NCBI RefSeq assembly: GCF_020099395.1
Contig: NZ_CP083590.1
Span: 4,278,001-4,342,000, forward strand
DNA length: 64,000 nt
Direction: 5' to 3'
Source of the DNA: Streptomyces mobaraensis
Lineage (GTDB): Bacteria; Actinomycetota; Actinomycetes; Streptomycetales; Streptomycetaceae
Made by a program: the position numbers and the translations under genes. Below the pieces are notes generated by a model. It saw only the letters and a list, made by a program, of their open reading frames with translations, was not told the origin of the DNA and ran no database searches. Shown piece after piece: positions 1 to 64,000 of this stretch (positions are counted from its first letter, which is position 1; every line of letters starts with the position of its first letter).

Positions 1-360
1 CGGGCTGGTGGGGGAGACGATCTCCACGACGAGCCGGGCGACATGGGGGTCGATGCCCCGCGCGTCCTCCGCGCTGCTGTCGGCCTCGAAGGCCGACTCC
101 GGGACGACGAGTACGTCCGGGCGCCGGAGCTTGCCGAGGGACACGTCCTCGACGTCCCCCAGGTTGACGGCGACGAGGTCTCCGGTGAGCTGGGAGTCGA
201 GCTGGCGGCGGATCCTCAGGGCGTTGAGGTCATGGGCCCGGGACGGGCTCGTCATCATGAGGATCTGTCCGCCGCTGATCTCCGGCTGGGCGAACCCCGG
301 TGGCGGCACGAGTTCATCTCGGTACTCGCGGAGGTGCCGGTAGACCTCGTCAAGGCTCAC
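1..360 (-). CDS. Uma2 family (DUF820) protein, C-terminus outside window
   Basis: This is the first 120 codons of a Uma2-family protein, a group with a PD-(D/E)XK nuclease-like fold that is greatly expanded in Streptomyces and whose cellular role is unsettled. Visible family marks are the N-terminal helix VYRHLREY, the strand GGQILMMTSPSRAHD, the Pro-Asp strand RRPDVLVV and the segment LVVEIVSP carrying the motif Glu. The Lys expected just after it is cut off by the window edge. The GTG start (358-360) is fixed by an in-frame TAG at 370-372, only 12 nt upstream. A second family member lies at 11843-12490. Family assignment is firm; function is unknown. Confidence 0.85.
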   Translation of the reverse strand, partial: MSLDEVYRHLREYRDELVPPPGFAQPEISGGQILMMTSPSRAHDLNALRIRRQLDSQLTGDLVAVNLGDVEDVSLGKLRRPDVLVVPESAFEADSSAEDARGIDPHVARLVVEIVSPTSP

Positions 361-455
361 GATCCCAGTCTATCCGCGCCGCCCCGGCCCCAGCGGCCAA
401 GACGCCGGTACCGGACCGGTGTTCGGCTGCCCAGGCCGGGCTTCGTGCGGGGTCC

Positions 456-1898
456 TCAGCCCGCCGCCACGTCCTCCCACACCCCCCGCAGCTCCTCCGC
501 CACACCCATCGCCGTGATCGGCGCCTCGCCCAGGGAGCGCGCCGCGAGGCCGTGGAGGTACGCGCCCACCGCGGCCGCGTCGTGGCCGGGGAGGCCGGCG
601 GCGAGGAGGGAGCCGGTGAGGCCGCTGAGGACGTCGCCGCTGCCGGCGGTGGCGAGCCAGGGGGTGCCGGTGGGGTTGACCCGGACCGGGCCGCCGTCCG
701 GGGTGGCGACGACGGTGGTCGAGCCCTTGAGGAGCGCCGTCGCGCCGTACCGCTCGGCCAGGGCGCGGACGGAGGCGAGGCGGGCGCCCTCGACCTCCTC
801 GCGCGCCGTGCCGAGCAGTGCCGCGGCCTCGCCGGCGTGCGGGGTGAGGACGGTCGGGGCGCGGCGGGCACGGACCGCGTCGGGGGTGATCAGGTGCAGC
901 CCGTCCGCGTCCACCAGGACCGGGACGTCGGAGGACAGCACGTCGTCGAGGGCCCGGCGGGCCTCCGAACCGTCGCCCAGGCCCGGGCCGACGACCCACG
1001 CCTGGACGCGGCCGGCGTCGGCCGGGCGGCCGGAGGTGACCAGCGTCTCGGGGAAGCGGGCGATCACCGCGTCCGCTCCGGGACCGGCGTAGCGGACCGC
1101 CCCCGCGCCGCCGTGCAGCGCGCCCGCGACACACATCACGGCCGCGCCCGGGTAGCGGGCCGAGCCCGCGACCACGCCGACGACGCCCCGCCGGTACTTG
1201 TCGCTCTCCGCGGCGGGACGCGGCAGCAGCCGGGCGACGTCCGCGTGCTGGAGCGCCTCGACGTCCGGGACGGCGGGCAGGTGGGGCCCGAGGCCGATGT
1301 CCACCAGGCGCAGCGCCCCCGCGTGCTCGCGGGCCGGATCGACGAGGAGGCCGGGCTTGTAGGTGCCGAAGGTGACCGTCGCGTCGGCCCGGACCGCGTC
1401 GCCGCGCACCTCGCCGGTGTCCGCGTCGACCCCGCTGGGCAGGTCGACGGCGACGACGAGGGCGCCCTCGGCCGCGCGGACCAGCGGCAGCGCGTCCGGG
1501 CGGAGGCCGCCCTTGCCGCCGATGCCGACGATGCCGTCCAGCACGAGCTCGGCCCGCTCTATGGCCCGTATGCCCGCGGGGCCGGCGTCCCGCGTGCGCC
1601 CTCCGGCGGCCAGCAGCGCCCGTACGCCGCCCTGGTGCGCCCGCTCCGGCGTGAGGAGCACGGCGGTCACCCCGGCCCCGCGCCGTGCGAGCCGGGCACC
1701 GGCGTACAGGGCGTCGCCCCCGTTGTCCCCGCTGCCCACCAGCAGCGCGATCCGCGCCCCCGACACCCGCCCCAGCAGCCCCGCGCACGCGGCCGCGAGG
1801 CCGGCGGCGGCGCGCTGCATCAGAGCGCCCTCGGGGAGTTCGGCCATGAGCGCTCGCTCGGCGGCCCGTACGGTGTCCACGCGGAAGCCGGTTCTCAT
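456..1898 (-). CDS. nnr: Bifunctional NAD(P)H-hydrate epimerase / ADP-dependent NAD(P)H-hydrate dehydratase
   Basis: This 480-residue enzyme repairs hydrated NAD(P)H: the N-terminal half epimerises R- to S-NAD(P)HX and the C-terminal half dehydrates S-NAD(P)HX using ADP. Residues about 1-215 form the YjeF_N epimerase domain, with GSGDNGGDALYAGARLA and the later DGIVGIGGKG. The C-terminal kinase-like domain contains ADGLHLITPDAV, LTPHAGEAAALLG and the nucleotide-binding ATAGSGDVLSG near the end. The length fits fused bacterial enzymes. The ATG at 1896-1898 has no Shine-Dalgarno; GACACT lies 7 nt upstream, so the mRNA may be leaderless. It is divergent from alr, a common neighbour in Streptomyces. 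Cytoplasmic. Confidence 0.93.
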   Translation of the reverse strand: MRTGFRVDTVRAAERALMAELPEGALMQRAAAGLAAACAGLLGRVSGARIALLVGSGDNGGDALYAGARLARRGAGVTAVLLTPERAHQGGVRALLAAGGRTRDAGPAGIRAIERAELVLDGIVGIGGKGGLRPDALPLVRAAEGALVVAVDLPSGVDADTGEVRGDAVRADATVTFGTYKPGLLVDPAREHAGALRLVDIGLGPHLPAVPDVEALQHADVARLLPRPAAESDKYRRGVVGVVAGSARYPGAAVMCVAGALHGGAGAVRYAGPGADAVIARFPETLVTSGRPADAGRVQAWVVGPGLGDGSEARRALDDVLSSDVPVLVDADGLHLITPDAVRARRAPTVLTPHAGEAAALLGTAREEVEGARLASVRALAERYGATALLKGSTTVVATPDGGPVRVNPTGTPWLATAGSGDVLSGLTGSLLAAGLPGHDAAAVGAYLHGLAARSLGEAPITAMGVAEELRGVWEDVAAG

Positions 1899-2105
1899 GC
1901 CGTCCAGTGTCCCCGGCGGCGGGGTGGAGCGGCCATCGGGGGGAAGGGGCGTCGGGACCGCGTCGGAGCCGCGTCGGGAGGACCGGCTCCGGCCCGTCCC
2001 GCGGCGTCTGCCCGGCCCCTTCCCGGGCGTCCTTCCGTCCCCGGTCCGCCCCCGGCGGGCCCCGGACCGCGCCCGCCGGGGCCGTGGCCTGAGACACTGG
2101 CCGGG

Positions 2106-3296
2106 ATGAACGAGACACCGATGCGCGCCCGTGCCGTGGTCGATCTGGCCGCGCTGCGGGCCAACGTGCGCGTTCTGCGGGCCCTCGCCCCCAAGGCGCA
2201 GCTGATGGCAGTGGTCAAGGCGAACGCGTACGGGCACGGCATGGTGCCCTGTGCGCGGGAGGCCCGCCGGGCGGGAGCGGCCTGGCTCGGGGCGGCCCTG
2301 CCCACGGAGGCGCTGGCGCTGCGCGCGGCGGGCGACAGAGGCCGGCTGCTGTGCTGGCTGTGGACGCCGGGCGGGCCGTTCCGGGAGGCCGTCGAGGCCG
2401 ACGTCGACATCTCGGTGAGCGGGCTGTGGGCCCTGGAGGAGGTGCTGGCGGCGGTCCGCGCCGCCGGCCGCCCGGCCAGGGTCCAGTTGAAGATCGACAC
2501 GGGCCTCGGCCGCAACGGCTGCACCCCCGGCGACTGGGAGAAGCTGGTCGCCGCCGCCCGCGAGGCGGAGATCGGCGGCGCGCTCCGCGTCACCGGCGTC
2601 TGGTCGCACTTCGCCTGCGCGGACGAGCCCGGGCACCCGTCCATCCGGGCCCAGCTCGACGTCTTCCGGGACGCGGTCGCGTACGCGGAGGCCCAGGGCC
2701 TCGACCCCGAGGTGCGGCACATCGCCAACTCGCCGGCGGTCCTGACCCTCCCCGAGACCCACTTCGACCTGGTCCGCACCGGGGTGGCCGTCTACGGGAT
2801 ATCCCCGAGCCCCGAGATCGGCACCCCGGCCGACTTCGGGCTGCGCCCCGTGATGACCCTGACCGCCTCCCTGGCGTCCGTGAAGCGGGTGCCCGCGGGG
2901 CTGGGCGTGTCGTACGGCCACCAGTACACGACCCCCGGCGAGACGACCCTCGCCCTCGTCCCCCTCGGCTACGCGGACGGCATCCCGCGCGCCGCCTCCG
3001 GCACCGGCGAGGTGCTGATCGGCGGCCGACGGCGGCGGATCGCGGGGCGCGTCGCGATGGACCAGTTCGTGGTCGACCTCGGCGACGACACGGCCGAGGC
3101 GGGCGACGAGGCCGTCCTCTTCGGCCCCGGCGACCGGGGCGAGCCCACCGCGGAGGACTGGGGGCGCGCGACCGGGACGATCGGGTACGAGGTCATCACG
3201 CGGATCACCCAGCGGGTGCCGCGGGTGTACGTGGGGGCGGACGACACTCCGGACGGGGCCGGTACGCCGCCCGTCGAGCCGGGGGCGGCCGGATGA
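2106..3296 (+). CDS. alr: Alanine racemase
   Basis: This 396-residue PLP enzyme interconverts L- and D-alanine and supplies D-Ala for peptidoglycan. The PLP lysine is K38 in AVVKANAYGHG and the second catalytic base is Y270 in VSYGHQYTT. The barrel strands KIDTGLGRNG and VWSHFACADE are typical, as is the C-terminal beta domain with GRVAMDQFVVDLG. Length is normal. The start is the ATG at 2106, preceded by no clear Shine-Dalgarno but by GACACT 7 nt before it, so it may be leaderless. Its stop overlaps the ATG of the downstream hydrolase (ATGA at 3293-3296), indicating translational coupling. It is divergent from the NAD(P)HX repair gene. Confidence 0.96.
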   Translation: MNETPMRARAVVDLAALRANVRVLRALAPKAQLMAVVKANAYGHGMVPCAREARRAGAAWLGAALPTEALALRAAGDRGRLLCWLWTPGGPFREAVEADVDISVSGLWALEEVLAAVRAAGRPARVQLKIDTGLGRNGCTPGDWEKLVAAAREAEIGGALRVTGVWSHFACADEPGHPSIRAQLDVFRDAVAYAEAQGLDPEVRHIANSPAVLTLPETHFDLVRTGVAVYGISPSPEIGTPADFGLRPVMTLTASLASVKRVPAGLGVSYGHQYTTPGETTLALVPLGYADGIPRAASGTGEVLIGGRRRRIAGRVAMDQFVVDLGDDTAEAGDEAVLFGPGDRGEPTAEDWGRATGTIGYEVITRITQRVPRVYVGADDTPDGAGTPPVEPGAAG

Positions 3297-4510
3297 CCGA
3301 GGCGGGCGGCGTCCCGGACCCGGCCGCCCTCGGCGCCGTAGCCGCCGCGGCCGCCCGCCCCGGCCGGGCCGGCACGTCCGGCTGGCTGCGCGGCGCCGGG
3401 GTCGCCGGCGCGGCCGTGGGCGTCCTCGCGGCCGGCGCGGCGGCGGGCGTCGCCGTGGAACGGCTGACCGTCGGCCGCGGCATGCGCCGCAAGGCGCGGC
3501 TGGCCCTGGACTCGACGGGCCCCTACGGGACGCTGCGCGGCACCCCGGGAACGGCCGTCGCCGACGACGGAACCGAGCTGTACTACGAGGTCGAGGAGGC
3601 GGCGGACGCCGCTCCAGGGTCCGGCGGGCCGCCCGTGACCGTCGTCTTCAGCCACGGCTACTGCCTCAACCAGGACTCCTGGCACTTCCAGCGCGCCGCC
3701 CTGCGCGGCGCCGTCCGCGCCGTCTACTGGGACCAGCGCAGCCACGGCCGCTCCGAGCGGGGGCGCGGGCAGCGCGACGGCGCCGGGACGGTCTCCATCG
3801 ACCTGCTGGGCCGCGACCTCAAGGCCGTCATCGAGGCGGCGGCGCCCGAGGGGCCGCTGGTGCTGGTGGGGCACTCGATGGGCGGGATGACGCAGATGGC
3901 GCTGGCCTCCCAGTACCCCGGGCTGATCGAGGAGCGGGTGGCCGCCGCGGCGTTCGTCGGCACGTCCTCCGGCCGGCTCGCCGAAGTGACCTTCGGGCTG
4001 CCCGCCCTGGGCATCAACGTCGTGCGGCGCGTGCTGCCCGGCGCCTTCCGGCTGATGACCGCCCAGACGGAGCTGGTCGAGAAGGGGCGCCGGCTCAGCG
4101 CCGATCTGCTTGCCGGGGTCTACCGGCGCTACTCGTTCGGCGCCCGGGACGTCGACCCGGGGGTGGCCCGGTTCGCCGAGCGGCTGCTGGAGAGCACCCC
4201 GGTCGACGTCGTCGCCGAGTTCTACCCGGCGTTCGCCGAACACGACAAGACGGCGGCGCTCGACGTCTTCCGCGGGGTGCCGGTGCTTGTGCTCGCCGGC
4301 GAGAAGGATCTGATCACTCCCGCGTCGCACAGCGAGGCCATGGCCGCGGCGCTTCCCGACGCGGAGCTCGTCCTCGTCCCCGGGGCGGGTCATCTGGTGA
4401 TGCTCGAACAGCCCGCGACGGTCGACGCGCGCCTGGCCGATCTCCTCGCCGCGGCGGGCGTGGGCGGCGCGGGGCGTCGTGACGCGGCGGGGGTGTGGGG
4501 GGAGGGCTGA
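3293..4510 (+). CDS. Alpha/beta hydrolase, membrane-anchored
   Basis: This 405-residue protein has an N-terminal hydrophobic Ala/Gly/Val segment (about residues 38-62), probably a membrane anchor or uncleaved signal, followed by an alpha/beta-hydrolase fold. The nucleophile elbow is GHSMGG (Ser), the oxyanion region is FSHGYCLNQDSW, the acid lies in VLAGEKDLITP and the catalytic His in PGAGHLVMLEQP. The triad is therefore complete. The start overlaps the alr stop by 4 nt, so the two are co-translated; the same alr-hydrolase-tsaE order is conserved in Streptomyces as I recall it. Substrate cannot be told; small-molecule esterase or lipase chemistry is the family norm. Confidence 0.88.
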   Translation: MTEAGGVPDPAALGAVAAAAARPGRAGTSGWLRGAGVAGAAVGVLAAGAAAGVAVERLTVGRGMRRKARLALDSTGPYGTLRGTPGTAVADDGTELYYEVEEAADAAPGSGGPPVTVVFSHGYCLNQDSWHFQRAALRGAVRAVYWDQRSHGRSERGRGQRDGAGTVSIDLLGRDLKAVIEAAAPEGPLVLVGHSMGGMTQMALASQYPGLIEERVAAAAFVGTSSGRLAEVTFGLPALGINVVRRVLPGAFRLMTAQTELVEKGRRLSADLLAGVYRRYSFGARDVDPGVARFAERLLESTPVDVVAEFYPAFAEHDKTAALDVFRGVPVLVLAGEKDLITPASHSEAMAAALPDAELVLVPGAGHLVMLEQPATVDARLADLLAAAGVGGAGRRDAAGVWGEG

Positions 4511-4549
4511 GGGGGCTCGCCCCTGTCCGGTGGTCGGGGACGTCCCGGC

Positions 4550-4884
4550 GCGCCCACGCTCAGCCCGTTGGGGGTGCCCCCTCTGGGGGAGCTTGAGGAC
4601 AACCGCGCGGAGCGCGGTTTCGGGGTCCGGGGGCTTGCCCCCGGGAATCGGCGAAGGGGCGGGACTGGGGCACCGCCCTCGCACGTGCCTCACGCGCTCC
4701 CGGCGCGAGCGATCCCCGGGCACGCGTGCGCGGTGACGGGGGGATTGCCCCGGCCCCGCCCTTTCACCGTTTCCCGGGGCTCCGCCCCGGACCCCGCATC
4801 GCGGCTGCGCCGCGAGGTCCTCAAACGCCGGACGGGCTGAGTGTGCGGCTTCGCCGAAGAAGCTTTCAAACGCCGGACGGGCTG
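4550..4884. repeat. Intergenic GC-rich repeat cluster (CGCCGGACGGGCTG family)
   Basis: The 404-bp gap between the hydrolase gene and tsaE has no gene. It holds a reverse-oriented copy (about 4570-4682), a forward copy (about 4749-4840) and a short tail-only copy ending at 4884. The forward copy runs from a CCCCGGCCCCGCCC block through CCTTTCACCGTTTC and small self-complementary arms (for example CGGGGCTCCGCCCCG) to the core CGCCGGACGGGCTGA. Related copies occur at 24165-24242, 26718-26905 and 61338-61530. No coding potential is seen; terminator or structured-RNA roles are inference. Confidence 0.8.
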
Positions 4885-4914
4885 AGCCCCCCACACCCCG
4901 TACCATCGGGCGGT

Positions 4915-5475
4915 ATGAACGCCCCGCTCCATTCCACCGGCGCGACCCCTACGACCGCCGCGCAGCTCACCGTCCGGACGTCCGAGGACATGCGGGAACT
5001 GGGCCGCAGGCTCGCCGGGCTGCTGCGTGCCGGTGATCTGGTGCTGCTCTCGGGTGAGCTGGGGGCGGGCAAGACGACGCTGACGCGGGGGCTCGGGGAG
5101 GGGCTGGGGGTCCGGGGGGCCGTCACGTCGCCGACGTTCGTGATCGCCCGGGTGCACCCGTCGCTGACCGGCGGGCCGGCCCTCGTGCACGTCGACGCCT
5201 ACCGGCTGTCCGGCGGGCTCGACGAGATGGAGGACCTGGACCTCGACGTCTCGCTGCCCGAGTCGGTGACGGTCGTGGAGTGGGGCGACGGCAAGGTCGA
5301 GGACCTGTCGGAGGACCGCCTCCGCGTCGTCATCGAACGCGCGGTGGGCGCCGAGGCGCCCGCGCCGGACGGTGACGACGCCGGTGCCGAGGCAGACGAC
5401 GTCCGTACGGTCACGGTGAGCGGCGTGGGCGAGCGCTGGGCCGGGGCCGATCTGTCTCCGCTGGCCTTCTCTTAG
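4915..5475 (+). CDS. tsaE: tRNA t6A biosynthesis ATPase TsaE
   Basis: This 186-residue P-loop ATPase works with TsaB and TsaD to put threonylcarbamoyl on A37 of ANN-decoding tRNAs; its ATP hydrolysis resets the TsaD-TsaB complex. The Walker A is SGELGAGKTTLTRGL, the switch region is TSPTFVIARVHP and the typical HVDAYRLSGGLDEMEDL and VEWGDGKVE follow. The C-terminus is slightly extended and acidic. The start ATG at 4915 lacks a Shine-Dalgarno but sits 8 nt after TACCAT (4901-4906), compatible with a leaderless mRNA. Its partners tsaB and tsaD lie at 8521-10917. Confidence 0.94.
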   Translation: MNAPLHSTGATPTTAAQLTVRTSEDMRELGRRLAGLLRAGDLVLLSGELGAGKTTLTRGLGEGLGVRGAVTSPTFVIARVHPSLTGGPALVHVDAYRLSGGLDEMEDLDLDVSLPESVTVVEWGDGKVEDLSEDRLRVVIERAVGAEAPAPDGDDAGAEADDVRTVTVSGVGERWAGADLSPLAFS

Positions 5476-5478
5476 CGC

Positions 5479-6348
5479 CTACTTCCACGCCCCCGCCGCC
5501 GCGGCCCGCTCCGCGTACGTCGTGAAGTCCACCGGCTCACGGCCCAGCACCTGCCGCACCCCGTCGGTCACGGTGGCCGTGTGCCCCTCCCGGTGGAGGG
5601 CGAACAGCGCGTCCAGGGCCCTGACCGCCGGCTCCGGGAGGCCGGCGGCCAGCAGTTCGGCGCGGTACTCCGCCGGGGTCAGCTCCACGTACGCCAGCTC
5701 CCGGCCGGCCGCCCGGCCCATCACCGTCACGGCCTCGTCGAACGTCAGGGGGCGTGGGCCGGACACCTCGGTCACGCCGTCCGTGTGCGCGGTGCGCGTG
5801 AGCAGTGCGGCGGCCACCGCCGCGACGTCGTCCGCGTCGATGAACGGCTCCGGGACGTCCCCGATCGGCAGGGCCAGGCGGCCGTCGAGCAGCGGGCCCC
5901 GCCACAGGTCCTCGTCGAAGTTCTGGTTGAAGTTGTTCGCCCGCAGGACGGCCCACTCCGCTCCGGAGGCGCGCACCGCCTCCTCGGCCGTGGCCATGCC
6001 CTGTCCGAAGTCGGGGCCGACGTGTTCGATGCCCCGGCCCGAGAGGGCCACGAACCGGCCGACGCCCGCCCGTACGGCCTGGGCGGTGAACTCCGGTACC
6101 GCCTCGTACCCCTCGTCGGGGGCGACCAGGTAGACGGCCGAGGCGCCGTCCAGGGCGCCGGACCAGCCGGCGGGCTCGGTCCAGTCGAAGCGGACCTCGC
6201 CGGAGCGGGACGCGGCCCGGACGGGTACGCCCGCGGCGCGCAGCTCGCGCACCACGCGGCGGCCGGTCTTGCCGGTCGCCCCGAGGACGAGGACCGGGCG
6301 CGGGTCGGTGGAAGACATGTCGGTGGAAGACATAAGACTGTTGGTCAT
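5479..6348 (-). CDS. NAD(P)-binding NmrA/HSCARG-like SDR protein
   Basis: This 289-residue atypical short-chain dehydrogenase-like protein has the nucleotide-binding motif VLVLGATGKTGRRVVREL near the N-terminus, then YLVAPDEG, FVALSGRG and VLRANNFNQNFDEDL. It resembles NmrA-like quinone or redox-sensing reductases; substrate is unknown. It converges on tsaE with a 3-nt gap and is divergent from an AraC regulator (6454), which probably controls it. The start is uncertain: a tandem 15-bp duplication (6304-6333) makes M-S-S-T-D twice, giving ATGs at 6348, 6333 and 6318. A TTGACT at 6356-6361 with a TCTTAT-like -10 would put transcription start near the third ATG. Confidence 0.85.
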   Translation of the reverse strand: MTNSLMSSTDMSSTDPRPVLVLGATGKTGRRVVRELRAAGVPVRAASRSGEVRFDWTEPAGWSGALDGASAVYLVAPDEGYEAVPEFTAQAVRAGVGRFVALSGRGIEHVGPDFGQGMATAEEAVRASGAEWAVLRANNFNQNFDEDLWRGPLLDGRLALPIGDVPEPFIDADDVAAVAAALLTRTAHTDGVTEVSGPRPLTFDEAVTVMGRAAGRELAYVELTPAEYRAELLAAGLPEPAVRALDALFALHREGHTATVTDGVRQVLGREPVDFTTYAERAAAAGAWK

Positions 6349-6453
6349 GCGGACGAGTCAACCCGGCGCCCGCCGCACGGGACATAGGCGGTCATCCGCA
6401 CTCCATGTCCGGTCGTCCGCGCCGACCGCGCGGCTCCGCATATCGTGCCGATC

Positions 6454-7374
6454 ATGGACCCCTTCGACGACCTGCTGCGCGGCGTCCGCGCCAACGGCGC
6501 CGTCTTCGCCGGCTCGGTGCTGACACCGCCGTGGACGCTGCGCTTCACCGAGGACGCCTACCTCACCCTGTGCGTCCCCCTGAGCGGGACGGGCTGGATC
6601 GTCCGGGACGACGGCGGGGAGCCGCAGCCGCTGCGCACGGGCGAGGCCGCGATCGTGCGCGGGCTGGAACCGTTCGCCTTCACGGACGATCCCGGGACGG
6701 GCCAGGACGCGGGGGGCGGTGACGGTCCCGCCATGCTCCTGGCCGGCGCCTACCGCGTTCCCGGCGAAGTGCCGCGCAGGCTGCTGTGCGCCCTCCCGCC
6801 GGTCGCCGTCGTCCCCGACGAACACGACTGCGCCGCGATGCGCGGCTACCTGGAGGCCCAGCTCACCACCGGCCTGCCCGGCCGGCAGATCGTGGTCGAC
6901 CGGCTGCTCGACTGGCTGCTGGTGTGCACGCTGCGCCAGTGGTTCGACCGGCCCGGGGCCGCCCCGCCCGCCTGGTACCTGGCGCTGGGGGACGACGTGG
7001 TGGGCCCCGCCCTGCGCGCGATGCACGAGGCCCCGGAGCGGGCCTGGACCCTGCCGTCGCTGGCGGCGGTCGCCGGGGTGTCCCGTTCCACGTTCGCCAA
7101 GCGCTTCCAGGCGCTGCTGGGCGAGCCGCCGCTGACCTACCTGACGGAATGGCGCATGGCGCTGGCCGCCGACCTGCTGTCCGAGCCCGGCATGACGGTG
7201 GCCGCCGTGGCCCGGCGCGTCGGCTACGCCGATCCGTTCGGCTTCAGCGCGGCGTTCAAGCGGGTGAGGGGTGTGAGCCCGAGTGCCCACCGGGCGGAGC
7301 TCGAACCGTCGTCGGTCCTGCCGTCTCCCCTGGCCCGGCTCGCGCGGGCGTCAAAGCCGGCCCGCGAGAAGTAA
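6454..7374 (+). CDS. AraC family transcriptional regulator with cupin sensor
   Basis: This 306-residue regulator has an N-terminal cupin-type ligand domain (about residues 1-170) and a C-terminal double helix-turn-helix of AraC type. The HTH reads WTLPSLAAVAGVSRSTFAKR, followed by GEPPLTYLTEWRM and the second helix AAVARRVGYADPFGFSAAFK with GVSPSAHR. I chose the ATG at 6454 (MDPFDDLLRGVRANG) over the in-frame GTG at 6445 because the former matches the usual beginning of this subfamily. It is divergent from the NAD(P)-binding gene and most likely regulates it in response to an unknown, perhaps electrophilic or aromatic, ligand. Confidence 0.88.
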   Translation: MDPFDDLLRGVRANGAVFAGSVLTPPWTLRFTEDAYLTLCVPLSGTGWIVRDDGGEPQPLRTGEAAIVRGLEPFAFTDDPGTGQDAGGGDGPAMLLAGAYRVPGEVPRRLLCALPPVAVVPDEHDCAAMRGYLEAQLTTGLPGRQIVVDRLLDWLLVCTLRQWFDRPGAAPPAWYLALGDDVVGPALRAMHEAPERAWTLPSLAAVAGVSRSTFAKRFQALLGEPPLTYLTEWRMALAADLLSEPGMTVAAVARRVGYADPFGFSAAFKRVRGVSPSAHRAELEPSSVLPSPLARLARASKPAREK

Positions 7375-7484
7375 CCGACAAGGTGTCGGGAAGATGTTGC
7401 GATGTTGCCGTCGGGCGTGGTGACATGGAGGCAGAGACATGGTGAGGCATGCCTGACCTTGACCGGCTGCCCGAGGAGGCGTTC

Positions 7485-7694
7485 ATGTCGGCCCACGAGC
7501 CCCAGCCCTCAGCGGCCATGGACGATCGAGGGAGCGACGAGCGGACGCCCTCGGTGCGCGACCTCCTGGCCGCCTGCGCCGCCGCCGACGCGGTCTCCAC
7601 ACCGCCGCGGGCACCGGCGCCCGGTCCCGTACCGGACGCGGACGTCGACGACGAGGGGGAGCCGGACGGCCCGCACCGCCGGGCCGCGGCCTGA
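7485..7694 (+). CDS. Small hypothetical protein
   Basis: This is a 69-residue acidic, Ala/Pro-rich protein without a recognised domain. It has one predicted helix, VRDLLAACAAADAVS, and otherwise looks disordered, ending in a cluster of Asp/Glu and then HRRAAA. The ATG at 7485 is preferred because GAGGAGG lies 5 nt before it; an upstream in-frame ATG at 7449 has no ribosome binding site. There is no signal peptide or membrane segment. It stands alone between the AraC gene and the convergent L,D-transpeptidase-like gene. I do not recognise it. Confidence 0.6.
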   Translation: MSAHEPQPSAAMDDRGSDERTPSVRDLLAACAAADAVSTPPRAPAPGPVPDADVDDEGEPDGPHRRAAA

Positions 7695-7757
7695 CGCGAA
7701 GCGGTCTGACACGCTGCGGTCTGACGCGAAGGGCCTGATGCCGAGTGGCCCCTGCCG

Positions 7758-8351
7758 CTACGGGACCACGACCACCTTGGTGCCCTTGGGCGCGAACTCC
7801 CACATGGCCAGCCCGTCGGCCGGCTTCTCGCGGACGCCGCCCGTCTTCTTCGTCGGGTCCGGCTGCGGCGGGGAGCCGTCCACGGCGGCGCTGAAGCCGA
7901 AGACGACCCCGTTCGCGTCCCGCAGGAAGCGCACGATGTGCTCCAGGCGCACGCCGTCCGACCCGGGGCCGTTGAGGTCGCGGGAGGTCACCGCGTACGT
8001 CCCCGGCTGCGGGTTGACCGTGCTGGGCGTGACCTCGAAGGACCGCACGTCCTTGGTGTCGCCGCTCACCAGCCACACCCGCTTCTGGCCCACCGAGTAG
8101 ACGACCCGCTTGCCCGTGCCCGAGCCGCTCGGCACGGCCGGCGGGGCGTCCTTGCGCGTGCCGCCCTTGCCCTTGTCGTCCTTGCCCGGGCCCTTGGCGT
8201 CGCCGGGCGTCGCGGAGGCGGCGGCGGACGAACGGTGGACGCGGTGGGGCGCGGCCGACGCCTCGTAGGCGAGGTAACCCACCACGGCCAGTGCCGCCGC
8301 GGTGAGCCCGGTCACGAAGATCCCGGAGCTGCTGCGTGCCACCCTGCGCAC
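7758..8351 (-). CDS. Membrane-anchored L,D-transpeptidase-like protein lacking the catalytic Cys
   Basis: This 197-residue protein has one N-terminal membrane segment (FVTGLTAAALAVVGYLAY), a charged Lys/Gly/Pro linker (about residues 40-75) and a YkuD-like domain. The domain pattern is recognisable: KRVVYSVGQKRVWLVSGD, then FEVTPSTVNPQPGTYAVTSR, and the terminal AMWEFAPKGTKVVVVP. Where active enzymes have the SHGC signature, this protein reads TGGVREKPADG, with neither Cys nor the usual His. It is therefore probably a non-catalytic cell-wall-binding relative, an inference from motif loss. The GTG start at 8351 is supported by GGAGG 8 nt upstream. It is divergent from tsaB. Confidence 0.75.
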   Translation of the reverse strand: MRRVARSSSGIFVTGLTAAALAVVGYLAYEASAAPHRVHRSSAAASATPGDAKGPGKDDKGKGGTRKDAPPAVPSGSGTGKRVVYSVGQKRVWLVSGDTKDVRSFEVTPSTVNPQPGTYAVTSRDLNGPGSDGVRLEHIVRFLRDANGVVFGFSAAVDGSPPQPDPTKKTGGVREKPADGLAMWEFAPKGTKVVVVP

Positions 8352-8520
8352 CCTTTCGTCCTCCGTACGGCCATGCGGCGTACGGTCATCCGCCCCGACC
8401 GTAGCACTCGGGCGCGCCCCCGCCGCGCCCCCGAGGCGCCTCCGGGGCGCCCCTGGGATACCTCTGAACCGGGCCCACGCGGGCACCGGCGGCCCCACGG
8501 CGCGCCGTAGGCTTGTCACT

Positions 8521-9198
8521 GTGCTGCTGCTCGCTCTTGATACCGCCACGCCCGCCGTCACCGTAGCCCTCCACGACGGGGACTCCGCCGTCGCCGAGTC
8601 CCACCAGGTGGACGCCCGCCGCCACGGGGAGCTCCTGCTGCCGGCCGTGGACCGGGTGCTCGCCGAGGCCGGCCGCACGCTGGACGAGCTCACCGGCGTC
8701 GTCGTCGGCGTCGGCCCCGGCCCGTACACCGGCCTGCGCGTCGGCATCGTCACGGCCCTGACCTTCGGCGCGGCGCTCGACGTGCCGGTGCACGGCCTGT
8801 GCTCGCTGGACGGCATCGCCTACGCGGCCGGGGCCGCCGGGCTGGCCGGCGAGTTCGTGGTGGCCACGGACGCCCGCCGCAAGGAGGTCTACTGGGCGCG
8901 CTACGCCGACGCCCGGACCCGCGTCACCGAGCCCGCCGTCGACCGGCCCGCCGAGCTGACCGAGCCGCTGGCCGGGCTGACGGCCGTCGGCGCGGGCGCC
9001 GTCCTGTACGCCGACGCCTTCACGGACGTCCGGGCCGACCTGCCGCAGCACCAGTCGGCGGCGGCGCTGGCCGCGCTCGCCGCGGAGAAGCTGCGCACGG
9101 AGGGTCCGGACGCCGGGTTCCTGCCCGTCCAGCCGCTGTACCTGCGCCGCCCGGACGCCCAGGTGCCGGCCAACTACAAGGTGGTCACACCGAAGTGA
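8521..9198 (+). CDS. tsaB: tRNA threonylcarbamoyladenosine biosynthesis protein TsaB
   Basis: This 225-residue ASKHA-fold protein is the non-catalytic partner of TsaD in t6A synthesis. Typical features are the N-terminal LLLALDTATPAVTVAL, the RRHGELLLPAVDRVL segment and the signature GVGPGPYTGLRVGIVTA, followed by VVATDARRKEVYWARY. The start is GTG 8521; there is no Shine-Dalgarno and TAGGCT (8508-8513) lies 7 nt upstream, so the mRNA may be leaderless. Its stop overlaps the rimI start by 4 nt, and rimI in turn overlaps tsaD, making a tightly coupled three-gene operon ended by a hairpin at 10928-10958. Confidence 0.95.
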   Translation: MLLLALDTATPAVTVALHDGDSAVAESHQVDARRHGELLLPAVDRVLAEAGRTLDELTGVVVGVGPGPYTGLRVGIVTALTFGAALDVPVHGLCSLDGIAYAAGAAGLAGEFVVATDARRKEVYWARYADARTRVTEPAVDRPAELTEPLAGLTAVGAGAVLYADAFTDVRADLPQHQSAAALAALAAEKLRTEGPDAGFLPVQPLYLRRPDAQVPANYKVVTPK

Positions 9199-9779
9199 GC
9201 CCTTCAGCGAGCCCGTCCGCGGGCCCCTCGGATCCCGGAACGGAGACCGTGCGCGTCCGTGAGATGCGCTGGTGGGACATCCCGGCCGTGCTGGAGCTGG
9301 AACGCGCGCTGTTCCCCCAGGACGCCTGGTCCAAGGGGCTGTTCTGGTCCGAGCTGGCGCACGCGCGCGGCGCCAACGCCAACCGGCGCTACCTCGTCGC
9401 CCAGGACACGGCCGGGCGCGTCGTCGGCTACGCGGGCCTCGCGGCCGTCGACGGCACGGGTGACGTGCAGACCATCGCCGTCGCCACCGACCACTGGAGC
9501 ACCGGCCTCGGCACCCGGCTGCTCCGCGAACTGCTCGCCGCCGCCACCGCCTTCGAGTGCCGCGAGGTGCTGCTGGAGGTCCGGGTGGACAACACCCGCG
9601 CCCAGCGCCTCTACGAGCGCTTCGGCTTCGAGCCCGTCGGCATCCGGCGCGGCTACTACCAGCCGGGCAACGTCGACGCGCTCGTGATGCGCCTGCCCAC
9701 GGAAACGGAATCCGACGGCGGCCCCGCCGCGGACACCAACGCAGTGCAAGAGGGAATGACCCATGGCTCCACTGACTGA
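9195..9779 (+). CDS. rimI: Ribosomal protein S18 alanine N-acetyltransferase
   Basis: This 194-residue GNAT enzyme is expected to acetylate the N-terminal alanine of ribosomal protein S18 with acetyl-CoA. GNAT landmarks are [40 protein letters not shown] (acetyl-CoA binding) and [20 protein letters not shown] with [17 protein letters not shown]. The GTG at 9195 overlaps the tsaB stop (GTGA). An in-frame GTG at 9249 would remove only a Ser/Pro-rich leader of 18 residues and could be the true start. The 3' end overlaps tsaD by 17 nt. Fixed linkage of tsaB, rimI and tsaD supports the call. Confidence 0.92.
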
Positions 9780-10917
9780 CGAACCGCTCGTCCTCGGCAT
9801 CGAGACCTCGTGCGACGAGACGGGCGTCGGCATCGTCCGCGGTCACACCCTGCTCGCCGACGCGGTCGCCTCCAGCGTGGACGAGCACGCGCGCTTCGGC
9901 GGCGTCGTCCCCGAGGTGGCCTCCCGGGCCCACCTGGAGGCGATGGTCCCCACCATCCAGCGGGCGCTGAAGGAGGCCGGCGTCTCCGCCAAGGACCTCG
10001 ACGGCATCGCCGTCACCGCGGGCCCGGGCCTCGCCGGCGCCCTCCTCGTCGGCGTCTCGGCGGCGAAGGCGTACGCCTACGCCCTCGGCAAGCCGCTCTA
10101 CGGCGTCAACCACCTCGCGTCGCACATCTGCGTCGACCAGCTGGAGCACGGCGCCCTGCCCGAGCCGACGATGGCCCTGCTGGTCAGCGGCGGCCACTCG
10201 TCGCTCCTCCTCGCCCCGGACATCACCTCCGACGTCCGGCCCCTCGGCTCGACCATCGACGACGCGGCGGGCGAGGCGTTCGACAAGGTGGCCCGCGTGC
10301 TCAACCTGGGCTTCCCCGGCGGCCCGGTCATCGACCGCTACGCCCGCGAGGGCGACCCCGAGGCCATCCGGTTCCCCCGCGGCCTCACCGGCCCCCGCGA
10401 CCCCCTCTACGACTTCTCCTTCTCCGGCCTCAAGACCTCCGTCGCCCGCTGGATCGAGGCGAAGCGCGCGGCGGGCGAGACGGTGCCGGTGGCGGACGTC
10501 GCCGCCTCCTTCCAGGAGGCCGTGGTGGACGTCCTCACCCGCAAGGCCGTCCGCGCCTGCAAGGACCACGGCGTCGACCACCTGATGATCGGCGGCGGCG
10601 TCGCCGCCAACACCCGCCTCCGCGCCATGGCCGAACGCCGCTGCGAGGACGCCGGCATCACCCTGCGCGTCCCCCGCCCCAAGCTCTGCACCGACAACGG
10701 CGCGATGGTCGCGGCCCTCGGCGCCGAAATGGTCGCCCGCGGCCGCGCCGCCTCCTCCTGGGACCTCCCGGCGGACTCGTCCCTGCCGGTGACGGAGCCG
10801 CATGTGCCGGGCACGCACGAGGAGCCGGCCGGCCACGCGCACTCCCATGGACATGGCCACTCCCACTCCCACGACCACGTCCACGAGTTGAGCAAGCAGA
10901 ACCTGTACGACGCCTAG
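9763..10917 (+). CDS. tsaD: tRNA N6-adenosine threonylcarbamoyltransferase TsaD, His-rich tail
   Basis: This 384-residue catalytic subunit transfers threonylcarbamoyl to A37 of tRNA. The ASKHA fold shows [15 protein letters not shown] at the N-terminus, the metal-binding HLASH (H-x3-H), [11 protein letters not shown], the [15 protein letters not shown] stretch and [13 protein letters not shown]. The enzyme proper ends near residue 345. A C-terminal extension then carries about ten His in alternation with Ser, Gly and Asp ([15 protein letters not shown]), unusual for TsaD and probably metal-binding. The ATG at 9763 lies inside the rimI 3' end. It forms a complex with TsaB and is reset by TsaE (4915-5475). 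Confidence 0.95.
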
Positions 10918-10927
10918 CCCGCCACCC

Positions 10928-10958
10928 GGCGGGCGCGTCACGGACTCACGCGCCCGCC
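10928..10958 (+). terminator. Hairpin terminator after tsaD
   Basis: GGCGGGCGCGT (10928-10938) and ACGCGCCCGCC (10948-10958) form a perfect 11-bp stem with a 9-nt loop, starting 10 nt after the tsaD stop. No U-tract follows, as is common for Streptomyces terminators. Confidence 0.8.
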
Positions 10959-11046
10959 GACCCAACGGCCCGCCTCCGTCGGCCCGTTCGCGGCATTCCG
11001 CCCCGAGCCGCCGCGCTGTACCTTTACCCGGTGTCGAGGGGGCAGC

Positions 11047-11586
11047 GTGAATCCTTCCTGGCGCAAGCCCGCGCCGCTGGGCTGGTCGGCCGCGCGCGAA
11101 GGGCAGTACACGACCGCGGCGCCCCTCCTGGGCGGCGCGAGCATCACCCTGCTGGGGCTCGTCATCACGGACCGCGAGAGGTTCCGCTGGCCGGACCCCA
11201 CGCTGTTCGCCCTCGCCCTGACCGCGCTCTTCATGGTCATGGCGGTGGTCTGGGGAGTCCGCTCCCGGCAGTACCTCTACTCGCGCGGCGACGTCGAAGC
11301 GTGGTGGGGCCCGCTCACCGAGATGCCCGACAGCCGGCACGCGGAGCTCATCCAGGACCAGCGGGAGCACTACTCCACCTGGGCCAGGCTGGCCGGCCGC
11401 GCCGACTTCTGCTACACGTCCGGGCTCCTGTGCCTGGCGGCGGGAAGCAGCCTGGCCCTGGCCCCGCCGGCCCACGCGGCGGCACCCGCGTGGCGGTGGT
11501 GCGCCGCGGGGACGGCGGCCGCCCCGGTGGCGGCCGTGCTCCTCACCTGGGCGGTGCGCTTCTTACGTGACGTACTGCGGAGCTGA
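11047..11586 (+). CDS. Membrane protein of unknown function
   Basis: This 179-residue protein starts at GTG 11047. It has a paired membrane segment near the N-terminus (APLLGGASITLLGLVI and LFALALTALFMVMAVVWGV), a cytoplasmic or loop region with a conserved-looking WWGPLTEMPDSRHAELIQDQ, and a second pair near the C-terminus (about residues 118-170). The central acidic helix ends in HYSTWARLAGRADFCY. I do not recognise the family. It follows the tsaD terminator and precedes a 53-residue zinc-ribbon-like protein by 64 nt. Confidence 0.75.
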   Translation: MNPSWRKPAPLGWSAAREGQYTTAAPLLGGASITLLGLVITDRERFRWPDPTLFALALTALFMVMAVVWGVRSRQYLYSRGDVEAWWGPLTEMPDSRHAELIQDQREHYSTWARLAGRADFCYTSGLLCLAAGSSLALAPPAHAAAPAWRWCAAGTAAAPVAAVLLTWAVRFLRDVLRS

Positions 11587-11650
11587 GGGCGACGGACCGG
11601 CCGCCCGATCGCCCGTTCACGACCCGACCGACACAGCGACAAGGAGCACC

Positions 11651-11812
11651 ATGCCCCCACGCCAGTGCCCCGCGTGCGACGCCGCCCCGAGCGAGCGGGA
11701 CACCCACTACGCGGACTGCCCGTTGAAGGACGTCCCGCTGTCGCAGGTCGCCGGCCTGACACTCGACGAGGCCCGGGTGAAGGCGGCGCGGTGGCAGTCG
11801 CGGAACACCTGA
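11651..11812 (+). CDS. Small zinc-ribbon-like protein
   Basis: This 53-residue protein begins at ATG 11651 with GGAG 6 nt upstream. The N-terminus has CPACD, then an H-x3-C about nine residues later (HYADCP), giving a C-x2-C...H-x3-C pattern that could bind one zinc. The C-terminal half is one amphipathic helix (LTLDEARVKAARWQS). There is no partner domain. It may be co-transcribed with the upstream membrane protein and converges on the Uma2 gene at 11843. Function unknown. Confidence 0.65.
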   Translation: MPPRQCPACDAAPSERDTHYADCPLKDVPLSQVAGLTLDEARVKAARWQSRNT

Positions 11813-11842
11813 CCCACGGAGGTCCGCCTGGTCCCGCCGGCG

Positions 11843-12490
11843 TCAGGGAAGCAGGGCGGAGGTGTCCAGTACGGGGTAGGGAGCGGGGAGCGCGAGCTTT
11901 CCGCCGAGCTCGGTGCTCGTGGTGGTCCGGTAGCGGCTCCGGCCCGGCCGCTGTGGGTCCTCGCCGGGCTCGGAGTGGACGTACACCCGGCCGTCCTCCC
12001 GGTTGACGAGCACGTAGACCGGGATTTCCGCGGCGGCGTAACCGCGGTACTTGGGGCCGGTGTCCGTCTCGTGGTGGTCGGACGTCACCTCGCCGACGAG
12101 GGCGAGCAGGCCCATCGGGTACCAGCCCCTGTGGGCCGCGTAGTGCGCCTCGTCCTGCTCGGTGGGCGAGTGCTTCAGGATGTGGAAGTCGGGGATGACC
12201 AGGGTGCGGGTCCCGCCATCGCCGTCCCCGCCCAGGCCCTCGCGGAAGCCCATTCCCGTGCCCGCCCACCGGACCCCGGCCGAGTACAGCTGACGGGTGA
12301 GTTCGAGCCGCGCCTTGCCGTGGCCGTAGTCCGGCGGCGGTGGCACGATCACCGTCCCCTCCAGGTACTCCGGCCGGATCGGCGCCTCGGACGCTTCTTC
12401 GAACGCGATCAGCAGATCGACGGGGTCCTGTTCACCGGGGCCTTGCCCGCGCGGCCCGTCCCCCGGCTCGGTGAGGGGATGGGGGTCCAT
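11843..12490 (-). CDS. Uma2 family (DUF820) protein
   Basis: This 215-residue Uma2-family protein is complete. The fold marks are YLEGTVIVPPPPDYGHG, the Pro-Asp strand TLVIPDFHIL, the Glu strand LLALVGEVTSDHHETD and the Lys in GPKYRGYAAAEIPVYVLV, so the PD-(D/E)XK residues appear to be present. A terminal IPVYVLVNREDGRVYVHS strand pair is also typical. The N-terminal 25 residues are Pro/Gly-rich and acidic. Members are abundant in Streptomyces and their biological role is not established. It runs with the downstream minus-strand genes but does not obviously belong to an operon. Confidence 0.88.
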   Translation of the reverse strand: MDPHPLTEPGDGPRGQGPGEQDPVDLLIAFEEASEAPIRPEYLEGTVIVPPPPDYGHGKARLELTRQLYSAGVRWAGTGMGFREGLGGDGDGGTRTLVIPDFHILKHSPTEQDEAHYAAHRGWYPMGLLALVGEVTSDHHETDTGPKYRGYAAAEIPVYVLVNREDGRVYVHSEPGEDPQRPGRSRYRTTTSTELGGKLALPAPYPVLDTSALLP

Positions 12491-12535
12491 CGCCGTCCTC
12501 CCTGGTCCTCGTCGGCCGGCCGCTCACGGCCGGTG

Positions 12536-13759
12536 CTACGCCCGGATCTCCTGCCCGATCAGCATCGTCGGGGCGCCCGCCACCCGCGTAAGGACGATCA
12601 CACAAGAGTTCACTCCTTCGAGCTTCAGCTTCTTGCGCAGTTCCTCCGGCTCCACCGCCGAGCCCCGCTTCTTGATGACGGCCACGCCGATGCCGCGCTC
12701 GCGGACGAGGGCTTTGAGTTTCTTGAGGTTGAAGGGGAGGACGTCGGTGATCTCGTACGCGGAGGCGTACGGGGTGGGGCGGAGTTCGTCGGAGGTGATG
12801 TAGGCGATCGTCTCGTCGATCAGGCTGCCCGACACCTCGGCCGCGACGTCCGCGACGAGGTGGGCGCGGATGACCGCGCCGTCGGGCTCGTACAGGTAGC
12901 GGCCGACCGGGCGGACCGCGGGGTCGGGGAGGCCGGTGCCGGTCAGGGTGGTGCCGGCCGGGAGGAGGGTCGCGCGGCGGGTGCCGGGGGTGGTGCCGAA
13001 CCACAGGACGGCCTCCTTCACGTCGCCGCCGTCCGAGATCCACTCCGCCTCGGCGTCCTCGGGGATCGCCTCGTGCGGGACGCCCGGAGCGATCTTCAGG
13101 GCGGCGTGCGGGGCCGTGCGGGCCGCCTCGACGGCCCAGGACAGGGGCGGGGAGTACGCCTCGGGGTCGAAGATGCGGCCCCGGCCGCCGCGCCGCGCCG
13201 GGTCGGCGAAGACCGCGTCGTACCCGGAGACGTCGACCTCCGTCACGTCCGCGCAGCGCACCTCGATCAGGTCCGACAGGCCCAGCGCCGCCGCGTTGGC
13301 CCGGGCCACCGCGCAGGTCAGCGGGTCGCGGTCCACGGCGAGGACGGAGACGCCGGCCCGGGCCAGGGCGATGGCGTCGCCGCCGATGCCGCAGCACAGG
13401 TCGGCCAGGCGGCGTACGCCGAGGTCCGCGAAGCGGCGGGCCCGGTACGTGGCGACGGAGGCGCGGGTGGCCTGCTCGACGCCGTTCGGCGTGAAGTACA
13501 TGCGGTACGCGTCCTCGGTACCGAACTTCGCCACCGCCCGCTGCCGCAGCCGCGCCTGCCCGAGGGCGGCCGAGACCAGTTCGGCGGGGTGGTCGCGGCG
13601 CAGCCGGGTCGCGACGGCCAGTTCCCGGGCCGGGTCGTGGTCGCGCAGTTCGTCCAGGAGCCGGCGGCCCTCGTCGGTGAGGAGGGCGGCGAAGCCGTCG
13701 ACGGCGGTGGGGGCGCTGGTATCGGTGTTCGGGGCGTTCTGGGTGTTCGGAGCGGGCAC
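12536..13759 (-). CDS. SAM-dependent methyltransferase with THUMP-like domain
   Basis: This 407-residue protein has an N-terminal helical region (ELRDHDPARELAVATRLRRD), a Rossmann methyltransferase core with LADLCCGIGGDAIALARAG and VLAVDRDPLTC, an acceptor-site VFADPARRGGRGRIFDPE and a C-terminal THUMP-like RNA-binding region (LPFNLKKLKALVRERGIG and IKKRGSAVEPEEL). Such proteins are presumed RNA methyltransferases; the target is unknown to me. The start is GTG 13759; another in-frame GTG at 13777 would add six residues. It is divergent from the polysaccharide deacetylase gene. Confidence 0.85.
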   Translation of the reverse strand: MPAPNTQNAPNTDTSAPTAVDGFAALLTDEGRRLLDELRDHDPARELAVATRLRRDHPAELVSAALGQARLRQRAVAKFGTEDAYRMYFTPNGVEQATRASVATYRARRFADLGVRRLADLCCGIGGDAIALARAGVSVLAVDRDPLTCAVARANAAALGLSDLIEVRCADVTEVDVSGYDAVFADPARRGGRGRIFDPEAYSPPLSWAVEAARTAPHAALKIAPGVPHEAIPEDAEAEWISDGGDVKEAVLWFGTTPGTRRATLLPAGTTLTGTGLPDPAVRPVGRYLYEPDGAVIRAHLVADVAAEVSGSLIDETIAYITSDELRPTPYASAYEITDVLPFNLKKLKALVRERGIGVAVIKKRGSAVEPEELRKKLKLEGVNSCVIVLTRVAGAPTMLIGQEIRA

Positions 13760-13837
13760 CTGACCATTCTCGTGCACCGCGCGCGTTCGCCTCCTCCGCT
13801 GTGCGATCACCCGAACTGATGAACAAGAATCGTTCCT

Positions 13838-14725
13838 GTGACTCCGTCTGGAACCGGCCGAAGCCGAATACGCAGCTCCGCCCGTCTCGCCCTCGTCCCG
13901 CTCTGCGCCGCCGCCCTGCTGCTCTCCGGGTGCTCCTCGGGGTCGGACGGCAAGAAGCACGGGAGCGGCGGGACGGCCACCGGCACCGCGAAGGCCACCG
14001 AGCAGCCCAGGGAGAAGCGGAGCACCTCCACCCCCGACGCCGCCGCCTACCGCCGCTGGGGCCTCGACAAGCCACTCGCCCCGCCCCCGGCCCCGCCCGG
14101 CACCCGGCTCACCGAGCACCACAAGGGCGGGACGCCGCAGATCGTCCGGCGGGTGCCGACGAAGGACAAGGTCGTCTTCCTGACCTTCGACGACGGCGCC
14201 GAGAAGGACCCGGCGTTCCCGCGCATGGCCAAGGACCTCAAGCTGCCGTTCAGCATGTTCCTGACGGACAGCGCCGCGCGCGCCGGGCGCGGCTACGGCT
14301 ACTTCGACGAGCTGCGCGCCCTCGGCAACGGCGTGCACAACCACACGCTCACCCACCCCAACCTGCGCACCCTGTCCCCCGAGGCGCAGAAGCGGGAGAT
14401 CTGCGGGCAGCAGGAGACGCTGAAGAAGCGGTTCGGCAAGCGGCCGGAGCTGTTCCGTCCGCCGTACGGCAACTACAACGACGCCACCCTGGCGGCGGCC
14501 GGCTCCTGCGGGATCAAGGCCGTCGTGCTGTGGGAGGCGACGATGCAGATCAATGACATGAGGTACGCCGAAGCGGGGAAGCTTCGTCCCGGCGACATCG
14601 TGCTCGCGCACTTCCGCGGTCCCGCGGAGCTCAAGGGCACGACGATGACGCGGATGGTCGCCAACATGGTGCGCAGCGTGCAGCGGCAGGGGTTCACCGT
14701 GGCGCGGCTGGAGGACTACGTCTGA
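13838..14725 (+). CDS. Lipoprotein polysaccharide deacetylase (NodB domain)
   Basis: This 295-residue secreted lipoprotein has the signal LALVPLCAAALLLSGC with lipobox LLSGC, a Lys/Gly/Thr linker and a NodB carbohydrate esterase-4 domain. The catalytic motifs are present: TFDDG (motif 1, the catalytic base and metal Asp), NHTLTHPNL (motif 2, metal His residues), RPPYGNYND (motif 3) and LAHFRG near the end. It is expected to remove acetyl groups from peptidoglycan or another surface polysaccharide outside the membrane. Start GTG 13838. It precedes the groES regulatory region but is separated from it by a 24-bp repeat array. Confidence 0.9.
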   Translation: MTPSGTGRSRIRSSARLALVPLCAAALLLSGCSSGSDGKKHGSGGTATGTAKATEQPREKRSTSTPDAAAYRRWGLDKPLAPPPAPPGTRLTEHHKGGTPQIVRRVPTKDKVVFLTFDDGAEKDPAFPRMAKDLKLPFSMFLTDSAARAGRGYGYFDELRALGNGVHNHTLTHPNLRTLSPEAQKREICGQQETLKKRFGKRPELFRPPYGNYNDATLAAAGSCGIKAVVLWEATMQINDMRYAEAGKLRPGDIVLAHFRGPAELKGTTMTRMVANMVRSVQRQGFTVARLEDYV

Positions 14726-14729
14726 CGGC

Positions 14730-14801
14730 GGGTGCGGCAGGGGCTCCGACGGCGGTTGCGGAACAGGCTCCGACGGGGAGTGCGGCACGGGCTCCGACGG
14801 C
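14730..14801 (+). repeat. Three 24-bp imperfect tandem repeats
   Basis: Immediately after the deacetylase stop, three units of about 24 bp share GGCTCCGACGG with variable flanks (units near 14730-14753, 14754-14777 and 14778-14801). No hairpin is obvious within one unit. They lie between the deacetylase gene and the groES promoter. Confidence 0.75.
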
Positions 14802-14864
14802 CGGTCCGGCACCGGGCGGAGGGGCGCGCGACGCGCCCGGACGCCCCCGGCGCGCACCCGCAAA

Positions 14865-14940
14865 TTGGCACTCCGCTTGACCGAGTGCTAAGCGCGTCAT
14901 AGTCTCGGCTCCGTTGGCACTCTCCACCGGCGAGTGCCAA
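14865..14940 (+). promoter_or_regulatory. groES promoter with two CIRCE (HrcA) operators
   Basis: Two CIRCE inverted repeats are visible. The first is TTGGCACTC-N9-GAGTGCTAA (14865-14891), one base off consensus; the second is TTGGCACTC-N9-GAGTGCCAA (14914-14940), perfect. A sigma-HrdB type promoter is interleaved: TTGACC (14877-14882), a 17-nt spacer and TAGTCT (14900-14905), so the first operator covers the -35 and the second the start region. HrcA repression lifted on heat stress follows from established knowledge of CIRCE. The untranslated leader to groES is about 130 nt. Confidence 0.93.
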
Positions 14941-15040
14941 ACACAGCGACGGGCAGGTCCGGCACCCGCGACGACGGATCCACCTGGTCGCCACCTCAGA
15001 CAATTGACCCCGTGAGATCTCCGAAGGGGGAGGTCGGATC

Positions 15041-15349
15041 GTGACGACCGCCAGCTCCAAGGTTGCCATCAAGCCGCTCGAGGACCGCATCGTGGTCCAG
15101 CCGCTGGACGCCGAGCAGACCACGGCCTCTGGCCTGGTCATCCCGGACACCGCGAAGGAGAAGCCCCAGGAGGGTGCCGTCCTCGCCGTGGGCCCGGGCC
15201 GATTCGAGAACGGCGAGCGCCTGCCGCTCGACGTCAAGGTCGGCGACGTCGTGCTCTACAGCAAGTACGGCGGCACCGAGGTGAAGTACAACGGCGACGA
15301 GTACCTCGTCCTCTCGGCCCGCGACGTCCTCGCGATCATCGAGAAGTAG
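15041..15349 (+). CDS. groES: Co-chaperonin GroES
   Basis: This 102-residue heptameric lid of the chaperonin has [19 protein letters not shown] at the start, the mobile loop [19 protein letters not shown], and the roof and C-terminal strands [20 protein letters not shown] and [17 protein letters not shown] ending. It starts at GTG 15041 with GGGGGAGG 8 nt upstream. It is co-transcribed with groEL1, which begins 119 nt downstream, from the CIRCE-controlled promoter at 14865-14940. Confidence 0.98.
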
Positions 15350-15465
15350 TTCACCCCGAAGCTTTCGAATTCTCGAGGCTTTTGTTCTGTGCCCCTGGTA
15401 CCCGCGTCCAACAACCGGGCGCCGGGGGCGCAGTTCGTTTGAGAGACACGGCGAAGGATACGTAA

Positions 15466-17094
<1,629 letters not shown>

Positions 17095-17127
17095 GGCCAC
17101 GCCCACCGAGGCACCGGCACCACCGCC

Positions 17128-17165
17128 GAGGCCCGGCACCCCCGTCCGCGGGGGTGCCGGGCCTC
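17128..17165 (+). terminator. Hairpin terminator after groEL1
   Basis: A perfect 17-bp stem with a 4-nt loop pairs 17128-17144 with 17149-17165 (arm core GGCCCGGCACCCCCG). It begins 33 nt after the groEL1 stop and ends 24 nt before the convergent SDR gene, so it can serve both strands. Confidence 0.9.
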
Positions 17166-17188
17166 CGGCATGTCCGGTGCGGGGCGCG

Positions 17189-17962
17189 TCAGTTGGGCCC
17201 GTACCGGCGGCCCGTCGAGGACGACACCCGGGCGACCGCACCCCGCGGCATCAGCTTCGACAGACCCGTCAGCGCCTTGTACCGGGGATCGGGCACCGAC
17301 AGGGACTTCCCGCGCGCCAGGTCCTTCAGCGCCGCGTCCACCAGCCGGTCCGCGTCCAGCCACATCCAGCCCGGGATGTTGTCCGTCCCCATCCCGGCCC
17401 GCGCGTGGAACTCCGTCCGGACGAAGCCCGGGCACAGCGCCATCAGCCGCACCCCGCTGCCCGCCAGGTCCCGCGCCGCGCCCTGGGTGAACTGCACCAC
17501 CCACGCCTTGCTCGCCCCGTACGTCCCGCGCGGCACGAACGCGGCGACGGACGCCACGTTGATCACCCCGCCGCGCCGCCGCTCCCGCATCCCGCGCGTG
17601 GCCGCCATGGTCAGCCGCAGCACCGCCTCGCAGTGCACCTTGAGCATGGTGAGCTCGTCCTGGACGGTGACCTCCAGGAAGCGGCCCTTGTTGCCGAACC
17701 CGGCGTTGTTGACCAGCAGATCGACGGGCTGCTTGCGGTCCGAGAGCCGTTCCTCGACGGCGGCGATGCCGTCCTCCGTCGAGAGGTCGGCCCGCAGCAC
17801 CTCCACCTCCACCCGGTGCCGGTCGTGGAGTTCGGTCGCCTGTTCGCCCAGCCGCTTCTCGTCGCGGGCCACGAGCACCAGGTGGTGACCCTCGGCGGCC
17901 AGCCGTCGCGCGAAGGCCGCGCCGATGCCGGCCGTCGCTCCCGTGATCAGTGCAGTCGTCAT
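17189..17962 (-). CDS. Short-chain dehydrogenase/reductase
   Basis: This 257-residue classical SDR has the cofactor motif TGATAGIGAAFARRLAAEG, the structural NNAG (LLVNNAGFG), catalytic Ser in INVASVAAFVP and YGASK as the Tyr-x3-Lys pair. HHLVLVARDEKRL after strand beta-2 suggests NADP(H) preference through the Arg. Substrate cannot be deduced. Start ATG 17962. It converges on groEL1 and lies 36 nt downstream of the sequence holding the MOSC stop codon, in the same orientation, so the two may be co-transcribed. Confidence 0.9.
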   Translation of the reverse strand: MTTALITGATAGIGAAFARRLAAEGHHLVLVARDEKRLGEQATELHDRHRVEVEVLRADLSTEDGIAAVEERLSDRKQPVDLLVNNAGFGNKGRFLEVTVQDELTMLKVHCEAVLRLTMAATRGMRERRRGGVINVASVAAFVPRGTYGASKAWVVQFTQGAARDLAGSGVRLMALCPGFVRTEFHARAGMGTDNIPGWMWLDADRLVDAALKDLARGKSLSVPDPRYKALTGLSKLMPRGAVARVSSSTGRRYGPN

Positions 17963-18009
17963 ACGGGAACGTTAGTGCCCGGCGCCACCGCGTGGCGGCT
18001 TGCCTTCCG

Positions 18010-18714
18010 TCAGGCCGGTACCTCCTCGGCGGCCGGTGGCGACGCCACGTACCGCTCGGCCTTCGCCCGCAGGTCGGGGTGCAACCCGTCGCCGGCCGCC
18101 AGAACACGGGGCAGCAGCGCCCGTTCGGTCGTCCGGGCGCGGAAGGCGAAGGCGACGCTGACCTCGTGACCGGGGCGGTGGACGACGGTGACGGGATCAC
18201 CCGCACGGACCTCCCCCGGTTCGAGCACCCGCAGGTACGCGCCCGGGGCGGCCTCCTCGGTGAACCGCCGCATCCAGCCCCGCTCGCCCAGCCAGTCGGC
18301 GAACGTCCGGCAGGGGACGCGCGGCGAGGTGACCTCCAGCAGCAGCCGGCCGCCGACCCGCCACCGCTCCCCGATCCGGGCGCCGCTCACGTCCACCCCG
18401 GACGTGGTGAGGTTCTCGCCGAACGAACCGTCCGGCAGCGTCCGGCCCAGCTGCCGCTCCCAGCGGTCGAGGTCCTCCCGGGCGAAGGCGTACACCGCCT
18501 GGTCGTTCCCGCCGTGGTGCTTCCACGAGACGACCGCGTCACCGGCGAGCCCGCTGCCGGCCTCGCCCTTGGGCCCGGGCGCGGCCACCGCCACCGGCCC
18601 GGCCACGGGCCGCTTGTCGATGCCGGAGGCGAGGCCGGCCGCGAAGGCGCTGTCCGGCAGGGAGCGGTCGGCGGCGGTACGGGGACGTCCGACGTTGACG
18701 GAGAGGATGCGCAT
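18010..18714 (-). CDS. MOSC domain-containing protein
   Basis: This 234-residue protein has a MOSC domain, the fold found at the C-terminus of molybdenum cofactor sulfurases and in YiiM-type molybdoenzymes. It shows VVSWKHHGGNDQAVYAFARE, FGENLTTSGVD, GRLLLEVTSPRVPCRTF with the conserved Cys, and GAYLRVLEPGEVRAGD. YiiM-like proteins reduce N-hydroxylated compounds with Moco, so a role in detoxification is possible, but partner and substrate are unknown. Start ATG 18714. It is divergent from the LysR gene. Confidence 0.88.
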   Translation of the reverse strand: MRILSVNVGRPRTAADRSLPDSAFAAGLASGIDKRPVAGPVAVAAPGPKGEAGSGLAGDAVVSWKHHGGNDQAVYAFAREDLDRWERQLGRTLPDGSFGENLTTSGVDVSGARIGERWRVGGRLLLEVTSPRVPCRTFADWLGERGWMRRFTEEAAPGAYLRVLEPGEVRAGDPVTVVHRPGHEVSVAFAFRARTTERALLPRVLAAGDGLHPDLRAKAERYVASPPAAEEVPA

Positions 18715-18786
18715 CCGACGAGGTTAGGCGGTGGGCACCGGCCCAAGGCCGCCCCGGCCGCCGCCCCCGGCCGCCCCAAAGGTCCT

Positions 18787-18803
18787 GACCGGTATTTCCG
18801 GTC
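18787..18803. promoter_or_regulatory. Palindrome GACCGG-TATTT-CCGGTC upstream of lysR-type gene
   Basis: A perfect 6-bp inverted repeat with a 5-nt AT-rich centre lies in the 117-bp divergent region between the MOSC and LysR genes. It overlaps the -35 region expected for the LysR gene, whose -10 (TATGCT, 18820-18825) sits 6 nt before its ATG. An autoregulatory operator is inferred. Confidence 0.5.
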
Positions 18804-18831
18804 TCCTCCAAGCGCCGCTTATGCTTTTTCT

Positions 18832-19767
18832 ATGATCGAGGCCCGCCACCTGCGCGTGCTGCGCGCCGTGGCCACCACCGGTTCGTTCTCCGCCGCAGCC
18901 CGGGAGCTGGGCTGCACCCAGCCCGCCGTCAGCCAGCAGATGAAGGCCCTGGAGCAGTCCGCGGGCACCCCGCTGCTCGTCCGCACCGGCCGCGAGACGC
19001 GGCTCACCGAGGCGGGCCGGGCGCTCGTCCGGCACGCCGCCGGCATTCTCGCCGGGCTCACCGCCGCCGAGGAGGAGATCGCCGCCATCGCCGGGCTGCG
19101 CGCGGGCCGGGTGCGGCTGGTCTCCTTCCCCAGCGGCAGCTCGACGCTGGTCCCCACCGCCCTCGCCGGGATGCGCGCCGCCCGTCCCGGGATCCAGATC
19201 TCCCTGGAGGAGGCCGAGCCGCCGCGCTCGGTGGAGATGCTGCGGGCCGGTGACTGCGAGATCGCGCTGGCCTTCCGCTACCCCGAGACGCGCGGCCCGG
19301 GCTCTCCGGCGGGCGCGGACGCGGAGGCCGACGGGGGCTGGGGCAAGGACGACCTCGTCGTCCGGCCGCTGCTCACCGACCGCCTCGTCGGCGTGGTCCC
19401 CGAGGGGCACCCGCTGGCGGACGCTGAGCGGATCGGCATCGACGAGTTCGCCGGCGAGCCGTGGATCGCGGGCTGCCCGCGCTGCCGCCGGCACCTGGTG
19501 GAGATCTGCGAGAACGCGGGCTTCACCCCGCGGATCGACTTCGCGACGGACGACTACCCGGCGGTGTTCGGCCTGGTCGGCGCCGGTCTCGGGGTGGCCG
19601 TGATGCCGGAGCTCGCGGTGGAGTCGGTACGCCACCGGGGGGCGAGGACGGTGCCGGTGGAGCCGGCCGTGGAGCGGGAGGTCGTGGCGCTGACCCTGCC
19701 GGACCTGGCGCGGGTGCCGGCCGTCGCGGAGATGCTCGACCGGCTGGCGGCGGCGGCGCGCCGCTGA
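18832..19767 (+). CDS. LysR family transcriptional regulator
   Basis: This 311-residue LTTR has the N-terminal winged HTH (LRVLRAVATTGSFSAAAREL, then GCTQPAVSQQMKALEQS) and a periplasmic-binding-like effector domain (VRLVSFPSGSSTLVPTAL, LVGVVPEGHPLADAERIG, AGLGVAVMPELAVESV). An acidic loop with AGADAEADGG interrupts the effector domain around residue 160. No Shine-Dalgarno precedes ATG 18832; TATGCT ends 6 nt before it, so the transcript is probably leaderless. Targets are unknown; the divergent MOSC gene is the first candidate. Confidence 0.9.
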   Translation: MIEARHLRVLRAVATTGSFSAAARELGCTQPAVSQQMKALEQSAGTPLLVRTGRETRLTEAGRALVRHAAGILAGLTAAEEEIAAIAGLRAGRVRLVSFPSGSSTLVPTALAGMRAARPGIQISLEEAEPPRSVEMLRAGDCEIALAFRYPETRGPGSPAGADAEADGGWGKDDLVVRPLLTDRLVGVVPEGHPLADAERIGIDEFAGEPWIAGCPRCRRHLVEICENAGFTPRIDFATDDYPAVFGLVGAGLGVAVMPELAVESVRHRGARTVPVEPAVEREVVALTLPDLARVPAVAEMLDRLAAAARR

Positions 19768-19888
19768 GCGCGGGCCCGGGGGCCGTGGGCGTACACGCCC
19801 CCTCGCAGGCCGAACACGCTCCGTGACCGGCCCGAGTGTGCCTCACCCTCCGTCACGGGACGGCCGGCGCCCGGCCGCCCCGCCGGCC

Positions 19889-20209
19889 TCACGCGCTCAT
19901 CGGGCTCGTGCCGCCCGCCGGTACCGGCCGCTGTCGCGCCCGGCCCATGAGCTCCTCGCGTTCGTCCTCGGTGAGTCCGCCCCACACCCCGTAGGGTTCC
20001 CGGACCGCCAGCGCGTGCGCCGCGCACTCCGCGCGCACCGGGCAGCGCATGCAGACCTCTTTCGCCGAGGTCTCGCGGGCGCTGCGGGCGGCGCCGCGCT
20101 CGCCCTCCGGGTGGAAGAACAGCGAGCTGTCGACGCCGCGGCAGGCGGCCAGCAGCTGCCAGTCCCACAGGTCGGCGTTGGGGCCGGGGAGCCGGGAGAA
20201 ATCTGCCAT
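19889..20209 (-). CDS. whiD: WhiB-like sporulation regulator WhiD
   Basis: This 106-residue WhiB-family protein binds an oxygen-sensitive [4Fe-4S] cluster and is needed late in sporulation. The four cluster cysteines are visible: one in LLAACRGVDSS, then VCMRCPVRAEC as C-x2-C-x5-C. The family turn GVWGGLTEDER and a basic C-terminal stretch follow. The beginning MADFSRLPGPNADLWDWQ and the position next to bldM identify it as WhiD. Start ATG 20209 has GAGGGG 9 nt upstream. It is divergent from bldM across 444 bp. A possible promoter is TTCACA-N18-TAGATT on the minus strand (20353-20324). Confidence 0.95.
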   Translation of the reverse strand: MADFSRLPGPNADLWDWQLLAACRGVDSSLFFHPEGERGAARSARETSAKEVCMRCPVRAECAAHALAVREPYGVWGGLTEDEREELMGRARQRPVPAGGTSPMSA

Positions 20210-20438
20210 TGCGTGTCCCCTCGAAACGGATCGAAGCGCATCGATGCGACGGTGGTGGGACCGCGGTGGTACCGGCGGGCCCGTCAGGATCCCTATGAGC
20301 AGATGAAAATATGACTCATTGCGAATCTAGCCACAGTTGTCCACGAATGTGAAGAAAAACGGCTCCAAGCGGGCAAATGGGGCACGACTCGAACGATCTG
20401 ACGAGCGCCCCCCGTGCGCCCTGCTCCGTATCCGGGCC

Positions 20439-20453
20439 CTCACGTAGAGTGCC
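20439..20453 (+). promoter_or_regulatory. Candidate BldD box
   Basis: CTCACGTAGAGTGCC matches seven of nine fixed positions in the BldD consensus as I recall it, and lies 20 bp upstream of the bldM -35. bldM is a known BldD-regulated gene in other Streptomyces; this site is inference. Confidence 0.35.
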
Positions 20454-20472
20454 GAACACGGCCGACCAAGCC

Positions 20473-20500
20473 CGTAACTCTTTCGGGTGACCGTCGTTGA
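20473..20500 (+). promoter_or_regulatory. bldM promoter recognised by sigma-BldN
   Basis: CGTAAC (20473-20478) and CGTTGA (20495-20500) are separated by exactly 16 nt. These hexamers and spacing are those established for the sigma-BldN-dependent bldMp1 promoter in S. coelicolor. The leader to the bldM ATG would be about 147 nt. A second, later promoter (bldMp2) is expected nearer the gene but I cannot place it. Confidence 0.88.
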
Positions 20501-20653
20501 GAGTGCGGAGGCGGTTGGCGAATGCAGCGGTCGGGCAGGTGTCCGAGATGGTCCGCGGCGGTCTGCTCAGCAGGTGTCTCGCCAATCGCGCAGGTGACGA
20601 TCAGTACCAGCCTGGAGGCTCAAGGTGACGCGCATCAGCTGCGGAGGACGGCC

Positions 20654-21265
20654 ATGACATCCGTCCTCGTCTGCGACGACTCCCCGCTTGCCCGAGAGGC
20701 GCTCCGGCGTGCGGTGGCGACCGTGCCCGGCGTCGAGCGCGTGACGACGGCGGCCAACGGCGAGGAAGTCCTCCGCCGCTGGGGCGCCGATCGTTCGGAC
20801 CTCATTCTGATGGACGTACGCATGCCCGGTCTGGGCGGCGTCGAGACGGTGCGCCGGCTGCTCTCCGCTGACCCCGGCGCCCGCATCATCATGCTCACGG
20901 TCGCCGAGGACCTGGACGGGGTGGCCCTCGCGGTCGCCGCCGGCGCCCGCGGCTACCTGCACAAGGACGCCTCGCGCGCCGAGCTGCGCGCCACGGTGAC
21001 CCAGGCGCTCGCCGACCCCACCTGGCGGCTCGCCCCCCGGCGGCTGCGCTCGGCCGAGATGGGCGCGGCGCCCACCCTCACCGCCCGGGAGATCCAGGTG
21101 CTGGAGGGTATGAGCCACGGGCGGTCCAACGCCGAGATCGGCCGCGAGCTCTTCCTCTCCGAGGACACCGTGAAGACGCACGCCCGGCGGCTGTTCAAAA
21201 AGCTGGGCGCCTCCGACCGGGCGCACGCCGTGGCCCTCGGCTTCCGCTGGGGCCTGGTCCGCTAG
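20654..21265 (+). CDS. bldM: Atypical orphan response regulator BldM
   Basis: This 203-residue regulator controls aerial hyphae formation and, as a heterodimer with WhiI, late sporulation genes. The receiver domain has the acidic pair D8-D9 (VCDDSP), the phosphoacceptor-position D54 (LILMDVRMPGLGG) and a Lys in YLHKDASRAE. The LuxR-type HTH is LTAREIQVLEGMSHGRSNAE with LFLSEDTVKTHARRLFKKLG. In S. coelicolor BldM works without phosphorylation. Start ATG 20654 follows GCGGAGG. It is driven by the sigma-BldN promoter at 20473-20500 and is divergent from whiD. Confidence 0.97.
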   Translation: MTSVLVCDDSPLAREALRRAVATVPGVERVTTAANGEEVLRRWGADRSDLILMDVRMPGLGGVETVRRLLSADPGARIIMLTVAEDLDGVALAVAAGARGYLHKDASRAELRATVTQALADPTWRLAPRRLRSAEMGAAPTLTAREIQVLEGMSHGRSNAEIGRELFLSEDTVKTHARRLFKKLGASDRAHAVALGFRWGLVR

Positions 21266-21710
21266 CGGCGGAGCGGGTACGCGGCGCCGCGCGGTCGCGG
21301 CGCGTGGTCACACCTCGGGCGACGACGGCCGGTGTCGGCAGGGCCGTCGCCGGAAAAGAGGAACCGGACGGACCCCGCGCGGGCGGGGCGTCCCGGGTCG
21401 GCGCGGTGCCGGGTGACGCGCACGGCGACCCCGCGGCGCCGACGCCCGGCGCCGAAAGCCCGACGGATGCCGCATCCTTGAGGTGTGACTCCTCCCCGCC
21501 AGAGGCCGGCTCTTCTCGCTCGGCCAGAAGAGACCTCATGACGGACAGGCGCAGCCCGTGGTCGTACGGCCGGACGCCGGACGGCACGGGCCCAAGCTAT
21601 CGGCGGAGTCGTGGGCGCGGGGCGGGTATACCCGGAAGGGGGCGACGCGAGACGTGAGTGCGAGGACACCGACGCGTAACGGTTCGACGCACAACTATGA
21701 AGGCGGTGCC
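21266..21710. other. Intergenic region bldM to sigma factor gene
   Basis: I see no gene in these 445 bp. A 10-bp palindrome GGGTATACCC (21624-21633) lies about 80 nt before the preferred start of the sigma factor and could be part of its promoter or an operator. Other open frames here have no ribosome binding sites or family features. Confidence 0.5.
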
Positions 21711-22442
21711 GTGGATCGTCGGACACCCAGGCACCATGGACCGATGCGCGACGACGAGACCCCGGGGCCGCTCCTCGCCACGGGTCCGGCCGCAGCCCCC
21801 CCGACGGGCCCCGGCACGGGCCCGGCCACCGGCACACCCGCGGGAGCGCCCGCCGGTGCGGCGTCCGGAGCGGCGACGGGGCCGGGCGAGATCGGCGCCC
21901 TCGTCACCCGGGCCGTCGAGGGCGACCGGCGCGCCACCCACGACCTGCTCGCCCTGGTGCACCCGCTGGCGCTGCGTTACTGCCGCACCCGGCTGTCGCG
22001 GCTGCCCGGCGACGCCCGGCACTTCGTGGACGACCTCGCCCAGGAGGTCTGCCTCGCCGTGCTCTGCGCGCTGCCCCGCTACCGGGACACCGGCCGGCCC
22101 TTCGAGGCGTTCGTCGTCGCCATCGCCGCGCACAAGGTCGCCGACCTCCAGCGGGCGGCCATGCGCCACCCCGGCAGCACGGCCGTCCCCTCCGACGAGA
22201 TGCCCGAGCAGCCCGACGACTCCCTCGGCCCCGAGGAGCGGGCGCTGCTCAGCAGCGACGCGGAGTGGGCCAAGAAGCTGCTCGCCAACCTCCCGGAGAA
22301 CCAGCGCGAGCTGGTGCTGCTCCGGGTCGCCGTGGGGCTGACCGCGGAGGAGACCGGGCAGATGCTGGGCATGTCGCCGGGCGCGGTCCGGGTCGCCCAG
22401 CACCGGGCGCTGAGCAGGCTGCGGGCGCTCGCCGAACAGTGA
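21711..22442 (+). CDS. shbA: RNA polymerase sigma factor, ShbA type
   Basis: This 243-residue sigma-70 family protein has a Pro/Gly/Ala-rich N-terminus, sigma region 2 ([20 protein letters not shown], then [20 protein letters not shown] with [16 protein letters not shown]) and region 4 ([40 protein letters not shown]). It resembles the ECF-like ShbA, which in S. griseus transcribes hrdB, the principal sigma factor gene. The name rests on domain type and position between bldM and guaB. The start is uncertain: GTG 21711 has GAAGG 7 nt upstream; GTG 21654 and ATG 21744 are alternatives. Confidence 0.75.
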
Positions 22443-22592
22443 GCGCCGACGCCTTCGCAAAAGGGTTCGTAGGAACACCCAAGTGACGCGATCCTCACCG
22501 ATCGTGGAATGGGACACCTGCGGCGGCCGTTAGCATGGGAGTCCTCGCTGAGGCAAGGGGGTTCCGGGTCCCGCGGCGGCAGCCGCCGGTGA

Positions 22593-24143
<1,551 letters not shown>

Positions 24144-24164
24144 ACCCGTGGGGGCGGGGTGGGG

Positions 24165-24242
24165 GGTCTCTCCCCGCCCCGCCCCTTCCCGTTTCCCGCG
24201 GGGGACGGCCCCCGCACCCCCCTGGACGCCGGACGGGCTGAG
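24165..24242 (+). repeat. Intergenic GC-rich repeat, degenerate forward copy
   Basis: After guaB a shortened member of the CGCCGGACGGGCTG family is found. It has a CCCCGCCCCGCCCC block, CCGTTTCC, the small hairpin GCGGGGGACGGCCCCCGC and the core GACGCCGGACGGGCTGAG ending at 24242. Confidence 0.75.
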
Positions 24243-24299
24243 TGGTGCGCGTGTCGGTGATACTGGAGTGCGGCAGACGTAGAAGGAAAGGCCACACAC

Positions 24300-25427
24300 G
24301 TGACTGAGATCGAGATCGGGCGCGGCAAGCGCGGACGCCGGGCGTACGCGTTCGACGACATCGCCGTCGTCCCCAGCCGGCGCACCCGTGACCCGAAGGA
24401 GGTCTCGATCGCCTGGCAGATCGACGCCTACCGTTTCGAGCTGCCGTTCCTGGCCGCGCCGATGGACTCCGTCGTCTCCCCCGAGACGGCCATCCGCATC
24501 GGTGAGCTGGGCGGCCTCGGCGTGCTCAACCTCGAGGGCCTGTGGACCCGGTACGAGGACCCGGAGCCGCTGCTCGCGGAGATCGCCGAGCTGGACGAGC
24601 ACGCCGCCACCAAGCGGATGCAGGAGATCTACGCCGCGCCGATCAAGGAGGAGCTGATCGGGCAGCGCATCAAGGAGGTCCGCGACTCCGGTGTCGTGAC
24701 CGCCGCCGCGCTCTCCCCGCAGCGCACCGCGCAGTTCTCCAAGGCCGTCGTCGACGCCGGTGTGGACATCTTCGTCATCCGCGGCACCACCGTCTCCGCC
24801 GAGCACGTCTCCGGCGCCGCCGAGCCGCTGAACCTCAAGCAGTTCATCTACGAGCTCGACGTGCCGGTGATCGTCGGCGGCTGCGCCACGTACACCGCCG
24901 CCCTGCACCTGATGCGCACCGGCGCGGCGGGCGTCCTCGTCGGCTTCGGCGGCGGCGCCGCGCACACCACCCGGAACGTGCTGGGCATCCAGGTCCCGAT
25001 GGCCACCGCGGTCGCCGACGTGGCCGCCGCCCGCCGCGACTACATGGACGAGTCCGGCGGCCGCTACGTGCACGTCATCGCCGACGGCGGCGTGGGCTGG
25101 TCCGGCGACCTGCCCAAGGCCATCGCCTGCGGCGCCGACGCCGTGATGATGGGCTCCCCGCTCGCCCGCGCCACCGACGCGCCGGGCCGCGGCCACCACT
25201 GGGGCATGGAGGCCGTCCACGAGGACGTGCCGCGCGGCAAGCGCATGAACCTGGGCGCCGTGGGCACCACCGAGGAGATCCTTCTCGGCCCCTCGCACAC
25301 CCCCGACGGGTCGATGAACTTCTTCGGCGCGCTGCGCCGGGCGATGGCGACCACGGGCTACAGCGAGCTCAAGGAGTTCCAGCGGGTCGAGGTGACGGTC
25401 GCGCCGTCGCAGCACGACAACCGCTGA
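24300..25427 (+). CDS. guaB3: GuaB3 family IMP dehydrogenase-related protein
   Basis: This 375-residue barrel protein belongs to the GuaB3 (IMP dehydrogenase-related) group and lacks CBS domains. It shows AYAFDDIAVVPSRRTRDPKE, FLAAPMDSVVSPETA, GVLNLEGLWTRYED and the phosphate-binding VIADGGVGWSGDLPKAIA with GADAVMMGSPLARA. The loop that carries the catalytic Cys in GuaB here reads GFGGGAAHTTRN (near residue 220), without Cys, as in other actinobacterial members I remember. It therefore cannot form the usual E-XMP thioester; cyanobacterial GuaB3 acts as GMP reductase but retains that Cys. Start GTG 24300; terminator at 25443-25484. Confidence 0.9.
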   Translation: MTEIEIGRGKRGRRAYAFDDIAVVPSRRTRDPKEVSIAWQIDAYRFELPFLAAPMDSVVSPETAIRIGELGGLGVLNLEGLWTRYEDPEPLLAEIAELDEHAATKRMQEIYAAPIKEELIGQRIKEVRDSGVVTAAALSPQRTAQFSKAVVDAGVDIFVIRGTTVSAEHVSGAAEPLNLKQFIYELDVPVIVGGCATYTAALHLMRTGAAGVLVGFGGGAAHTTRNVLGIQVPMATAVADVAAARRDYMDESGGRYVHVIADGGVGWSGDLPKAIACGADAVMMGSPLARATDAPGRGHHWGMEAVHEDVPRGKRMNLGAVGTTEEILLGPSHTPDGSMNFFGALRRAMATTGYSELKEFQRVEVTVAPSQHDNR

Positions 25428-25442
25428 CGTTTCGTCGGACGA

Positions 25443-25484
25443 CGCCGAAGGGTCCGGTCACGGTGGTGACCGGGCCCTTCGGCG
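25443..25484 (+). terminator. Hairpin terminator after guaB3
   Basis: A 19-bp stem with one G-U wobble pairs 25443-25461 with 25466-25484 around a GGTG loop; the arm begins CGCCGAAGGG. It starts 15 nt after the guaB3 stop codon. Confidence 0.9.
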
Positions 25485-25565
25485 TGTGCGGAGCGGTCTG
25501 CGGAGCGGCCGGTCTCCGCCGTCAACTCCGTATAAAGGTTCGGGGATGGTGAATACTGGCGACTT

Positions 25566-26714
25566 ATGGCGCAAAGTAAGTCGTTCAGCGGCAGGGACAT
25601 GGGCATCGACCTCGGCACCGCCAACACGCTGGTGTACGTGCGGGGGAAGGGAGTGGTGCTCAACGAGCCCTCGGTCGTGGCCGTCAACGCTGATGACGGC
25701 AGTGTGCTGTCCGTGGGTTCCGAGGCCAAGGAGACCATCGGGCGCACCCCCTCGAACATCGTGGCCATCCGCCCGATGCGCGACGGCGTCATAGCCGACT
25801 TCGAGATAGCCGAGCGGATGCTGCGGCACTTCATCAAGAAGGTCACCGGCAACCGGCGGTTCTCCCGGCCGCGGGTCGTGGTGTGCGTGCCGTCGGGCAT
25901 CACGGGCGTCGAGCGCCGGGCCGTCATCGAAGCCGCCTCGCAGGCCGGGGCGCGCGCCGTGCACCTCGTCGAGGAGCCCATGGCGGCGGCGATCGGCGCG
26001 GGCCTGCCCGTCAGCGAGCCCACCGGCTGCATGGTCGTCGACATCGGCGGCGGTACGACCGAGGTCGCCGTCATCTCCCTGGGCGGCATCGTCACCGCGC
26101 GGTCCGTGCGGACGGCGGGCGACGCGATGGACGCGGCGATCATCTCCTACGTGAAGAAGGAGTACGCGCTCGCGATCGGCGAGCGCACCGCCGAGGAGAT
26201 CAAGCTGAGCATCGGCTCCGCGGCGCCCACCGGGAAGTGGACGGCCGCCGGACTCGCCGCCGTCGCCCGGCAGTTGGAGAAGCATCCGGAGGCTGACGGG
26301 GGTGGTGATCCCGAGGAGACTCAGGGGTTGCTGCCTCCGGACCGGTTCGCCATCCGGGGGCGGGATCAGGTGAGTGGTCTGCCGAAGACGCTGTCGCTGA
26401 CCGCCGACGAGATCCGGCACGCGCTGAGCGAGCCGGTGGACGCGATCGTGATGGCGGTGCGGCAGACGCTGGACGAGACGCCGCCGGAGCTTTCCGGGGA
26501 CATCATGGACCGGGGGATCGTGCTGACGGGTGGGGGTGCGTTGTTGCGGGGGCTGGATGTGCGGTTGAGTCGGGAGCTCGACATTCCCGTGTTGGTCGCG
26601 GACGAGCCTCTTGACTGCGTCGCGGTCGGGACGGGGAGGTGTGTCGAGGACTTCGCGAAGTTGCGGACGCTGCTCGACGCGCAGCCGCGGCTTCCGGCCT
26701 CCGGCCGGCTGTAG
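25566..26714 (+). CDS. MreB/Mbl-like actin-family protein with internal insertion
   Basis: This 382-residue protein has the bacterial actin signatures: phosphate-1 [17 protein letters not shown], connect-1 [16 protein letters not shown], phosphate-2 [19 protein letters not shown] and the adenosine motif [14 protein letters not shown]. Streptomyces mreB and mbl act in spore-wall formation; this is a further member. It differs by about 40 extra residues (about 222-265, including [20 protein letters not shown]) between [10 protein letters not shown] and the [14 protein letters not shown] segment. It is not in an mreBCD cluster. No Shine-Dalgarno precedes ATG 25566. Third-position GC drops after about 26280. 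It converges on the nucleotide-sugar dehydrogenase. Confidence 0.9.
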
Positions 26715-26717
26715 GAG

Positions 26718-26905
26718 GCCCCGGCCCCGCCCTTTCACCGTTTCTTGCGGGGGCTGCGCCCCCGCACCCCCGAAACCGCGCTCCGCGCGGTTGTCCTCAA
26801 GCGCCGGACGGGCTGGTTTTCCAGCCCGTCCGGCACTTGAGGACAAGGGGGTCTGGGGGCTTGCCCCCCCCAGGAATCGGCGAAGGGGCGGGACCGGGGC
26901 ACCTC
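26718..26905. terminator. Bidirectional terminator made of two facing intergenic repeats
   Basis: A forward copy of the CGCCGGACGGGCTG repeat (about 26718-26816) meets a reverse copy (about 26821-26905). At the junction they form a perfect 14-bp stem, GCCGGACGGGCTGG (26803-26816) with CCAGCCCGTCCGGC (26821-26834), around a TTTT loop. Inner short hairpins (GCGGGGGCTGCGCCCCCGC) lie on the flanks. It separates the convergent MreB-like and dehydrogenase genes. Confidence 0.85.
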
Positions 26906-28172
26906 ACAGCCGGTACGCCGCCCCCGCCGGACTGGCGCCCCGCGTGTCCAGCAGGAGCTGCGCCTTCACGGCCAAGCCCTGCAAGTCGTACGTCCGGTGG
27001 TGCTGGAGGAGCACGGTGAGGTCGGCCGCGGCCGCCGCCTCGTACAGGCAGTCCACTCGTGGCACGGGCCGTCCCATGACGCGCCACTGCGGGACGTACG
27101 GGTCGTGGAAGCCGATCTGGGCGCCGAGTTCCATCAGGCGGCAGGCGATCTCGCGGGCGGGGGAGCCCTCCTGGTCGCCGATGTCGGCCTTGTAGCCGAC
27201 GCCGAGGAGGAGGACGCGGGCGCCGCGGGCGGACTTGCCGTGTTCGTTGAGGAGGGCGGCGCAGCGCTGGGTGATGTAGCGCGGCATGCGGCCGTTGACC
27301 TCCTGGGCCAGTTCGACCATGCGGAGCGGGTAGCCGAGGCTGCGGCCTTGGTAGGAGAGGTAGTTGGGGTCGACGGGGGTGCCGTGGCCGCCGACGCCGG
27401 GGCCGGGGCGGAAGGCCTGGAAGCCGAAGGGTTTGGTCTCGGCGCAGCGGACGACGTCCCAGAGGTCGACGCCGATGTCGTGGCAGAAGACGGCCATCTC
27501 GTTGGCGAACGCGATGTTGACGTGCCGGTAGTTGGTCTCCCACATGCGGACCGTCTCGGCCTCGCGGGGGCCGCGGGCGCGGACGATCTTCTCGCAGAAG
27601 CGGCCGTAGAAGGCGGCGGCGGCCTCGGTGCAGGCGGGGGTGAGGCCGCCGACGACCTTGGGGACGCGGGCGACGCCCCGGTCCCGGTTGCCGGGGTCGG
27701 CGCGGCCGGGGGAGTAGGCGAGGTGGAAGTCGCGGCCGGCGCACAGGCCGGAGCCCGTTTCCAGCAGGGGGCGGACGACGTCCTCGGTGGCGCCGGGGTG
27801 GACCGCGGACTCCAGGAGGACGGTGGTGTGCGGCCGGAGCCGGGCGGCCAGGGCGCGGGCGGCGTCCTCGACGGCCCCGAGGTCCAGCGCCCGGTTCTCG
27901 CCGAGCCGGGTGGGGGCGCAGATGACGGCCGTGCGGACCCTGCCGAGCTCGGCGTCCTCCGTCGTGGCGCGGAAGCCGGCGGCGAGCATCCGGCGGAGCT
28001 CGGCTGCGGTGAGGGTACCGCCGTCCTCGGCGGGCGGGCGGCCGGCGCGCAGCTCGGCGACGGTGTGCGGGTCGGGGTCGTAGCCGATGGTGACCAGGGA
28101 GGCGGCGGTGGCGGCCTGGGCGAGCGGAAGGCCGAGGTGGCCGAGGCCGATGACGGCGAGGTCTGCGGGCAT
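26904..28172 (-). CDS. Nucleotide-sugar 6-dehydrogenase-like protein, catalytic Cys replaced by Gly
   Basis: This 422-residue protein belongs to the UDP-glucose/GDP-mannose dehydrogenase family, closest in motif to UDP-HexNAc 6-dehydrogenases (WbpA/WecC type). It shows the NAD motif LAVIGLGHLGLPLAQAATAA, AVICAPTRLGENRALDLG, SAVHPGATEDVVRPLLE, the central helix ETNYRHVNIAFANEMAVFC and GVGYKADIGDQEGSPA. In relatives the catalytic loop reads GVGGHCIPVDP; here it is GVGGHGTPVDPNYL, with GGC in place of a Cys codon. Full oxidation to the acid is thus doubtful. Start ATG 28172. It is divergent from glpD across 355 bp. Confidence 0.87.
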   Translation of the reverse strand: MPADLAVIGLGHLGLPLAQAATAASLVTIGYDPDPHTVAELRAGRPPAEDGGTLTAAELRRMLAAGFRATTEDAELGRVRTAVICAPTRLGENRALDLGAVEDAARALAARLRPHTTVLLESAVHPGATEDVVRPLLETGSGLCAGRDFHLAYSPGRADPGNRDRGVARVPKVVGGLTPACTEAAAAFYGRFCEKIVRARGPREAETVRMWETNYRHVNIAFANEMAVFCHDIGVDLWDVVRCAETKPFGFQAFRPGPGVGGHGTPVDPNYLSYQGRSLGYPLRMVELAQEVNGRMPRYITQRCAALLNEHGKSARGARVLLLGVGYKADIGDQEGSPAREIACRLMELGAQIGFHDPYVPQWRVMGRPVPRVDCLYEAAAAADLTVLLQHHRTYDLQGLAVKAQLLLDTRGASPAGAAYRL

Positions 28173-28250
28173 GTGCGAGCGGTCCTTTCCCGGTGAGGAG
28201 CCGTGGGGTCCTGCGGGCGGGGACGCCGGACCGATCCCCGAATGATGAAG

Positions 28251-28272
28251 TACGACGTAGCCGGATGTCGTA
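28251..28272. promoter_or_regulatory. Inverted repeat TACGAC-N10-GTCGTA between dehydrogenase and glpD
   Basis: The 355-bp divergent region contains a perfect 6-bp inverted repeat, followed at 28291 by another TACGAC half-site in an AT-richer stretch. It is a plausible operator for one or both divergent genes. The rest of the region has no gene. Confidence 0.5.
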
Positions 28273-28527
28273 GATCAGGTTAAGGGGATATACGACATAT
28301 TCCGGGCATTGTCGCGTCAGGCGTCGCCATTCGTGTCACGGGTGTGGCGGGAGGCGGCCCGAGGGTTCGGTGCGGCGCGGGATGACTTCCGCCCGGGCGG
28401 GTATCCGGCACAGCCGGGCCGCCGGATCTGGTGCAGCATCGGAGGTGACGCCGGCGGGACCGGCGGTGGCCGGCAGGTACCGGCGGACGGACGGCACACG
28501 CGGCGGACGCGGCAGCGGGAGGCAGCG

Positions 28528-30237
28528 GTGAGGACAGCGACACTCGGGCCGGCCGAGCGCGGCGAGGCGCTCGCCCGGATGGCGGAACGGGAACTCGACA
28601 TCCTGGTGGTCGGCGCCGGCGTCGTCGGCGCGGGCACCGCGCTGGACGCCGCCACGCGCGGCCTGGCCACCGGGCTCGTCGAGGCCCGGGACTGGGCCGC
28701 CGGCACCTCCAGCCGGTCCAGCAAGCTCATCCACGGCGGCCTGCGCTACCTGGAGATGCTCGACTTCGCCCTCGTCCGCGAGGCGCTGAAAGAGCGCGGC
28801 CTGCTGCTGCAGCGGCTCGCCCCGCACCTCGTCAAGCCCGTGCCGTTCCTCTACCCCCTCCAGCACCGCGGCTGGGAGCGGCTCTACGCGGGCTCCGGCG
28901 TGGCGCTCTACGACGCGATGTCCGTCTCCTCCGGCCACGGCCGCGGACTGCCCGTCCACCGGCACCTCACCCGGAAGCACGCCCTGCGCGTGGCGCCCTG
29001 CCTGCGCAAGGACGCCCTGGTCGGCGCCCTCCAGTACTACGACGCCCAGATGGACGACGCCCGCTACGTCACCACCCTGGTGCGCACCGCCGCCGCGTAC
29101 GGCGCCGCCTGCGCCAACCGGGCGCGCGTCGTGGGCTTCCTGCGCGAGGGCGAACGGGTCGTCGGGGCGCGGGTGCGCGACCTGGAGCAGGGCGGCGAGT
29201 ACGAGGTACGGGCCCGGCAGGTCGTCAACGCGACCGGGGTGTGGACGGACGACACCCAGCAGCTCATCGCCGAGCGCGGGCAGTTCCACGTCCGGGCGTC
29301 CAAGGGCATCCACCTCGTCGTCCCCAAGGACCGCATCCACTCCACCACCGGGCTCATCCTGCGCACCGAGAAGAGCGTCCTCTTCGTCATCCCCTGGGGA
29401 CGCCACTGGATCATCGGCACCACGGACACCGACTGGGACCTGGACAAGGCCCACCCCGCCGCGTCCAGCGCCGACATCGACTACCTGCTGGAGCACGTCA
29501 ACTCGGTGCTCGCCGTCCCCCTGACACGGGACGACGTGCAGGGCGTCTACGCCGGCCTGCGCCCGCTGCTGGCCGGGGAGTCGGACGCGACCAGCAAGCT
29601 CTCCCGCGAACACACCGTCGCCCATCCGGTGCCGGGGCTCGTCGTCGTGGCGGGCGGCAAGTACACCACGTACCGGGTGATGGCCAAGGACGCGGTGGAC
29701 GAGGCGGTGCACGGGCTCACGCAGAAGGTCGCCGACTGCGTCACCGAGGACGTGCCGCTCGCCGGCGCCGAGGGCTACCGGGCGCTGTGGAACGGCCGCG
29801 CGCAGCTCGCCCGGCGCACCGGTCTGCACGTCGCCCGCGTCGAGCACCTGCTCAACCGGTACGGCTCGCTGGTCGGCGAGGTCCTCGACCTGGTGACCGC
29901 CGACCCGTCCCTCGGGCGGCCGCTCGGCGGCGCCGAGGACTATCTGCGCGCCGAGGTCGTCTACGCCGCCTCCCATGAGGGTGCCCGGCATCTGGACGAC
30001 GTCCTCACCCGGCGCACCCGGATCTCCATCGAGACCTTCGACCGGGGGACGCGGTGCGCCCGGGAGGCGGCCGGGTTGATGGCGCCCGTGCTGGGGTGGG
30101 ACGCGGAGCAGGTGGAGAAGGAGATCGCGCACTACGAGAAGCGGGTGGAGGCGGAGCGGGAGTCGCAGCTCCAGCCCGACGACCGGACGGCGGACGCGGC
30201 GCGGCTGGGGGCGCCGGAGATCCAGCCGTTGGCATGA
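28528..30237 (+). CDS. glpD: Aerobic glycerol-3-phosphate dehydrogenase
   Basis: This 569-residue FAD enzyme oxidises glycerol-3-phosphate to dihydroxyacetone phosphate at the membrane and passes electrons to quinone. The FAD motif is ILVVGAGVVGAGTALDAATR, followed by SSRSSKLIHGGLRYLEMLDF, the VNATGVWTDD strand, KGIHLVVPKDRI, FVIPWGRHWIIGTTDTDWD and VVVAGGKYTTYRVMAKDAVD, all diagnostic. The C-terminal cap domain (about residues 400-530) is complete. Start GTG 28528 has GGGAGG 6 nt upstream. No glycerol kinase or facilitator is adjacent. It converges on the serine hydrolase gene 13 nt downstream. Confidence 0.96.
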   Translation: MRTATLGPAERGEALARMAERELDILVVGAGVVGAGTALDAATRGLATGLVEARDWAAGTSSRSSKLIHGGLRYLEMLDFALVREALKERGLLLQRLAPHLVKPVPFLYPLQHRGWERLYAGSGVALYDAMSVSSGHGRGLPVHRHLTRKHALRVAPCLRKDALVGALQYYDAQMDDARYVTTLVRTAAAYGAACANRARVVGFLREGERVVGARVRDLEQGGEYEVRARQVVNATGVWTDDTQQLIAERGQFHVRASKGIHLVVPKDRIHSTTGLILRTEKSVLFVIPWGRHWIIGTTDTDWDLDKAHPAASSADIDYLLEHVNSVLAVPLTRDDVQGVYAGLRPLLAGESDATSKLSREHTVAHPVPGLVVVAGGKYTTYRVMAKDAVDEAVHGLTQKVADCVTEDVPLAGAEGYRALWNGRAQLARRTGLHVARVEHLLNRYGSLVGEVLDLVTADPSLGRPLGGAEDYLRAEVVYAASHEGARHLDDVLTRRTRISIETFDRGTRCAREAAGLMAPVLGWDAEQVEKEIAHYEKRVEAERESQLQPDDRTADAARLGAPEIQPLA

Positions 30238-30250
30238 AGGGGAGAGCTCG

Positions 30251-31387
30251 TCAGCAGAACTCCGCGCGCAGCAGCCGTTCCTCCGCCGCCGCGTCCACGC
30301 CCGCGTCCGAGTTGGCGCGGTAGGTGAGGACGTGCCGCCCGTCCGCCGTCCCCATCGTGCCCGCGTACGAGCCGTTGATCTCGCCGTTGTGCCCCCACAG
30401 CGTCACCCCGCACGGGAGGCGCACCGGGAAGAGGCCCATGCCGTACCGGCCGCGCGAGGCGCCCGTGTCACGCATCAGGCGGAGGGCGCCGGCGGGGAGG
30501 AGTTCGCCGCTCAGCAGGGCGGCGAAGAAGCGGTTGAGGTCCGGGAGGGTCGAGACGAGCTCGCCGGCCGCGCCCGCGACCGAGGGGTTGAGGTCGGTGA
30601 CGTCCGCCGGTCCGCCCCGGGGCGTCGGGGAGTAGGCGCGGCCGTGCGGCTCGGGCAGGGTGACGCGGGTGCCGGGGAGGCTGGTGCCCGTCAGGCCGAG
30701 GCGCCGGATGACGCGGCGGCGTACCTCGTCGGCGTAGGGACGGCCCGTCACCTGACGGATGGCCATACCGAGGAGGACGTAGTCGGTGTTCGAGTAGTGG
30801 TAGCGGGTGCCGGGCGGGGCGTACGGGCGGTGGCCGAGCGCGGTCCGTACCAATGCCTCGGGCGGGTGCGTCTCGAAACGGTGGCCCGCGAACCCCGTAC
30901 CGAAGGACGAACGGAGCAGCGCCGCGTCGTCCGTATAGGAGTACAGACCGCTGGTATGGGTGAGGAGTTGGCGGATCGTGACGTTCCGTCCGCTTTCCAT
31001 CGGGCGCTCCGTCCTCCACAGCCAGGCCGCGGCCTGCCGCGGCAGCAGCCCGGCCACCGGTTCGTCCAGCCGCAGCCGGCCCTCGGCCGCCAGCTGGAGG
31101 ACGACGGTCGCGACGACGGTCTTGGTGATGCTGCCGGCCCGGAAGCGGTCCATGCGGCCGATGCGCCGCCCGGTGCGCAGGTCCGCCACCCCCGCGGTGG
31201 TGAACCGGGAGACACCGTGAGCATCTTGTGACAGCTCGGCGGCGCCGGGAACCGGTCCTCGTGCAACGATGTCCTGTACAGGGGAGCGGGCAGGGTCGCC
31301 ATCGCACGCCGTCGTCAGGGCCGTGACGGTGCAGCACAGCGCGGTCATGGCCGCCGTGAGGCGCGAGAAGGCACTGCGCGTCGGCAT
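30251..31387 (-). CDS. Lipoprotein serine hydrolase (beta-lactamase/D-Ala-D-Ala carboxypeptidase family)
   Basis: This 378-residue class C beta-lactamase-like protein has a lipoprotein signal with the lipobox ending TALTTAC and then the serine hydrolase fold. The catalytic Ser-x2-Lys is FRAGSITKTVVATVV, the Tyr-x-Asn motif is YHYSNTDYVLLG and the third motif is HNG in LWGHNGEINGSYAG. Members include D-Ala-D-Ala carboxypeptidases, esterases and peptidases, acting outside the membrane; which applies cannot be told. The ATG at 31387 is chosen as giving a normal signal peptide; ATG 31402 adds five residues. It is divergent from the Ser/Thr kinase at 31502. Confidence 0.87.
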   Translation of the reverse strand: MPTRSAFSRLTAAMTALCCTVTALTTACDGDPARSPVQDIVARGPVPGAAELSQDAHGVSRFTTAGVADLRTGRRIGRMDRFRAGSITKTVVATVVLQLAAEGRLRLDEPVAGLLPRQAAAWLWRTERPMESGRNVTIRQLLTHTSGLYSYTDDAALLRSSFGTGFAGHRFETHPPEALVRTALGHRPYAPPGTRYHYSNTDYVLLGMAIRQVTGRPYADEVRRRVIRRLGLTGTSLPGTRVTLPEPHGRAYSPTPRGGPADVTDLNPSVAGAAGELVSTLPDLNRFFAALLSGELLPAGALRLMRDTGASRGRYGMGLFPVRLPCGVTLWGHNGEINGSYAGTMGTADGRHVLTYRANSDAGVDAAAEERLLRAEFC

Positions 31388-31501
31388 GCGCTCATCATCC
31401 ATGGTCGCCCGGACCCTGGCCTTCCTCTGGTCGGCGGATGAGAGACAATGGTCCCTCGGCCGGGGTCGGTTGGTCGCAGAGCTGAATGCCAGAGGGGACG
31501 C

Positions 31502-32866
31502 ATGTCGGACGCGGAGCAGACGCAGGGCACGACCGGGCGCCTCCTCGCCGGGCGCTACCGCCTCGGCGACGTGCTCGGCCGGGGTGGCATGGGCACGGTC
31601 TGGCGGGCCACCGACGAGACGCTGGGACGCGTCGTCGCCGTCAAGGAGCTGCGCTTCCCCGCCAACATCGACGAGGACGAGAAGCGCCGCCTCATCACCC
31701 GTACCCTGCGCGAGGCCAAGGCGATCGCCCGGATCCGCAGCGCCGGCGCCGTCACCGTCTTCGACGTGGTGCACGAGGACGACCGCCCCTGGATCGTCAT
31801 GGAGCTCATCGAGGGCCGCTCGCTCGCCGACGTCATCCGCGAGGACGGGCCGCTGAAGTGGCGGCGTGCCGCCGAGGTCGGCCTCGCCGTCCTCGACGTG
31901 CTGCGCGCGGCGCACCTCCAGGGCATCCTGCACCGCGACGTGAAGCCGTCCAACGTGCTCATCGCCGACGACGGCCGCGTCGTCCTCACCGACTTCGGCA
32001 TCGCCCAGGTCGAGGGCGACCCCTCGGTCACCTCGACGGGCATGCTCGTCGGCGCCCCCTCGTACATATCCCCGGAGCGGGCGCGCGGCCAGAAGCCCGG
32101 TCCGCCGGCCGACCTGTGGTCGCTGGGCGGACTGCTCTACGCGGCCGTCGAGGGCGCCCCGCCGTACGACAAGGGGTCGGCCATCGCCACCCTGACCGCC
32201 GTCATGACCGAGCCGCTGGGCCCGCCGAAGAACGCGGGCCCGCTGGAGGGTGTCATGTACGGGCTGCTCGCCAAGGACCCGCAGAAGCGGCTGGACGAGG
32301 CCGGCGCGCGGGCGCTGCTGACGGAGGCCGTCAACGCGCCCGACGAGCGGCTGCCCGCCCGGACGCCCGCCACGGACGCCACGCAGGCCATCGCCGTGCC
32401 CAAGGGACTCGCCGGGTCCGCCGCCGCTCGGGGCACCGACCGGGCCGGTGGTTCCGGTGGTACCGCCGGTGGCGAGCGGACCGAGCGGACGGCGCGGCCC
32501 GAGCGGCCCGCGTCCGGGAAGGCGGCGCGGAAGCCCGTCGCCGCCTCGGCGTCCTCCGAGCGGCCCGGCGGGGGCTTCGGGGCCCCTGGTGCCGCGGGTG
32601 CGGCGGGTTCCAGAGGTTCCAGAGGGTCTGCGGGGGCCCAGGGGAGCGGCGAGACGTCCGGCAGCGCCTTCCGGCCGCTGCGCGACGCGCCCCTCTCCGG
32701 CTCCGCGGCCACGGCACGCACCGAGCCGGAACCGATGGGCGGCGGCTACACCGAGACGCTGGTGCGGATGCGCCCTCCGGTGCAGAAGCGTGTGCTGCTC
32801 CTGGTGGTGGCGGTGGTCGTCCTGGCGGTCATCGGGACGGTCATCGCCCTCGTCGTCCAGAAGTAG
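31502..32866 (+). CDS. Membrane Ser/Thr protein kinase (PknB-type catalytic domain)
   Basis: This 454-residue Hanks-type kinase is catalytically complete: glycine loop LGRGGMGTVW, K48 in VVAVKELRF, HRDVKPSN with D146, DFGIAQVEG and GAPSYISPERARG, ending with the DPQKRLDEAGARALL helix. A Gly/Ser/Arg-rich cytoplasmic linker (about residues 300-425) leads to one C-terminal membrane helix, VLLLVVAVVVLAVIGTVIAL, with only two residues outside, so there is no extracellular sensor. Start ATG 31502. It is followed by a related pseudokinase and a third kinase at 40812. Confidence 0.93.
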   Translation: MSDAEQTQGTTGRLLAGRYRLGDVLGRGGMGTVWRATDETLGRVVAVKELRFPANIDEDEKRRLITRTLREAKAIARIRSAGAVTVFDVVHEDDRPWIVMELIEGRSLADVIREDGPLKWRRAAEVGLAVLDVLRAAHLQGILHRDVKPSNVLIADDGRVVLTDFGIAQVEGDPSVTSTGMLVGAPSYISPERARGQKPGPPADLWSLGGLLYAAVEGAPPYDKGSAIATLTAVMTEPLGPPKNAGPLEGVMYGLLAKDPQKRLDEAGARALLTEAVNAPDERLPARTPATDATQAIAVPKGLAGSAAARGTDRAGGSGGTAGGERTERTARPERPASGKAARKPVAASASSERPGGGFGAPGAAGAAGSRGSRGSAGAQGSGETSGSAFRPLRDAPLSGSAATARTEPEPMGGGYTETLVRMRPPVQKRVLLLVVAVVVLAVIGTVIALVVQK

Positions 32867-32907
32867 CGAGACCGGCGTCCCGCTTCCGGCGGGTCCACCG
32901 TCTTTGT

Positions 32908-32958
32908 CCGTAGCCGTCGCCCGTAGCCGTCGCCCGTAGCCGTTGCCCGTAGGCGTCG
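32908..32958 (+). repeat. Four 13-bp tandem repeats
   Basis: CCGTAGCCGTCGC is repeated nearly four times (32908, 32921, 32934 and 32947) in the 358-bp gap between the kinase and pseudokinase genes. The third unit has one T for C and the last one G for C. The rest of the gap holds no gene. Confidence 0.8.
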
Positions 32959-33224
32959 TCCTCGGACAACGCGGGGTTCGGGGCGGGAAGGTCCGGACCG
33001 GTGACCGGTGTTGTGTACGGAGACCGAACGGCCGGGTGAGGGGCCCGTGTTCGGTGGGGTTCATCAGGTCCGACGATCTGAGCGGTACGCGCCCGCCGTG
33101 GCGTGTTCGGCACGTATCGTGAAGGGCCGGGGACGGAACGCAGCCGTGCGGCACCGCCAAGTGCCCGTCGGCGGCGGCCGGGTCGGGCGTCGGGTGCAGG
33201 GATCGCGCGCTTTGGGGAGGCGTC

Positions 33225-35684
33225 GTGGACGACTATGCGGGCCGGGTGCTCGCCGACCGGTACCGCCTTCCGCTGCCGCCGTCCGACGCGTTCGAGCTGG
33301 TCGAGACGCGCGCGTTCGACACGTACAGCGGCCAGGAGGTGCTGGTCCGGCAGATCCCGCTGCCGGAGGTGGTCGACGCGGAGCTCGTCGAGGGCGGGCC
33401 CGTCCCGCCCGCGCCCGGCCGCGCGGGCGGGACGGGCCGGCAGCCGGGACGGACGGTCGCCGGGGCCTCGGACCCGGCGGTGCGCCGCGCGCTGGACGCC
33501 GCGACGGCCGCCGCGCGGATCCCCGACCACCCCCGCCTCGACCAGGTCTTCCACGTCTTCGCCGAAGCGGGCAGCCTCTGGATCGTCAGCGAACTGGTCC
33601 CCGCCCGCCCGCTCGCCGCGGTGCTCGCGGAGCGCACCCTCTCCCCGCACCGGGCGGCCGAGGTCGCCGCCGACGTACTCACGGCCCTCCGCGCCCTGCA
33701 CGCCCAGGGCTGGACCCACCGGAACATCACCACCCGCACGGTCCTCATCTGCGAGGACGGCCGGGCCGTCCTGACCGGTCTGGCGGCCGGCGCGGCGGAG
33801 GAGGCGCTCTGCGGTTACGACCCGGTGCCGGCGGGGGCCGCGGGGCGGGACGGGCAGCCGGGCGCGGGTGCGGGCGCGGGCGAGAACGCGGGCGCCGGGG
33901 CGGGCGCGGGCGGTACGGGGACGGGCGGTGCCGGAACAGGCGGTGCGGGGACGGGCGGTACGGGACCGGGGGCCGGCGGTACGGGTCCCGGCGGCGGATC
34001 CCCGGGGGGCGGGCCCTCCGGTGGCGGGTCCCCCGGCGGTGGGCTCCCCGGTGACGGGCGGCCCGTCCCGCACGGCGCCCGGCGCGGGCCGCGCGCCGAC
34101 GCCATCGCCGCGTACCGGGCCGGCACCCTCGCCGCCGCCCGCGCCGGCCGCCCCCCGACGAGCGCCTCCACCTGGGGCGGCGGCAGCGCCGCCAGCGGCA
34201 CCGCCCCGGCCCCCGGCACCGCCGCGCCCTGGAGCGCCGACGCGCTGGTGGGCGGCGCGGTGCCGGGACCCGCCGCGCGTACCGGAGAAGCGGGCGGAAC
34301 CTCGCCGTCCGCCGAAGCCGCGGCCCCTTCCTCGTGTTCCTCGTGGGGGAAGACGGCCGGCTCCGCCGGGGCGCTCGCCGCCGAGCGGGCCCGGCAGGCG
34401 CGGATGCTCGTGGTGGGGCCGGTCACCGAGCGCTGGGCGCCCGAACAGGCGTGGCCGGTGCGCGAGGACTGGCAGTTGGCCCCGCCCGTCGGTCCGGCCG
34501 CCGACCTCTGGGCGCTGGGCGCCCTGCTGTTCCGCGCGGTGCAGGGCCACGCGCCGTACCCCGAGGAGAGCGCCGCCGAGCTCGTCCGGATCGTCTGCTC
34601 CGAACCCCCGGCCTACGCCGAGGAGTGCGGCGCCCTGCGCCCGGTCGTCGAGTCGCTGATGCGCAAGGACCCCGAGGAGCGGCCGGACTTCGAGGAACTG
34701 CGCGGCTGGCTGCGGTCCCTGATCCGGTCCGCCCCCGAGCCGGACGTCGGCAGCCGTACGGTCACCGTGCCGCCGCCCGTGCCCGGCGACCCGGCGGCGG
34801 CGCCGGCCGCCAAGGGCGGCGCCCGGCTGCCGATCGTCCGCCGCCGCGGCGAACTCGTGCGCCGCCGCCGGGGACGTGGGGCCGCCGCCGCGCCCCCGGC
34901 GCACGGCCGGCACAAGCGGGCCGACCGCGGCAGACCACAGGTGCCGGGCGTCGCCGCCGCCACCGGACACCTCCAGGAGCAGCACGTCTACGCGGCCCCG
35001 CCCGCCCACCGGCTCGGCCGGCTCCTGTTGGGCGCCGTCCTGCTGCTGCTCGTCGGCGCGGTGCTCTACGCGCTGCTGTTCATGCCACGCGCCTCGGAGA
35101 GCGCGGGCGCCGGGCAGGGGACGCGGCGGACGGCCGACGCGCTGAGCGCGGCGCCTGGTGCGGGCGGCACGGCCGGCCGCTCGGACGTGCCTCGGGAGGA
35201 GGGGCCGACCGCCGAAACCGGCGGCGCGGCCAAGGGCTTCACGCTGCGCCGCGACCCCAAGGGGTTCACCGTCGCCGTGGCCCGGGAGTGGCAGCGCCGG
35301 GGCGACAACGACCGTGGCCAGGTCGTCTACGCGGACGGGGACTTCGAGCTCATCGTGGTGCCGGGCCGGGACAAGGTGTCCGAGTTCGGGGCCGATCCGA
35401 TGGCGTACCAGCAGGAGAAGGAGCCGGAACTGGCCGCCTTCCGGTCGTCCTCCTGGTCCGCCTCGTCCGGGCTGCGGCGCGTGGACGTGGGCCGCACGGC
35501 CGGCGCCGAGGGCACGTTCAACTGGAACGACGGCAGCGGACGCCAGGTGTACGTCCGCAACTCGGCGGTCATCCGCGACGGGCGCTACCACGTGATCCAG
35601 GTGCTGGGACCGATGGACGGGCAGCGCTCGGTGGACGGTTTCTTCGATCAGGCGACCGCTACGTACCGTGCCGGTCACGGCTGA
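33225..35684 (+). CDS. Membrane pseudokinase with Gly-rich insert and extracellular domain
   Basis: This 819-residue protein keeps the outline of a Ser/Thr kinase but not its chemistry. The ATP-lysine position is Arg (VLVRQIPLP, R42), no glycine loop is seen, HRD is HRN (N167 in HRNITTRTVLI) and DFG is replaced by LTGLA. A low-complexity Gly/Pro/Ala insert and further linker (about residues 200-395) separate this from the C-lobe, which shows WAPEQAWPVRED, DLWALGALLFRAVQ and DPEERPDFEELRGWL. One membrane helix (LLLGAVLLLLVGAVLYALLF, about 598-620) leads to an extracellular domain of about 150 residues beginning FTLRRDPKGFTVAVAREWQ. Start GTG 33225 after GGGGAGG. Confidence 0.85.
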   Translation: MDDYAGRVLADRYRLPLPPSDAFELVETRAFDTYSGQEVLVRQIPLPEVVDAELVEGGPVPPAPGRAGGTGRQPGRTVAGASDPAVRRALDAATAAARIPDHPRLDQVFHVFAEAGSLWIVSELVPARPLAAVLAERTLSPHRAAEVAADVLTALRALHAQGWTHRNITTRTVLICEDGRAVLTGLAAGAAEEALCGYDPVPAGAAGRDGQPGAGAGAGENAGAGAGAGGTGTGGAGTGGAGTGGTGPGAGGTGPGGGSPGGGPSGGGSPGGGLPGDGRPVPHGARRGPRADAIAAYRAGTLAAARAGRPPTSASTWGGGSAASGTAPAPGTAAPWSADALVGGAVPGPAARTGEAGGTSPSAEAAAPSSCSSWGKTAGSAGALAAERARQARMLVVGPVTERWAPEQAWPVREDWQLAPPVGPAADLWALGALLFRAVQGHAPYPEESAAELVRIVCSEPPAYAEECGALRPVVESLMRKDPEERPDFEELRGWLRSLIRSAPEPDVGSRTVTVPPPVPGDPAAAPAAKGGARLPIVRRRGELVRRRRGRGAAAAPPAHGRHKRADRGRPQVPGVAAATGHLQEQHVYAAPPAHRLGRLLLGAVLLLLVGAVLYALLFMPRASESAGAGQGTRRTADALSAAPGAGGTAGRSDVPREEGPTAETGGAAKGFTLRRDPKGFTVAVAREWQRRGDNDRGQVVYADGDFELIVVPGRDKVSEFGADPMAYQQEKEPELAAFRSSSWSASSGLRRVDVGRTAGAEGTFNWNDGSGRQVYVRNSAVIRDGRYHVIQVLGPMDGQRSVDGFFDQATATYRAGHG

Positions 35685-36264
35685 CGCGTCGTCACCGTGC
35701 GTGCTGTGGCGCCTATTTCCGGTGCGGCTCGTGCGGCGGTCGCCGGAAGTCCGCGGTGCCGGGTGTGGATCTCCGGGAAATCGAACGACGGGCTCGTGGT
35801 GATCCGGCCGCCAGAAGGCGTCGTCCCGCCCGGAAGGCCCTTCGGCCGAACACGGGTGGTAATGGTCCGGAAATTCGCTCGGGCGAAATTCTGAGCGACG
35901 GAAATGCACACCGTAATCGGGAACGGGAAATGCCCGGGTGGTGCGTTCGGAATGATCACGCTGTGTTGATATCGAGTTGTGTTCTCCATGGAACTCGTCA
36001 CGCATCGGAGTAGGGTTCGCCTCGGGTACTCTCCCTGGAATGTCCCGTGCTCGTATCGGCATGGAGGTCGCGATTCCCCCGTGTTCGAGTTCGCGCGGTG
36101 TGCTTCGCACGCCGCGTGGCGCAGATACTCCTTTGCGCCGGAATATCCCTGAAGTGGTTGTTGGGGTAACTGTGGGTCAACCATGCTGTACGGGAGGGGA
36201 GTCACGGTGCGTGATCCCCTGGAGACGCGAGGCGTTGTGTCCGCCGGTTCGGATGGTGTGAGCG
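35685..36264. other. Intergenic region with small hairpins
   Basis: I see no convincing gene in these 580 bp, which are AT-richer than the neighbourhood. Hairpin-forming sequences include GCGGTGTGC-TTC-GCACGCCGC (36095-36115) and GGCGCA...TGCGCC just after it. The short imperfect repeat GGTTG...CAACC near 36153-36182 may belong to the promoter of the following gene. Confidence 0.5.
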
Positions 36265-36828
36265 GTGCAGGTGCTTCAAATGCAGATGGAGGTCGGGGTC
36301 GACCCCGCGGAGGTGGGGCGGGCCCGCAGATGGGCGCGGTCGCGGCTGGCGGGATCCGGGATAGGGCTCGACGAGCCGCTGGCCGAGACGCTGATCCTGC
36401 TGATCTCCGAGCTGGTGACCAACGCGGTGGTGCACACGGGCTGTCCGGCCGTGCTGCGGATGTTCTTTCCGGGGACTCCGGGGGCTCCGGGGGCTCCGGG
36501 GGGACCGGGGGCCGCTGGGGTGGCGGGGGCGACGGGGGGCTCGGCCGGCGCGGGGGCGGCGGCGGGCGGTTGCGGCGCCGGCACGGTCCGCGTCGAGGTC
36601 GTGGACATCAGCGCCCGGCCGCCGCGCCGGCGGTGCGCCAGGGGTGACGAGACGGGCGGCCGGGGCCTGGAGCTGGTGGACGGGCTGGCCGACCGCTGGG
36701 GCTGGCAGCAGGAGGGCTCGGGTAAGCGCATCTGGTGCGAGATCGACCGGGGTCCCGTACCGGCGCGGGCGCTGCCCCGCTGGAACGGTGCTTTCGAGCC
36801 ACAACACGCCCTCACAAATGGGGCGTAG
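36265..36828 (+). CDS. HATPase-domain anti-sigma/regulatory protein with collagen-like insert
   Basis: This 187-residue protein has a single Bergerat-type ATPase domain like the SpoIIAB/RsbW anti-sigma kinases that abound in Streptomyces. The N-box is LLISELVTNAVVHTGCPAV and the G-boxes are GDETGGRGLELVDGLADRWG with GSGKRIWCEI. Between the N-box strand and the next strand (VRVEVVDISARPP) lies an insert of about 35 residues with G-x-y triplets (GTPGAPGAPGGPGAAG), in a loop where most relatives have a few residues. It would phosphorylate or sequester an unknown partner. Start GTG 36265 is uncertain; ATGs further in give slightly shorter forms. Confidence 0.82.
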   Translation: MQVLQMQMEVGVDPAEVGRARRWARSRLAGSGIGLDEPLAETLILLISELVTNAVVHTGCPAVLRMFFPGTPGAPGAPGGPGAAGVAGATGGSAGAGAAAGGCGAGTVRVEVVDISARPPRRRCARGDETGGRGLELVDGLADRWGWQQEGSGKRIWCEIDRGPVPARALPRWNGAFEPQHALTNGA

Positions 36829-37317
36829 GAGGCAAAGTCCAGACCAGGTGTTGACGGGAAGTGTTCACCTGATCACCCTTGGATGAAGCGATTCGTTGCG
36901 AGGGGACGTCGAGACGCCCAGGTGACCCCGGACGACTTGGCGAGTACGGGTCGCGGTCCGGCGCGACGACAGGGCTCAGGCGCCGGAGCTGGGCGGCGGC
37001 GGCGTGCGGTGCCGTGCTCGGGGTGCGCATCGAGGCGCCGCCGCCGGCTCGTCTCCGCGGATGGCCCGTATCCGTCCATCCAAACCTCCAGGAGTGAACC
37101 GCGTCACAGATTCGGGGCGGTTGCCGTCCGGATGGGGGCCGATGCGGTCCTTCCCGGTGGAACGGTTTCCCGGCCGCCTCGGGGTGAGGTGCCCGTCGGG
37201 GGCCGGGTCGGGCCCTCGGGCCGCCACTCGGAGCAAAACGGGCATTTCGCGGTAACGACCCTTTGCCAGGGAACCTCTTGGCCTCTGAGGGAATCATTCT
37301 TGGAGAGAGGGGCGGAT
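36829..37317. other. Intergenic region, no gene seen
   Basis: These 489 bp hold no recognisable gene on either strand. Open frames passing through it lack ribosome binding sites and have composition of chance frames. It presumably holds the promoter of the membrane protein gene at 37318. Confidence 0.5.
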
Positions 37318-38502
37318 ATGACACAGCAAGCTGAGCCGGGCGCGATACCGGACGAGGCGCCGGCGGCCGCACCCGACGACTCCGCCGGGGCGGACGGCGC
37401 CGGAGACCGGGATCGCTCGGACTGCTCGGACCGCTCGGACCGCTCGGCCTCTGCGGAGGGGAAGGGCCCGTCGGACCGGACGGATCACGAGGGCCGGGCG
37501 GATCGCGAGGACCTGGCGGACCGCGACGGCCGCGCGGCCCGCGCGGAGGGGCAGGGCCCGTCGGACCGGGCCCGCGCACCCCGCCACCCGGACGGCTTCG
37601 GTGCCGCGTTCTGCGCCTCGATGGCCGCGCTCTGCGCCGAGGTCGTCGTCGCGGCCAGCGTCGGCGTCCTCGTCCTGCTGTCGCGGGAGCACCAGGGGCT
37701 GCCCACCGCCCCCGCCCTCGCGGTCGCCGTGGCGCTCGGCGCGCTGCTGCTCACCGTGCTGCTCAGCGGGTTCGTCACGGCGGCGGCCGTGATGCCCGCG
37801 CTGGAACTCTCCCGCCGCGCCGCCGCGCGCGCCGGCCGGCCCGAGGGCCGGTGGTGGACGGTCGGCGCGGTGCCGGCGGTGGCCGCCGCACTGGTGATCG
37901 TCTTCGGTGCCGTGGCGGCGCTCGGCGCCCTCGCGCCGGCCCATTCCCTCAAGTACCTGATCTGGTGGGGCGCCCTCACCGTCGGCCTGCTGCCGCCCGC
38001 CCTCGCGGCGCGCCGCGCCGCCCGCCGGGTGCGGGAGGACCGCCCCGGGAGCGTGGCCCGGCGGGTGGCCAGGGACGGCGTCCTCGCCTGGCTGCTCGTC
38101 GGCGCGATCGGCGCGACCGCGTACGGGACCGGGCTCGCCACCGTCTACGAGCCGCCGAAGCTGCACCGCTCCGACATCGCCGGCGTCTGGAACGACGGCC
38201 GGGGCGGCACCGTCCGGCTGAAGGAGGACGGCAGCGCGGTCGCCGACGGGCTCGACACGTTCGACTGGGACGGCATGGGCCACGACCGGATCCAGGACTG
38301 CAAGGGCTCCGGCAGCTGGACCCCGGTGAAGGAGAGCGGGGCCGTCGTGGGCGTCGGGCTGAAGATCGACGCCTGTGGGCGGTACGAGAAGAACTGGAGC
38401 GTCGGCGGCACGGCGAAGGAGCCGCGGATCTTCCACGAGATCGGCAAGCAGGGGTCGGGCAAGCGCTACATGCTGAAGAAGACGCACGGGTCCAAGGGCT
38501 GA
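37318..38502 (+). CDS. Membrane protein of unknown function with acidic Ser/Asp/Arg N-terminus
   Basis: This 394-residue protein begins at ATG 37318, preceded by GGAGAG. The first 95 residues are low complexity and charged, with SDR-type repeats and GPSDR occurring twice, probably disordered. Four membrane segments follow (starting near AALCAEVVVAASVGVLVLL, ALGALLLTVLLSGFVTAAAV, AVAAALVIVFGAVAALGAL and the GVLAWLLVGAIGATAYGTG region). The C-terminal 120 residues are probably extracellular, with DIAGVWNDGRGGTVRLKEDG, resembling a lipocalin-like bacterial surface strand pattern. I do not recognise the family. It ends before the bidirectional terminator at 38536-38579. Confidence 0.78.
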   Translation: MTQQAEPGAIPDEAPAAAPDDSAGADGAGDRDRSDCSDRSDRSASAEGKGPSDRTDHEGRADREDLADRDGRAARAEGQGPSDRARAPRHPDGFGAAFCASMAALCAEVVVAASVGVLVLLSREHQGLPTAPALAVAVALGALLLTVLLSGFVTAAAVMPALELSRRAAARAGRPEGRWWTVGAVPAVAAALVIVFGAVAALGALAPAHSLKYLIWWGALTVGLLPPALAARRAARRVREDRPGSVARRVARDGVLAWLLVGAIGATAYGTGLATVYEPPKLHRSDIAGVWNDGRGGTVRLKEDGSAVADGLDTFDWDGMGHDRIQDCKGSGSWTPVKESGAVVGVGLKIDACGRYEKNWSVGGTAKEPRIFHEIGKQGSGKRYMLKKTHGSKG

Positions 38503-38535
38503 GCCCCGGGCCGCGCCGGTCCCCGGACGCGCGAA

Positions 38536-38579
38536 CGGCGGGTCACCGGGCGGGCTGGCCGTGCCCCGGTGACCCGCCG
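38536..38579. terminator. Bidirectional hairpin terminator
   Basis: CGGCGGGTCACCGGG (38536-38550) and CCCGGTGACCCGCCG (38565-38579) form a perfect 15-bp stem with a 14-nt loop between the convergent membrane protein and TetR genes. Confidence 0.92.
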
Positions 38580-38612
38580 CCGTTGCTGACAGGACGGGTG
38601 TGCGCCGTGCGG

Positions 38613-39260
38613 TTACCGCGCGGGCTTCTTGCCGGTGATGCCCAGGTGCACCAGGAGCGCCAGGTTGGGCTTGAGTTCGGCCTGTTTGACGCCCCAGCCC
38701 TGGAAGCCCTTCTGGTGGGACGCGACGCCCGCCAGCATCACGACCAGCGAGCCGGCCACGGCGGCGGCGCTGACGTCCTTGTCCACCTTGTTCTTGGCCT
38801 GGAGCTCCTTCACGGATTCGGTGAGGGAGTCGGTCACGGCGTTGAGGATCCGCATGCGGATCTTGGCGAACCGCTTGTCCCCCTCGGCCGCGCCCAGGTC
38901 GATCACGCGCAGGATCGCGTCGTTCCGCCGCCAGAAGGCGAGGAATCCGTCCACCAATTCCTCGGCGGCCTGCCGGCCGGCCTTGCCCGCCCAGGAACGG
39001 CCGGCCACGAGTTCCCTGAGGCCCGTGCCTTCCTTCGCCACTTCCTCGGCGAGTTCCAGAACGGCGCCCTCGACGTCCGGGAAGTACTGGTAGAAGGTCG
39101 CGGGCGAGGTGCCGGCCCGCCGGGCGACGTCGATGACCTTGACGTCGCGGTAGGGGGAGGAGCTGAGCATTTCCCCGAGGCAGTCGAGCAGCTTCTGTCG
39201 CGTCGCCTGTCCTCGGCGGCCGGCCACCCGGCCGTCGACGGTGCGTACTTGTCCTGTCAT
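38613..39260 (-). CDS. TetR family transcriptional regulator
   Basis: This 215-residue regulator has an N-terminal TetR HTH: QATRQKLLDCLGEMLSSSPY, DVKVIDVARRAGTSPATFYQ and YFPDVEGAVLELAEE. The C-terminal ligand domain is all-helical and ends in a Lys-rich LVHLGITGKKPAR. Start ATG 39260. No adjacent divergent enzyme lies close; the VOC gene begins 440 bp away. A TTGTC-N5-GACAA inverted repeat at 39406-39420 could be an operator. Target genes and ligand are unknown. Confidence 0.9.
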   Translation of the reverse strand: MTGQVRTVDGRVAGRRGQATRQKLLDCLGEMLSSSPYRDVKVIDVARRAGTSPATFYQYFPDVEGAVLELAEEVAKEGTGLRELVAGRSWAGKAGRQAAEELVDGFLAFWRRNDAILRVIDLGAAEGDKRFAKIRMRILNAVTDSLTESVKELQAKNKVDKDVSAAAVAGSLVVMLAGVASHQKGFQGWGVKQAELKPNLALLVHLGITGKKPAR

Positions 39261-39700
39261 GCCGTCAGCTTACCGAGGGGTGATCGGAGCGCGATTCGGT
39301 CGCATGCAAATGGGGGCGGGGGTGTGAATAGGGGTGGATAAGCAGGTCAGAGGCGTTTCGGAGGGCCAATTTCCGGGTGGTCGGGGATTGGCCCGTACCG
39401 GTGAATTGTCTTATCGACAAGTCGTGGATCCGACCGCCCGGCCCGGTGCGGCGGGGGCCGCGCGGGAGGTCGGGACGGGGGGTGCCGAGGTCCGGTTCCG
39501 GGGCCGTACGGGCCCGTCCGGTGGCTCGCCGGGGCCCCGCTGGTCCGTACGGGGGGCGGCGGGGGGAACGCGGTACGGGCTCCGTCGGCGGCCGCGCGGG
39601 ACCGGGCGTCCGTCGCTACCGTGGCCGGTGCGACACCCCGCCCGGCCATCCGGCCCGCGCGGGCGGACCGGTGCGGTGCGGAGGGAAGGGAGCGGGCGCC
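39261..39700. other. Divergent intergenic region TetR / VOC
   Basis: I see no gene in these 440 bp. The inverted repeat TTGTC-N5-GACAA (39406-39420) is a possible TetR-type operator. Repeated short CGTACGGG-like words occur in the second half. Confidence 0.45.
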
Positions 39701-40552
39701 ATGGGCGCAGCGACGGACGGAGCCCCGCGGACCACGCCGTGCTGGGCGGACGTGACCCTGCCCGACGTCGAGGCGGGCAAGCGCTTCTACGGCGGGCTCT
39801 TCGGCTGGACCTTCGAGGAGGGCGACCCGGAGGCGGGGCCGTACGCGCGGGCCCTGCACGAGGGCGCGGAGGTCGCGGCCCTCGCGCCCAAGCCGGACGG
39901 GCGGATGCCCACGGCCTGGTGCGTCTACTTCTCCTCGCCCGACGCCGAGGCCACCGCCGAGCGGATCCGGGCGGAGGGCGGACAGGTCGTCACCGGACCG
40001 GCCCAGGCGGGCCCGTACGGCACGCTGCTGCTCGCCGCGGACCCGGGCGGGGCCGTGTTCGGCGTCTGGCAGGCCGCCGCCCACCGGGGGTTCGGCAAGC
40101 GCGGCACCCCCGGGGCCTACGGCTGGGCGGAGGTGTACACGCGCGAGCCGGCGGCCGTCGACGCCTTCTACGAACGGGTCTTCGGGCTCACGGCGCACGA
40201 CCTGGGGGAGTCGGGGGAGTCAGGTGAGCCGGGGGAGCCGGGGGATGCGGGTGAGGCTGCGGGGTTCGACTACGCCGTCTGGACGCCCGCCGGGGAGCCG
40301 CTGGCGCCGGAGCACGCGGTCGGCGGGCGGGCCGTCATGGACGAGGCGTCCTTCCCGGCGGCGATGCCCGCCCACTTCCTCGTCTACTTCGTCGTCGCCG
40401 ACTGCGACGAGGCGTGCCGCGCGGCGCGGCGGCTGGGCGGCCGGATCCGGCGCGAGGCGCGGGACTCGGCGTACGGGCGGTTCGCGGTGCTGACCGACGA
40501 TCAGGGGGCGGATTTCGCGGTCGTCGATCCGGCGCGGCCGGGGGAGGGCTGA
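39701..40552 (+). CDS. Two-domain VOC (glyoxalase-like) protein
   Basis: This 283-residue protein has two vicinal-oxygen-chelate modules. The first is CWADVTLPDVEAGKRFYGGL and FGWTFEEGDPEAG through DPGGAVFGVWQ; the second is YGWAEVYTREPAAVDAFYER through DDQGADFAVVDP. It is like the CFP32-type proteins of actinobacteria. Metal ligands are not clearly conserved, so an enzymatic role is unproven. A G-E-S/G-E-P repeat (GESGESGEPGEPGDAGEAAG) interrupts the second module after FGLTAHDL, where relatives have a short turn. Start ATG 39701 after GGGAAGGGAG. Confidence 0.86.
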   Translation: MGAATDGAPRTTPCWADVTLPDVEAGKRFYGGLFGWTFEEGDPEAGPYARALHEGAEVAALAPKPDGRMPTAWCVYFSSPDAEATAERIRAEGGQVVTGPAQAGPYGTLLLAADPGGAVFGVWQAAAHRGFGKRGTPGAYGWAEVYTREPAAVDAFYERVFGLTAHDLGESGESGEPGEPGDAGEAAGFDYAVWTPAGEPLAPEHAVGGRAVMDEASFPAAMPAHFLVYFVVADCDEACRAARRLGGRIRREARDSAYGRFAVLTDDQGADFAVVDPARPGEG

Positions 40553-40811
40553 GGGGCGCGCCGCCCGCCGGTAAGCCGCCCTGAACGCTTGGTGCTCCTG
40601 TGCGCGGAGAGGCGGAACAGCCCCCTGTGACGGCTGGGAAAGGCCACCCGCGCGGGGGCGGAACTTCCGCTTTCGGCATGGACACGCCGAAGCACGACCC
40701 GGGTTCGCAACCACCGCCCGGGCCAGGGAGAATCAGGGGGCGTACCCCGGGATAATTCGCGGTGAGACGCTGCACGGGGCCGGAACAATCCTTTCGAGCC
40801 CCCACGGGGAG

Positions 40812-43286
40812 GTGGCAGGCCAGTTGGAGCAGCTCACACAGCACGACCCGAGACGGATCGGCCCGTTCGAGGTGCTCGGCCGGCTCGGCGCCGGCGGCAT
40901 GGGACTGGTCTATCTCGCCCGCTCGGCGTCGGGCCGACGGGTCGCGATCAAGACGGTCCGTACGGAACTGGCCGAGGACCAGCTCTTCCGCGTCCGCTTC
41001 ACCCGTGAGGTGGAAGCGGCCCGGGCGGTCAGCGGCTTCTACACGGCCGCCGTCGTGGACGCCGACCCGCGGGCCGCCGTGCCCTGGCTGGCCACCGCGT
41101 ACGTCCCCGCGCCCTCCCTCGAAGAGATCATCAACGAGTGCGGGCCGCTCCCGGCCCAGGCGGTGCGCTGGCTGGCGGCCGGCATCGCCGAGGCGCTCCA
41201 GTCGATCCACGGCGCCGGGCTCGTCCACCGCGACCTCAAGCCGTCGAACGTGCTGGTGGTCGAGGACGGGCCGCGCGTCATCGACTTCGGCATCGCCTCC
41301 GGCGTCTCCAACACCCGGCTGACCATGACCAACGTGGCCGTCGGCACGCCCGCGTACATGTCCCCCGAGCAGGCCAGGGACTCCCGCAGCGTCACCGGCG
41401 CCAGCGACGTCTTCTCGCTCGGCTCCACCCTCGTCTTCGCCGCCACCGGCCACGCGCCCTTCCACGGCGCCAACCCGGTCGAGACGGTCTTCATGCTGCT
41501 GCGCGAGGGCCCGGACCTCTCCGGCCTGCCCGACGAGCTGCGCCCGCTCATCGACTCCTGCATGCAGATGGCGGCCGAGCACCGGCCCAGCCCGGCCGAC
41601 CTCCAGGCCCAGCTCGGCCCGCACCTCTTCGCGTCCGGCGGGGGCGACGACAGCGGCACGGCGTCCGCCTGGCTGCCGCCCGACGCCGTCTCGCTCATCG
41701 AGCGGCGCCGGGCCGGGCAGCGGCCCGCCGCGGCCCCCGCGCGGGGCCGCTCCGGCCGTTCCGCCGTCCCGCCGCCCCCGGCGCGGCCCCCGGCCGAGCC
41801 CCCGTACGACCCCTCCCGCGCCGCCCAGCCGCCGAGCTGGAGCGACGCCCGGGCGACGGGCCCGCACCACGGCCGGCCCGCGGGCGCGCCCGACCCGCGC
41901 GGCGCGTCGGCCGTGGCCTCCGCCCCCGTGTCCGCGCCCCTCCCGGCCCCGGCGCAGGGCCGGCACGCCGCCGCGCCCGCGCCCGCCTACGCCGACGACG
42001 GCTCGGTACGGCTCTCCGGCGCGCAGCTGCCGATCGGCCCCGGCCCGCGCGTCGCCGACGCCCGCGAGCCGTACGCGCCCTCGGCCGCCGGCACCGCCAC
42101 CGGCTGGGTCCGCCCGCCCGGCGGCACCGCGGCCCCCGCGGCGGCCGACCCGGTCCCCAACGCGACGGTGGACCCGGCCCGTTGGCGGCCGTGGCGGTTC
42201 CGGATGTCCAACGACGTCTGGGGCACGCCCGTCGTCGCCGGCGACCTGGTGTACGTCACCTCCTTCGAGGTGCACGCGCTCGATGTGGCCAGCGGGCGGC
42301 GGCAGTTCAAGACGCGCGACGTCGCCTGGGCGATGGCCGTCGCCGACGGCCGCATACACGCCTCCGACGGCCCGACGCTCTACGCCCTCGACGCCGCCGA
42401 CGGCGGCGAGCGCTGGCGGCTGTCCACCGACGGCTGGGTGTACTCGCTCGGCGTCGACCGCGGCACGGTCGTCACCGGCACCCGCGGCGGCGGCGCCCAG
42501 GCGTGGGAGGCGGCCACCGGCGAACTCCTCTGGGAGACCTCCGGCCTCCAGACCGACTTCGAGACCCCCGACTGCGGCCCGGTCGTCCAGGACGGCACGG
42601 TCTTCCTCTGGTCCGACGCCCGCCTGCGCGCCCTCGACGCCCGCTCCGGCACCGAGCGCTGGAGCTACCCCGTCGGCGACACCGGCTCCTGCGGCGGCGT
42701 CCCCGTCCGGCTGCACGCCGCCCCCGACGGCGTCGTCTACGTCGCCGCCGGCACCCGCCTGCTCGCCATCGACACCGCCCGCGGCGACGTCCGCTGGCGC
42801 TTCGAGGCCCCCGCGGTCTTCCTCAGCCCGCCCGCCGTCGGCAACGGCGGCGTCTACGCGGCCGACTACCTCGGCACCGTCTACGCCCTCGACGCCGCCG
42901 GCGGCCAGGAACGCTGGCGCATCGCCACCGAGGCCCGCCAGTCCAGCGAGCCCGTCCTCGTCTCCAACGGCCTCGTCCACCTCGGCAGCGGCGGGGCCCT
43001 CTACACCCTCGACGCCGTCACCGGCACCCCCCGCTGGCGCTTCGCCGCCGGCGGCGACATCGTCGGCTCCCCCGTCGTGGCCGACGGCCGCGTCCACTTC
43101 GGCTCCGCCGACCACTGCCTCTACGCCCTCGACGCCACCGGCGGCCAACTCCGCTGGAAGCTCGCCACGGGAGGAGAGATCACGGGCACCCCCCTGGCCT
43201 CGGGCGGCGTGGTCTACGCCTGCAGCAAGGACCGCTGCGTCTACGCCCTGGACGCGGCGAAGGGGACGGGGCAGGCGCGGCGGTAA
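40812..43286 (+). CDS. Ser/Thr protein kinase with C-terminal PQQ-type beta-propeller
   Basis: This 824-residue kinase is complete in its catalytic motifs: [14 protein letters not shown]47 in [17 protein letters not shown] with D141, VIDFGIASG and [14 protein letters not shown] Pro/Ala/Arg-rich linker (about residues 295-455) joins it to a beta-propeller of repeated PQQ-like units, seen as [46 protein letters not shown] and [15 protein letters not shown], about eight blades. There is no membrane segment, so it is probably cytoplasmic, in the manner of AfsK-like kinases. The propeller may bind a ligand or protein. Start GTG 40812 is uncertain, since the Shine-Dalgarno lies almost against it. 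It is followed by a hairpin at 43307. Confidence 0.92.
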
Positions 43287-43306
43287 GGCGCTGCCGTCCT
43301 GTTTCC

Positions 43307-43349
43307 GGCGGGTGGGGTCGCCTCCTCCGTAGGGGCCGCCCCACCCGCC
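43307..43349 (+). terminator. Hairpin terminator after the kinase-propeller gene
   Basis: GGCGGGTGGGG (43307-43317) and CCCCACCCGCC (43339-43349) form a perfect 11-bp stem with a 21-nt loop, 20 nt after the stop codon. Confidence 0.75.
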
Positions 43350-43740
43350 GTCGGCTCACTGCGGTGCCACGTCGGCCGGCGGCGGTCCCGCCGCACTCCG
43401 GCGCCCGGCAGGCCACGGGGAAGTGGTGGCGTGCCGAGTGCCGCCCGCGTGAACCGGGCGTGATGCCGGCGCGCCGTCCCGGTACCGGTGTTCTCCGGGG
43501 GCTCCATCGTTATGCCCCGTGAAACCGTGTGCCGTGACGGATTCGTTCCATAGGCGTCCTTCCGGCTCGGCGTAATAGAGAAGACGGATGTCAGTGGTGG
43601 CCCTCATGATGGGGGTACTGGCCATTCGGATTCCGGGCCGACGCTTCACATCCCCTTCTCGCGCCTGCGCGGACAGGCGACTTCAGTGTGGGCGGATGCG
43701 GGCGGTATGGGCCCGGCCTGCAACCAAGAGCGGAGGCAGC

Positions 43741-43839
43741 ATGATGCGGTGGAACGGCATGACGACGAATGCCGTGCGGTGCGACGCCGTACGCGGTAGC
43801 GGCGGTGACGAGCACGTGGGGTTTTCGGCCGACCGGTGA
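43741..43839 (+). CDS. Candidate 32-residue peptide
   Basis: A strong GGAGG lies 4 nt before ATG 43741. The frame encodes a 32-residue peptide beginning MMRWNGMTTN, containing one Cys and ending FSADR. It has no recognisable feature. Only the ribosome binding site supports it; homologues would be needed to confirm it. Confidence 0.25.
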   Translation: MMRWNGMTTNAVRCDAVRGSGGDEHVGFSADR

Positions 43840-43927
43840 GCGGCGTCCGGTTTCTCACGGCGCACGAGGCCGGGATCGCCGGCCAATACGGGAAGGCGAC
43901 GACAACGGCCCGGTAGTACGGTGCGGT

Positions 43928-44059
43928 TCATAACCACCTGGGGGCCCGGCGCAGCGTCCTGAGACGACGGCGCCGGCCTCCACTCGCCCTCGAACAGAGG
44001 GTGGGCAGAATGGCGAAGACCGCGGCGCCGATCGGGAAGTGTGCTGCGGAATGCCGCAC
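43928..44059 (-). CDS. Candidate 43-residue basic peptide
   Basis: AAAGGAG lies 7 nt before GTG 44059 on the minus strand. The frame encodes 43 residues: a short hydrophobic stretch (FPIGAAVFAILPTLC) followed by an Arg-rich tail (SGGRRRRLRTLRRAPRW). This could be a membrane-active peptide or chance. It is divergent from the SARP regulator at 44219. Confidence 0.3.
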   Translation of the reverse strand: MRHSAAHFPIGAAVFAILPTLCSRASGGRRRRLRTLRRAPRWL

Positions 44060-44218
44060 GGCGTAACTCCTTTCTGCGGCCGGTGGACGGCCGGACAGGA
44101 CTCTCGCCGGACCGGCGTTTGTCCGCCAGTACGAATGTGCTCGTTCGCATGTCAACGCTGCTCGATTGACGGACAATGCAGAGGTGCCCCAGGACAGTCG
44201 CCCCCAGGGAGGCGGAAG

Positions 44219-47200
44219 GTGGCAAAGGCCGGGCGCCCGCAGGAAGGTCCGAAGGGAAGGAGCGCGGAAGCCAACGAACTCGCCGCACTGCTGCGGAGCG
44301 TCACCGAGGGTATGACGGTACGTCAGCTGGCCGCCCGGTACGCGGCCGGCAAGACGGCCTGGAGCGAATACCGTTCCGGGGCACGGACGGTTCCGCTTCC
44401 GCTCCTGCGGAAGGTGCTCGACGACGTGGTGCCCGATGCCCGCGCGAAGGACCGCCTGTGGCGAAGAGCGCGAGCACTGCACGCGGCGGCCGTGAAAGGC
44501 GACAACGCGGTGACGGCGGCCGTGCCGTACGGTTCGTCGGCGAAGCCCGCGGCCGGCGGGACCGGGACCGGAAGCGGGACCGGTCGGGACGACGGACCCC
44601 TGCTGGCGGTACTCGGCCCGGTCCGGCACCGCCGGGGCGCCGAGTGGGCGCCCGTCGGCCCGCCGCAGCGGTGCGCCCTGCTGGCCGCGCTCCTCCTGCG
44701 CGAGGGACGCAGCGCCACCCCGGCGGAGCTCGTCGGTGATCTCTGGGGAGCACACGCTCCTCCGTCCGCCGTCGCGGCCCTCCGCACCCACGCATCGGGG
44801 CTGCGCAAGACACTGGGCGGCAGGTCGGTGCTGCTCAGCGACTCGGGCGGCTACTCGCTGCCCGTCCGGCGCGGGCTCGTCGACCTCCACCGCGCCGAGG
44901 AGGCGGCCGTCGCGGCCCAGCGCGCGTTTCACGCCGGAGTACCGGGCGAGGCGCGCGCACTGTTCGCCGACGCGCTGTCCTTATGGACCGGCGAGACGCT
45001 GGCGGGTGTGCCGGGACCGTACGCCGCGGCGCAGCGCGCACGGCTGGAGGAGTGGAGGCTCACCCTCCTGGAGTCCCGCCTGGAGCTGGACGTCGAGTCG
45101 GGCCAATGCGCCGACACCGTCTCCGAACTGACGCTCCTCGTGGCCGAGCACCCCTACCGCGAGCGGTTCCGCGAGCTCTTGATGCTCGCCCTCCATCGCA
45201 GCGGTCGCCGACGCGAAGCGCTGGCGGTCTTCACCGACGCCCGGCGCCTCCTCCTCGGGGAACTGGGCGTCGAACCAGGGCCGAGGCTGGCAGAGCTGCA
45301 TCGCCGCCTGCTCACCGCCGGTCCCCAGCAGGCCGGTGCCGGATCCAGGGGGTCCGTGGACGTCGTACCCATCGTGAAGCCGGAGCAACTCCCGGCGGTC
45401 ACCGCGCACTTCACCGGCCGGGAGTCGGTGGCGGCCGAGATCAGAGCACGTCTGACCACCGCGGACGGGCCCGGCTTGTGCGCCGTCTCCGGCGTGGGAG
45501 GCGTAGGGAAGACGGCCCTGGCGCTGTACGCCGCGCGGGGTGTACGCGAGTGCTTTCCCGACGGGCAGCTGCACGCCGACCTCCGCGGCGCCGGGAACGA
45601 GCCGGCGGATCCCCACACGGTGCTCGGGGCCTTCCTCCGCACCCTGGGGATGCCCGACGCGGCCGTCCCCGGCGGAACGGACGAGAGGGCGGCGCTCTAC
45701 CGGTCCCTGCTGGCCCGGCGCCGCGTCCTGGTCCTGCTCGACAACGCGCGGGACGCCGCCCAGGTACGGCCGCTGCTGCCGGGGGCCGAGAAGAGCGCGG
45801 TGCTCGTGACCAGCCGTGCCCGGCTCGTCGACCTGGAGGACGCGCACCTCGTCGACCTGGACCTCATGCCACATGACGAGGCGTTCGACCTCTTCGCGCG
45901 CATCGTCGGCGAGGAGCGGGCGGCGGCGGAGCGCGACGCCGCGCGAGAGGTGGTGGCGGCCTGCGGCCGGCTGCCGCTCGCCCTGCGCATCGCCGCCTCA
46001 CGGCTGGTGGCCCGTTCCTGCTGGGACATCGGCACCCTCGCCCGCCGCCTGCGCGACGAAAACCGCCGGCTGGACGAACTGCACGTGGGAAACCTGACGG
46101 TGACCGCGGCCTTCCGCATGGGATACGGCCACCTCGAACCGGCCCAGGCCCGTGCCTTCCGCCTCCTCGCCCTGGCCGAAGGACCGGACATCTCCCTCGA
46201 CGCGGCCGCGGCCCTACTGGGACTGCGGCCACACGGCGCGGAACGCGTACTGGAGTCCCTCGTGGACGCGTCCCTCCTGGTGTCCGTCACGACGGGCCGG
46301 TTCCACTTCCACGACCTGGTACGGCTGTACGCCCGGACCCGTGCCGAGCAGGACGAGACGGCCGCGGAGCGCACCGCGGCCCGCTCCCGCCTGCTGGACT
46401 TCTACCAGGGCATGGCCCTGCACGTGTACCTGCTGGGGCGGCCGGGCGACCGCCTGGCGGACCATGTCGCCCCGGCTCCGGTGCCCGACTCCGCGCCCGC
46501 CGACCTGACGGCCGCGGCCGAATGGCTCGTCACGGAGACGGACTGCATCCTGGCGTGCGTACGGTCGGTGGCCCGGGGATCCACTCTGCGAAGAGCGGCC
46601 GACCTGCTGTACACGGCTCGGGACATCTCCGGATCCGGGCCCGGGCAGCGTGCTTACCTGGAAGCGGCCATGGCGGTCCTCAAGGCCGCCCTGAAAGAGC
46701 AGGACGCTTTCGCCGAGGGGCGGGTGCGCCTGGCGCTGGCGCTCCATCTGTCCGTCGCGGGGGACCTTGTCGCGGCGGTGGAACACGCCGACCGGTACCT
46801 CGAATCGTCCCTCCCGCAGAACGACATGCTGACCCGGTCCCATGGGGCGAACGTGCGGGGCATCATCAGCAATTACCAAGGCGCCCTGGACGAATCCACG
46901 CGATGGTTCACGGCGGCCCTGAAGGCGTTCCGGGAGCAAGGGGACCGCCCCGGTGAGGCGAGCGCGCTCAACAATCTCGCGATGACGTATGCGAAAGGCG
47001 GAGACGACGCCCGCGCGCTGAATCTCGCCGAGCAAGCCCTGGCCATTCACAGCGAGCCGGGAAGCTCCTCGTGGCGCCGGGCGAACAGCCTTTACACGCG
47101 CGGCCGTGCCCTGGCGGGACTCGGCCGGTACCGGGCGGCGGCCCGGGACTTCACCCATGCTCTGGAGATATTCCGGGACTGCCGGCAAATACGCTGGCAG

Positions 47201-47470
47201 GCATGGGCCCACTGGCGGCTCGCCCAGGTCCACCTCGCCGACGGGTCGCCCGCTCAGGCCATGCGCCACGCCGAACCGGCGCTGTCTCTGGTGCGGTCCC
47301 TGGGTGCGGACCGCGTCGAAGGGGAACTGCTTTTCCTCCTGGCCGACGCCCTGGAACAGGTGGGGCACTTCGACCGGGCGCGTGCCTGCCGTACCGAGGC
47401 GGCATCGGTGACGAACCGGAAACTGCAGGGCTTGCACGATGCGATCGGGCGTCCAGGTACGGGGGAGTGA
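44219..47470 (+). CDS. AfsR-like SARP regulator: HTH - SARP/BTAD - NB-ARC - TPR
   Basis: This 1083-residue regulator has an extra N-terminal HTH-like domain (about residues 15-95; ANELAALLRSVTEGMTVRQL, then AARYAAGKTAWSEYRSG). The SARP DNA-binding domain follows (about 118-200; LLAVLGPVRHRRGAEWAPVG, ATPAELVGDLWG), then the BTAD helices (to about 360), an NB-ARC ATPase with Walker A GVGGVGKTALAL (K431) and DNARDAAQ/TSRARLVDL motifs, and C-terminal TPRs. AfsR-type proteins activate secondary metabolism and are regulated by Ser/Thr phosphorylation. Start GTG 44219 follows GGGAGG. It converges on the small DDH genes and a second AfsR-like gene. Confidence 0.9.
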   Translation: MAKAGRPQEGPKGRSAEANELAALLRSVTEGMTVRQLAARYAAGKTAWSEYRSGARTVPLPLLRKVLDDVVPDARAKDRLWRRARALHAAAVKGDNAVTAAVPYGSSAKPAAGGTGTGSGTGRDDGPLLAVLGPVRHRRGAEWAPVGPPQRCALLAALLLREGRSATPAELVGDLWGAHAPPSAVAALRTHASGLRKTLGGRSVLLSDSGGYSLPVRRGLVDLHRAEEAAVAAQRAFHAGVPGEARALFADALSLWTGETLAGVPGPYAAAQRARLEEWRLTLLESRLELDVESGQCADTVSELTLLVAEHPYRERFRELLMLALHRSGRRREALAVFTDARRLLLGELGVEPGPRLAELHRRLLTAGPQQAGAGSRGSVDVVPIVKPEQLPAVTAHFTGRESVAAEIRARLTTADGPGLCAVSGVGGVGKTALALYAARGVRECFPDGQLHADLRGAGNEPADPHTVLGAFLRTLGMPDAAVPGGTDERAALYRSLLARRRVLVLLDNARDAAQVRPLLPGAEKSAVLVTSRARLVDLEDAHLVDLDLMPHDEAFDLFARIVGEERAAAERDAAREVVAACGRLPLALRIAASRLVARSCWDIGTLARRLRDENRRLDELHVGNLTVTAAFRMGYGHLEPAQARAFRLLALAEGPDISLDAAAALLGLRPHGAERVLESLVDASLLVSVTTGRFHFHDLVRLYARTRAEQDETAAERTAARSRLLDFYQGMALHVYLLGRPGDRLADHVAPAPVPDSAPADLTAAAEWLVTETDCILACVRSVARGSTLRRAADLLYTARDISGSGPGQRAYLEAAMAVLKAALKEQDAFAEGRVRLALALHLSVAGDLVAAVEHADRYLESSLPQNDMLTRSHGANVRGIISNYQGALDESTRWFTAALKAFREQGDRPGEASALNNLAMTYAKGGDDARALNLAEQALAIHSEPGSSSWRRANSLYTRGRALAGLGRYRAAARDFTHALEIFRDCRQIRWQAWAHWRLAQVHLADGSPAQAMRHAEPALSLVRSLGADRVEGELLFLLADALEQVGHFDRARACRTEAASVTNRKLQGLHDAIGRPGTGE

Positions 47471-47630
47471 CGGGTCCGGTCCCCGACGCTCCCCGAGCGC
47501 GGCGCCGGTGCGGAGGGGCTCCTTCCGCAGCCGACCGCCGTGGGCGGCGGCATCCGCGCGGCCGGCCACCTTGGCGCCGTCCGCGCGCCCGCGGCTCGGC
47601 GGGCGGAGGCCCTGACGGGCCGGGAACGGG

Positions 47631-47664
47631 GCGTGGCCCACCATGAGAACGTGGTGGGCCACGC
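47631..47664. terminator. Bidirectional hairpin terminator
   Basis: GCGTGGCCCACCA (47631-47643) and TGGTGGGCCACGC (47652-47664) form a perfect 13-bp stem with an 8-nt loop, between the convergent SARP gene and the DDH-repeat gene. Confidence 0.9.
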
Positions 47665-47691
47665 CGCTGTGTAGTGAGCGGGTGTGCCGGG

Positions 47692-48042
47692 TCAGCTCTT
47701 GTGGCCGCCGGCCGGGGTGACGGTGCCGTGGTCGTCGACGGGCGGGACGGTGCCGTGGTCGTCGACGGGGGCCACCGTGCCGTGGTCATCCACCGGGGCG
47801 ACGGTGCCGTGGTCGTCGACGGGCGGGACGGTGCCGTGGTCGTCGACGGGCGGGACGGTGCCGTGGTCGTCGACGGGGGCCACCGTGCCGTGGTCATCCA
47901 CCGGGGCGGCCGAGGCGATGCGGACGTCGCGGCCGGTGTGGTCGCTCGCGAGAGCCGAACCGGCGCCGAGGGCGGCGGTCGCGCCGACGATCCCGAGGAC
48001 GATGAACGCTTTCTTCGTGCGGCCGAGTTTGTTGTGCGACAT
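47692..48042 (-). CDS. Small secreted protein with seven VDDHGTV repeats
   Basis: This 116-residue protein has a Sec-type signal peptide (KKAFIVLGIVGATAALG, cleavage likely after ALA in GSALAS) and a mature part made almost entirely of seven tandem nonapeptides, APVDDHGTV or PPVDDHGTV (residues 46-108), ending TPAGGHKS. The Asp-Asp-His units suggest metal binding, by inference. It recalls AfsS, the small protein beside afsR, whose repeats contain DNH, but AfsS is not secreted. Start ATG 48042 has AAGGGAT upstream. Its signal peptide resembles that of the 65-residue product at 48721-48918. Confidence 0.8.
   Translation of the reverse strand: MSHNKLGRTKKAFIVLGIVGATAALGAGSALASDHTGRDVRIASAAPVDDHGTVAPVDDHGTVPPVDDHGTVPPVDDHGTVAPVDDHGTVAPVDDHGTVPPVDDHGTVTPAGGHKS
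47719..47907 (-). repeat. Seven 27-bp in-frame tandem repeats
   Basis: The coding repeat is an exact array of 27-bp units without length changes. Two variants alternate (GTCGTCGAC or GTCATCCAC at the unit end on the plus strand), and the block containing GTCATCCACCGGGGCG recurs 108 bp apart. This indicates a four-unit duplication. Confidence 0.9.
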
Positions 48043-48720
48043 GGGTATCCCTTGAGAAGCGTGTGACTGCGGTGTTCTCAGATGCACCTGATGCGTTCGA
48101 ACTTGGCAGAGACGCAGAGGGAAAGCCAGCGGTCACGGCTCAACTCCCGGCCTGAGGACGGTTGTTGTTGGTAACAGGCGGCACCGGAACGGCGATCGCG
48201 GAGGCGCCGGGCCGTAGGGAAGGTGGCGCGCATTGGCCCACTGGCCGCGCCTCGGCCTTCGGCTTACGAGGGGGCCGTTGTCAGTGGTTTCCATGAGAAT
48301 GGAGGCACTGGTCAGCAGGAACGGACCGGTCTCCCTGCCGTCAACGCTCCCGCCTGCCGTCAACAGGCGCGTTCGGCATGGGCGGCCACCGGCGCGACGA
48401 CGTCGTGCCGGGTCCGGCGGCTTCGGCGAATCGGGGGTGGCGATGCGGAGTGGCGGAGTGCGGTCTGGTGGGCCGGAGGGCCGGGTGCGGCCGGGGGTCG
48501 GTGGGGATGATCACCACGCGGGCCTCGGGCCGGCAGCGCGGGCCGGATGGTGTGTGGCGTAAGCGGGAGCGGCCACCGTGCTCCCTGACACCCGGGAGCG
48601 GCGTCCGTATCGGACTGCCGGGTGACGACGCATGACGCGGAGGCCGTGGCATGGCCAGGGGCTCCCTCGGCCGTTGCGCCGGGGGAGCTCCTTGTCGTGG
48701 GCCGAAGGCCCGTCAGACGC
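48043..48720. other. Intergenic region between the small DDH genes
   Basis: I see no supportable gene in these 678 bp. A small hairpin GGGCC-GAA-GGCCC (48699-48711) just past the stop of the 65-residue gene may terminate it. The promoter for the repeat-protein gene should lie at about 48060-48200 on the minus strand but I cannot place it. Confidence 0.5.
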
Positions 48721-48918
48721 CTATGACACGTGGTGGTCGTCCGCGCCGGTGGTGTGGTCGGCGGCGCCGCCGAGCGGCGACGCGGCGGCGCTCTGCAAGG
48801 TCGGCGTGCTGCCGGCGTGCAGGTCGGCGGCGGCGGGCGTGATCGCGAGGACCGTGGCCGCCCCGGCGATCGCAAGGGCTACCAGCGTCTTCTTGGCGCG
48901 GTCGGTGGTCGGGCCCAT
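48721..48918 (-). CDS. Small secreted protein, DDH family
   Basis: This 65-residue protein has a signal peptide (AKKTLVALAIAGAATVLAIT, likely cleaved after AAA) and a short mature part with AGSTPTLQSAAAS and the C-terminus ADHTTGADDHHVS. The signal and the ADDHH end relate it to the repeat protein at 47692 and to the 55-residue product at 49206. Start ATG 48918 has GAGGAG 6 nt upstream. It lies in the same direction as, and downstream of, the AfsR-like gene at 49609-52539. Function unknown. Confidence 0.72.
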   Translation of the reverse strand: MGPTTDRAKKTLVALAIAGAATVLAITPAAADLHAGSTPTLQSAAASPLGGAADHTTGADDHHVS

Positions 48919-49146
48919 GGGGACTCCTCTTGCTCGGGATACGGAGGTGGGTTGTCGGTGCATCCCGCGGTACGGCCGTGTCTGGACGCGCCGAAATCCC
49001 GGCCTCGTCCCGGCCGCCCGTAGGCATGGACAGGGCCGGCATCGGCGGCTCCCCCTCCCCGCCGCCGCTGCCGGCCCCGAGCTGTCGAACATTCGGCGAA
49101 GCCCCCTGTTCCCCCGCGCCTTGGGGTTCCGCCGGGATCGGTGGAC

Positions 49147-49171
49147 GGGGTCCTGACGTGTCAGGAACCCC
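49147..49171 (-). terminator. Hairpin terminator after the 55-residue gene
   Basis: GGGG-T-CCTGAC (49147-49157) and GTCAGG-AA-CCCC (49160-49171) form a stem with a 2-nt loop and a small internal bulge, 35 nt past the stop codon in the minus direction. Confidence 0.65.
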
Positions 49172-49205
49172 CGCCCACCTGCGAACCGATCAGCCGGTCC
49201 GATGC

Positions 49206-49373
49206 TCAGACCGGCTCGGAGCCCGCGTGATGGTCGTCAGGGCTCGTGGGTGTGTCCCCGAGCTTCTTGACCTTGGGCTTGGTCGGCGCGGTGGCGACGC
49301 CGGGTACGGCGCTCACCACCGAACCGTCCTGGGAAATGGGCGGAATGGGATCGAGCTTGTTCTCTTCGCTCAT
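49206..49373 (-). CDS. Small 55-residue DDHH protein, AfsS-like candidate
   Basis: This gene is shorter than usual gene-finding limits. It encodes 55 residues beginning MSEENKLDPIPPISQDGS, with a Lys/Pro middle (TKPKVKKLGD) and the end TPTSPDDHHAGSEPV. There is no signal peptide or membrane segment, so it is cytoplasmic, unlike its two neighbours. Start ATG 49373 has GAGGTG 7 nt upstream. It is the first gene downstream of the AfsR-like regulator, 235 bp away and in the same direction, the position afsS occupies beside afsR. Size and Asp/His/Pro composition also recall AfsS. The relation is inference. Confidence 0.7.
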   Translation of the reverse strand: MSEENKLDPIPPISQDGSVVSAVPGVATAPTKPKVKKLGDTPTSPDDHHAGSEPV

Positions 49374-49534
49374 GGTCGTTCACCTCTGTGGGACGGTGCG
49401 AGTCGTGCGATACGACGGGGTGGAGAAACCCGTCCGGCGATTCCCCCGAGGACCGCCGGACGGGCACACCGGGATCGGGCACCCCGGTGGGCGATGCATC
49501 ACCGCGACCCGCCTGCCCCCCGACGCGACGGATC

Positions 49535-49577
49535 GATAACCATGAGAGTGACACCTGGCGATAAACGATCGATGAAC
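49535..49577 (-). promoter_or_regulatory. Candidate SARP operator (heptamer direct repeats)
   Basis: On the minus strand GTTCATC (49577-49571) is followed after a 4-nt spacer by GTTTATC (49566-49560), an 11-bp period; GGTTATC (49541-49535) follows 18 nt later. SARP proteins such as AfsR bind direct heptamer repeats of this period near the -35. It lies between the AfsR-like gene stop (49609) and the 55-residue gene, about 160 nt before its start. Confidence 0.45.
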
Positions 49578-49608
49578 GTGCACATGACGCCTTTGCGCGT
49601 ACCCCGGG

Positions 49609-52539
49609 TCAGGTGTGCGCCATCTCCAGCAGCCGGCGTACCTCCGCCGCCTCCCCTTCGTTGCCCAACTGCTCGAACGTCCGTAGGGCCTCCGCCCAGC
49701 AGGCCCGCGCGCGACCGCGCTGACCAAGACGGTCGAGGCAGTGGCCGAGCACGGTGAGGATGCCTCCCCGGCGCCACTCGCCGCCGATGCCGCGCAACCG
49801 GACGAGGGCCTGTTCGGCGTGGGCGGCGCCGCGAGCGTGGTCGCCCAGGGTGTGGAATGCCTCCGCCATCCGCGCGAGGCTCCATCCCTCCCACATCCGC
49901 TGCCGGTTCTGCCGGAAGATAGACAACGCCTCGACGAACTGGGCCAAAGCGTCCTCGTGCCGCTGCGCGGCGCGGAGTGCCATGCCGTAGGCGTAGTGGC
50001 CGTTGGCAAGCCGCCAGGAAACCTGCAGTTCACGGTAGATGGCCAGGCTCTGTTCCGCGAGGCGGACCGCGGTCTCCGACCGTCCGGTCTCGCCGTGGAC
50101 GCGTGAGAGGTTGCTGAGCGCGCTGACCTCACCAGGACGGTTGCCGTCCGCACGGAACGAGGCCAGTGCCTGCTCGCAGTACGTCTCCGCGTCCCCATAG
50201 CGCTGCTGGTAAATAGCGACGATGGCGCGGATGTTCGCCGCGATGCACCGCGGAAGGATGTCACCGCTTTCCCGCGCCAGCCGAAGCGCCTCAGCGGCTT
50301 GTTGGTCCGCCTGGGAGAACCGGCCGGAGAGGCTGTGGACGTTGGCGAGCACGGTCCGGGCCCGCCCCTCCGCCCGGGAGTCCCCGACCCTCCGCGCCGC
50401 GGCCAGCATGTCGTCCGCCGCGTTCGCGTACAGGCGGGAGTACGCGCCGGACTCCGTGAGGTCGTTCGTCGCGAGCAGCAGATCGACGGCCTTGCGCAGG
50501 GGCTCGCCGGTGTCCTGGGCGTGCTGCCGGACGCACGCCAGCATGCAGGGCGCCTCCGCGTAGAGCCAGTCCGCGCCGGCGGCCCGGTCCGTGAACGTTA
50601 ATCCCTGGTGGGTGGTCGGCGTGATGTTCTTCAGCAGCTGGTCCCCCGGCCGCTCCAGCACGTACACCCCCGCCGCCGTCGACAGGTAGAAGTCCAGCAG
50701 GCGCGACATCGCCGCCTCCCGTTCCGCCGGGGGCTGTTCGTCGCGTTCGGCGCAGGAGCGGGCGTAGAGGCGGAGGAGGTCGTGGAAGCGGTAGCGGCCG
50801 GGGGCGGCGGATTCGAGGAGGGAGGCGTCGACGAGGGTTTCCAGGAGTTCTTCCGTGGTGTCGACGTCGAGGTCGAGGACGGCCGCGGCGGCCGGGAGGG
50901 AGATGTCCGGGCCGTCGGGGAGGCCGAGCAGGCGGAAGGCGCGGGCCTGGGCCGGTTCGAGCTGGCCGTAGCCGAGTTCGAAGGTGGCCTTGACGGCGAG
51001 GTCGCCGGCGCGGAGTTCGTCGAGGCGGCGGCGTTCGTCGCCGAGCTTGCGGGCGAGGACGGAGACCGTCCAGGTGCGGCGGGCGGCGAGGCGGGACGCC
51101 GCGATGCGGATGGCGAGCGGCAGGAAGCCGCAGGCGGCGACGGTGTCCATGGCCGCGTCGCGCTCGGCGGCGACGCGTTCGGTGCCGACGATGCGGGTGA
51201 AGAGGACGAGGGCCTCCTCGGGGCTCATCACGTCCAGGTCCACCAGGTGGGCGCCGGCCAGGTCGACCATGCGGGTGCGGCTGGTGACGAGGGCCGCGCA
51301 GCCCTCCGTGCCCGGGAGCAGCGGGCGGACCTGGGCGGCGTCGCGCGCGTTGTCGAGGAGGGCGAGGACGCGGCGGCCGTCGAGGGTGGAGCGGAAGAGG
51401 GCGGAGCGTTCCTGGAGGCCCTCGGGTATCGCAGAGTCGGCGACGCCGAGGGCGCGCAGGAACGCGCCGAGGACGGCCTCGGGTTCGGCGACGACGGGCC
51501 CGGTGCCCTGGAGGTCGACGTAGAGCTGGCCGTCGGGGAAGTGCTCGCGGGCGGCGTGCGCGACGTGCACGGCGAGCGTCGTCTTGCCGACGCCCCCGAT
51601 GCCCGCCACCGCGGACACCGCCATCACCCGGCCCTCGGCGGTCGCCAGTTGGTGGCTGAGCTCCTGGACGAACGCGTCCCGGCCGGTGAAGTCGGGGACG
51701 GTGGCCGGGAGCTGGGCGGGGCGGACGAAGGACAGGCCACTGCCGGCGCGGTCGCCGGAGGGGTGGGGGGCGAGGTCGGCGTCGCCGCGCAGGATGCGCT
51801 GCTGGAGCTCGGAGAGCTCGGCGCACGGCTCGACGCCCAGTTCGTCGTCGAGCAGCCGCCGGGTGTCGGTGTACACGGCCAGCGCCTCGGCCTGCCGGCC
51901 GCTGCGGTACAGGGCCAGCATCAGCAGTTCGCGCAGCCGCTCGCGCAGCGGGTGCGCGGCGGTCAGCGCGGTGAGCTCCGAGACCGCCTCCGCGTGGTGG
52001 CCGAGCTCCAGGTCCAGGTCGAGCCGGGTCTCCACCAGGCCGAGCCGCCACTCCTCCAGGCGGGCGCGCTGGGTGTCGGCGTACGGGCCGGGGACGTGCG
52101 CGAGCGGCTCGCCGTCCCAGACGGCCAGCGCCTCCGTGATGAGCGCCCTGGCCCGGGTGCCGTTGCCCGCGGCGCGGGCCTTCTCCGCCTCGGCGGCGAG
52201 GCGTTCCGCGGTGTCGATGTCCAGGCAGCCGACGCCGGCCCGCAGCGCGTACCCGCCCGCCTCGCTGGCCAGCACGTCCGCGTCCGGCCCGAACGCCTTG
52301 CGGAGCCGGGACGCGTAGGTGCGCAGCGCGGCGAGTGCCGCGTGCGGGGGGTCGTCGCCCCACAGCGCGTCCACGAGCTCCGCCGCCGTGGCCGTCCGGC
52401 CACCGCGCAGCAGCAGCGCGGCGAGCAGGGCCCGTTGCTGGGGCGAACCGGTCCGCAGTTCCTCGCCGCCGCGCCAGGCGCGGACGGGCCCGAGCACGGC
52501 GAAGCGCAGTCGCTGTCCGTGCCCTGTGTCGCCGGCCAT
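49609..52539 (-). CDS. AfsR-like SARP regulator: SARP/BTAD - NB-ARC - TPR
   Basis: This 976-residue AfsR-type activator starts with the OmpR-like SARP DNA-binding domain (LRFAVLGPVRAWRGGEELRT, ATAAELVDALWGDDPPHAAL) and the BTAD helices (ERLRELLMLALYRSGRQAEA and VYTDTRRLLDDELGVEP). The NB-ARC follows with Walker A GIGGVGKTTLAVHV (K319), LALLDNARDAAQVRPLLPG and TSRTRMVDLAG; the C-terminus is TPR-rich (about residues 640-976). It lacks the extra N-terminal HTH of its convergent relative at 44219. Start ATG 52539 follows AGGGGG. Likely regulated by kinase phosphorylation, as AfsR is by AfsK; three kinase-like genes lie at 31502-43286. Confidence 0.92.
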   Translation of the reverse strand: MAGDTGHGQRLRFAVLGPVRAWRGGEELRTGSPQQRALLAALLLRGGRTATAAELVDALWGDDPPHAALAALRTYASRLRKAFGPDADVLASEAGGYALRAGVGCLDIDTAERLAAEAEKARAAGNGTRARALITEALAVWDGEPLAHVPGPYADTQRARLEEWRLGLVETRLDLDLELGHHAEAVSELTALTAAHPLRERLRELLMLALYRSGRQAEALAVYTDTRRLLDDELGVEPCAELSELQQRILRGDADLAPHPSGDRAGSGLSFVRPAQLPATVPDFTGRDAFVQELSHQLATAEGRVMAVSAVAGIGGVGKTTLAVHVAHAAREHFPDGQLYVDLQGTGPVVAEPEAVLGAFLRALGVADSAIPEGLQERSALFRSTLDGRRVLALLDNARDAAQVRPLLPGTEGCAALVTSRTRMVDLAGAHLVDLDVMSPEEALVLFTRIVGTERVAAERDAAMDTVAACGFLPLAIRIAASRLAARRTWTVSVLARKLGDERRRLDELRAGDLAVKATFELGYGQLEPAQARAFRLLGLPDGPDISLPAAAAVLDLDVDTTEELLETLVDASLLESAAPGRYRFHDLLRLYARSCAERDEQPPAEREAAMSRLLDFYLSTAAGVYVLERPGDQLLKNITPTTHQGLTFTDRAAGADWLYAEAPCMLACVRQHAQDTGEPLRKAVDLLLATNDLTESGAYSRLYANAADDMLAAARRVGDSRAEGRARTVLANVHSLSGRFSQADQQAAEALRLARESGDILPRCIAANIRAIVAIYQQRYGDAETYCEQALASFRADGNRPGEVSALSNLSRVHGETGRSETAVRLAEQSLAIYRELQVSWRLANGHYAYGMALRAAQRHEDALAQFVEALSIFRQNRQRMWEGWSLARMAEAFHTLGDHARGAAHAEQALVRLRGIGGEWRRGGILTVLGHCLDRLGQRGRARACWAEALRTFEQLGNEGEAAEVRRLLEMAHT

Positions 52540-53049
52540 CGTGACCCCCTGCTCGTCCTGCTCGGTGGCACCGGCCAGTCTGCCCTGTCCGGGGCCCCGG
52601 CGTCAGCACCGGTCCGGCCCTCTCCACAGGGCCTTCAAACGCTGTGGACGGGCCCCGGCGGGGGGAGTCCGGGGGCCGCGCGGCGCTCCGACGGAGGCAC
52701 GGAGTCCGCCGGGCCGCCGCTCCGGCGGGCGGGGGTACGGGGGGGTGGGGCATGGGCCCGCAGCGACGTGAACAGGGGATGTGGGCGGGCCGGTCTCCTC
52801 AACTGCCCGCAGGGAGAGGGGTGTCGGGTGGCCGGCGGGCCGGGGCCGGTGCTGGCGTGGCGCGGGGGTCCGGGGGCCGGGCGGGGGTCCCTCCGGTGGT
52901 GGGCGGCGGTTGCGGGGGCTTCCGTGGGACGCGGCGTACGGCCGGATGTCGCCGTCCGATGCTCCAGGGGGCCGGGCCCGGAGGGTGACGAGAGTCGCAG
53001 GGGGTGGGTGGGGCAGGTGGGGGAGGGGGGAGGACTGGTTCGTCGTCGC
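52540..53049. other. Intergenic region upstream of the AfsR-like gene
   Basis: These 510 bp are extremely G-rich on the plus strand and contain no gene I can support; long frames across it are products of base composition. The promoter of the AfsR-like gene should lie near 52560-52700 on the minus strand. Confidence 0.5.
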
Positions 53050-53127
53050 CCCGCGTCACCGTCGGGCGTGGCCGTCCCGCGTCACCGTCGGGCGTGGCCG
53101 TCCCGCGTCACGGTCCGGGGTGGCCGT
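53050..53127 (+). repeat. Three 26-bp tandem repeats
   Basis: Units beginning CCCGCGTCAC at 53050, 53076 and 53102 share GGGCGTGGCCGT-type ends; a partial fourth begins at 53128. They lead directly into the hairpin at 53122-53161 downstream of the cupin gene. Confidence 0.85.
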
Positions 53128-53161
53128 CCCGCGTCACCGGCCGGCGCTGCCCGGGACGGCC
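53122..53161 (-). terminator. Hairpin terminator after the cupin gene
   Basis: GGCCGTCCCG (53122-53131) and CGGGACGGCC (53152-53161) form a perfect 10-bp stem with a 20-nt loop, 8 nt past the cupin stop in the minus direction. One arm belongs to the tandem repeat array. Confidence 0.75.
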
Positions 53162-53169
53162 ACCCGGCC

Positions 53170-53532
53170 TCACCGCTTCGCGTAGTCCGTGAACCCCTGC
53201 CAGTCGACGATCACGCACGCCTCGTCGCCCACGACCCAGGCGTCATGCCCGGGCGGGCAGGACATCACATCACCGGGGCCGAACTCCTCCTCCTGCCCGT
53301 CGTCCATCACGACCCTGATCCGGCCCGAGACGACGTACGACGTGTGCGCGGCCTGGCAGCTGTCGGTGCCGGCGATCGGCCCGACGTGCGCGGACCAGCG
53401 CCACCCCGGCTCGAACGTCGCCCGGCCCACCGGTCCGGTGCTCAGGCTCACCAGCTCCAGCCGCCCCTTGCCGTCCTCGAACGGCCGGACTTCCTCCGGG
53501 GCGTCGAAACTCTTCCGCATGAGACCGGCCAT
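53170..53532 (-). CDS. Cupin domain protein
   Basis: This 120-residue single-domain cupin has RKSFDAPEEVRPFEDGKG at the start, the first cupin motif region TDSCQAAHTSYVVSGRIRVV with a Glu-rich DDGQEEEFGPGDVM strand, and the second motif PPGHDAWVVGDEACVIVDW. Only some of the classic metal His residues are present, so metal binding is uncertain. The ATG at 53532 is chosen over upstream frame positions because GAGGAG lies 8 nt before it. Function is unknown; small cupins are often sugar or stress-related isomerases or binding proteins. Confidence 0.85.
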   Translation of the reverse strand: MAGLMRKSFDAPEEVRPFEDGKGRLELVSLSTGPVGRATFEPGWRWSAHVGPIAGTDSCQAAHTSYVVSGRIRVVMDDGQEEEFGPGDVMSCPPGHDAWVVGDEACVIVDWQGFTDYAKR

Positions 53533-53777
53533 GGCGCTCTCCTCGGTTCGTCGGTCCTCGGGTGTCCGGCCGGCCGGTGCCCGGCCCGCCCTCACGAACG
53601 TAGGCGCGCGCGGCGGCGGGCGGCGAACGATGTGGGCCGGACGGGTGACGTCGCGGGCGGGGAAAGGCCGGTGCGGAGAACGACCGGAGCCGTGCGCCGG
53701 GTCCGGGGTACGGAGTCCGGGGCGCCCCCTCCGAGCCCCGGGCCCCGAACTCCGGACCCGGCGGGTCCGGCCGGGCC

Positions 53778-54485
53778 TCAGCCCCGCTCCTTCGCGGCGG
53801 GCAGCGGCGCCGGCTCCGCGTGGCGGACGGTGAAACCGCCCGACTTCACCGGGACGAACGGCGCGGGGGCCATGCAGGTGCCGACGCGTGCCGCGGTGGG
53901 GACGCCGTCGACCTCGTCCACGTTGCTCACCGCCCAGTGGAACCCGAACCGGCCCTTGCCCGGGCCGCCGGTCCGGGCGCTGAACCCGTACCGCTTGCCG
54001 ACCTCTCCCGGGATGTCGGACTTGGTGACGATGGCGGTGAACGTCGCCGTGTCCCCGCCCGTGACCAGGCAGTCCACGGCGGCCTCAGCCCGTCGGGTCG
54101 TGTGGTCGGCGGCCTGCCAGTGCGACCAGGAGACCGTGCCCCGGGCGTCGGTCGGCAGGCCGTGCTTCATGTCGGGGTCGGCCCGCGGGTGGCTGAACGG
54201 TACGGACGTCGCGTCGACCTTGAAGCGGATGACGTCCCGGGGGACGTAGGAGAAGTCGAGGCGGGCTTCGCCGGTCACCCGGGCCGGTGCCGCCTTGGCC
54301 GGCTGCGTGGGCTTCACGTGAGGGGCCGGTGCCGCGGAGTCCGACGCCGAGGCGGCGGGGCCGAGCCCGGAGACGGCGGCGCACGTGGCGGCCACCGCGA
54401 GCGCCGCGGCCACCGTCCGCCGCCGGCCGGCGGCACCGCCGCGCCCGTGCCCCTCGCCCTTCCCAAGCCTCTTGGTGCTTCGCAT
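53778..54485 (-). CDS. Secreted hypothetical protein
   Basis: This 235-residue protein has a long basic N-region with three Arg before a hydrophobic core (RRRTVAAALAVAATCAAVSG), so export by Sec or Tat is likely, with cleavage near ASASDSA. The mature part is beta-rich, with LDFSYVPRDVIRFKVDATS, VSWSHWQAADHTTRRAEAAV and GFHWAVSNVDEVDG, and two Cys (DCLVTGGD and VGTCMAP) that could form a disulfide. I do not recognise the family. Start ATG 54485. It is divergent from the MerR-type gene, separated by 169 bp containing that regulator's probable operator. Confidence 0.75.
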   Translation of the reverse strand: MRSTKRLGKGEGHGRGGAAGRRRTVAAALAVAATCAAVSGLGPAASASDSAAPAPHVKPTQPAKAAPARVTGEARLDFSYVPRDVIRFKVDATSVPFSHPRADPDMKHGLPTDARGTVSWSHWQAADHTTRRAEAAVDCLVTGGDTATFTAIVTKSDIPGEVGKRYGFSARTGGPGKGRFGFHWAVSNVDEVDGVPTAARVGTCMAPAPFVPVKSGGFTVRHAEPAPLPAAKERG

Positions 54486-54622
54486 GGTGAACTCCCCTTC
54501 TTGTCAGCCCGGTTCGGTGATCACCACTCTTCCGGCCGCGGGGGCGCCCCACCATCTGCCGATCGGCGGATCCGCGGGGGCCGCGGCACGCCGGGCTCTG
54601 CCGTTCGGCGGTGCGGCTTGAA

Positions 54623-54639
54623 CCTCACGTCGCGTGAGG
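54623..54639. promoter_or_regulatory. MerR-type operator CCTCACG-TCG-CGTGAGG
   Basis: A perfect 7-bp inverted repeat with a 3-nt centre, preceded by TTGAA, lies 15 nt before the MerR GTG start. MerR-family regulators bind such palindromes between -35 and -10 with a lengthened spacer; autoregulation is inferred. Confidence 0.7.
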
Positions 54640-54654
54640 AGGCAGGGTGGTGCC

Positions 54655-55524
54655 GTGACCGCTTCCCCTTCCGCTTCCCCTTCCCCTTCCGCTTCCCCTT
54701 TCACGACCTGGCGCGTGGGCCCCCTGGCCGAGGCGAGCGGGCTGACCGTGCGCACCCTCCACCACTGGGACGGCCTCGGGCTGCTCAGCCCGTCCCGGCG
54801 CACCGCCGGCGGCCACCGGGAGTACACGGAGGCCGACGTCGTGCGCCTCTACCAGGTGCTCGCGCTGCGCGGCCTCGGGCTGAGCCTGGAGACCATCGGC
54901 CTGTGCCTCGACTCCGGCGTCGACCCCGCCCGCGTCGTCCGCGACCACCTGGCCGAGGTGGAGGCGTCGCTCGCGCGGCTCGGCACCCTGCGGCAGCGGC
55001 TCGTCGGGCTGCGGGACGCGCTGGACAGGTCCGGGGACGCGCTGGACGGGCCTGGGAACGCGGACGTGCCCGGAGACGCGGACGGGTCCGGCCGGTCCCC
55101 GTCCCCGATCGGCCCGCTGCTCGACGCCCTGCGCGCGACCGGCGGCGCCGCCGACCACGGCGAGCGGGTGCTCCGGCGGCACCTGGACGCCGACGGCGTC
55201 GACGTCCTGCGCGCCCGCGCCGCCGGACTCGGCCCCGCCGCGCACTACCTGCTGGAGGTCGAGTGGCCCGAGCTCTACCGCCGCGCGGAGCGGCTGCGCG
55301 TGGACGGCGTGCCGCCCGCCGACCCCCGGGTACGGCGGCTGGCCGCCCGCATGGACGAACTGAGCACGCTGTTCACCGGCGGCGACCGCGAGGTCTCGGC
55401 GGGCGTGCGGCGGGCCTGGGACGAGGACCCGGCCGCCCTGTCCGGCGACCCGGACGCCCCGGCGGACGGCTGGCGCGACCTCTCCGCCTATCTCGACGCC
55501 GCGCGGCGGGGGGTACGCGGATGA
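54655..55524 (+). CDS. MerR family regulator with TipAS-like ligand domain
   Basis: This 289-residue regulator has a Pro/Ser leader, an N-terminal MerR winged HTH (VGPLAEASGLTVRTLHHWDG, RTAGGHREYTEADVVRLYQV), a coiled-coil (VRDHLAEVEASLARLGTLRQ) and a C-terminal TipAS-like domain with LLEVEWPELYRRAERLRVDG, DPRVRRLAARMDEL and FTGGDREVSAGVRRAW. TipAL of S. lividans binds thiopeptide antibiotics through this domain, so a drug-sensing role is likely. The linker carries GNADVPGDADGSG-type low complexity. Start GTG 54655, after the palindromic operator at 54623-54639. The stop overlaps the next gene (ATGA). Confidence 0.9.
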   Translation: MTASPSASPSPSASPFTTWRVGPLAEASGLTVRTLHHWDGLGLLSPSRRTAGGHREYTEADVVRLYQVLALRGLGLSLETIGLCLDSGVDPARVVRDHLAEVEASLARLGTLRQRLVGLRDALDRSGDALDGPGNADVPGDADGSGRSPSPIGPLLDALRATGGAADHGERVLRRHLDADGVDVLRARAAGLGPAAHYLLEVEWPELYRRAERLRVDGVPPADPRVRRLAARMDELSTLFTGGDREVSAGVRRAWDEDPAALSGDPDAPADGWRDLSAYLDAARRGVRG

Positions 55525-55754
55525 GCCGCCGTGTCCGGGACCGCCGTCAGGCGCGCCTCCTCAAGAGGGACTTCCGTGCACACGTCCTCGCTCTGTTCCC
55601 GCTGCTTCCCCTGCTCCTCCTCGCCCTCCCGGCCTGCTGCGCCCTGGCGGCGTTCGGCGCGCTGCCCTGGTCGGTGCCCGTCGTCGCCCTGCCGGTGGCC
55701 CTGGCCGTGCTGTGGGTACGCCGCTTCCTGCGGCTCTCGGGCCGGAGTGCCTGA
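55521..55754 (+). CDS. Small membrane protein
   Basis: This 77-residue protein is basic at both ends with two adjacent membrane segments (VLALFPLLPLLLLALPACC and VPVVALPVALAVLWV). Its ATG overlaps the stop of the MerR gene, so it is translationally coupled and is the most likely partner or target of that regulator. No family recognised; a role in drug tolerance is speculation. Confidence 0.7.
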   Translation: MSRRVRDRRQARLLKRDFRAHVLALFPLLPLLLLALPACCALAAFGALPWSVPVVALPVALAVLWVRRFLRLSGRSA

Positions 55755-55816
55755 GCGGACCCCTGTGCCGGAGGGGCCCCTGTGCCGGAGGGGGTGGCCC
55801 TCACGCCCTCACGCCC

Positions 55817-56155
55817 TCACAGCGTCTTGACCAGTCGCGCCGCCTCCGCCAGCGGCAGTGACGGGTACGTGCTCCGGACCGCCCGGACCGCCGCCGCCAC
55901 GCCCCGTTCGTCGCGGACCCGGCGCAGGGCGGGGGCGTCGACGGCGGCGCGGAGTTCGTCGAAGGAGGCGAAGGTGCGGGTGTACCAGTCGCGCCGCCTG
56001 CGGCGGTCCGCGTACGCCTCCGCCGCGCCGGCGAGGACGGTTCCGAGCGCGGCGCAGAGGGCGAGGGCCCAGAACGTGTGGGCGGCGTAGGCGACGACGG
56101 CCAGGACGAAGGCGACGGCCGCGCCGCACCACAGGGCCAGGCGGGGAAGGTGCAT
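55817..56155 (-). CDS. Hypothetical membrane protein
   Basis: This 112-residue protein has two N-terminal membrane segments (LALWCGAAVAFVLAVVAYAA and FWALALCAALGTVLAGAAEA), a basic turn (DRRRRRDWY) and a cytoplasmic helical tail ending YPSLPLAEAARLVKTL. Start ATG 56155. It lies downstream of the type VII-associated operon in the same direction, but separated by about 200 bp of minisatellite. Function unknown. Confidence 0.72.
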   Translation of the reverse strand: MHLPRLALWCGAAVAFVLAVVAYAAHTFWALALCAALGTVLAGAAEAYADRRRRRDWYTRTFASFDELRAAVDAPALRRVRDERGVAAAVRAVRSTYPSLPLAEAARLVKTL

Positions 56156-56198
56156 GGGCGGGGTGCCTCCTGTGTCGTGCGGTGCCGCTCAGGTCGGC

Positions 56199-56319
56199 CG
56201 CGGTCGCCCTGAGCGGCGCGGTCGCCCTGAGTGCCGCGGTCGCCGTGGTCGCCGCGGCCGATCCGGCGTGTGGCCGATCCGGAGCGCGGCCGATCCGGAG
56301 CGCAGCCGATCCGAAGCGC
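56199..56319 (-). repeat. Composite minisatellite: 18-bp x3 then 16-bp x4
   Basis: Three 18-bp units CGCGGTCGCC-CTGAG-type (56199-56252) are followed by four 16-bp units GGCCGATCCGGAGCGC (56256-56319; first and last diverged). The array fills most of the gap between two minus-strand genes and has no coding support. Confidence 0.85.
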
Positions 56320-56356
56320 GGTCGCCGCGGAGCGCGGCCGCTCGGACCCTAGCCGC

Positions 56357-57091
56357 TCAGGCCGTCGCCACCGGCCACTGCCCGCCCGGGAACGCCCGGT
56401 TGTCCTTCGCCTCGCCCTCCACGGCCGTCATCTGCTGGGCCTGGGCGCCGAGTGCGGCGACGAGCGTGGTGACGGCGGTGATGATGAGGGCGGTGTTGAC
56501 GCCGGCCTCTTCGACGATGATGGCCGCGCCGGCCGCCGAGAACACCACCGAGCCGAGTGCGGCGATGGCCGCGACGATGGCGACGATGAACTTCACCAGG
56601 ATGACGCCGAGGGCCACGTAGAAGGCGAGGCCCGCGACGGCGCAGAGGGTAAGCGCCGTGGCGATCTTGTCGGCGCTGGTCGCGATCTGCGTCGCCGCCG
56701 TGGGCTGGAGCTTCACGGCCGAGGTGTAGGCGGTCGCGCCGTCGCCCTTCCACTGCTTGGGCGCCCGGAGCGCGTCGGCGGCGACGTTGCCGGCCACGTC
56801 GGTGGCGTGCCCGCGTACGTCGTGCTGCCAGGTGTAGGCGTCCTTGAAGGCGGTGACGGGGACGGCGGCCCCCTTGAGGAGCTCACCGATCTTGTTCAGG
56901 ATCCACTTGCCCAGCTCGATCAGCTTGTTGGCGCACCAGATCAGCGCCTTGCCGATGACCTCGGGCACGTACCACTTGTTGGCGGTGGACTCCGCCTTCG
57001 GGCCCACCTGGTTGAGCTTCGCCGTCAGGTTGGTGAGCCCGGAGTTCAGCTTGTCGATGGTCGCCGTGTACTGCGCGGCGTTGAATGCCAC
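56357..57091 (-). CDS. WXG100-like protein with C-terminal membrane segments
   Basis: This 244-residue protein resembles type VII secretion-associated helical proteins. The N-terminus AAQYTATIDKLNSGLTNLTA and a helical region with APKQWKGDGATAYTSAVKL (a W-x-G element) are followed by helices ADKIATALTLCAVAG and membrane segments FYVALGVILVKFIVAIVAAI and SVVFSAAGAAIIV plus a last one (TALIITAVTTLVAALG). It is the last gene of a three-gene minus-strand operon, 55 nt after the 101-residue protein. Export through an ESX system or membrane insertion cannot be decided. Confidence 0.75.
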   Translation of the reverse strand: MAFNAAQYTATIDKLNSGLTNLTAKLNQVGPKAESTANKWYVPEVIGKALIWCANKLIELGKWILNKIGELLKGAAVPVTAFKDAYTWQHDVRGHATDVAGNVAADALRAPKQWKGDGATAYTSAVKLQPTAATQIATSADKIATALTLCAVAGLAFYVALGVILVKFIVAIVAAIAALGSVVFSAAGAAIIVEEAGVNTALIITAVTTLVAALGAQAQQMTAVEGEAKDNRAFPGGQWPVATA

Positions 57092-57146
57092 GATTCCCCC
57101 TGTTGTGCCGTGCCTGCTGTACGTGCCGTGCCGTGGATCAGGTGGA

Positions 57147-57452
57147 TCAGTACGCCTTTTCGACGCTCTTCGTGGTGTCCACCTCGTGGTCGTCGTACGC
57201 GCGGGCGTTGACCGCCAGCGCGTCCGCGACCGCCTTCGTGCGGTCCCGGCCCTCGGAGGTCCGGGAGGAGATCTGGTCCACCGCGTCCATGTAGGCGGAC
57301 ACGAGGATCTGGAACAGACCGGCCTCCAGGCGGGTCATGCGCAGGCCCTCCACGGTGTTGTGGATGCCGCCGAGCGTGGCGCTCTGCTTGTCCCACATCC
57401 CGGCGTCGGTGCGGATGCCGTCGGTGATGACCTTGAGATCGGGGTCGCCCAT
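57147..57452 (-). CDS. EspC/WXG100-like small helical protein
   Basis: This 101-residue all-helical protein starts LKVITDGIRTDAGMWDKQSA and continues with a second long helix (LFQILVSAYMDAVDQISSRT). It has the size and helix-turn-helix hairpin pattern of ESX/type VII substrate-like proteins (EspC-related), with no signal peptide. A Y-D-D-H-E-like turn lies near the end. It sits between the YbaB-like and the WXG100-like genes and probably pairs with one of them. Start ATG 57452. Confidence 0.75.
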   Translation of the reverse strand: MGDPDLKVITDGIRTDAGMWDKQSATLGGIHNTVEGLRMTRLEAGLFQILVSAYMDAVDQISSRTSEGRDRTKAVADALAVNARAYDDHEVDTTKSVEKAY

Positions 57453-57546
57453 GGGCTGCTTCCTCCGGTGGTGTGCGGCCGTTTCCCCGCGGCCGGCGGG
57501 GACGGATCTGCGGGCGAGACGCGCGGCCGGAGCCGGCCCGGCCCGC

Positions 57547-58356
57547 TCAGTCGGCGAACCGCGCCGGATCGGCGAGGATGGCCATGGCCTCCTTGAACAG
57601 GCCGTCCAGCTGGTGGGCGGACGGCCCTCGCGAGGCGCCGGCGACGAGGCGGTCGCGGGCGTCGGCCAGGGCCTCGGCGAGGGCCTGGTTCAGCCGCACG
57701 GCGGACCGGCCGGCCGCCCACGCGGGGTGCACGGAACAGGAGACCAGTGCTCCCTGGGCCACGGTGACGGCCACCTGTCCGCCGGCCGACTTGCCGGTGA
57801 ACGTCTCGGGTTCGGCCGCGGCCGGTCCGGCGATCGCGTCCAGGTCGAACAGGGACAGCATCTCCTCGGCCACCTCGTCGAGGCGGCGGGGGAGGACGTA
57901 CCGGAGGTCGGGCTCCGGCATCTCGGGCGGCGCCCCGGCGGATTCCGTTTCGTACCCGGGTCCGCGCCCGGGGCCGTGCCCGGATCCATGCCCGGGTCCG
58001 CGCCCGGAGGCGTCGGCGGTGAACGGCGAGGCGGCGTCGAGCCGTTCGGCCCGGCGCTCCCAGTCCGTCCCTTCCATCGACCGCGACCAGCCCTCCAGCC
58101 GCTCCCGCAGCGCGGATTCGTAGGCCGCGGTGACGGCGGCGTCCAGGGCGCCGGGCGCCTGCCGCCGCTCCCAGTCCGTGACGAGGGCGATGCGCTCGGG
58201 CAGTCCGTCGGCGGCGAGCCGTACGCTGACGGCGCCTTGGGGGTCGCTGCCGGTGACCTCCCGCGGTACCTGTTCCCGCAGGTCCGACATCAGCCGTTGG
58301 ATGCCCAGGATGTGCTCCCGGGCCTGGTGCAAGTCCGCGAACGGGTCGCCGTTCAC
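57547..58356 (-). CDS. YbaB/EbfC-like protein, type VII-associated
   Basis: This 269-residue protein contains two YbaB/EbfC-like modules. The first has a long N-terminal helix (DLHQAREHILGIQRLMSDLR) and a strand set (GAVSVRLAADGLPERIALV); the second has GGQVAVTVAQGALVSCSVHP and the helix LNQALAEALADARDRLVAG. A Gly/His/Pro linker (RGPGHGSGHGPGRGPG) joins them. In actinobacteria such proteins precede WXG100-type genes (EspL-like). Start GTG 58356 after GAAGGGGG. It leads a three-gene operon with 57147-57452 and 56357-57091. Confidence 0.75.
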   Translation of the reverse strand: MNGDPFADLHQAREHILGIQRLMSDLREQVPREVTGSDPQGAVSVRLAADGLPERIALVTDWERRQAPGALDAAVTAAYESALRERLEGWSRSMEGTDWERRAERLDAASPFTADASGRGPGHGSGHGPGRGPGYETESAGAPPEMPEPDLRYVLPRRLDEVAEEMLSLFDLDAIAGPAAAEPETFTGKSAGGQVAVTVAQGALVSCSVHPAWAAGRSAVRLNQALAEALADARDRLVAGASRGPSAHQLDGLFKEAMAILADPARFAD

Positions 58357-58754
58357 CGATCCCCCTTCGTTGAGCACGGCACGGAGCCGCCTCTTCCGGA
58401 AAACGGGTGAACGACGCCGCGTGCTTGACGTGGCGTGCACGCTAACACGCCACCTTCGCCCGGCCGAGGGATACGGGAGGGATTCCACTTGACTCCTGAG
58501 CCGGATGTGGTGCCATTACCGGCCAAGCGCGCCGGACGCGGACGGTAATAGCAGCCGGTGGGGCGGGCGTTCGGGGCCGGCGCCACCGGTTGCCCCATGC
58601 GTCTCGTCCGGCGCATCCGCCTCTCGCGAACGGCTGTGCGCGGCACGGGCGGTTCGCTCCGTACCGGCCGATCGGCCGCCCCTCGTACGGTTCATTCCGT
58701 CCTGACCGACTCGCCCCCCCTCCTCCCTCTTCATCCTGGCCACCCTCTCCGTCC
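58357..58754. promoter_or_regulatory. Intergenic region upstream of the type VII-associated operon
   Basis: I see no gene in these 398 bp. They should contain the operon promoter on the minus strand and the 3' flank of the PHP metallohydrolase gene at 58755. Confidence 0.45.
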
Positions 58755-60266
58755 TCAGCGTTCAACTCGGCCCAGGAACACCGGATTCGTCATCGCCGCC
58801 ATCGCTCCCGGCAGCTCCCGCCCCGCGGCCGGGCGGCGGACCTCCGCCCGGACGTACGCGGCGCGCGCCGGCGTCGTCCGCCACTCCACCCGGCCGTCCG
58901 CCGGGAGCGGTACGGACAGCACCGTGCCCTGGTCCGTCACGAACGCCGCCGTGCAGCCCGCCGGCGCGCCCGTGACCGCCAGGCGGGCCGTCACCTCGGT
59001 GCCGGGCCCGGCCGGGAGCCGGCCGCCGATGCCCGCGTGGGCGCCGCCGCCCGTCGTGACGGCGAAGGACAGGCCGATCGCCGAGGACTCGGCGATCCAG
59101 CTCCGCCCCGCCCGGATGCCCGCCAGAACGGCGTCGTGGGACAGCTCGTCGGCGAGGACGACCGTCTGGGGGAGGCCGACGGTCTGCGGCTCGCGGTGGG
59201 CGTCGCTGTTCCCCATGGCGGCCAGCCACCGGCCGCCCTCCCGGGCCGCGCCGGCGAGCAGGGCGTCCCAGGTGGCGACGGCCATCTCGTCGTCCGGCGT
59301 GAACGGACCGTTCCACACCTCCACGGCGTCCGCGTGCGCGTAGCCGAACTTCCAGGAGCAGCCGACGCACGTGCCGTACGGATGCGCCGGGACGACCAGA
59401 CCGCCGGCGCGCCGGATCGCCCGCGCGTGCCGGCCGAACGCGTCGTCCCGGGCGCGGTAGCGCCAGTCGACGAACGTGCCGGGGTCGGTGCCCAGGGCCA
59501 GGACGTGGCCGTTGCGGGTGGTGACCTCCTCACCGGTGAGGATCAGCAGGTCGTCGCCCCACAGGCCCTGCCAGGCGGCGTGGCCCGAGGTGGTGTTGTG
59601 CTCGGTGGTGACGATCCAGTCGAGCCCGGCGGCCCGCGCCGCCGCCGCGATCCCGGCCGGGGTGCGGAGGCCGTCCGAGTGGACGCTGTGCAGGTGCCCG
59701 TCGCCGCGGTACCAGGCCCGGCCGCGGCCCTTCGCCCGCCGCGGCGGGTACACCGGCTCCGGCGTGGTGCCCGGCGGGCCGTACCGGAGGGTCACGCTCA
59801 CCTCGTACGCCATCCCGGCCGGCGCCACCGTGTACGGGCCGAGGACGACGTGCCAGGTGCCGGGCCGGACGGGGCCGGGCAGATAGCCGGGGGTGGCCCG
59901 TTCGGCGCTGATCGAGAACTCCGTGCGGGCGCCGCCCGACCAGCCCCGGAAGCCGTCGGGGCCGGTGCCGCGCTCGTCGAAGACCCCGATGTCGCAGGCG
60001 TTGCCCGGCACGCCGGGCGGCACGGCCGGCCGGTCGTAGGTGTACGAGATCGCGATCTCGCGGACGCCGCGCGGCACTTCCACGGGGAGGTGGACGAAGT
60101 CGGGCGCGCCGGCCGGCAGGCTGCCGGTCACCTTGCGCGTCTCCGTCGTGCCGCTGCCGCCGGGCGCCGGTGCGCCGGCGGCGTGAGCGAACGTCACGCC
60201 ATCGAGCGTAAGGGCACCCGCCGCTCCCGCGACAGCCGTCAGTTTCAGGACATCCCGTCGTGCCAT
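58755..60266 (-). CDS. CehA/McbA family PHP-domain metallohydrolase, probably Tat-exported
   Basis: This 503-residue protein begins MARRDVLKLTAVAGAAGALT, a twin-arginine-type signal. A beta-sandwich region (about residues 45-190) precedes a PHP metal-hydrolase domain with GDGHLHSVHSDG, TTEHNTTSGH, GEEVTTRNGH, PAHPYG and AAMGNSDAHREPQ, supplying His and Asp ligands. Relatives hydrolyse phosphoesters or carbamates. A C-terminal domain of about 120 residues follows. An upstream in-frame GTG (60278) with GGAGG 5 nt away would add MERR-like residues and another Arg pair. Divergent from the F420-type oxidoreductase gene. Confidence 0.88.
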   Translation of the reverse strand: MARRDVLKLTAVAGAAGALTLDGVTFAHAAGAPAPGGSGTTETRKVTGSLPAGAPDFVHLPVEVPRGVREIAISYTYDRPAVPPGVPGNACDIGVFDERGTGPDGFRGWSGGARTEFSISAERATPGYLPGPVRPGTWHVVLGPYTVAPAGMAYEVSVTLRYGPPGTTPEPVYPPRRAKGRGRAWYRGDGHLHSVHSDGLRTPAGIAAAARAAGLDWIVTTEHNTTSGHAAWQGLWGDDLLILTGEEVTTRNGHVLALGTDPGTFVDWRYRARDDAFGRHARAIRRAGGLVVPAHPYGTCVGCSWKFGYAHADAVEVWNGPFTPDDEMAVATWDALLAGAAREGGRWLAAMGNSDAHREPQTVGLPQTVVLADELSHDAVLAGIRAGRSWIAESSAIGLSFAVTTGGGAHAGIGGRLPAGPGTEVTARLAVTGAPAGCTAAFVTDQGTVLSVPLPADGRVEWRTTPARAAYVRAEVRRPAAGRELPGAMAAMTNPVFLGRVER

Positions 60267-60472
60267 CCGCCGCTCCACCCGGACCTCCAGCGCTCGTGCC
60301 GTCTCGTCCTGTGCCGCCCTGTGCCGCCTTGTTCTACGCCACCCGCGCGCCTCGCGGAACGGGCGGTGCGACGGACGGCGGATGACGGTCGTGTGTCGCC
60401 CGTTCGACATGGGTCACGCGCGGCCGCCCAGGGATTACCGTGGGTACAGGCGACAGACGGAGGTTCTCCCGC

Positions 60473-61330
60473 ATGCGGATCGCGACCACGGTCTTCCTCA
60501 CGGACGAGACGATCACCCCGGTCCGGCTCGCCCGAGAGCTCGAACAGCGCGGCTTCTCGGGTCTTTACCTGCCCCAGCACACCCACATCCCGGTCGAACG
60601 GACGACGCCCTCGCCCGCGGGCGACCCGCTGCCGCGCGAGTACGGGCGGGCCTACGACCCGTTCGTCGCGCTGGCCCAGGCCGCCGCCGTCACCCACCGG
60701 ATCACCGTGGGCACGGGCGTCGCCCTCGTCGCCCAGCACGACCCCGTCGTCCTCGCCAAGCAGGCCGCCACCCTGGACCACCTCAGCGGCGGCCGCTTCA
60801 CCCTCGGCGTCGGCTACGGCTGGAACGTCGAGGAGGCCGCCGACCACGGCGTCGACTGGGCGACCCGGCGCCGGCTGGTCCGCGACCGGATGGCGCTGAT
60901 GCGGGCGCTGTGGGAGGACGAACCGACGGCGTACGAAGGCGAGTTCGCGTCCGTACGGGCCAGCTGGGCGTACCCCAAGCCGCTGCTGCCGCCACGGCAG
61001 CGGGTCGGCGCGCCGCCGCTCGTCGGGCCCCGGACGCTGATCGGCGGGGCCGCCGGCCCCGGGCTGTTCGCGGCCGTCGCGGAGTACGCGGACGGCTGGC
61101 TGCCCATCGGAGGCGGCGGGCTGCGCGAGGCGCTGCCCCGGCTGCGGCAGGCGTGGGCGGACGCGGGGCGGCCGGGCGAGCCGGCCGTAGTGCCGTACGC
61201 CGTCCACCCGTCGGCGGGCAAGCTCGCGCATCTCGCGGAGCTGGGGATCGAAGAGGTCGTGGTGGGGCTGCCGGCGGCGGGGGAGGGGGAGGTGCTTCGG
61301 GCGCTGGACGCGCATGCGGAGTTTCTGTGA
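60473..61330 (+). CDS. F420-dependent LLM class oxidoreductase
   Basis: This 285-residue luciferase-like monooxygenase fold protein belongs to the actinobacterial F420-dependent group (TIGR03619-like). It starts [16 protein letters not shown], followed by [40 protein letters not shown], the diagnostic [19 protein letters not shown] and the C-terminal [18 protein letters not shown]. It uses reduced F420 to hydride-reduce or oxidise an unknown substrate. Start ATG 60473 has GGAGG 9 nt upstream. The F420 biosynthesis gene fbiC follows 280 bp downstream on the same strand. Confidence 0.88.
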
Positions 61331-61337
61331 GGGGTGG

Positions 61338-61530
61338 TTGCCCCGGTCCCGCCCTTTCTCCGTTTCTTCCAGGGCTGCGCCCCGGACCCCGCCTGTCGCG
61401 GCTCCGCCGCTCGTCCTCAAACGCCGGACGGGCTGGATAGCGCGCCCGGGCGCAACCACTCAGCCCGTCCGGCGTTTGAGGACAGCGCCCGCAGGGCGCT
61501 TGGGGGTGCGGGGGCCTCCCCCGCCCCGTC
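61338..61530. repeat. Facing pair of intergenic GC-rich repeats
   Basis: A forward copy (about 61338-61435) and a reverse copy (61461-61530) of the CGCCGGACGGGCTG family face each other. Their ends form a perfect 23-bp inverted repeat (61413-61435 with 61461-61483) with a 25-nt spacer. The pair lies between two same-strand genes, so it would end transcription of the oxidoreductase gene. Confidence 0.8.
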
Positions 61531-61610
61531 TCACGGACCGTGAGCATCGGCACAACAACCCCGGCGCGATGCCCCCTGGCATCCCCGCTTTGCCCTCGTA
61601 TGCTCGGGGG

Positions 61611-64000
61611 ATGACTTCGAGCGCACAACGGCCCGTCTCGCCACCGCCGACCGCGAACGCGATGCGACGCGCGCTCAAACGGGCCCGGGACGGCGTCGCG
61701 CTGGACGTCACCGAGGCGACCGTGCTGCTTCAGGCGCGCGGGGGCGACCTGGAGGACCTCTGTGCCTCGGCCGCCCGGGTCCGGGACGCGGGGCTGGAGG
61801 CCGCCGGGCGGCCCGGGGTCATCACCTATTCCAAGAGCATCTTCATCCCCCTGACCCGTCTCTGCCGCGACCGCTGCCACTACTGCACCTTCGCCACCGT
61901 CCCCGGCAAGCTCCGGCGGGCGGGTGAGGGGATGTTCATGTCCCCGGACGAGGTGCTGGCCGTCGCCCGCCGGGGTGCCGCGATGGGCTGCAAGGAAGCC
62001 CTGATCACCCTCGGGGACAAGCCCGAGGACCGCTGGCCCGAGGCGCGCGAGTGGCTGGACGCGCACGGCTACGACGACACCCTCGCCTACGTCCGGGCGA
62101 TCTCCATCCGCATCCTGGAGGAGACCGGGCTGCTGCCGCACCTCAACCCGGGCGTCATGTCCTGGACCGACTTCCAGCGGCTCAAGCCCGTCTCGCCGTC
62201 CATGGGGCTGATGCTGGAGACCACGGCGGAGCGGCTGTGGAGCGAGCCCGGCGGGCCGCACCACGGGTCGCCGGACAAGGAGCCCGCCGTCCGGCTGCGC
62301 CACCTGGAGGACGCGGGCCGCAGCTCCGTACCGCTGACCAGCGGGCTGCTGCTGGGGATCGGGGAGACGGCGGAGGAGCGCGCCGAGTCGCTGTTCGCGC
62401 TGCGCCGCGTGTCCCGCGCGTACCACGGCATCCAGGAGCTGATCCTGCAGAACTTCCGCGCCAAGCCGGACACGGCGATGCGCGGGATGCCCGACGCCGA
62501 GCTGGACGACCTGGTCGCCACGGTGGCCGTCGCCCGGCACATCATGGGGCCGTCCGCCTGCCTGCAGGCGCCGCCGAACCTGGTGGACGAGGAGTTCGGC
62601 CGGCTCATCCGGGCGGGCGTCGACGACTGGGGCGGCGTCTCGCCGCTCACCCCCGACCACGTCAACCCCGAGCGGCCCTGGCCGCAGATCGACGAGCTCG
62701 CGGCGCGGTCCGCCGCCGAGGGCTTCGAGCTGAAGGAACGTCTCGCCGTCTACCCGGAGTTCATCCAGCGGGGCGAGCCCTGGCTGGACCCGCGCATCCT
62801 CCCGCACGTCCGCGCGCTGGCCGACCCGGAGACCGGGCTGGCGCGCGAGGACGCCGTCGTGGAGGGCCGCCCCTGGCAGGAGCCGGAAGAGGTGTTCGTC
62901 CCCACCGGCCGCACCGACCTCCACCGCACCATCGACAGCGAGGGCCGCACCGGCGACCGGCGCGCCGACTTCGACGAGGTGTACGGCGACTGGGAGGCGC
63001 TCCGCGAGGCGGCGGCCCCCGGCATGGTCCCCGAGCGGCTGGACGGTGACGTCCGCGCGGCGCTGCGGCAGGCCGCGGACGACCCGACGCGGCTGACGGA
63101 CGCCGAGGCGCTCGCCCTCCTGCACGCCGACGGCCCGGCCCTGGACGCCCTCTGCGGCATCGCCGACGACCTGCGGCGGGCGACGGTCGGCGACGACGTC
63201 ACGTACATCGTCACCCGCAACATCAACTTCACCAACGTCTGCTACACCGGCTGCCGCTTCTGCGCCTTCGCGCAGCGCCGCACCGACGCTGACGCCTACA
63301 CGCTGTCGCTGGACCAGGTCGCCGACCGCGCCCAGCAGGCGTGGGAGGTCGGCGCCGTCGAGGTCTGCATGCAGGGCGGCATCCACCCCGACCTGCCCGG
63401 CACCGCCTACTTCGACATCGCGCGGGCGGTGAAGGAGCGGGTGCCGGGGATGCACGTGCACGCCTTCTCACCCATGGAGGTCGTCAACGGCGCCTCCAGG
63501 ACCGGGCTTTCGATCCGCGACTGGCTCGCCGCCGCCAAGGAGGCCGGCCTCGACAGCATCCCCGGCACGGCCGCCGAGATCCTCGACGACGAGGTCCGCT
63601 GGGTGCTCACCAAGGGCAAGCTGCCGACGAAGGACTGGGTGGAGGTCGTCACCACCGCGCACTCGCTCGGCATCCGCAGCTCGTCCACGATGATGTACGG
63701 GCACGTGGACCAGCCCCGGCACTGGCTCGGCCACTTCCGGAAACTGGTGGAGATCCAGAAGGAGACGGGCGGCTTCACGGAGTTCGTGACCCTCCCCTTC
63801 ATCCACACCAACGCCCCCGTCTACCTCGCCGGCATCGCCCGCCCCGGGCCCACGATGCGGGACAACCGGGCGGTGACGGCGATGGCTCGCGTGCTGCTCC
63901 ATCCGCACATCACCAACATCCAGACGAGCTGGGTGAAACTGGGCGCCGAGGGTGCCGCCGAAATGCTGCGGTCGGGCGCCAACGACCTGGGCGGCACGCT
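61611..64000 (+). CDS. fbiC: FO synthase FbiC, C-terminus outside window
   Basis: The first 796 residues of the bifunctional radical-SAM enzyme that makes FO, the deazaflavin chromophore of F420, from tyrosine and a riboflavin precursor. The N-terminal CofG-like half carries C85-x3-C89-x2-C92 ([10 protein letters not shown]); the CofH-like half carries C544-x3-C548-x2-C551 ([14 protein letters not shown]). Fusion of both is the actinobacterial arrangement, of about 860 residues, so roughly 60 are missing. No stop is reached before the window edge. Start ATG 61611 is 6 nt after TATGCT (61599-61604), indicating a leaderless mRNA. Confidence 0.96.

Follow-up and report, generated by a model that had tools for sequence, protein, structure and literature searches.

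The window, meaning the whole 64,000-nt stretch of Streptomyces mobaraensis DNA that was analysed, carries on its minus strand (49609..52539) a gene for a 976-aa regulator in which Pfam models recognize Trans_reg_C and BTAD (SARP), NB-ARC (NOD), and TPR domains. The initial annotation called it AfsR-like, which placed it in the right family but was too weak a label, since a score of 1618.8 bits against NF053617 (equivalog cut-off 1430) marks it as AfsR itself. The plus-strand gene at 40812..43286, coding for a Ser/Thr kinase with a PQQ-type propeller (Pkinase, PQQ_2), is afsK, with 1507.6 bits against NF053615 and its curated cut-off of 1300. Because AfsR and AfsK both exceed their curated NCBIfam cut-offs, the locus is afsK-afsS-afsR. 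Downstream of afsR on the minus strand are three small genes, each starting with ATG behind a purine-rich ribosome-binding site, encoding a cytoplasmic protein of 55 aa (49206..49373), a predicted secreted partner of 65 aa (P65, one of the proteins termed SecP; 48721..48918), and a second of 116 aa (P116; 47692..48042). A second AfsR-like gene (44039..47470, plus strand) is convergent with afsR. All five reading frames of the initial annotation were recovered, namely those of 976, 55, 65, and 116 aa and a convergent plus-strand gene at 44219-47470, whose frame is open from 44039.

The 55-aa gene is preceded by a 22-bp afs-box-like site (49556..49577, minus strand) made of the 11-bp repeats GTTCATCGATC and GTTTATCGCCA, accompanied by a -10-like CACTCT (49550-49545, minus strand). 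The afs box is as described in the accessible text of PMC10936776; its GTTCA..GTTTA core is present in 13 of 15 listed upstream stretches of 130 nt each, and none was found within 130 nt upstream in G018 and G060, where the spacers are longer. Together with AfsR, AfsK, and the position of the 55-aa gene, this site upholds the initial annotation's suggestion of an AfsR/AfsS-type module. The second AfsR-like gene scores 1130.4 bits against NF053617, under the cut-off, and is an AfsR paralogue, its TPR being 37% identical to that of AfsR. Such a gene follows afsR in 4 of 198 loci (G000, G047, G050, G105; motif search of the fetched stretch). When the regions downstream of second AfsR-like genes at other loci were inspected by eye with filters, no AfsS- or SecP-like small gene was seen in the 12 of 14 that were readable.

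The 55-aa protein, which ends TPTSPDDHHAGSEPV, is AfsS by position, as the first small same-strand gene after afsR. It gave no match to the curated AfsS model NF053616 (cut-off 60 bits), nor did that model match anything in the window's own genome at E<=10; across the genus it matched 35 of 121 genomes at E<=0.01, 18 of them above its cut-off. A search with the 55-aa protein in the same 121 genomes found, beyond the window, one convincing match (G051, 1.8e-6), the others (E 0.01-1) being chance-like; its relatives are L208, L209, L210, and G051. An AfsS reading frame could nevertheless be called in 189 of the 190 Streptomyces loci having enough sequence, and the curated AfsS model matches at the uncalled locus as well (G027). 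AfsS genes were picked by a composition score, 11 being set by hand, and that of G012 was hand-shortened from a frame that continues further. The pentapeptide rule favours His at position 3 and Asp, Glu, or Asn at position 1 (G090 was assigned by hand). Across the loci there are 87 distinct pentapeptides. The window's AfsS holds a single copy, D-H-H-A-G (codons 49235-49221), without the several short repeats expected of an AfsS; allowing one mismatch, single copies occur in 6 of 189 and two or more in 183. The system of S. coelicolor shares with the window its AfsR and AfsK families, the position of afsS, and the afs-box-like site. Its AfsS has 63 aa and three 12-aa repeats (PMC2267785, accessible part), against one motif copy in the window, which also adds two secreted partners and the second AfsR-like gene.

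P65 has a predicted signal peptide to about Ala31, and its mature part begins DLHAG and ends DDHHVS (the whole protein ends ADDHHVS); it matches the SecP profile at E 2.8e-15, a profile that itself includes P65. In P116 the predicted signal peptide extends to about Ala32 and is followed by seven VDDHGTV units (47901-47719); G051 and L209 have counterparts of 96 and 101 aa, respectively. Other Streptomyces show the same arrangement, with AfsR followed by a small cytoplasmic and then a small secreted protein, and G051 has all three small proteins with the same kind of motif. A short, predicted secreted protein follows AfsS in 58 of 198 loci. The expected linkage of the small proteins to a SARP gene is thus seen beyond this genome, and the idea of a distinct small-protein system falls, as the secreted proteins are recurrent companions of AfsR/AfsS loci. 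Most loci are without the secreted gene, which is a point against the ligand-receptor reading given below. Signal peptides were predicted by simple rules and mature parts cut by rule, two by hand; the SecP of G021 was found by motif, having been missed by the signal-peptide filter. Signal-peptide-like frames in G116, G082, and G092 and two in L239 were judged not to be SecP, as were further frames in G019, G022, G097, G108, G118, L230, L261, L265, and L287, because they lay in a different frame, belonged to the family of another gene, or had low third-position G+C. In G091 a stop interrupts a SecP-like frame, which was left uncounted.

The AfsS pentapeptide varies in step with the sensor half of AfsR. 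AfsR was available at 171 of the 198 loci, extracted in 164, and used in 161, two of which are at least 99% identical to another. In these 161 genomes pentapeptide distance correlated with TPR amino-acid distance at r 0.71, versus 0.20 for SARP+NOD, and the 0.71 was kept in 159 genomes once AfsR sequences at least 99% identical had been removed. The partial Mantel value was 0.707, against a maximum of 0.107 in 2,000 permutations, and the AfsK control gave 0.00 given SARP+NOD (n=47). Along AfsS, values were highest at motif positions 3-5 (0.38-0.44), lower at positions 1 and 2 and at the two residues that follow the motif (0.17-0.21), and between -0.10 and 0.13 at all remaining offsets. The covariation was equally strong where no SecP was found (0.76, n=112) and therefore does not need SecP. 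The TPR residues that go with the pentapeptide include 692, 741, 770, 776, 777, 785, 843, and 886, residues that may line a TPR groove.

One way to account for this without contact between the proteins is linkage, with the TPR end of afsR and afsS recombining as a block and sharing a genealogy. Siblings do differ over the entire block. Among pairs with SARP+NOD at least 95% identical, the median TPR identity was 94.7% where the motif was the same (26 pairs, minimum 82.4) and 65.8% where it differed (53 pairs, maximum 94.0). Divergence between near-identical siblings is greatest over TPR-afsS, and three sibling pairs have a valley of DNA identity there between better-conserved flanks. TPR and afsS are exchanged together, and the correlation therefore partly reflects shared genealogy. 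The correlation of 0.63 between TPR synonymous distance and motif distance in the 131 closest pairs also fits linkage, although synonymous distances saturate on cassette exchange, so that this control is weakened and not decisive. Some pairings that look strong in a table fit it too: Tyr or Phe occupies residue 777 in 117 of 118 genomes with a non-Pro position 5, Tyr occurs there in none of 43 with Pro, and Asp or Glu at position 1 pairs with R843 in 126 of 126, yet on the TPR tree 777 (4 co-changes vs 1.4), 843, and 785 are weak or outside the top seven. Changes to or from Pro at position 5 numbered 15 on the SARP+NOD tree (13 shared with residue 777) and 5 on the TPR tree. Because the former count is inflated by cassette exchange, an activity-weighted co-change test was used, on a TPR tree omitting 40 candidate columns.

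That test weighs against linkage, as some motif positions co-change with specific residues on the TPR tree itself: position 2 with residue 770 (16 co-changes vs 5.0 expected; 0/2,000 family-wise), position 4 with residue 776 (17 vs 5.8; 0/2,000), and position 5 with residue 886 (7 vs 0.9; 1/2,000). Moreover, AfsS residues 2-9, which lie closer to afsR, correlate barely with the TPR (0.13), the motif still reaches 0.70 given those residues, and most flanks of the motif do not correlate; linkage also leaves the motif shared with SecP unexplained. As the whole explanation it is unlikely. Another possibility is that a fast-evolving third partner, such as a protease, exporter, or regulator, reads the motif while the TPR adapts to that partner. 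AfsS does act downstream of AfsR in genetics, according to the accessible text of PMC8290100, but position-by-position pairing would be hard to achieve via an intermediary, and we consider this quite unlikely.

The motif of AfsS also matches that of SecP from the same genome. Over 51 genomes (the 58 loci minus G055, L208, L214, L217, L224, L235, and L253, close relatives of other rows), the best own-genome 5-mer score was 26.24, versus 19.54 +/- 0.52 after permutation; the maximum of 20,000 permutations was 21.73, and the own-genome match lies 13 SD higher than expected. With one genome per 80% AfsR cluster (16 clusters), z was about 7. The position-5 Pro class agrees between AfsS and SecP in 49 of 51 (G109 classed by hand), and mismatches occur in G021 and L251. 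The SecP motif tracks the TPR as well, at 0.37 given SARP+NOD, a value reached by 0 of 2,000 permutations. By the same code the P116 unit DDHGT misfits the window's AfsR, for Thr at position 5 goes with M886 in 89 of 92 and the window has W886. When the second AfsR-like protein was considered as a receptor for P116, the tracked sites turned out to hold other residues than those of the DDHxT type; any membership of this protein in the cassette would be putative.

Could AfsS and SecP have become alike through recurrent gene conversion or a recent duplication, with no common function? The two genes adjoin, with gaps of mostly 90-380 nt, and both are often repetitive; however, the related signal peptides of SecPs suggest old descent, in the examples inspected the match does not extend beyond the short motif, and the SecP motif follows the TPR-coding part too, all of which make this origin very improbable. 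Metal binding, for which the initial annotation had proposed an assay of the repeat peptide, is hardly credible as the common function: 40 of 55 SecPs do have [DENQS]-x-H immediately after an A-x-A-like cleavage site, and an NH2-x-x-H N-terminus is an ATCUN-type Cu/Ni site, so an ATCUN-like mature N-terminus is possible for a subset, but His is replaced in 15 of 161 AfsS motifs, is lost from AfsS and SecP together with the match kept (DNNRP in G048 and G036, DNSMP in G109, DNWGT in G120), and AfsS is without a signal peptide.

The reading we favour is that the AfsR TPR recognizes the AfsS/SecP motif, and that TPR-afsS, with secP where present, probably forms a polymorphic ligand-receptor cassette. 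In it the TPR-coding part of afsR (residues 691-976; 49612..50469, minus strand), for which the evidence is covariation and an AlphaFold2 model, is proposed as the variable receptor half. Recognition itself is inferred from coevolution, and direct binding, its sign, and the secretion, processing, and re-import of SecP are proposed. AlphaFold2 modelled AfsR residues 600-976 at pLDDT 94.4; with AfsS tethered to the TPR (28 of 33 in-frame loci), AfsS was left unplaced at pLDDT 25-38, an outcome that leans against the reading. The model resembles the peptide receptors Rap, NprR, PlcR, and AimR among other TPR proteins, and pheromone-unrelated ones (TSK/BRU1, APPBP2, APC/C) match it equally well or better.

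RNPP receptors (Rap-Phr, NprR-NprX, PlcR-PapR, AimR-arbitrium) thus have a TPR receptor fold in common with AfsR, though the fold alone shows no function. They are of HTH-TPR or Rap type and lack a STAND ATPase domain, whereas AfsR combines SARP with a STAND ATPase (NB-ARC); it is not an RNPP member but may work alike. Here, furthermore, the motif sits also in a cytoplasmic protein, the host belongs to the Actinobacteria, and uptake and binding are predicted. Another likeness is to comQXP, agr, and similar pherotype cassettes, since signal and sensor domain diverge jointly between better-conserved flanks, with the differences that the AfsR sensor is an intracellular STAND regulator and that no modifying enzyme was noticed in passing. 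Among MalT-type STAND regulators, the inducer of MalT is a sugar, and that of AfsR is proposed to be a peptide.

AfsR at the afs box would switch on afsS, as published for S. coelicolor, and the AfsS motif, usually D-x-H-x-x, would then bind the AfsR TPR and feed back on a STAND ATPase restrained by NOD-TPR. SecP would leave the cell via its signal peptide, be cleaved into motif-sized peptides, and re-enter by a peptide permease to be read in the same putative TPR groove, so that the secreted motif copy may be a cell-cell signal. Antibiotic production could thereby respond to kin, and the cassette would be comparable to pheromone-receptor pherotypes. More tentatively, and with doubt outweighing confidence, one can conceive of a genus-wide pherotype system in which the pentapeptide is the long-sought AfsR inducer, carried by AfsS inside the cell and by SecP out of it, with antibiotics gated by kin, TPR-afsS-secP swapped as a unit between strains, and misfitting extras such as P116 acting on other pherotypes. 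A pure AfsR-ligand role leaves unexplained the data for AfsS as final activator, constitutive afsS alone driving actinorhodin (PMC8290100, accessible part).

A word search of open-access titles and abstract starts found, among the matches listed, no AfsR peptide ligand, AfsS polymorphism, or secreted AfsS partner, and AfsS as a TPR ligand, motif polymorphism, and SecP are absent from the accessible parts of PMC2267785, PMC10936776, and PMC8290100. Both AfsR and AfsS govern antibiotic production, and the accessible text of these papers describes AfsR as a STAND regulator inhibited by NOD-TPR whose sensor-domain inducer is unknown (PMC10936776) and counts both the existence of an AfsR inducer and the mode of action of AfsS as open (PMC10936776, PMC2267785). 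A motif varying in step with the sensor domain suggests itself as AfsR's missing chemical signal. Should the AfsS motif prove to be the ligand of AfsR, the inducer question would reduce to measuring binding for residues and peptides that can now be named, and one could try synthetic peptides for eliciting silent antibiotic clusters in a strain-specific way. Streptomyces would also have peptide cell-cell signalling via a STAND regulator if the ligand-receptor cassette is polymorphic and includes a secreted copy.

The initial annotation had described an AfsR-like gene with three small genes for Asp-Asp-His proteins as a possible AfsR/AfsS-type module. All of these ORFs were found in the window as described, and the AfsR/AfsS reading proved correct. 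The 976-aa protein scored 1618.8 bits against the curated AfsR model (cut-off 1430) and the 824-aa kinase encoded at 40812-43286 scored 1507.6 against that for AfsK (cut-off 1300), which identifies the locus as afsK-afsS-afsR. In an AfsR comparison, the closest relative was that of S. huiliensis (97%), with others, including those of S. abikoensis, S. netropsis and S. cinnamoneus, at 79-89%. Upstream of the gene for the 55-aa protein, at 49577-49545, an afs-box-like site (GTTCATCGATC-GTTTATCGCCA, then CACTCT) resembles the two 11-bp direct repeats given for the afs box in a published account (PMC10936776). Because of this site and the identity of the locus, the gene is afsS by position; the curated AfsS model gave no match to its product. 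A second AfsR-like gene (44039-47470, + strand), convergent and located between the small genes and afsK, is a paralogue. Across 198 compared loci, a motif search, for which some fetched stretches were short, found an AfsR-like gene after afsR in four (G000, G047, G050 and G105).

These 198 loci were assembled from 117 genomes of the genus, with at most 10 kb taken after AfsR, plus the window and 80 named loci, the same species being represented more than once in places. Among the 190 loci having at least 700 nt after afsR, 189 yielded an AfsS ORF. The short motif was present in at least two copies in 183 AfsS proteins and as a single copy in that of the window and five others. It took 87 distinct pentapeptide forms, mostly D-x-H-x-x (examples include DNHMP, DIHAT, NTHIT and DNHAS), with DSNRP, DNGMP, DHYAS and DNYGT departing from that pattern. 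AfsS is nearly universal after afsR, yet hypervariable. At E<=0.01 the curated model NF053616 had matches in 35 of the 121 Streptomyces genomes searched, far below the AfsS ORF count; motif hypervariability is the apparent reason. At 15 of 15 loci inspected in the family's other genera (L361, L363-L376), AfsR is followed by a small gene whose motif is of a different kind, such as DNWHNDS, DNFHNDS, DNQYQD, DNIYTEG or NWQPT.

A short, predicted secreted protein, SecP, is encoded behind afsS at 58 of the 198 loci (31/118 and 27/80), as found by same-strand signal-peptide searches and, in genome G021, by motif. At the 15 loci from other genera, no SecP was found within 1.5 kb with the filters used. 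The consensus of 19 SecPs is MTRTKKxLxxxAxAxAxAxxAAxPAxAD-x-H; in 40 of 55, [DENQS]-x-H starts exactly at the A-x-A-like cleavage site, and 25 of the 55 terminate two residues past motif position 3. A profile of the 19, built from many of the proteins that it then found, gave 24 hits in 121 genomes at E <= 3e-7, 21 of them at the afsR locus. The off-locus hits were in G097, G081 and G016; that in G016 and a weaker one in G114 were rejected, since the sequences, when read, were unlike SecP. Those of G097 (L401, 5595-5771, - strand; DQHVS, DSRIT, ENHAT, DAHVT) and G081 (L402, 7658-7828, - strand; ENHSS, DNHQT, ERHQT, DRNQD, ENHGS) are secreted proteins of the same kind, each carrying several differing D-x-H-x-x-like units, and a motif search of the fetched stretches found no AfsR-like gene nearby. 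L223 (after secP), G116 and G082 have a same-strand gene for a small membrane protein (MLRNVLG.. or MIRNVLG..) farther downstream.

Among 51 genomes with both proteins, AfsS and its own mature SecP reached a best 5-mer similarity score of 26.24, against 19.54 +/- 0.52 when permuted (maximum 21.73 in 20,000). When each AfsR cluster was represented by a single genome, z was about 10 (35 clusters), 7 (16) and 4.6 (8), the last value being reached by 3 of 50,000 permutations. The match is kept without histidine (DSNRP/DNNRP, DNGMP/DNSMP, DNYGT/DNWGT) and also holds for other atypical pairs (DHYAS/DHYSS and ERHQT/ERHQS, for instance). Proline at position 5 was concordant in 49/51, with G109 assigned by hand; G021 and L251 were the misses.

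The motif also covaries with the AfsR sensor. Across 161 genomes, AfsS-motif distance correlated at r 0.71 with TPR distance (window residues 691-976) and at 0.20 with SARP+NOD distance; the motif-TPR partial correlation was 0.71 (permutation mean 0.00, maximum 0.107 of 2,000), and the correlation was the same after near-duplicate removal (159 genomes). Controls gave 0.00 for AfsK distance given SARP+NOD (47 genomes), 0.13 for the AfsS N-terminal segment, 0.25 for the AfsR arm (601-690) and, at synonymous sites, r 0.18 vs 0.71, a control weakened by saturation. Along AfsS, the signal was 0.41, 0.38 and 0.44 at motif positions 3-5, 0.17-0.21 at positions 1 and 2 and the two residues following the motif, and between -0.10 and 0.13 at the remaining offsets. 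The SecP motif likewise correlated with TPR distance, at 0.37 given SARP+NOD (0/2,000 permutations).

Comparisons of close relatives point to exchange of TPR and afsS as a cassette. Where SARP+NOD were at least 95% identical, the median TPR identity was 94.7% for pairs sharing a motif (26 pairs) and 65.8% for pairs with different motifs (53 pairs), with some overlap. The window and G051 share 98% of SARP, 99% of NOD, 98% of AfsK and 66% of the TPR. Sliding comparison of the sibling loci L267/L260, L281/L267 and L249/L233 gave over 90% DNA identity across most of afsR, about 60-78% (lower at gaps) from the TPR-coding end through afsS, and at least 91% beyond; in L249/L233, both of which carry SecP, some 1.1 kb passes before identity recovers. 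A gap also lowers identity upstream of afsR in two of the three pairs, and the TPR-afsS valley is thus not the sole difference. A fourth pair, L211/L212, fell to 80-86% over the TPR part; because the L212 contig ends downstream, this comparison covers the afsR side.

Individual sensor residues, numbered as in the window AfsR, go with individual motif positions in a kind of residue code. Position 5 goes with Y/F777 when not proline (117/118) and never with tyrosine when proline (0/43), and it pairs with residue 886 as Thr-M886 (89/92), Ser-V886 (15/16) and Gly-W886 (5/9). Position 1 pairs as Asp/Glu-R843 (126/126) and Asn-K843 (25/35), and position 3 as His-E785 (136/146) and non-His-K785 (11/15). 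At position 2, Asn goes with D/N770 (46/48) and K/R692 (47/48), Met with A770 and L692 (12/12 each), and Gly with E770 (8/8). Because TPR and afsS are exchangeable as a block, co-changes were counted on a TPR tree from which 40 candidate columns had been left out, and compared with a null in which branches are sampled according to their activity. Co-changes exceeded expectation for 2-770 (16 vs 5.0) and 4-776 (17 vs 5.8), both at 0/2,000 family-wise, for 5-886 (7 vs 0.9; 1/2,000), for 1-795 (5 vs 0.6; 3/2,000) and for 3-809 (4 vs 0.4; 10/2,000), 809 not being among the removed columns. Residue 777 was weaker here than in the residue table (4 vs 1.4), and neither 843 nor 785 ranked in the top seven for its motif position (1 and 3, respectively) in this test; because of this weakening, the 777, 843 and 785 pairings may largely be clade history.

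The window AfsR carries N692, I770, Y777, E785, R843 and W886. The glycine type at position 5 fits its AfsS (DHHAG) and the first unit of P65 (48721-48918; DLHAG). The DDHGT unit of P116 (47692-48042, - strand) does not agree with W886 under the residue code, threonine normally going with M886; the situation is the same in G051 and locus L209, where a W886 AfsR is accompanied by a second secreted protein of DDHxT type. One possibility is that P116 signals to others; it may also be a relic.

A published account describes AfsR as a STAND ATPase inhibited by its own NOD and TPR parts, and treats inducer binding to the sensor as an open question (PMC10936776). The simplest and most likely reading of the coevolution is that the AfsS motif is the ligand of the AfsR sensor; SecP would then be its exported form, read again once taken up. 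AfsS has been presented as the final activator, constitutive afsS alone sufficing for actinorhodin (PMC8290100), and would therefore need a further output or act via other TPR regulators. What is new is a polymorphic motif common to AfsS and a secreted partner, and one that, judging by its coevolution, appears matched to the sensor of AfsR. That sensor probably recognises the motif directly, and a cell-cell step is plausible.
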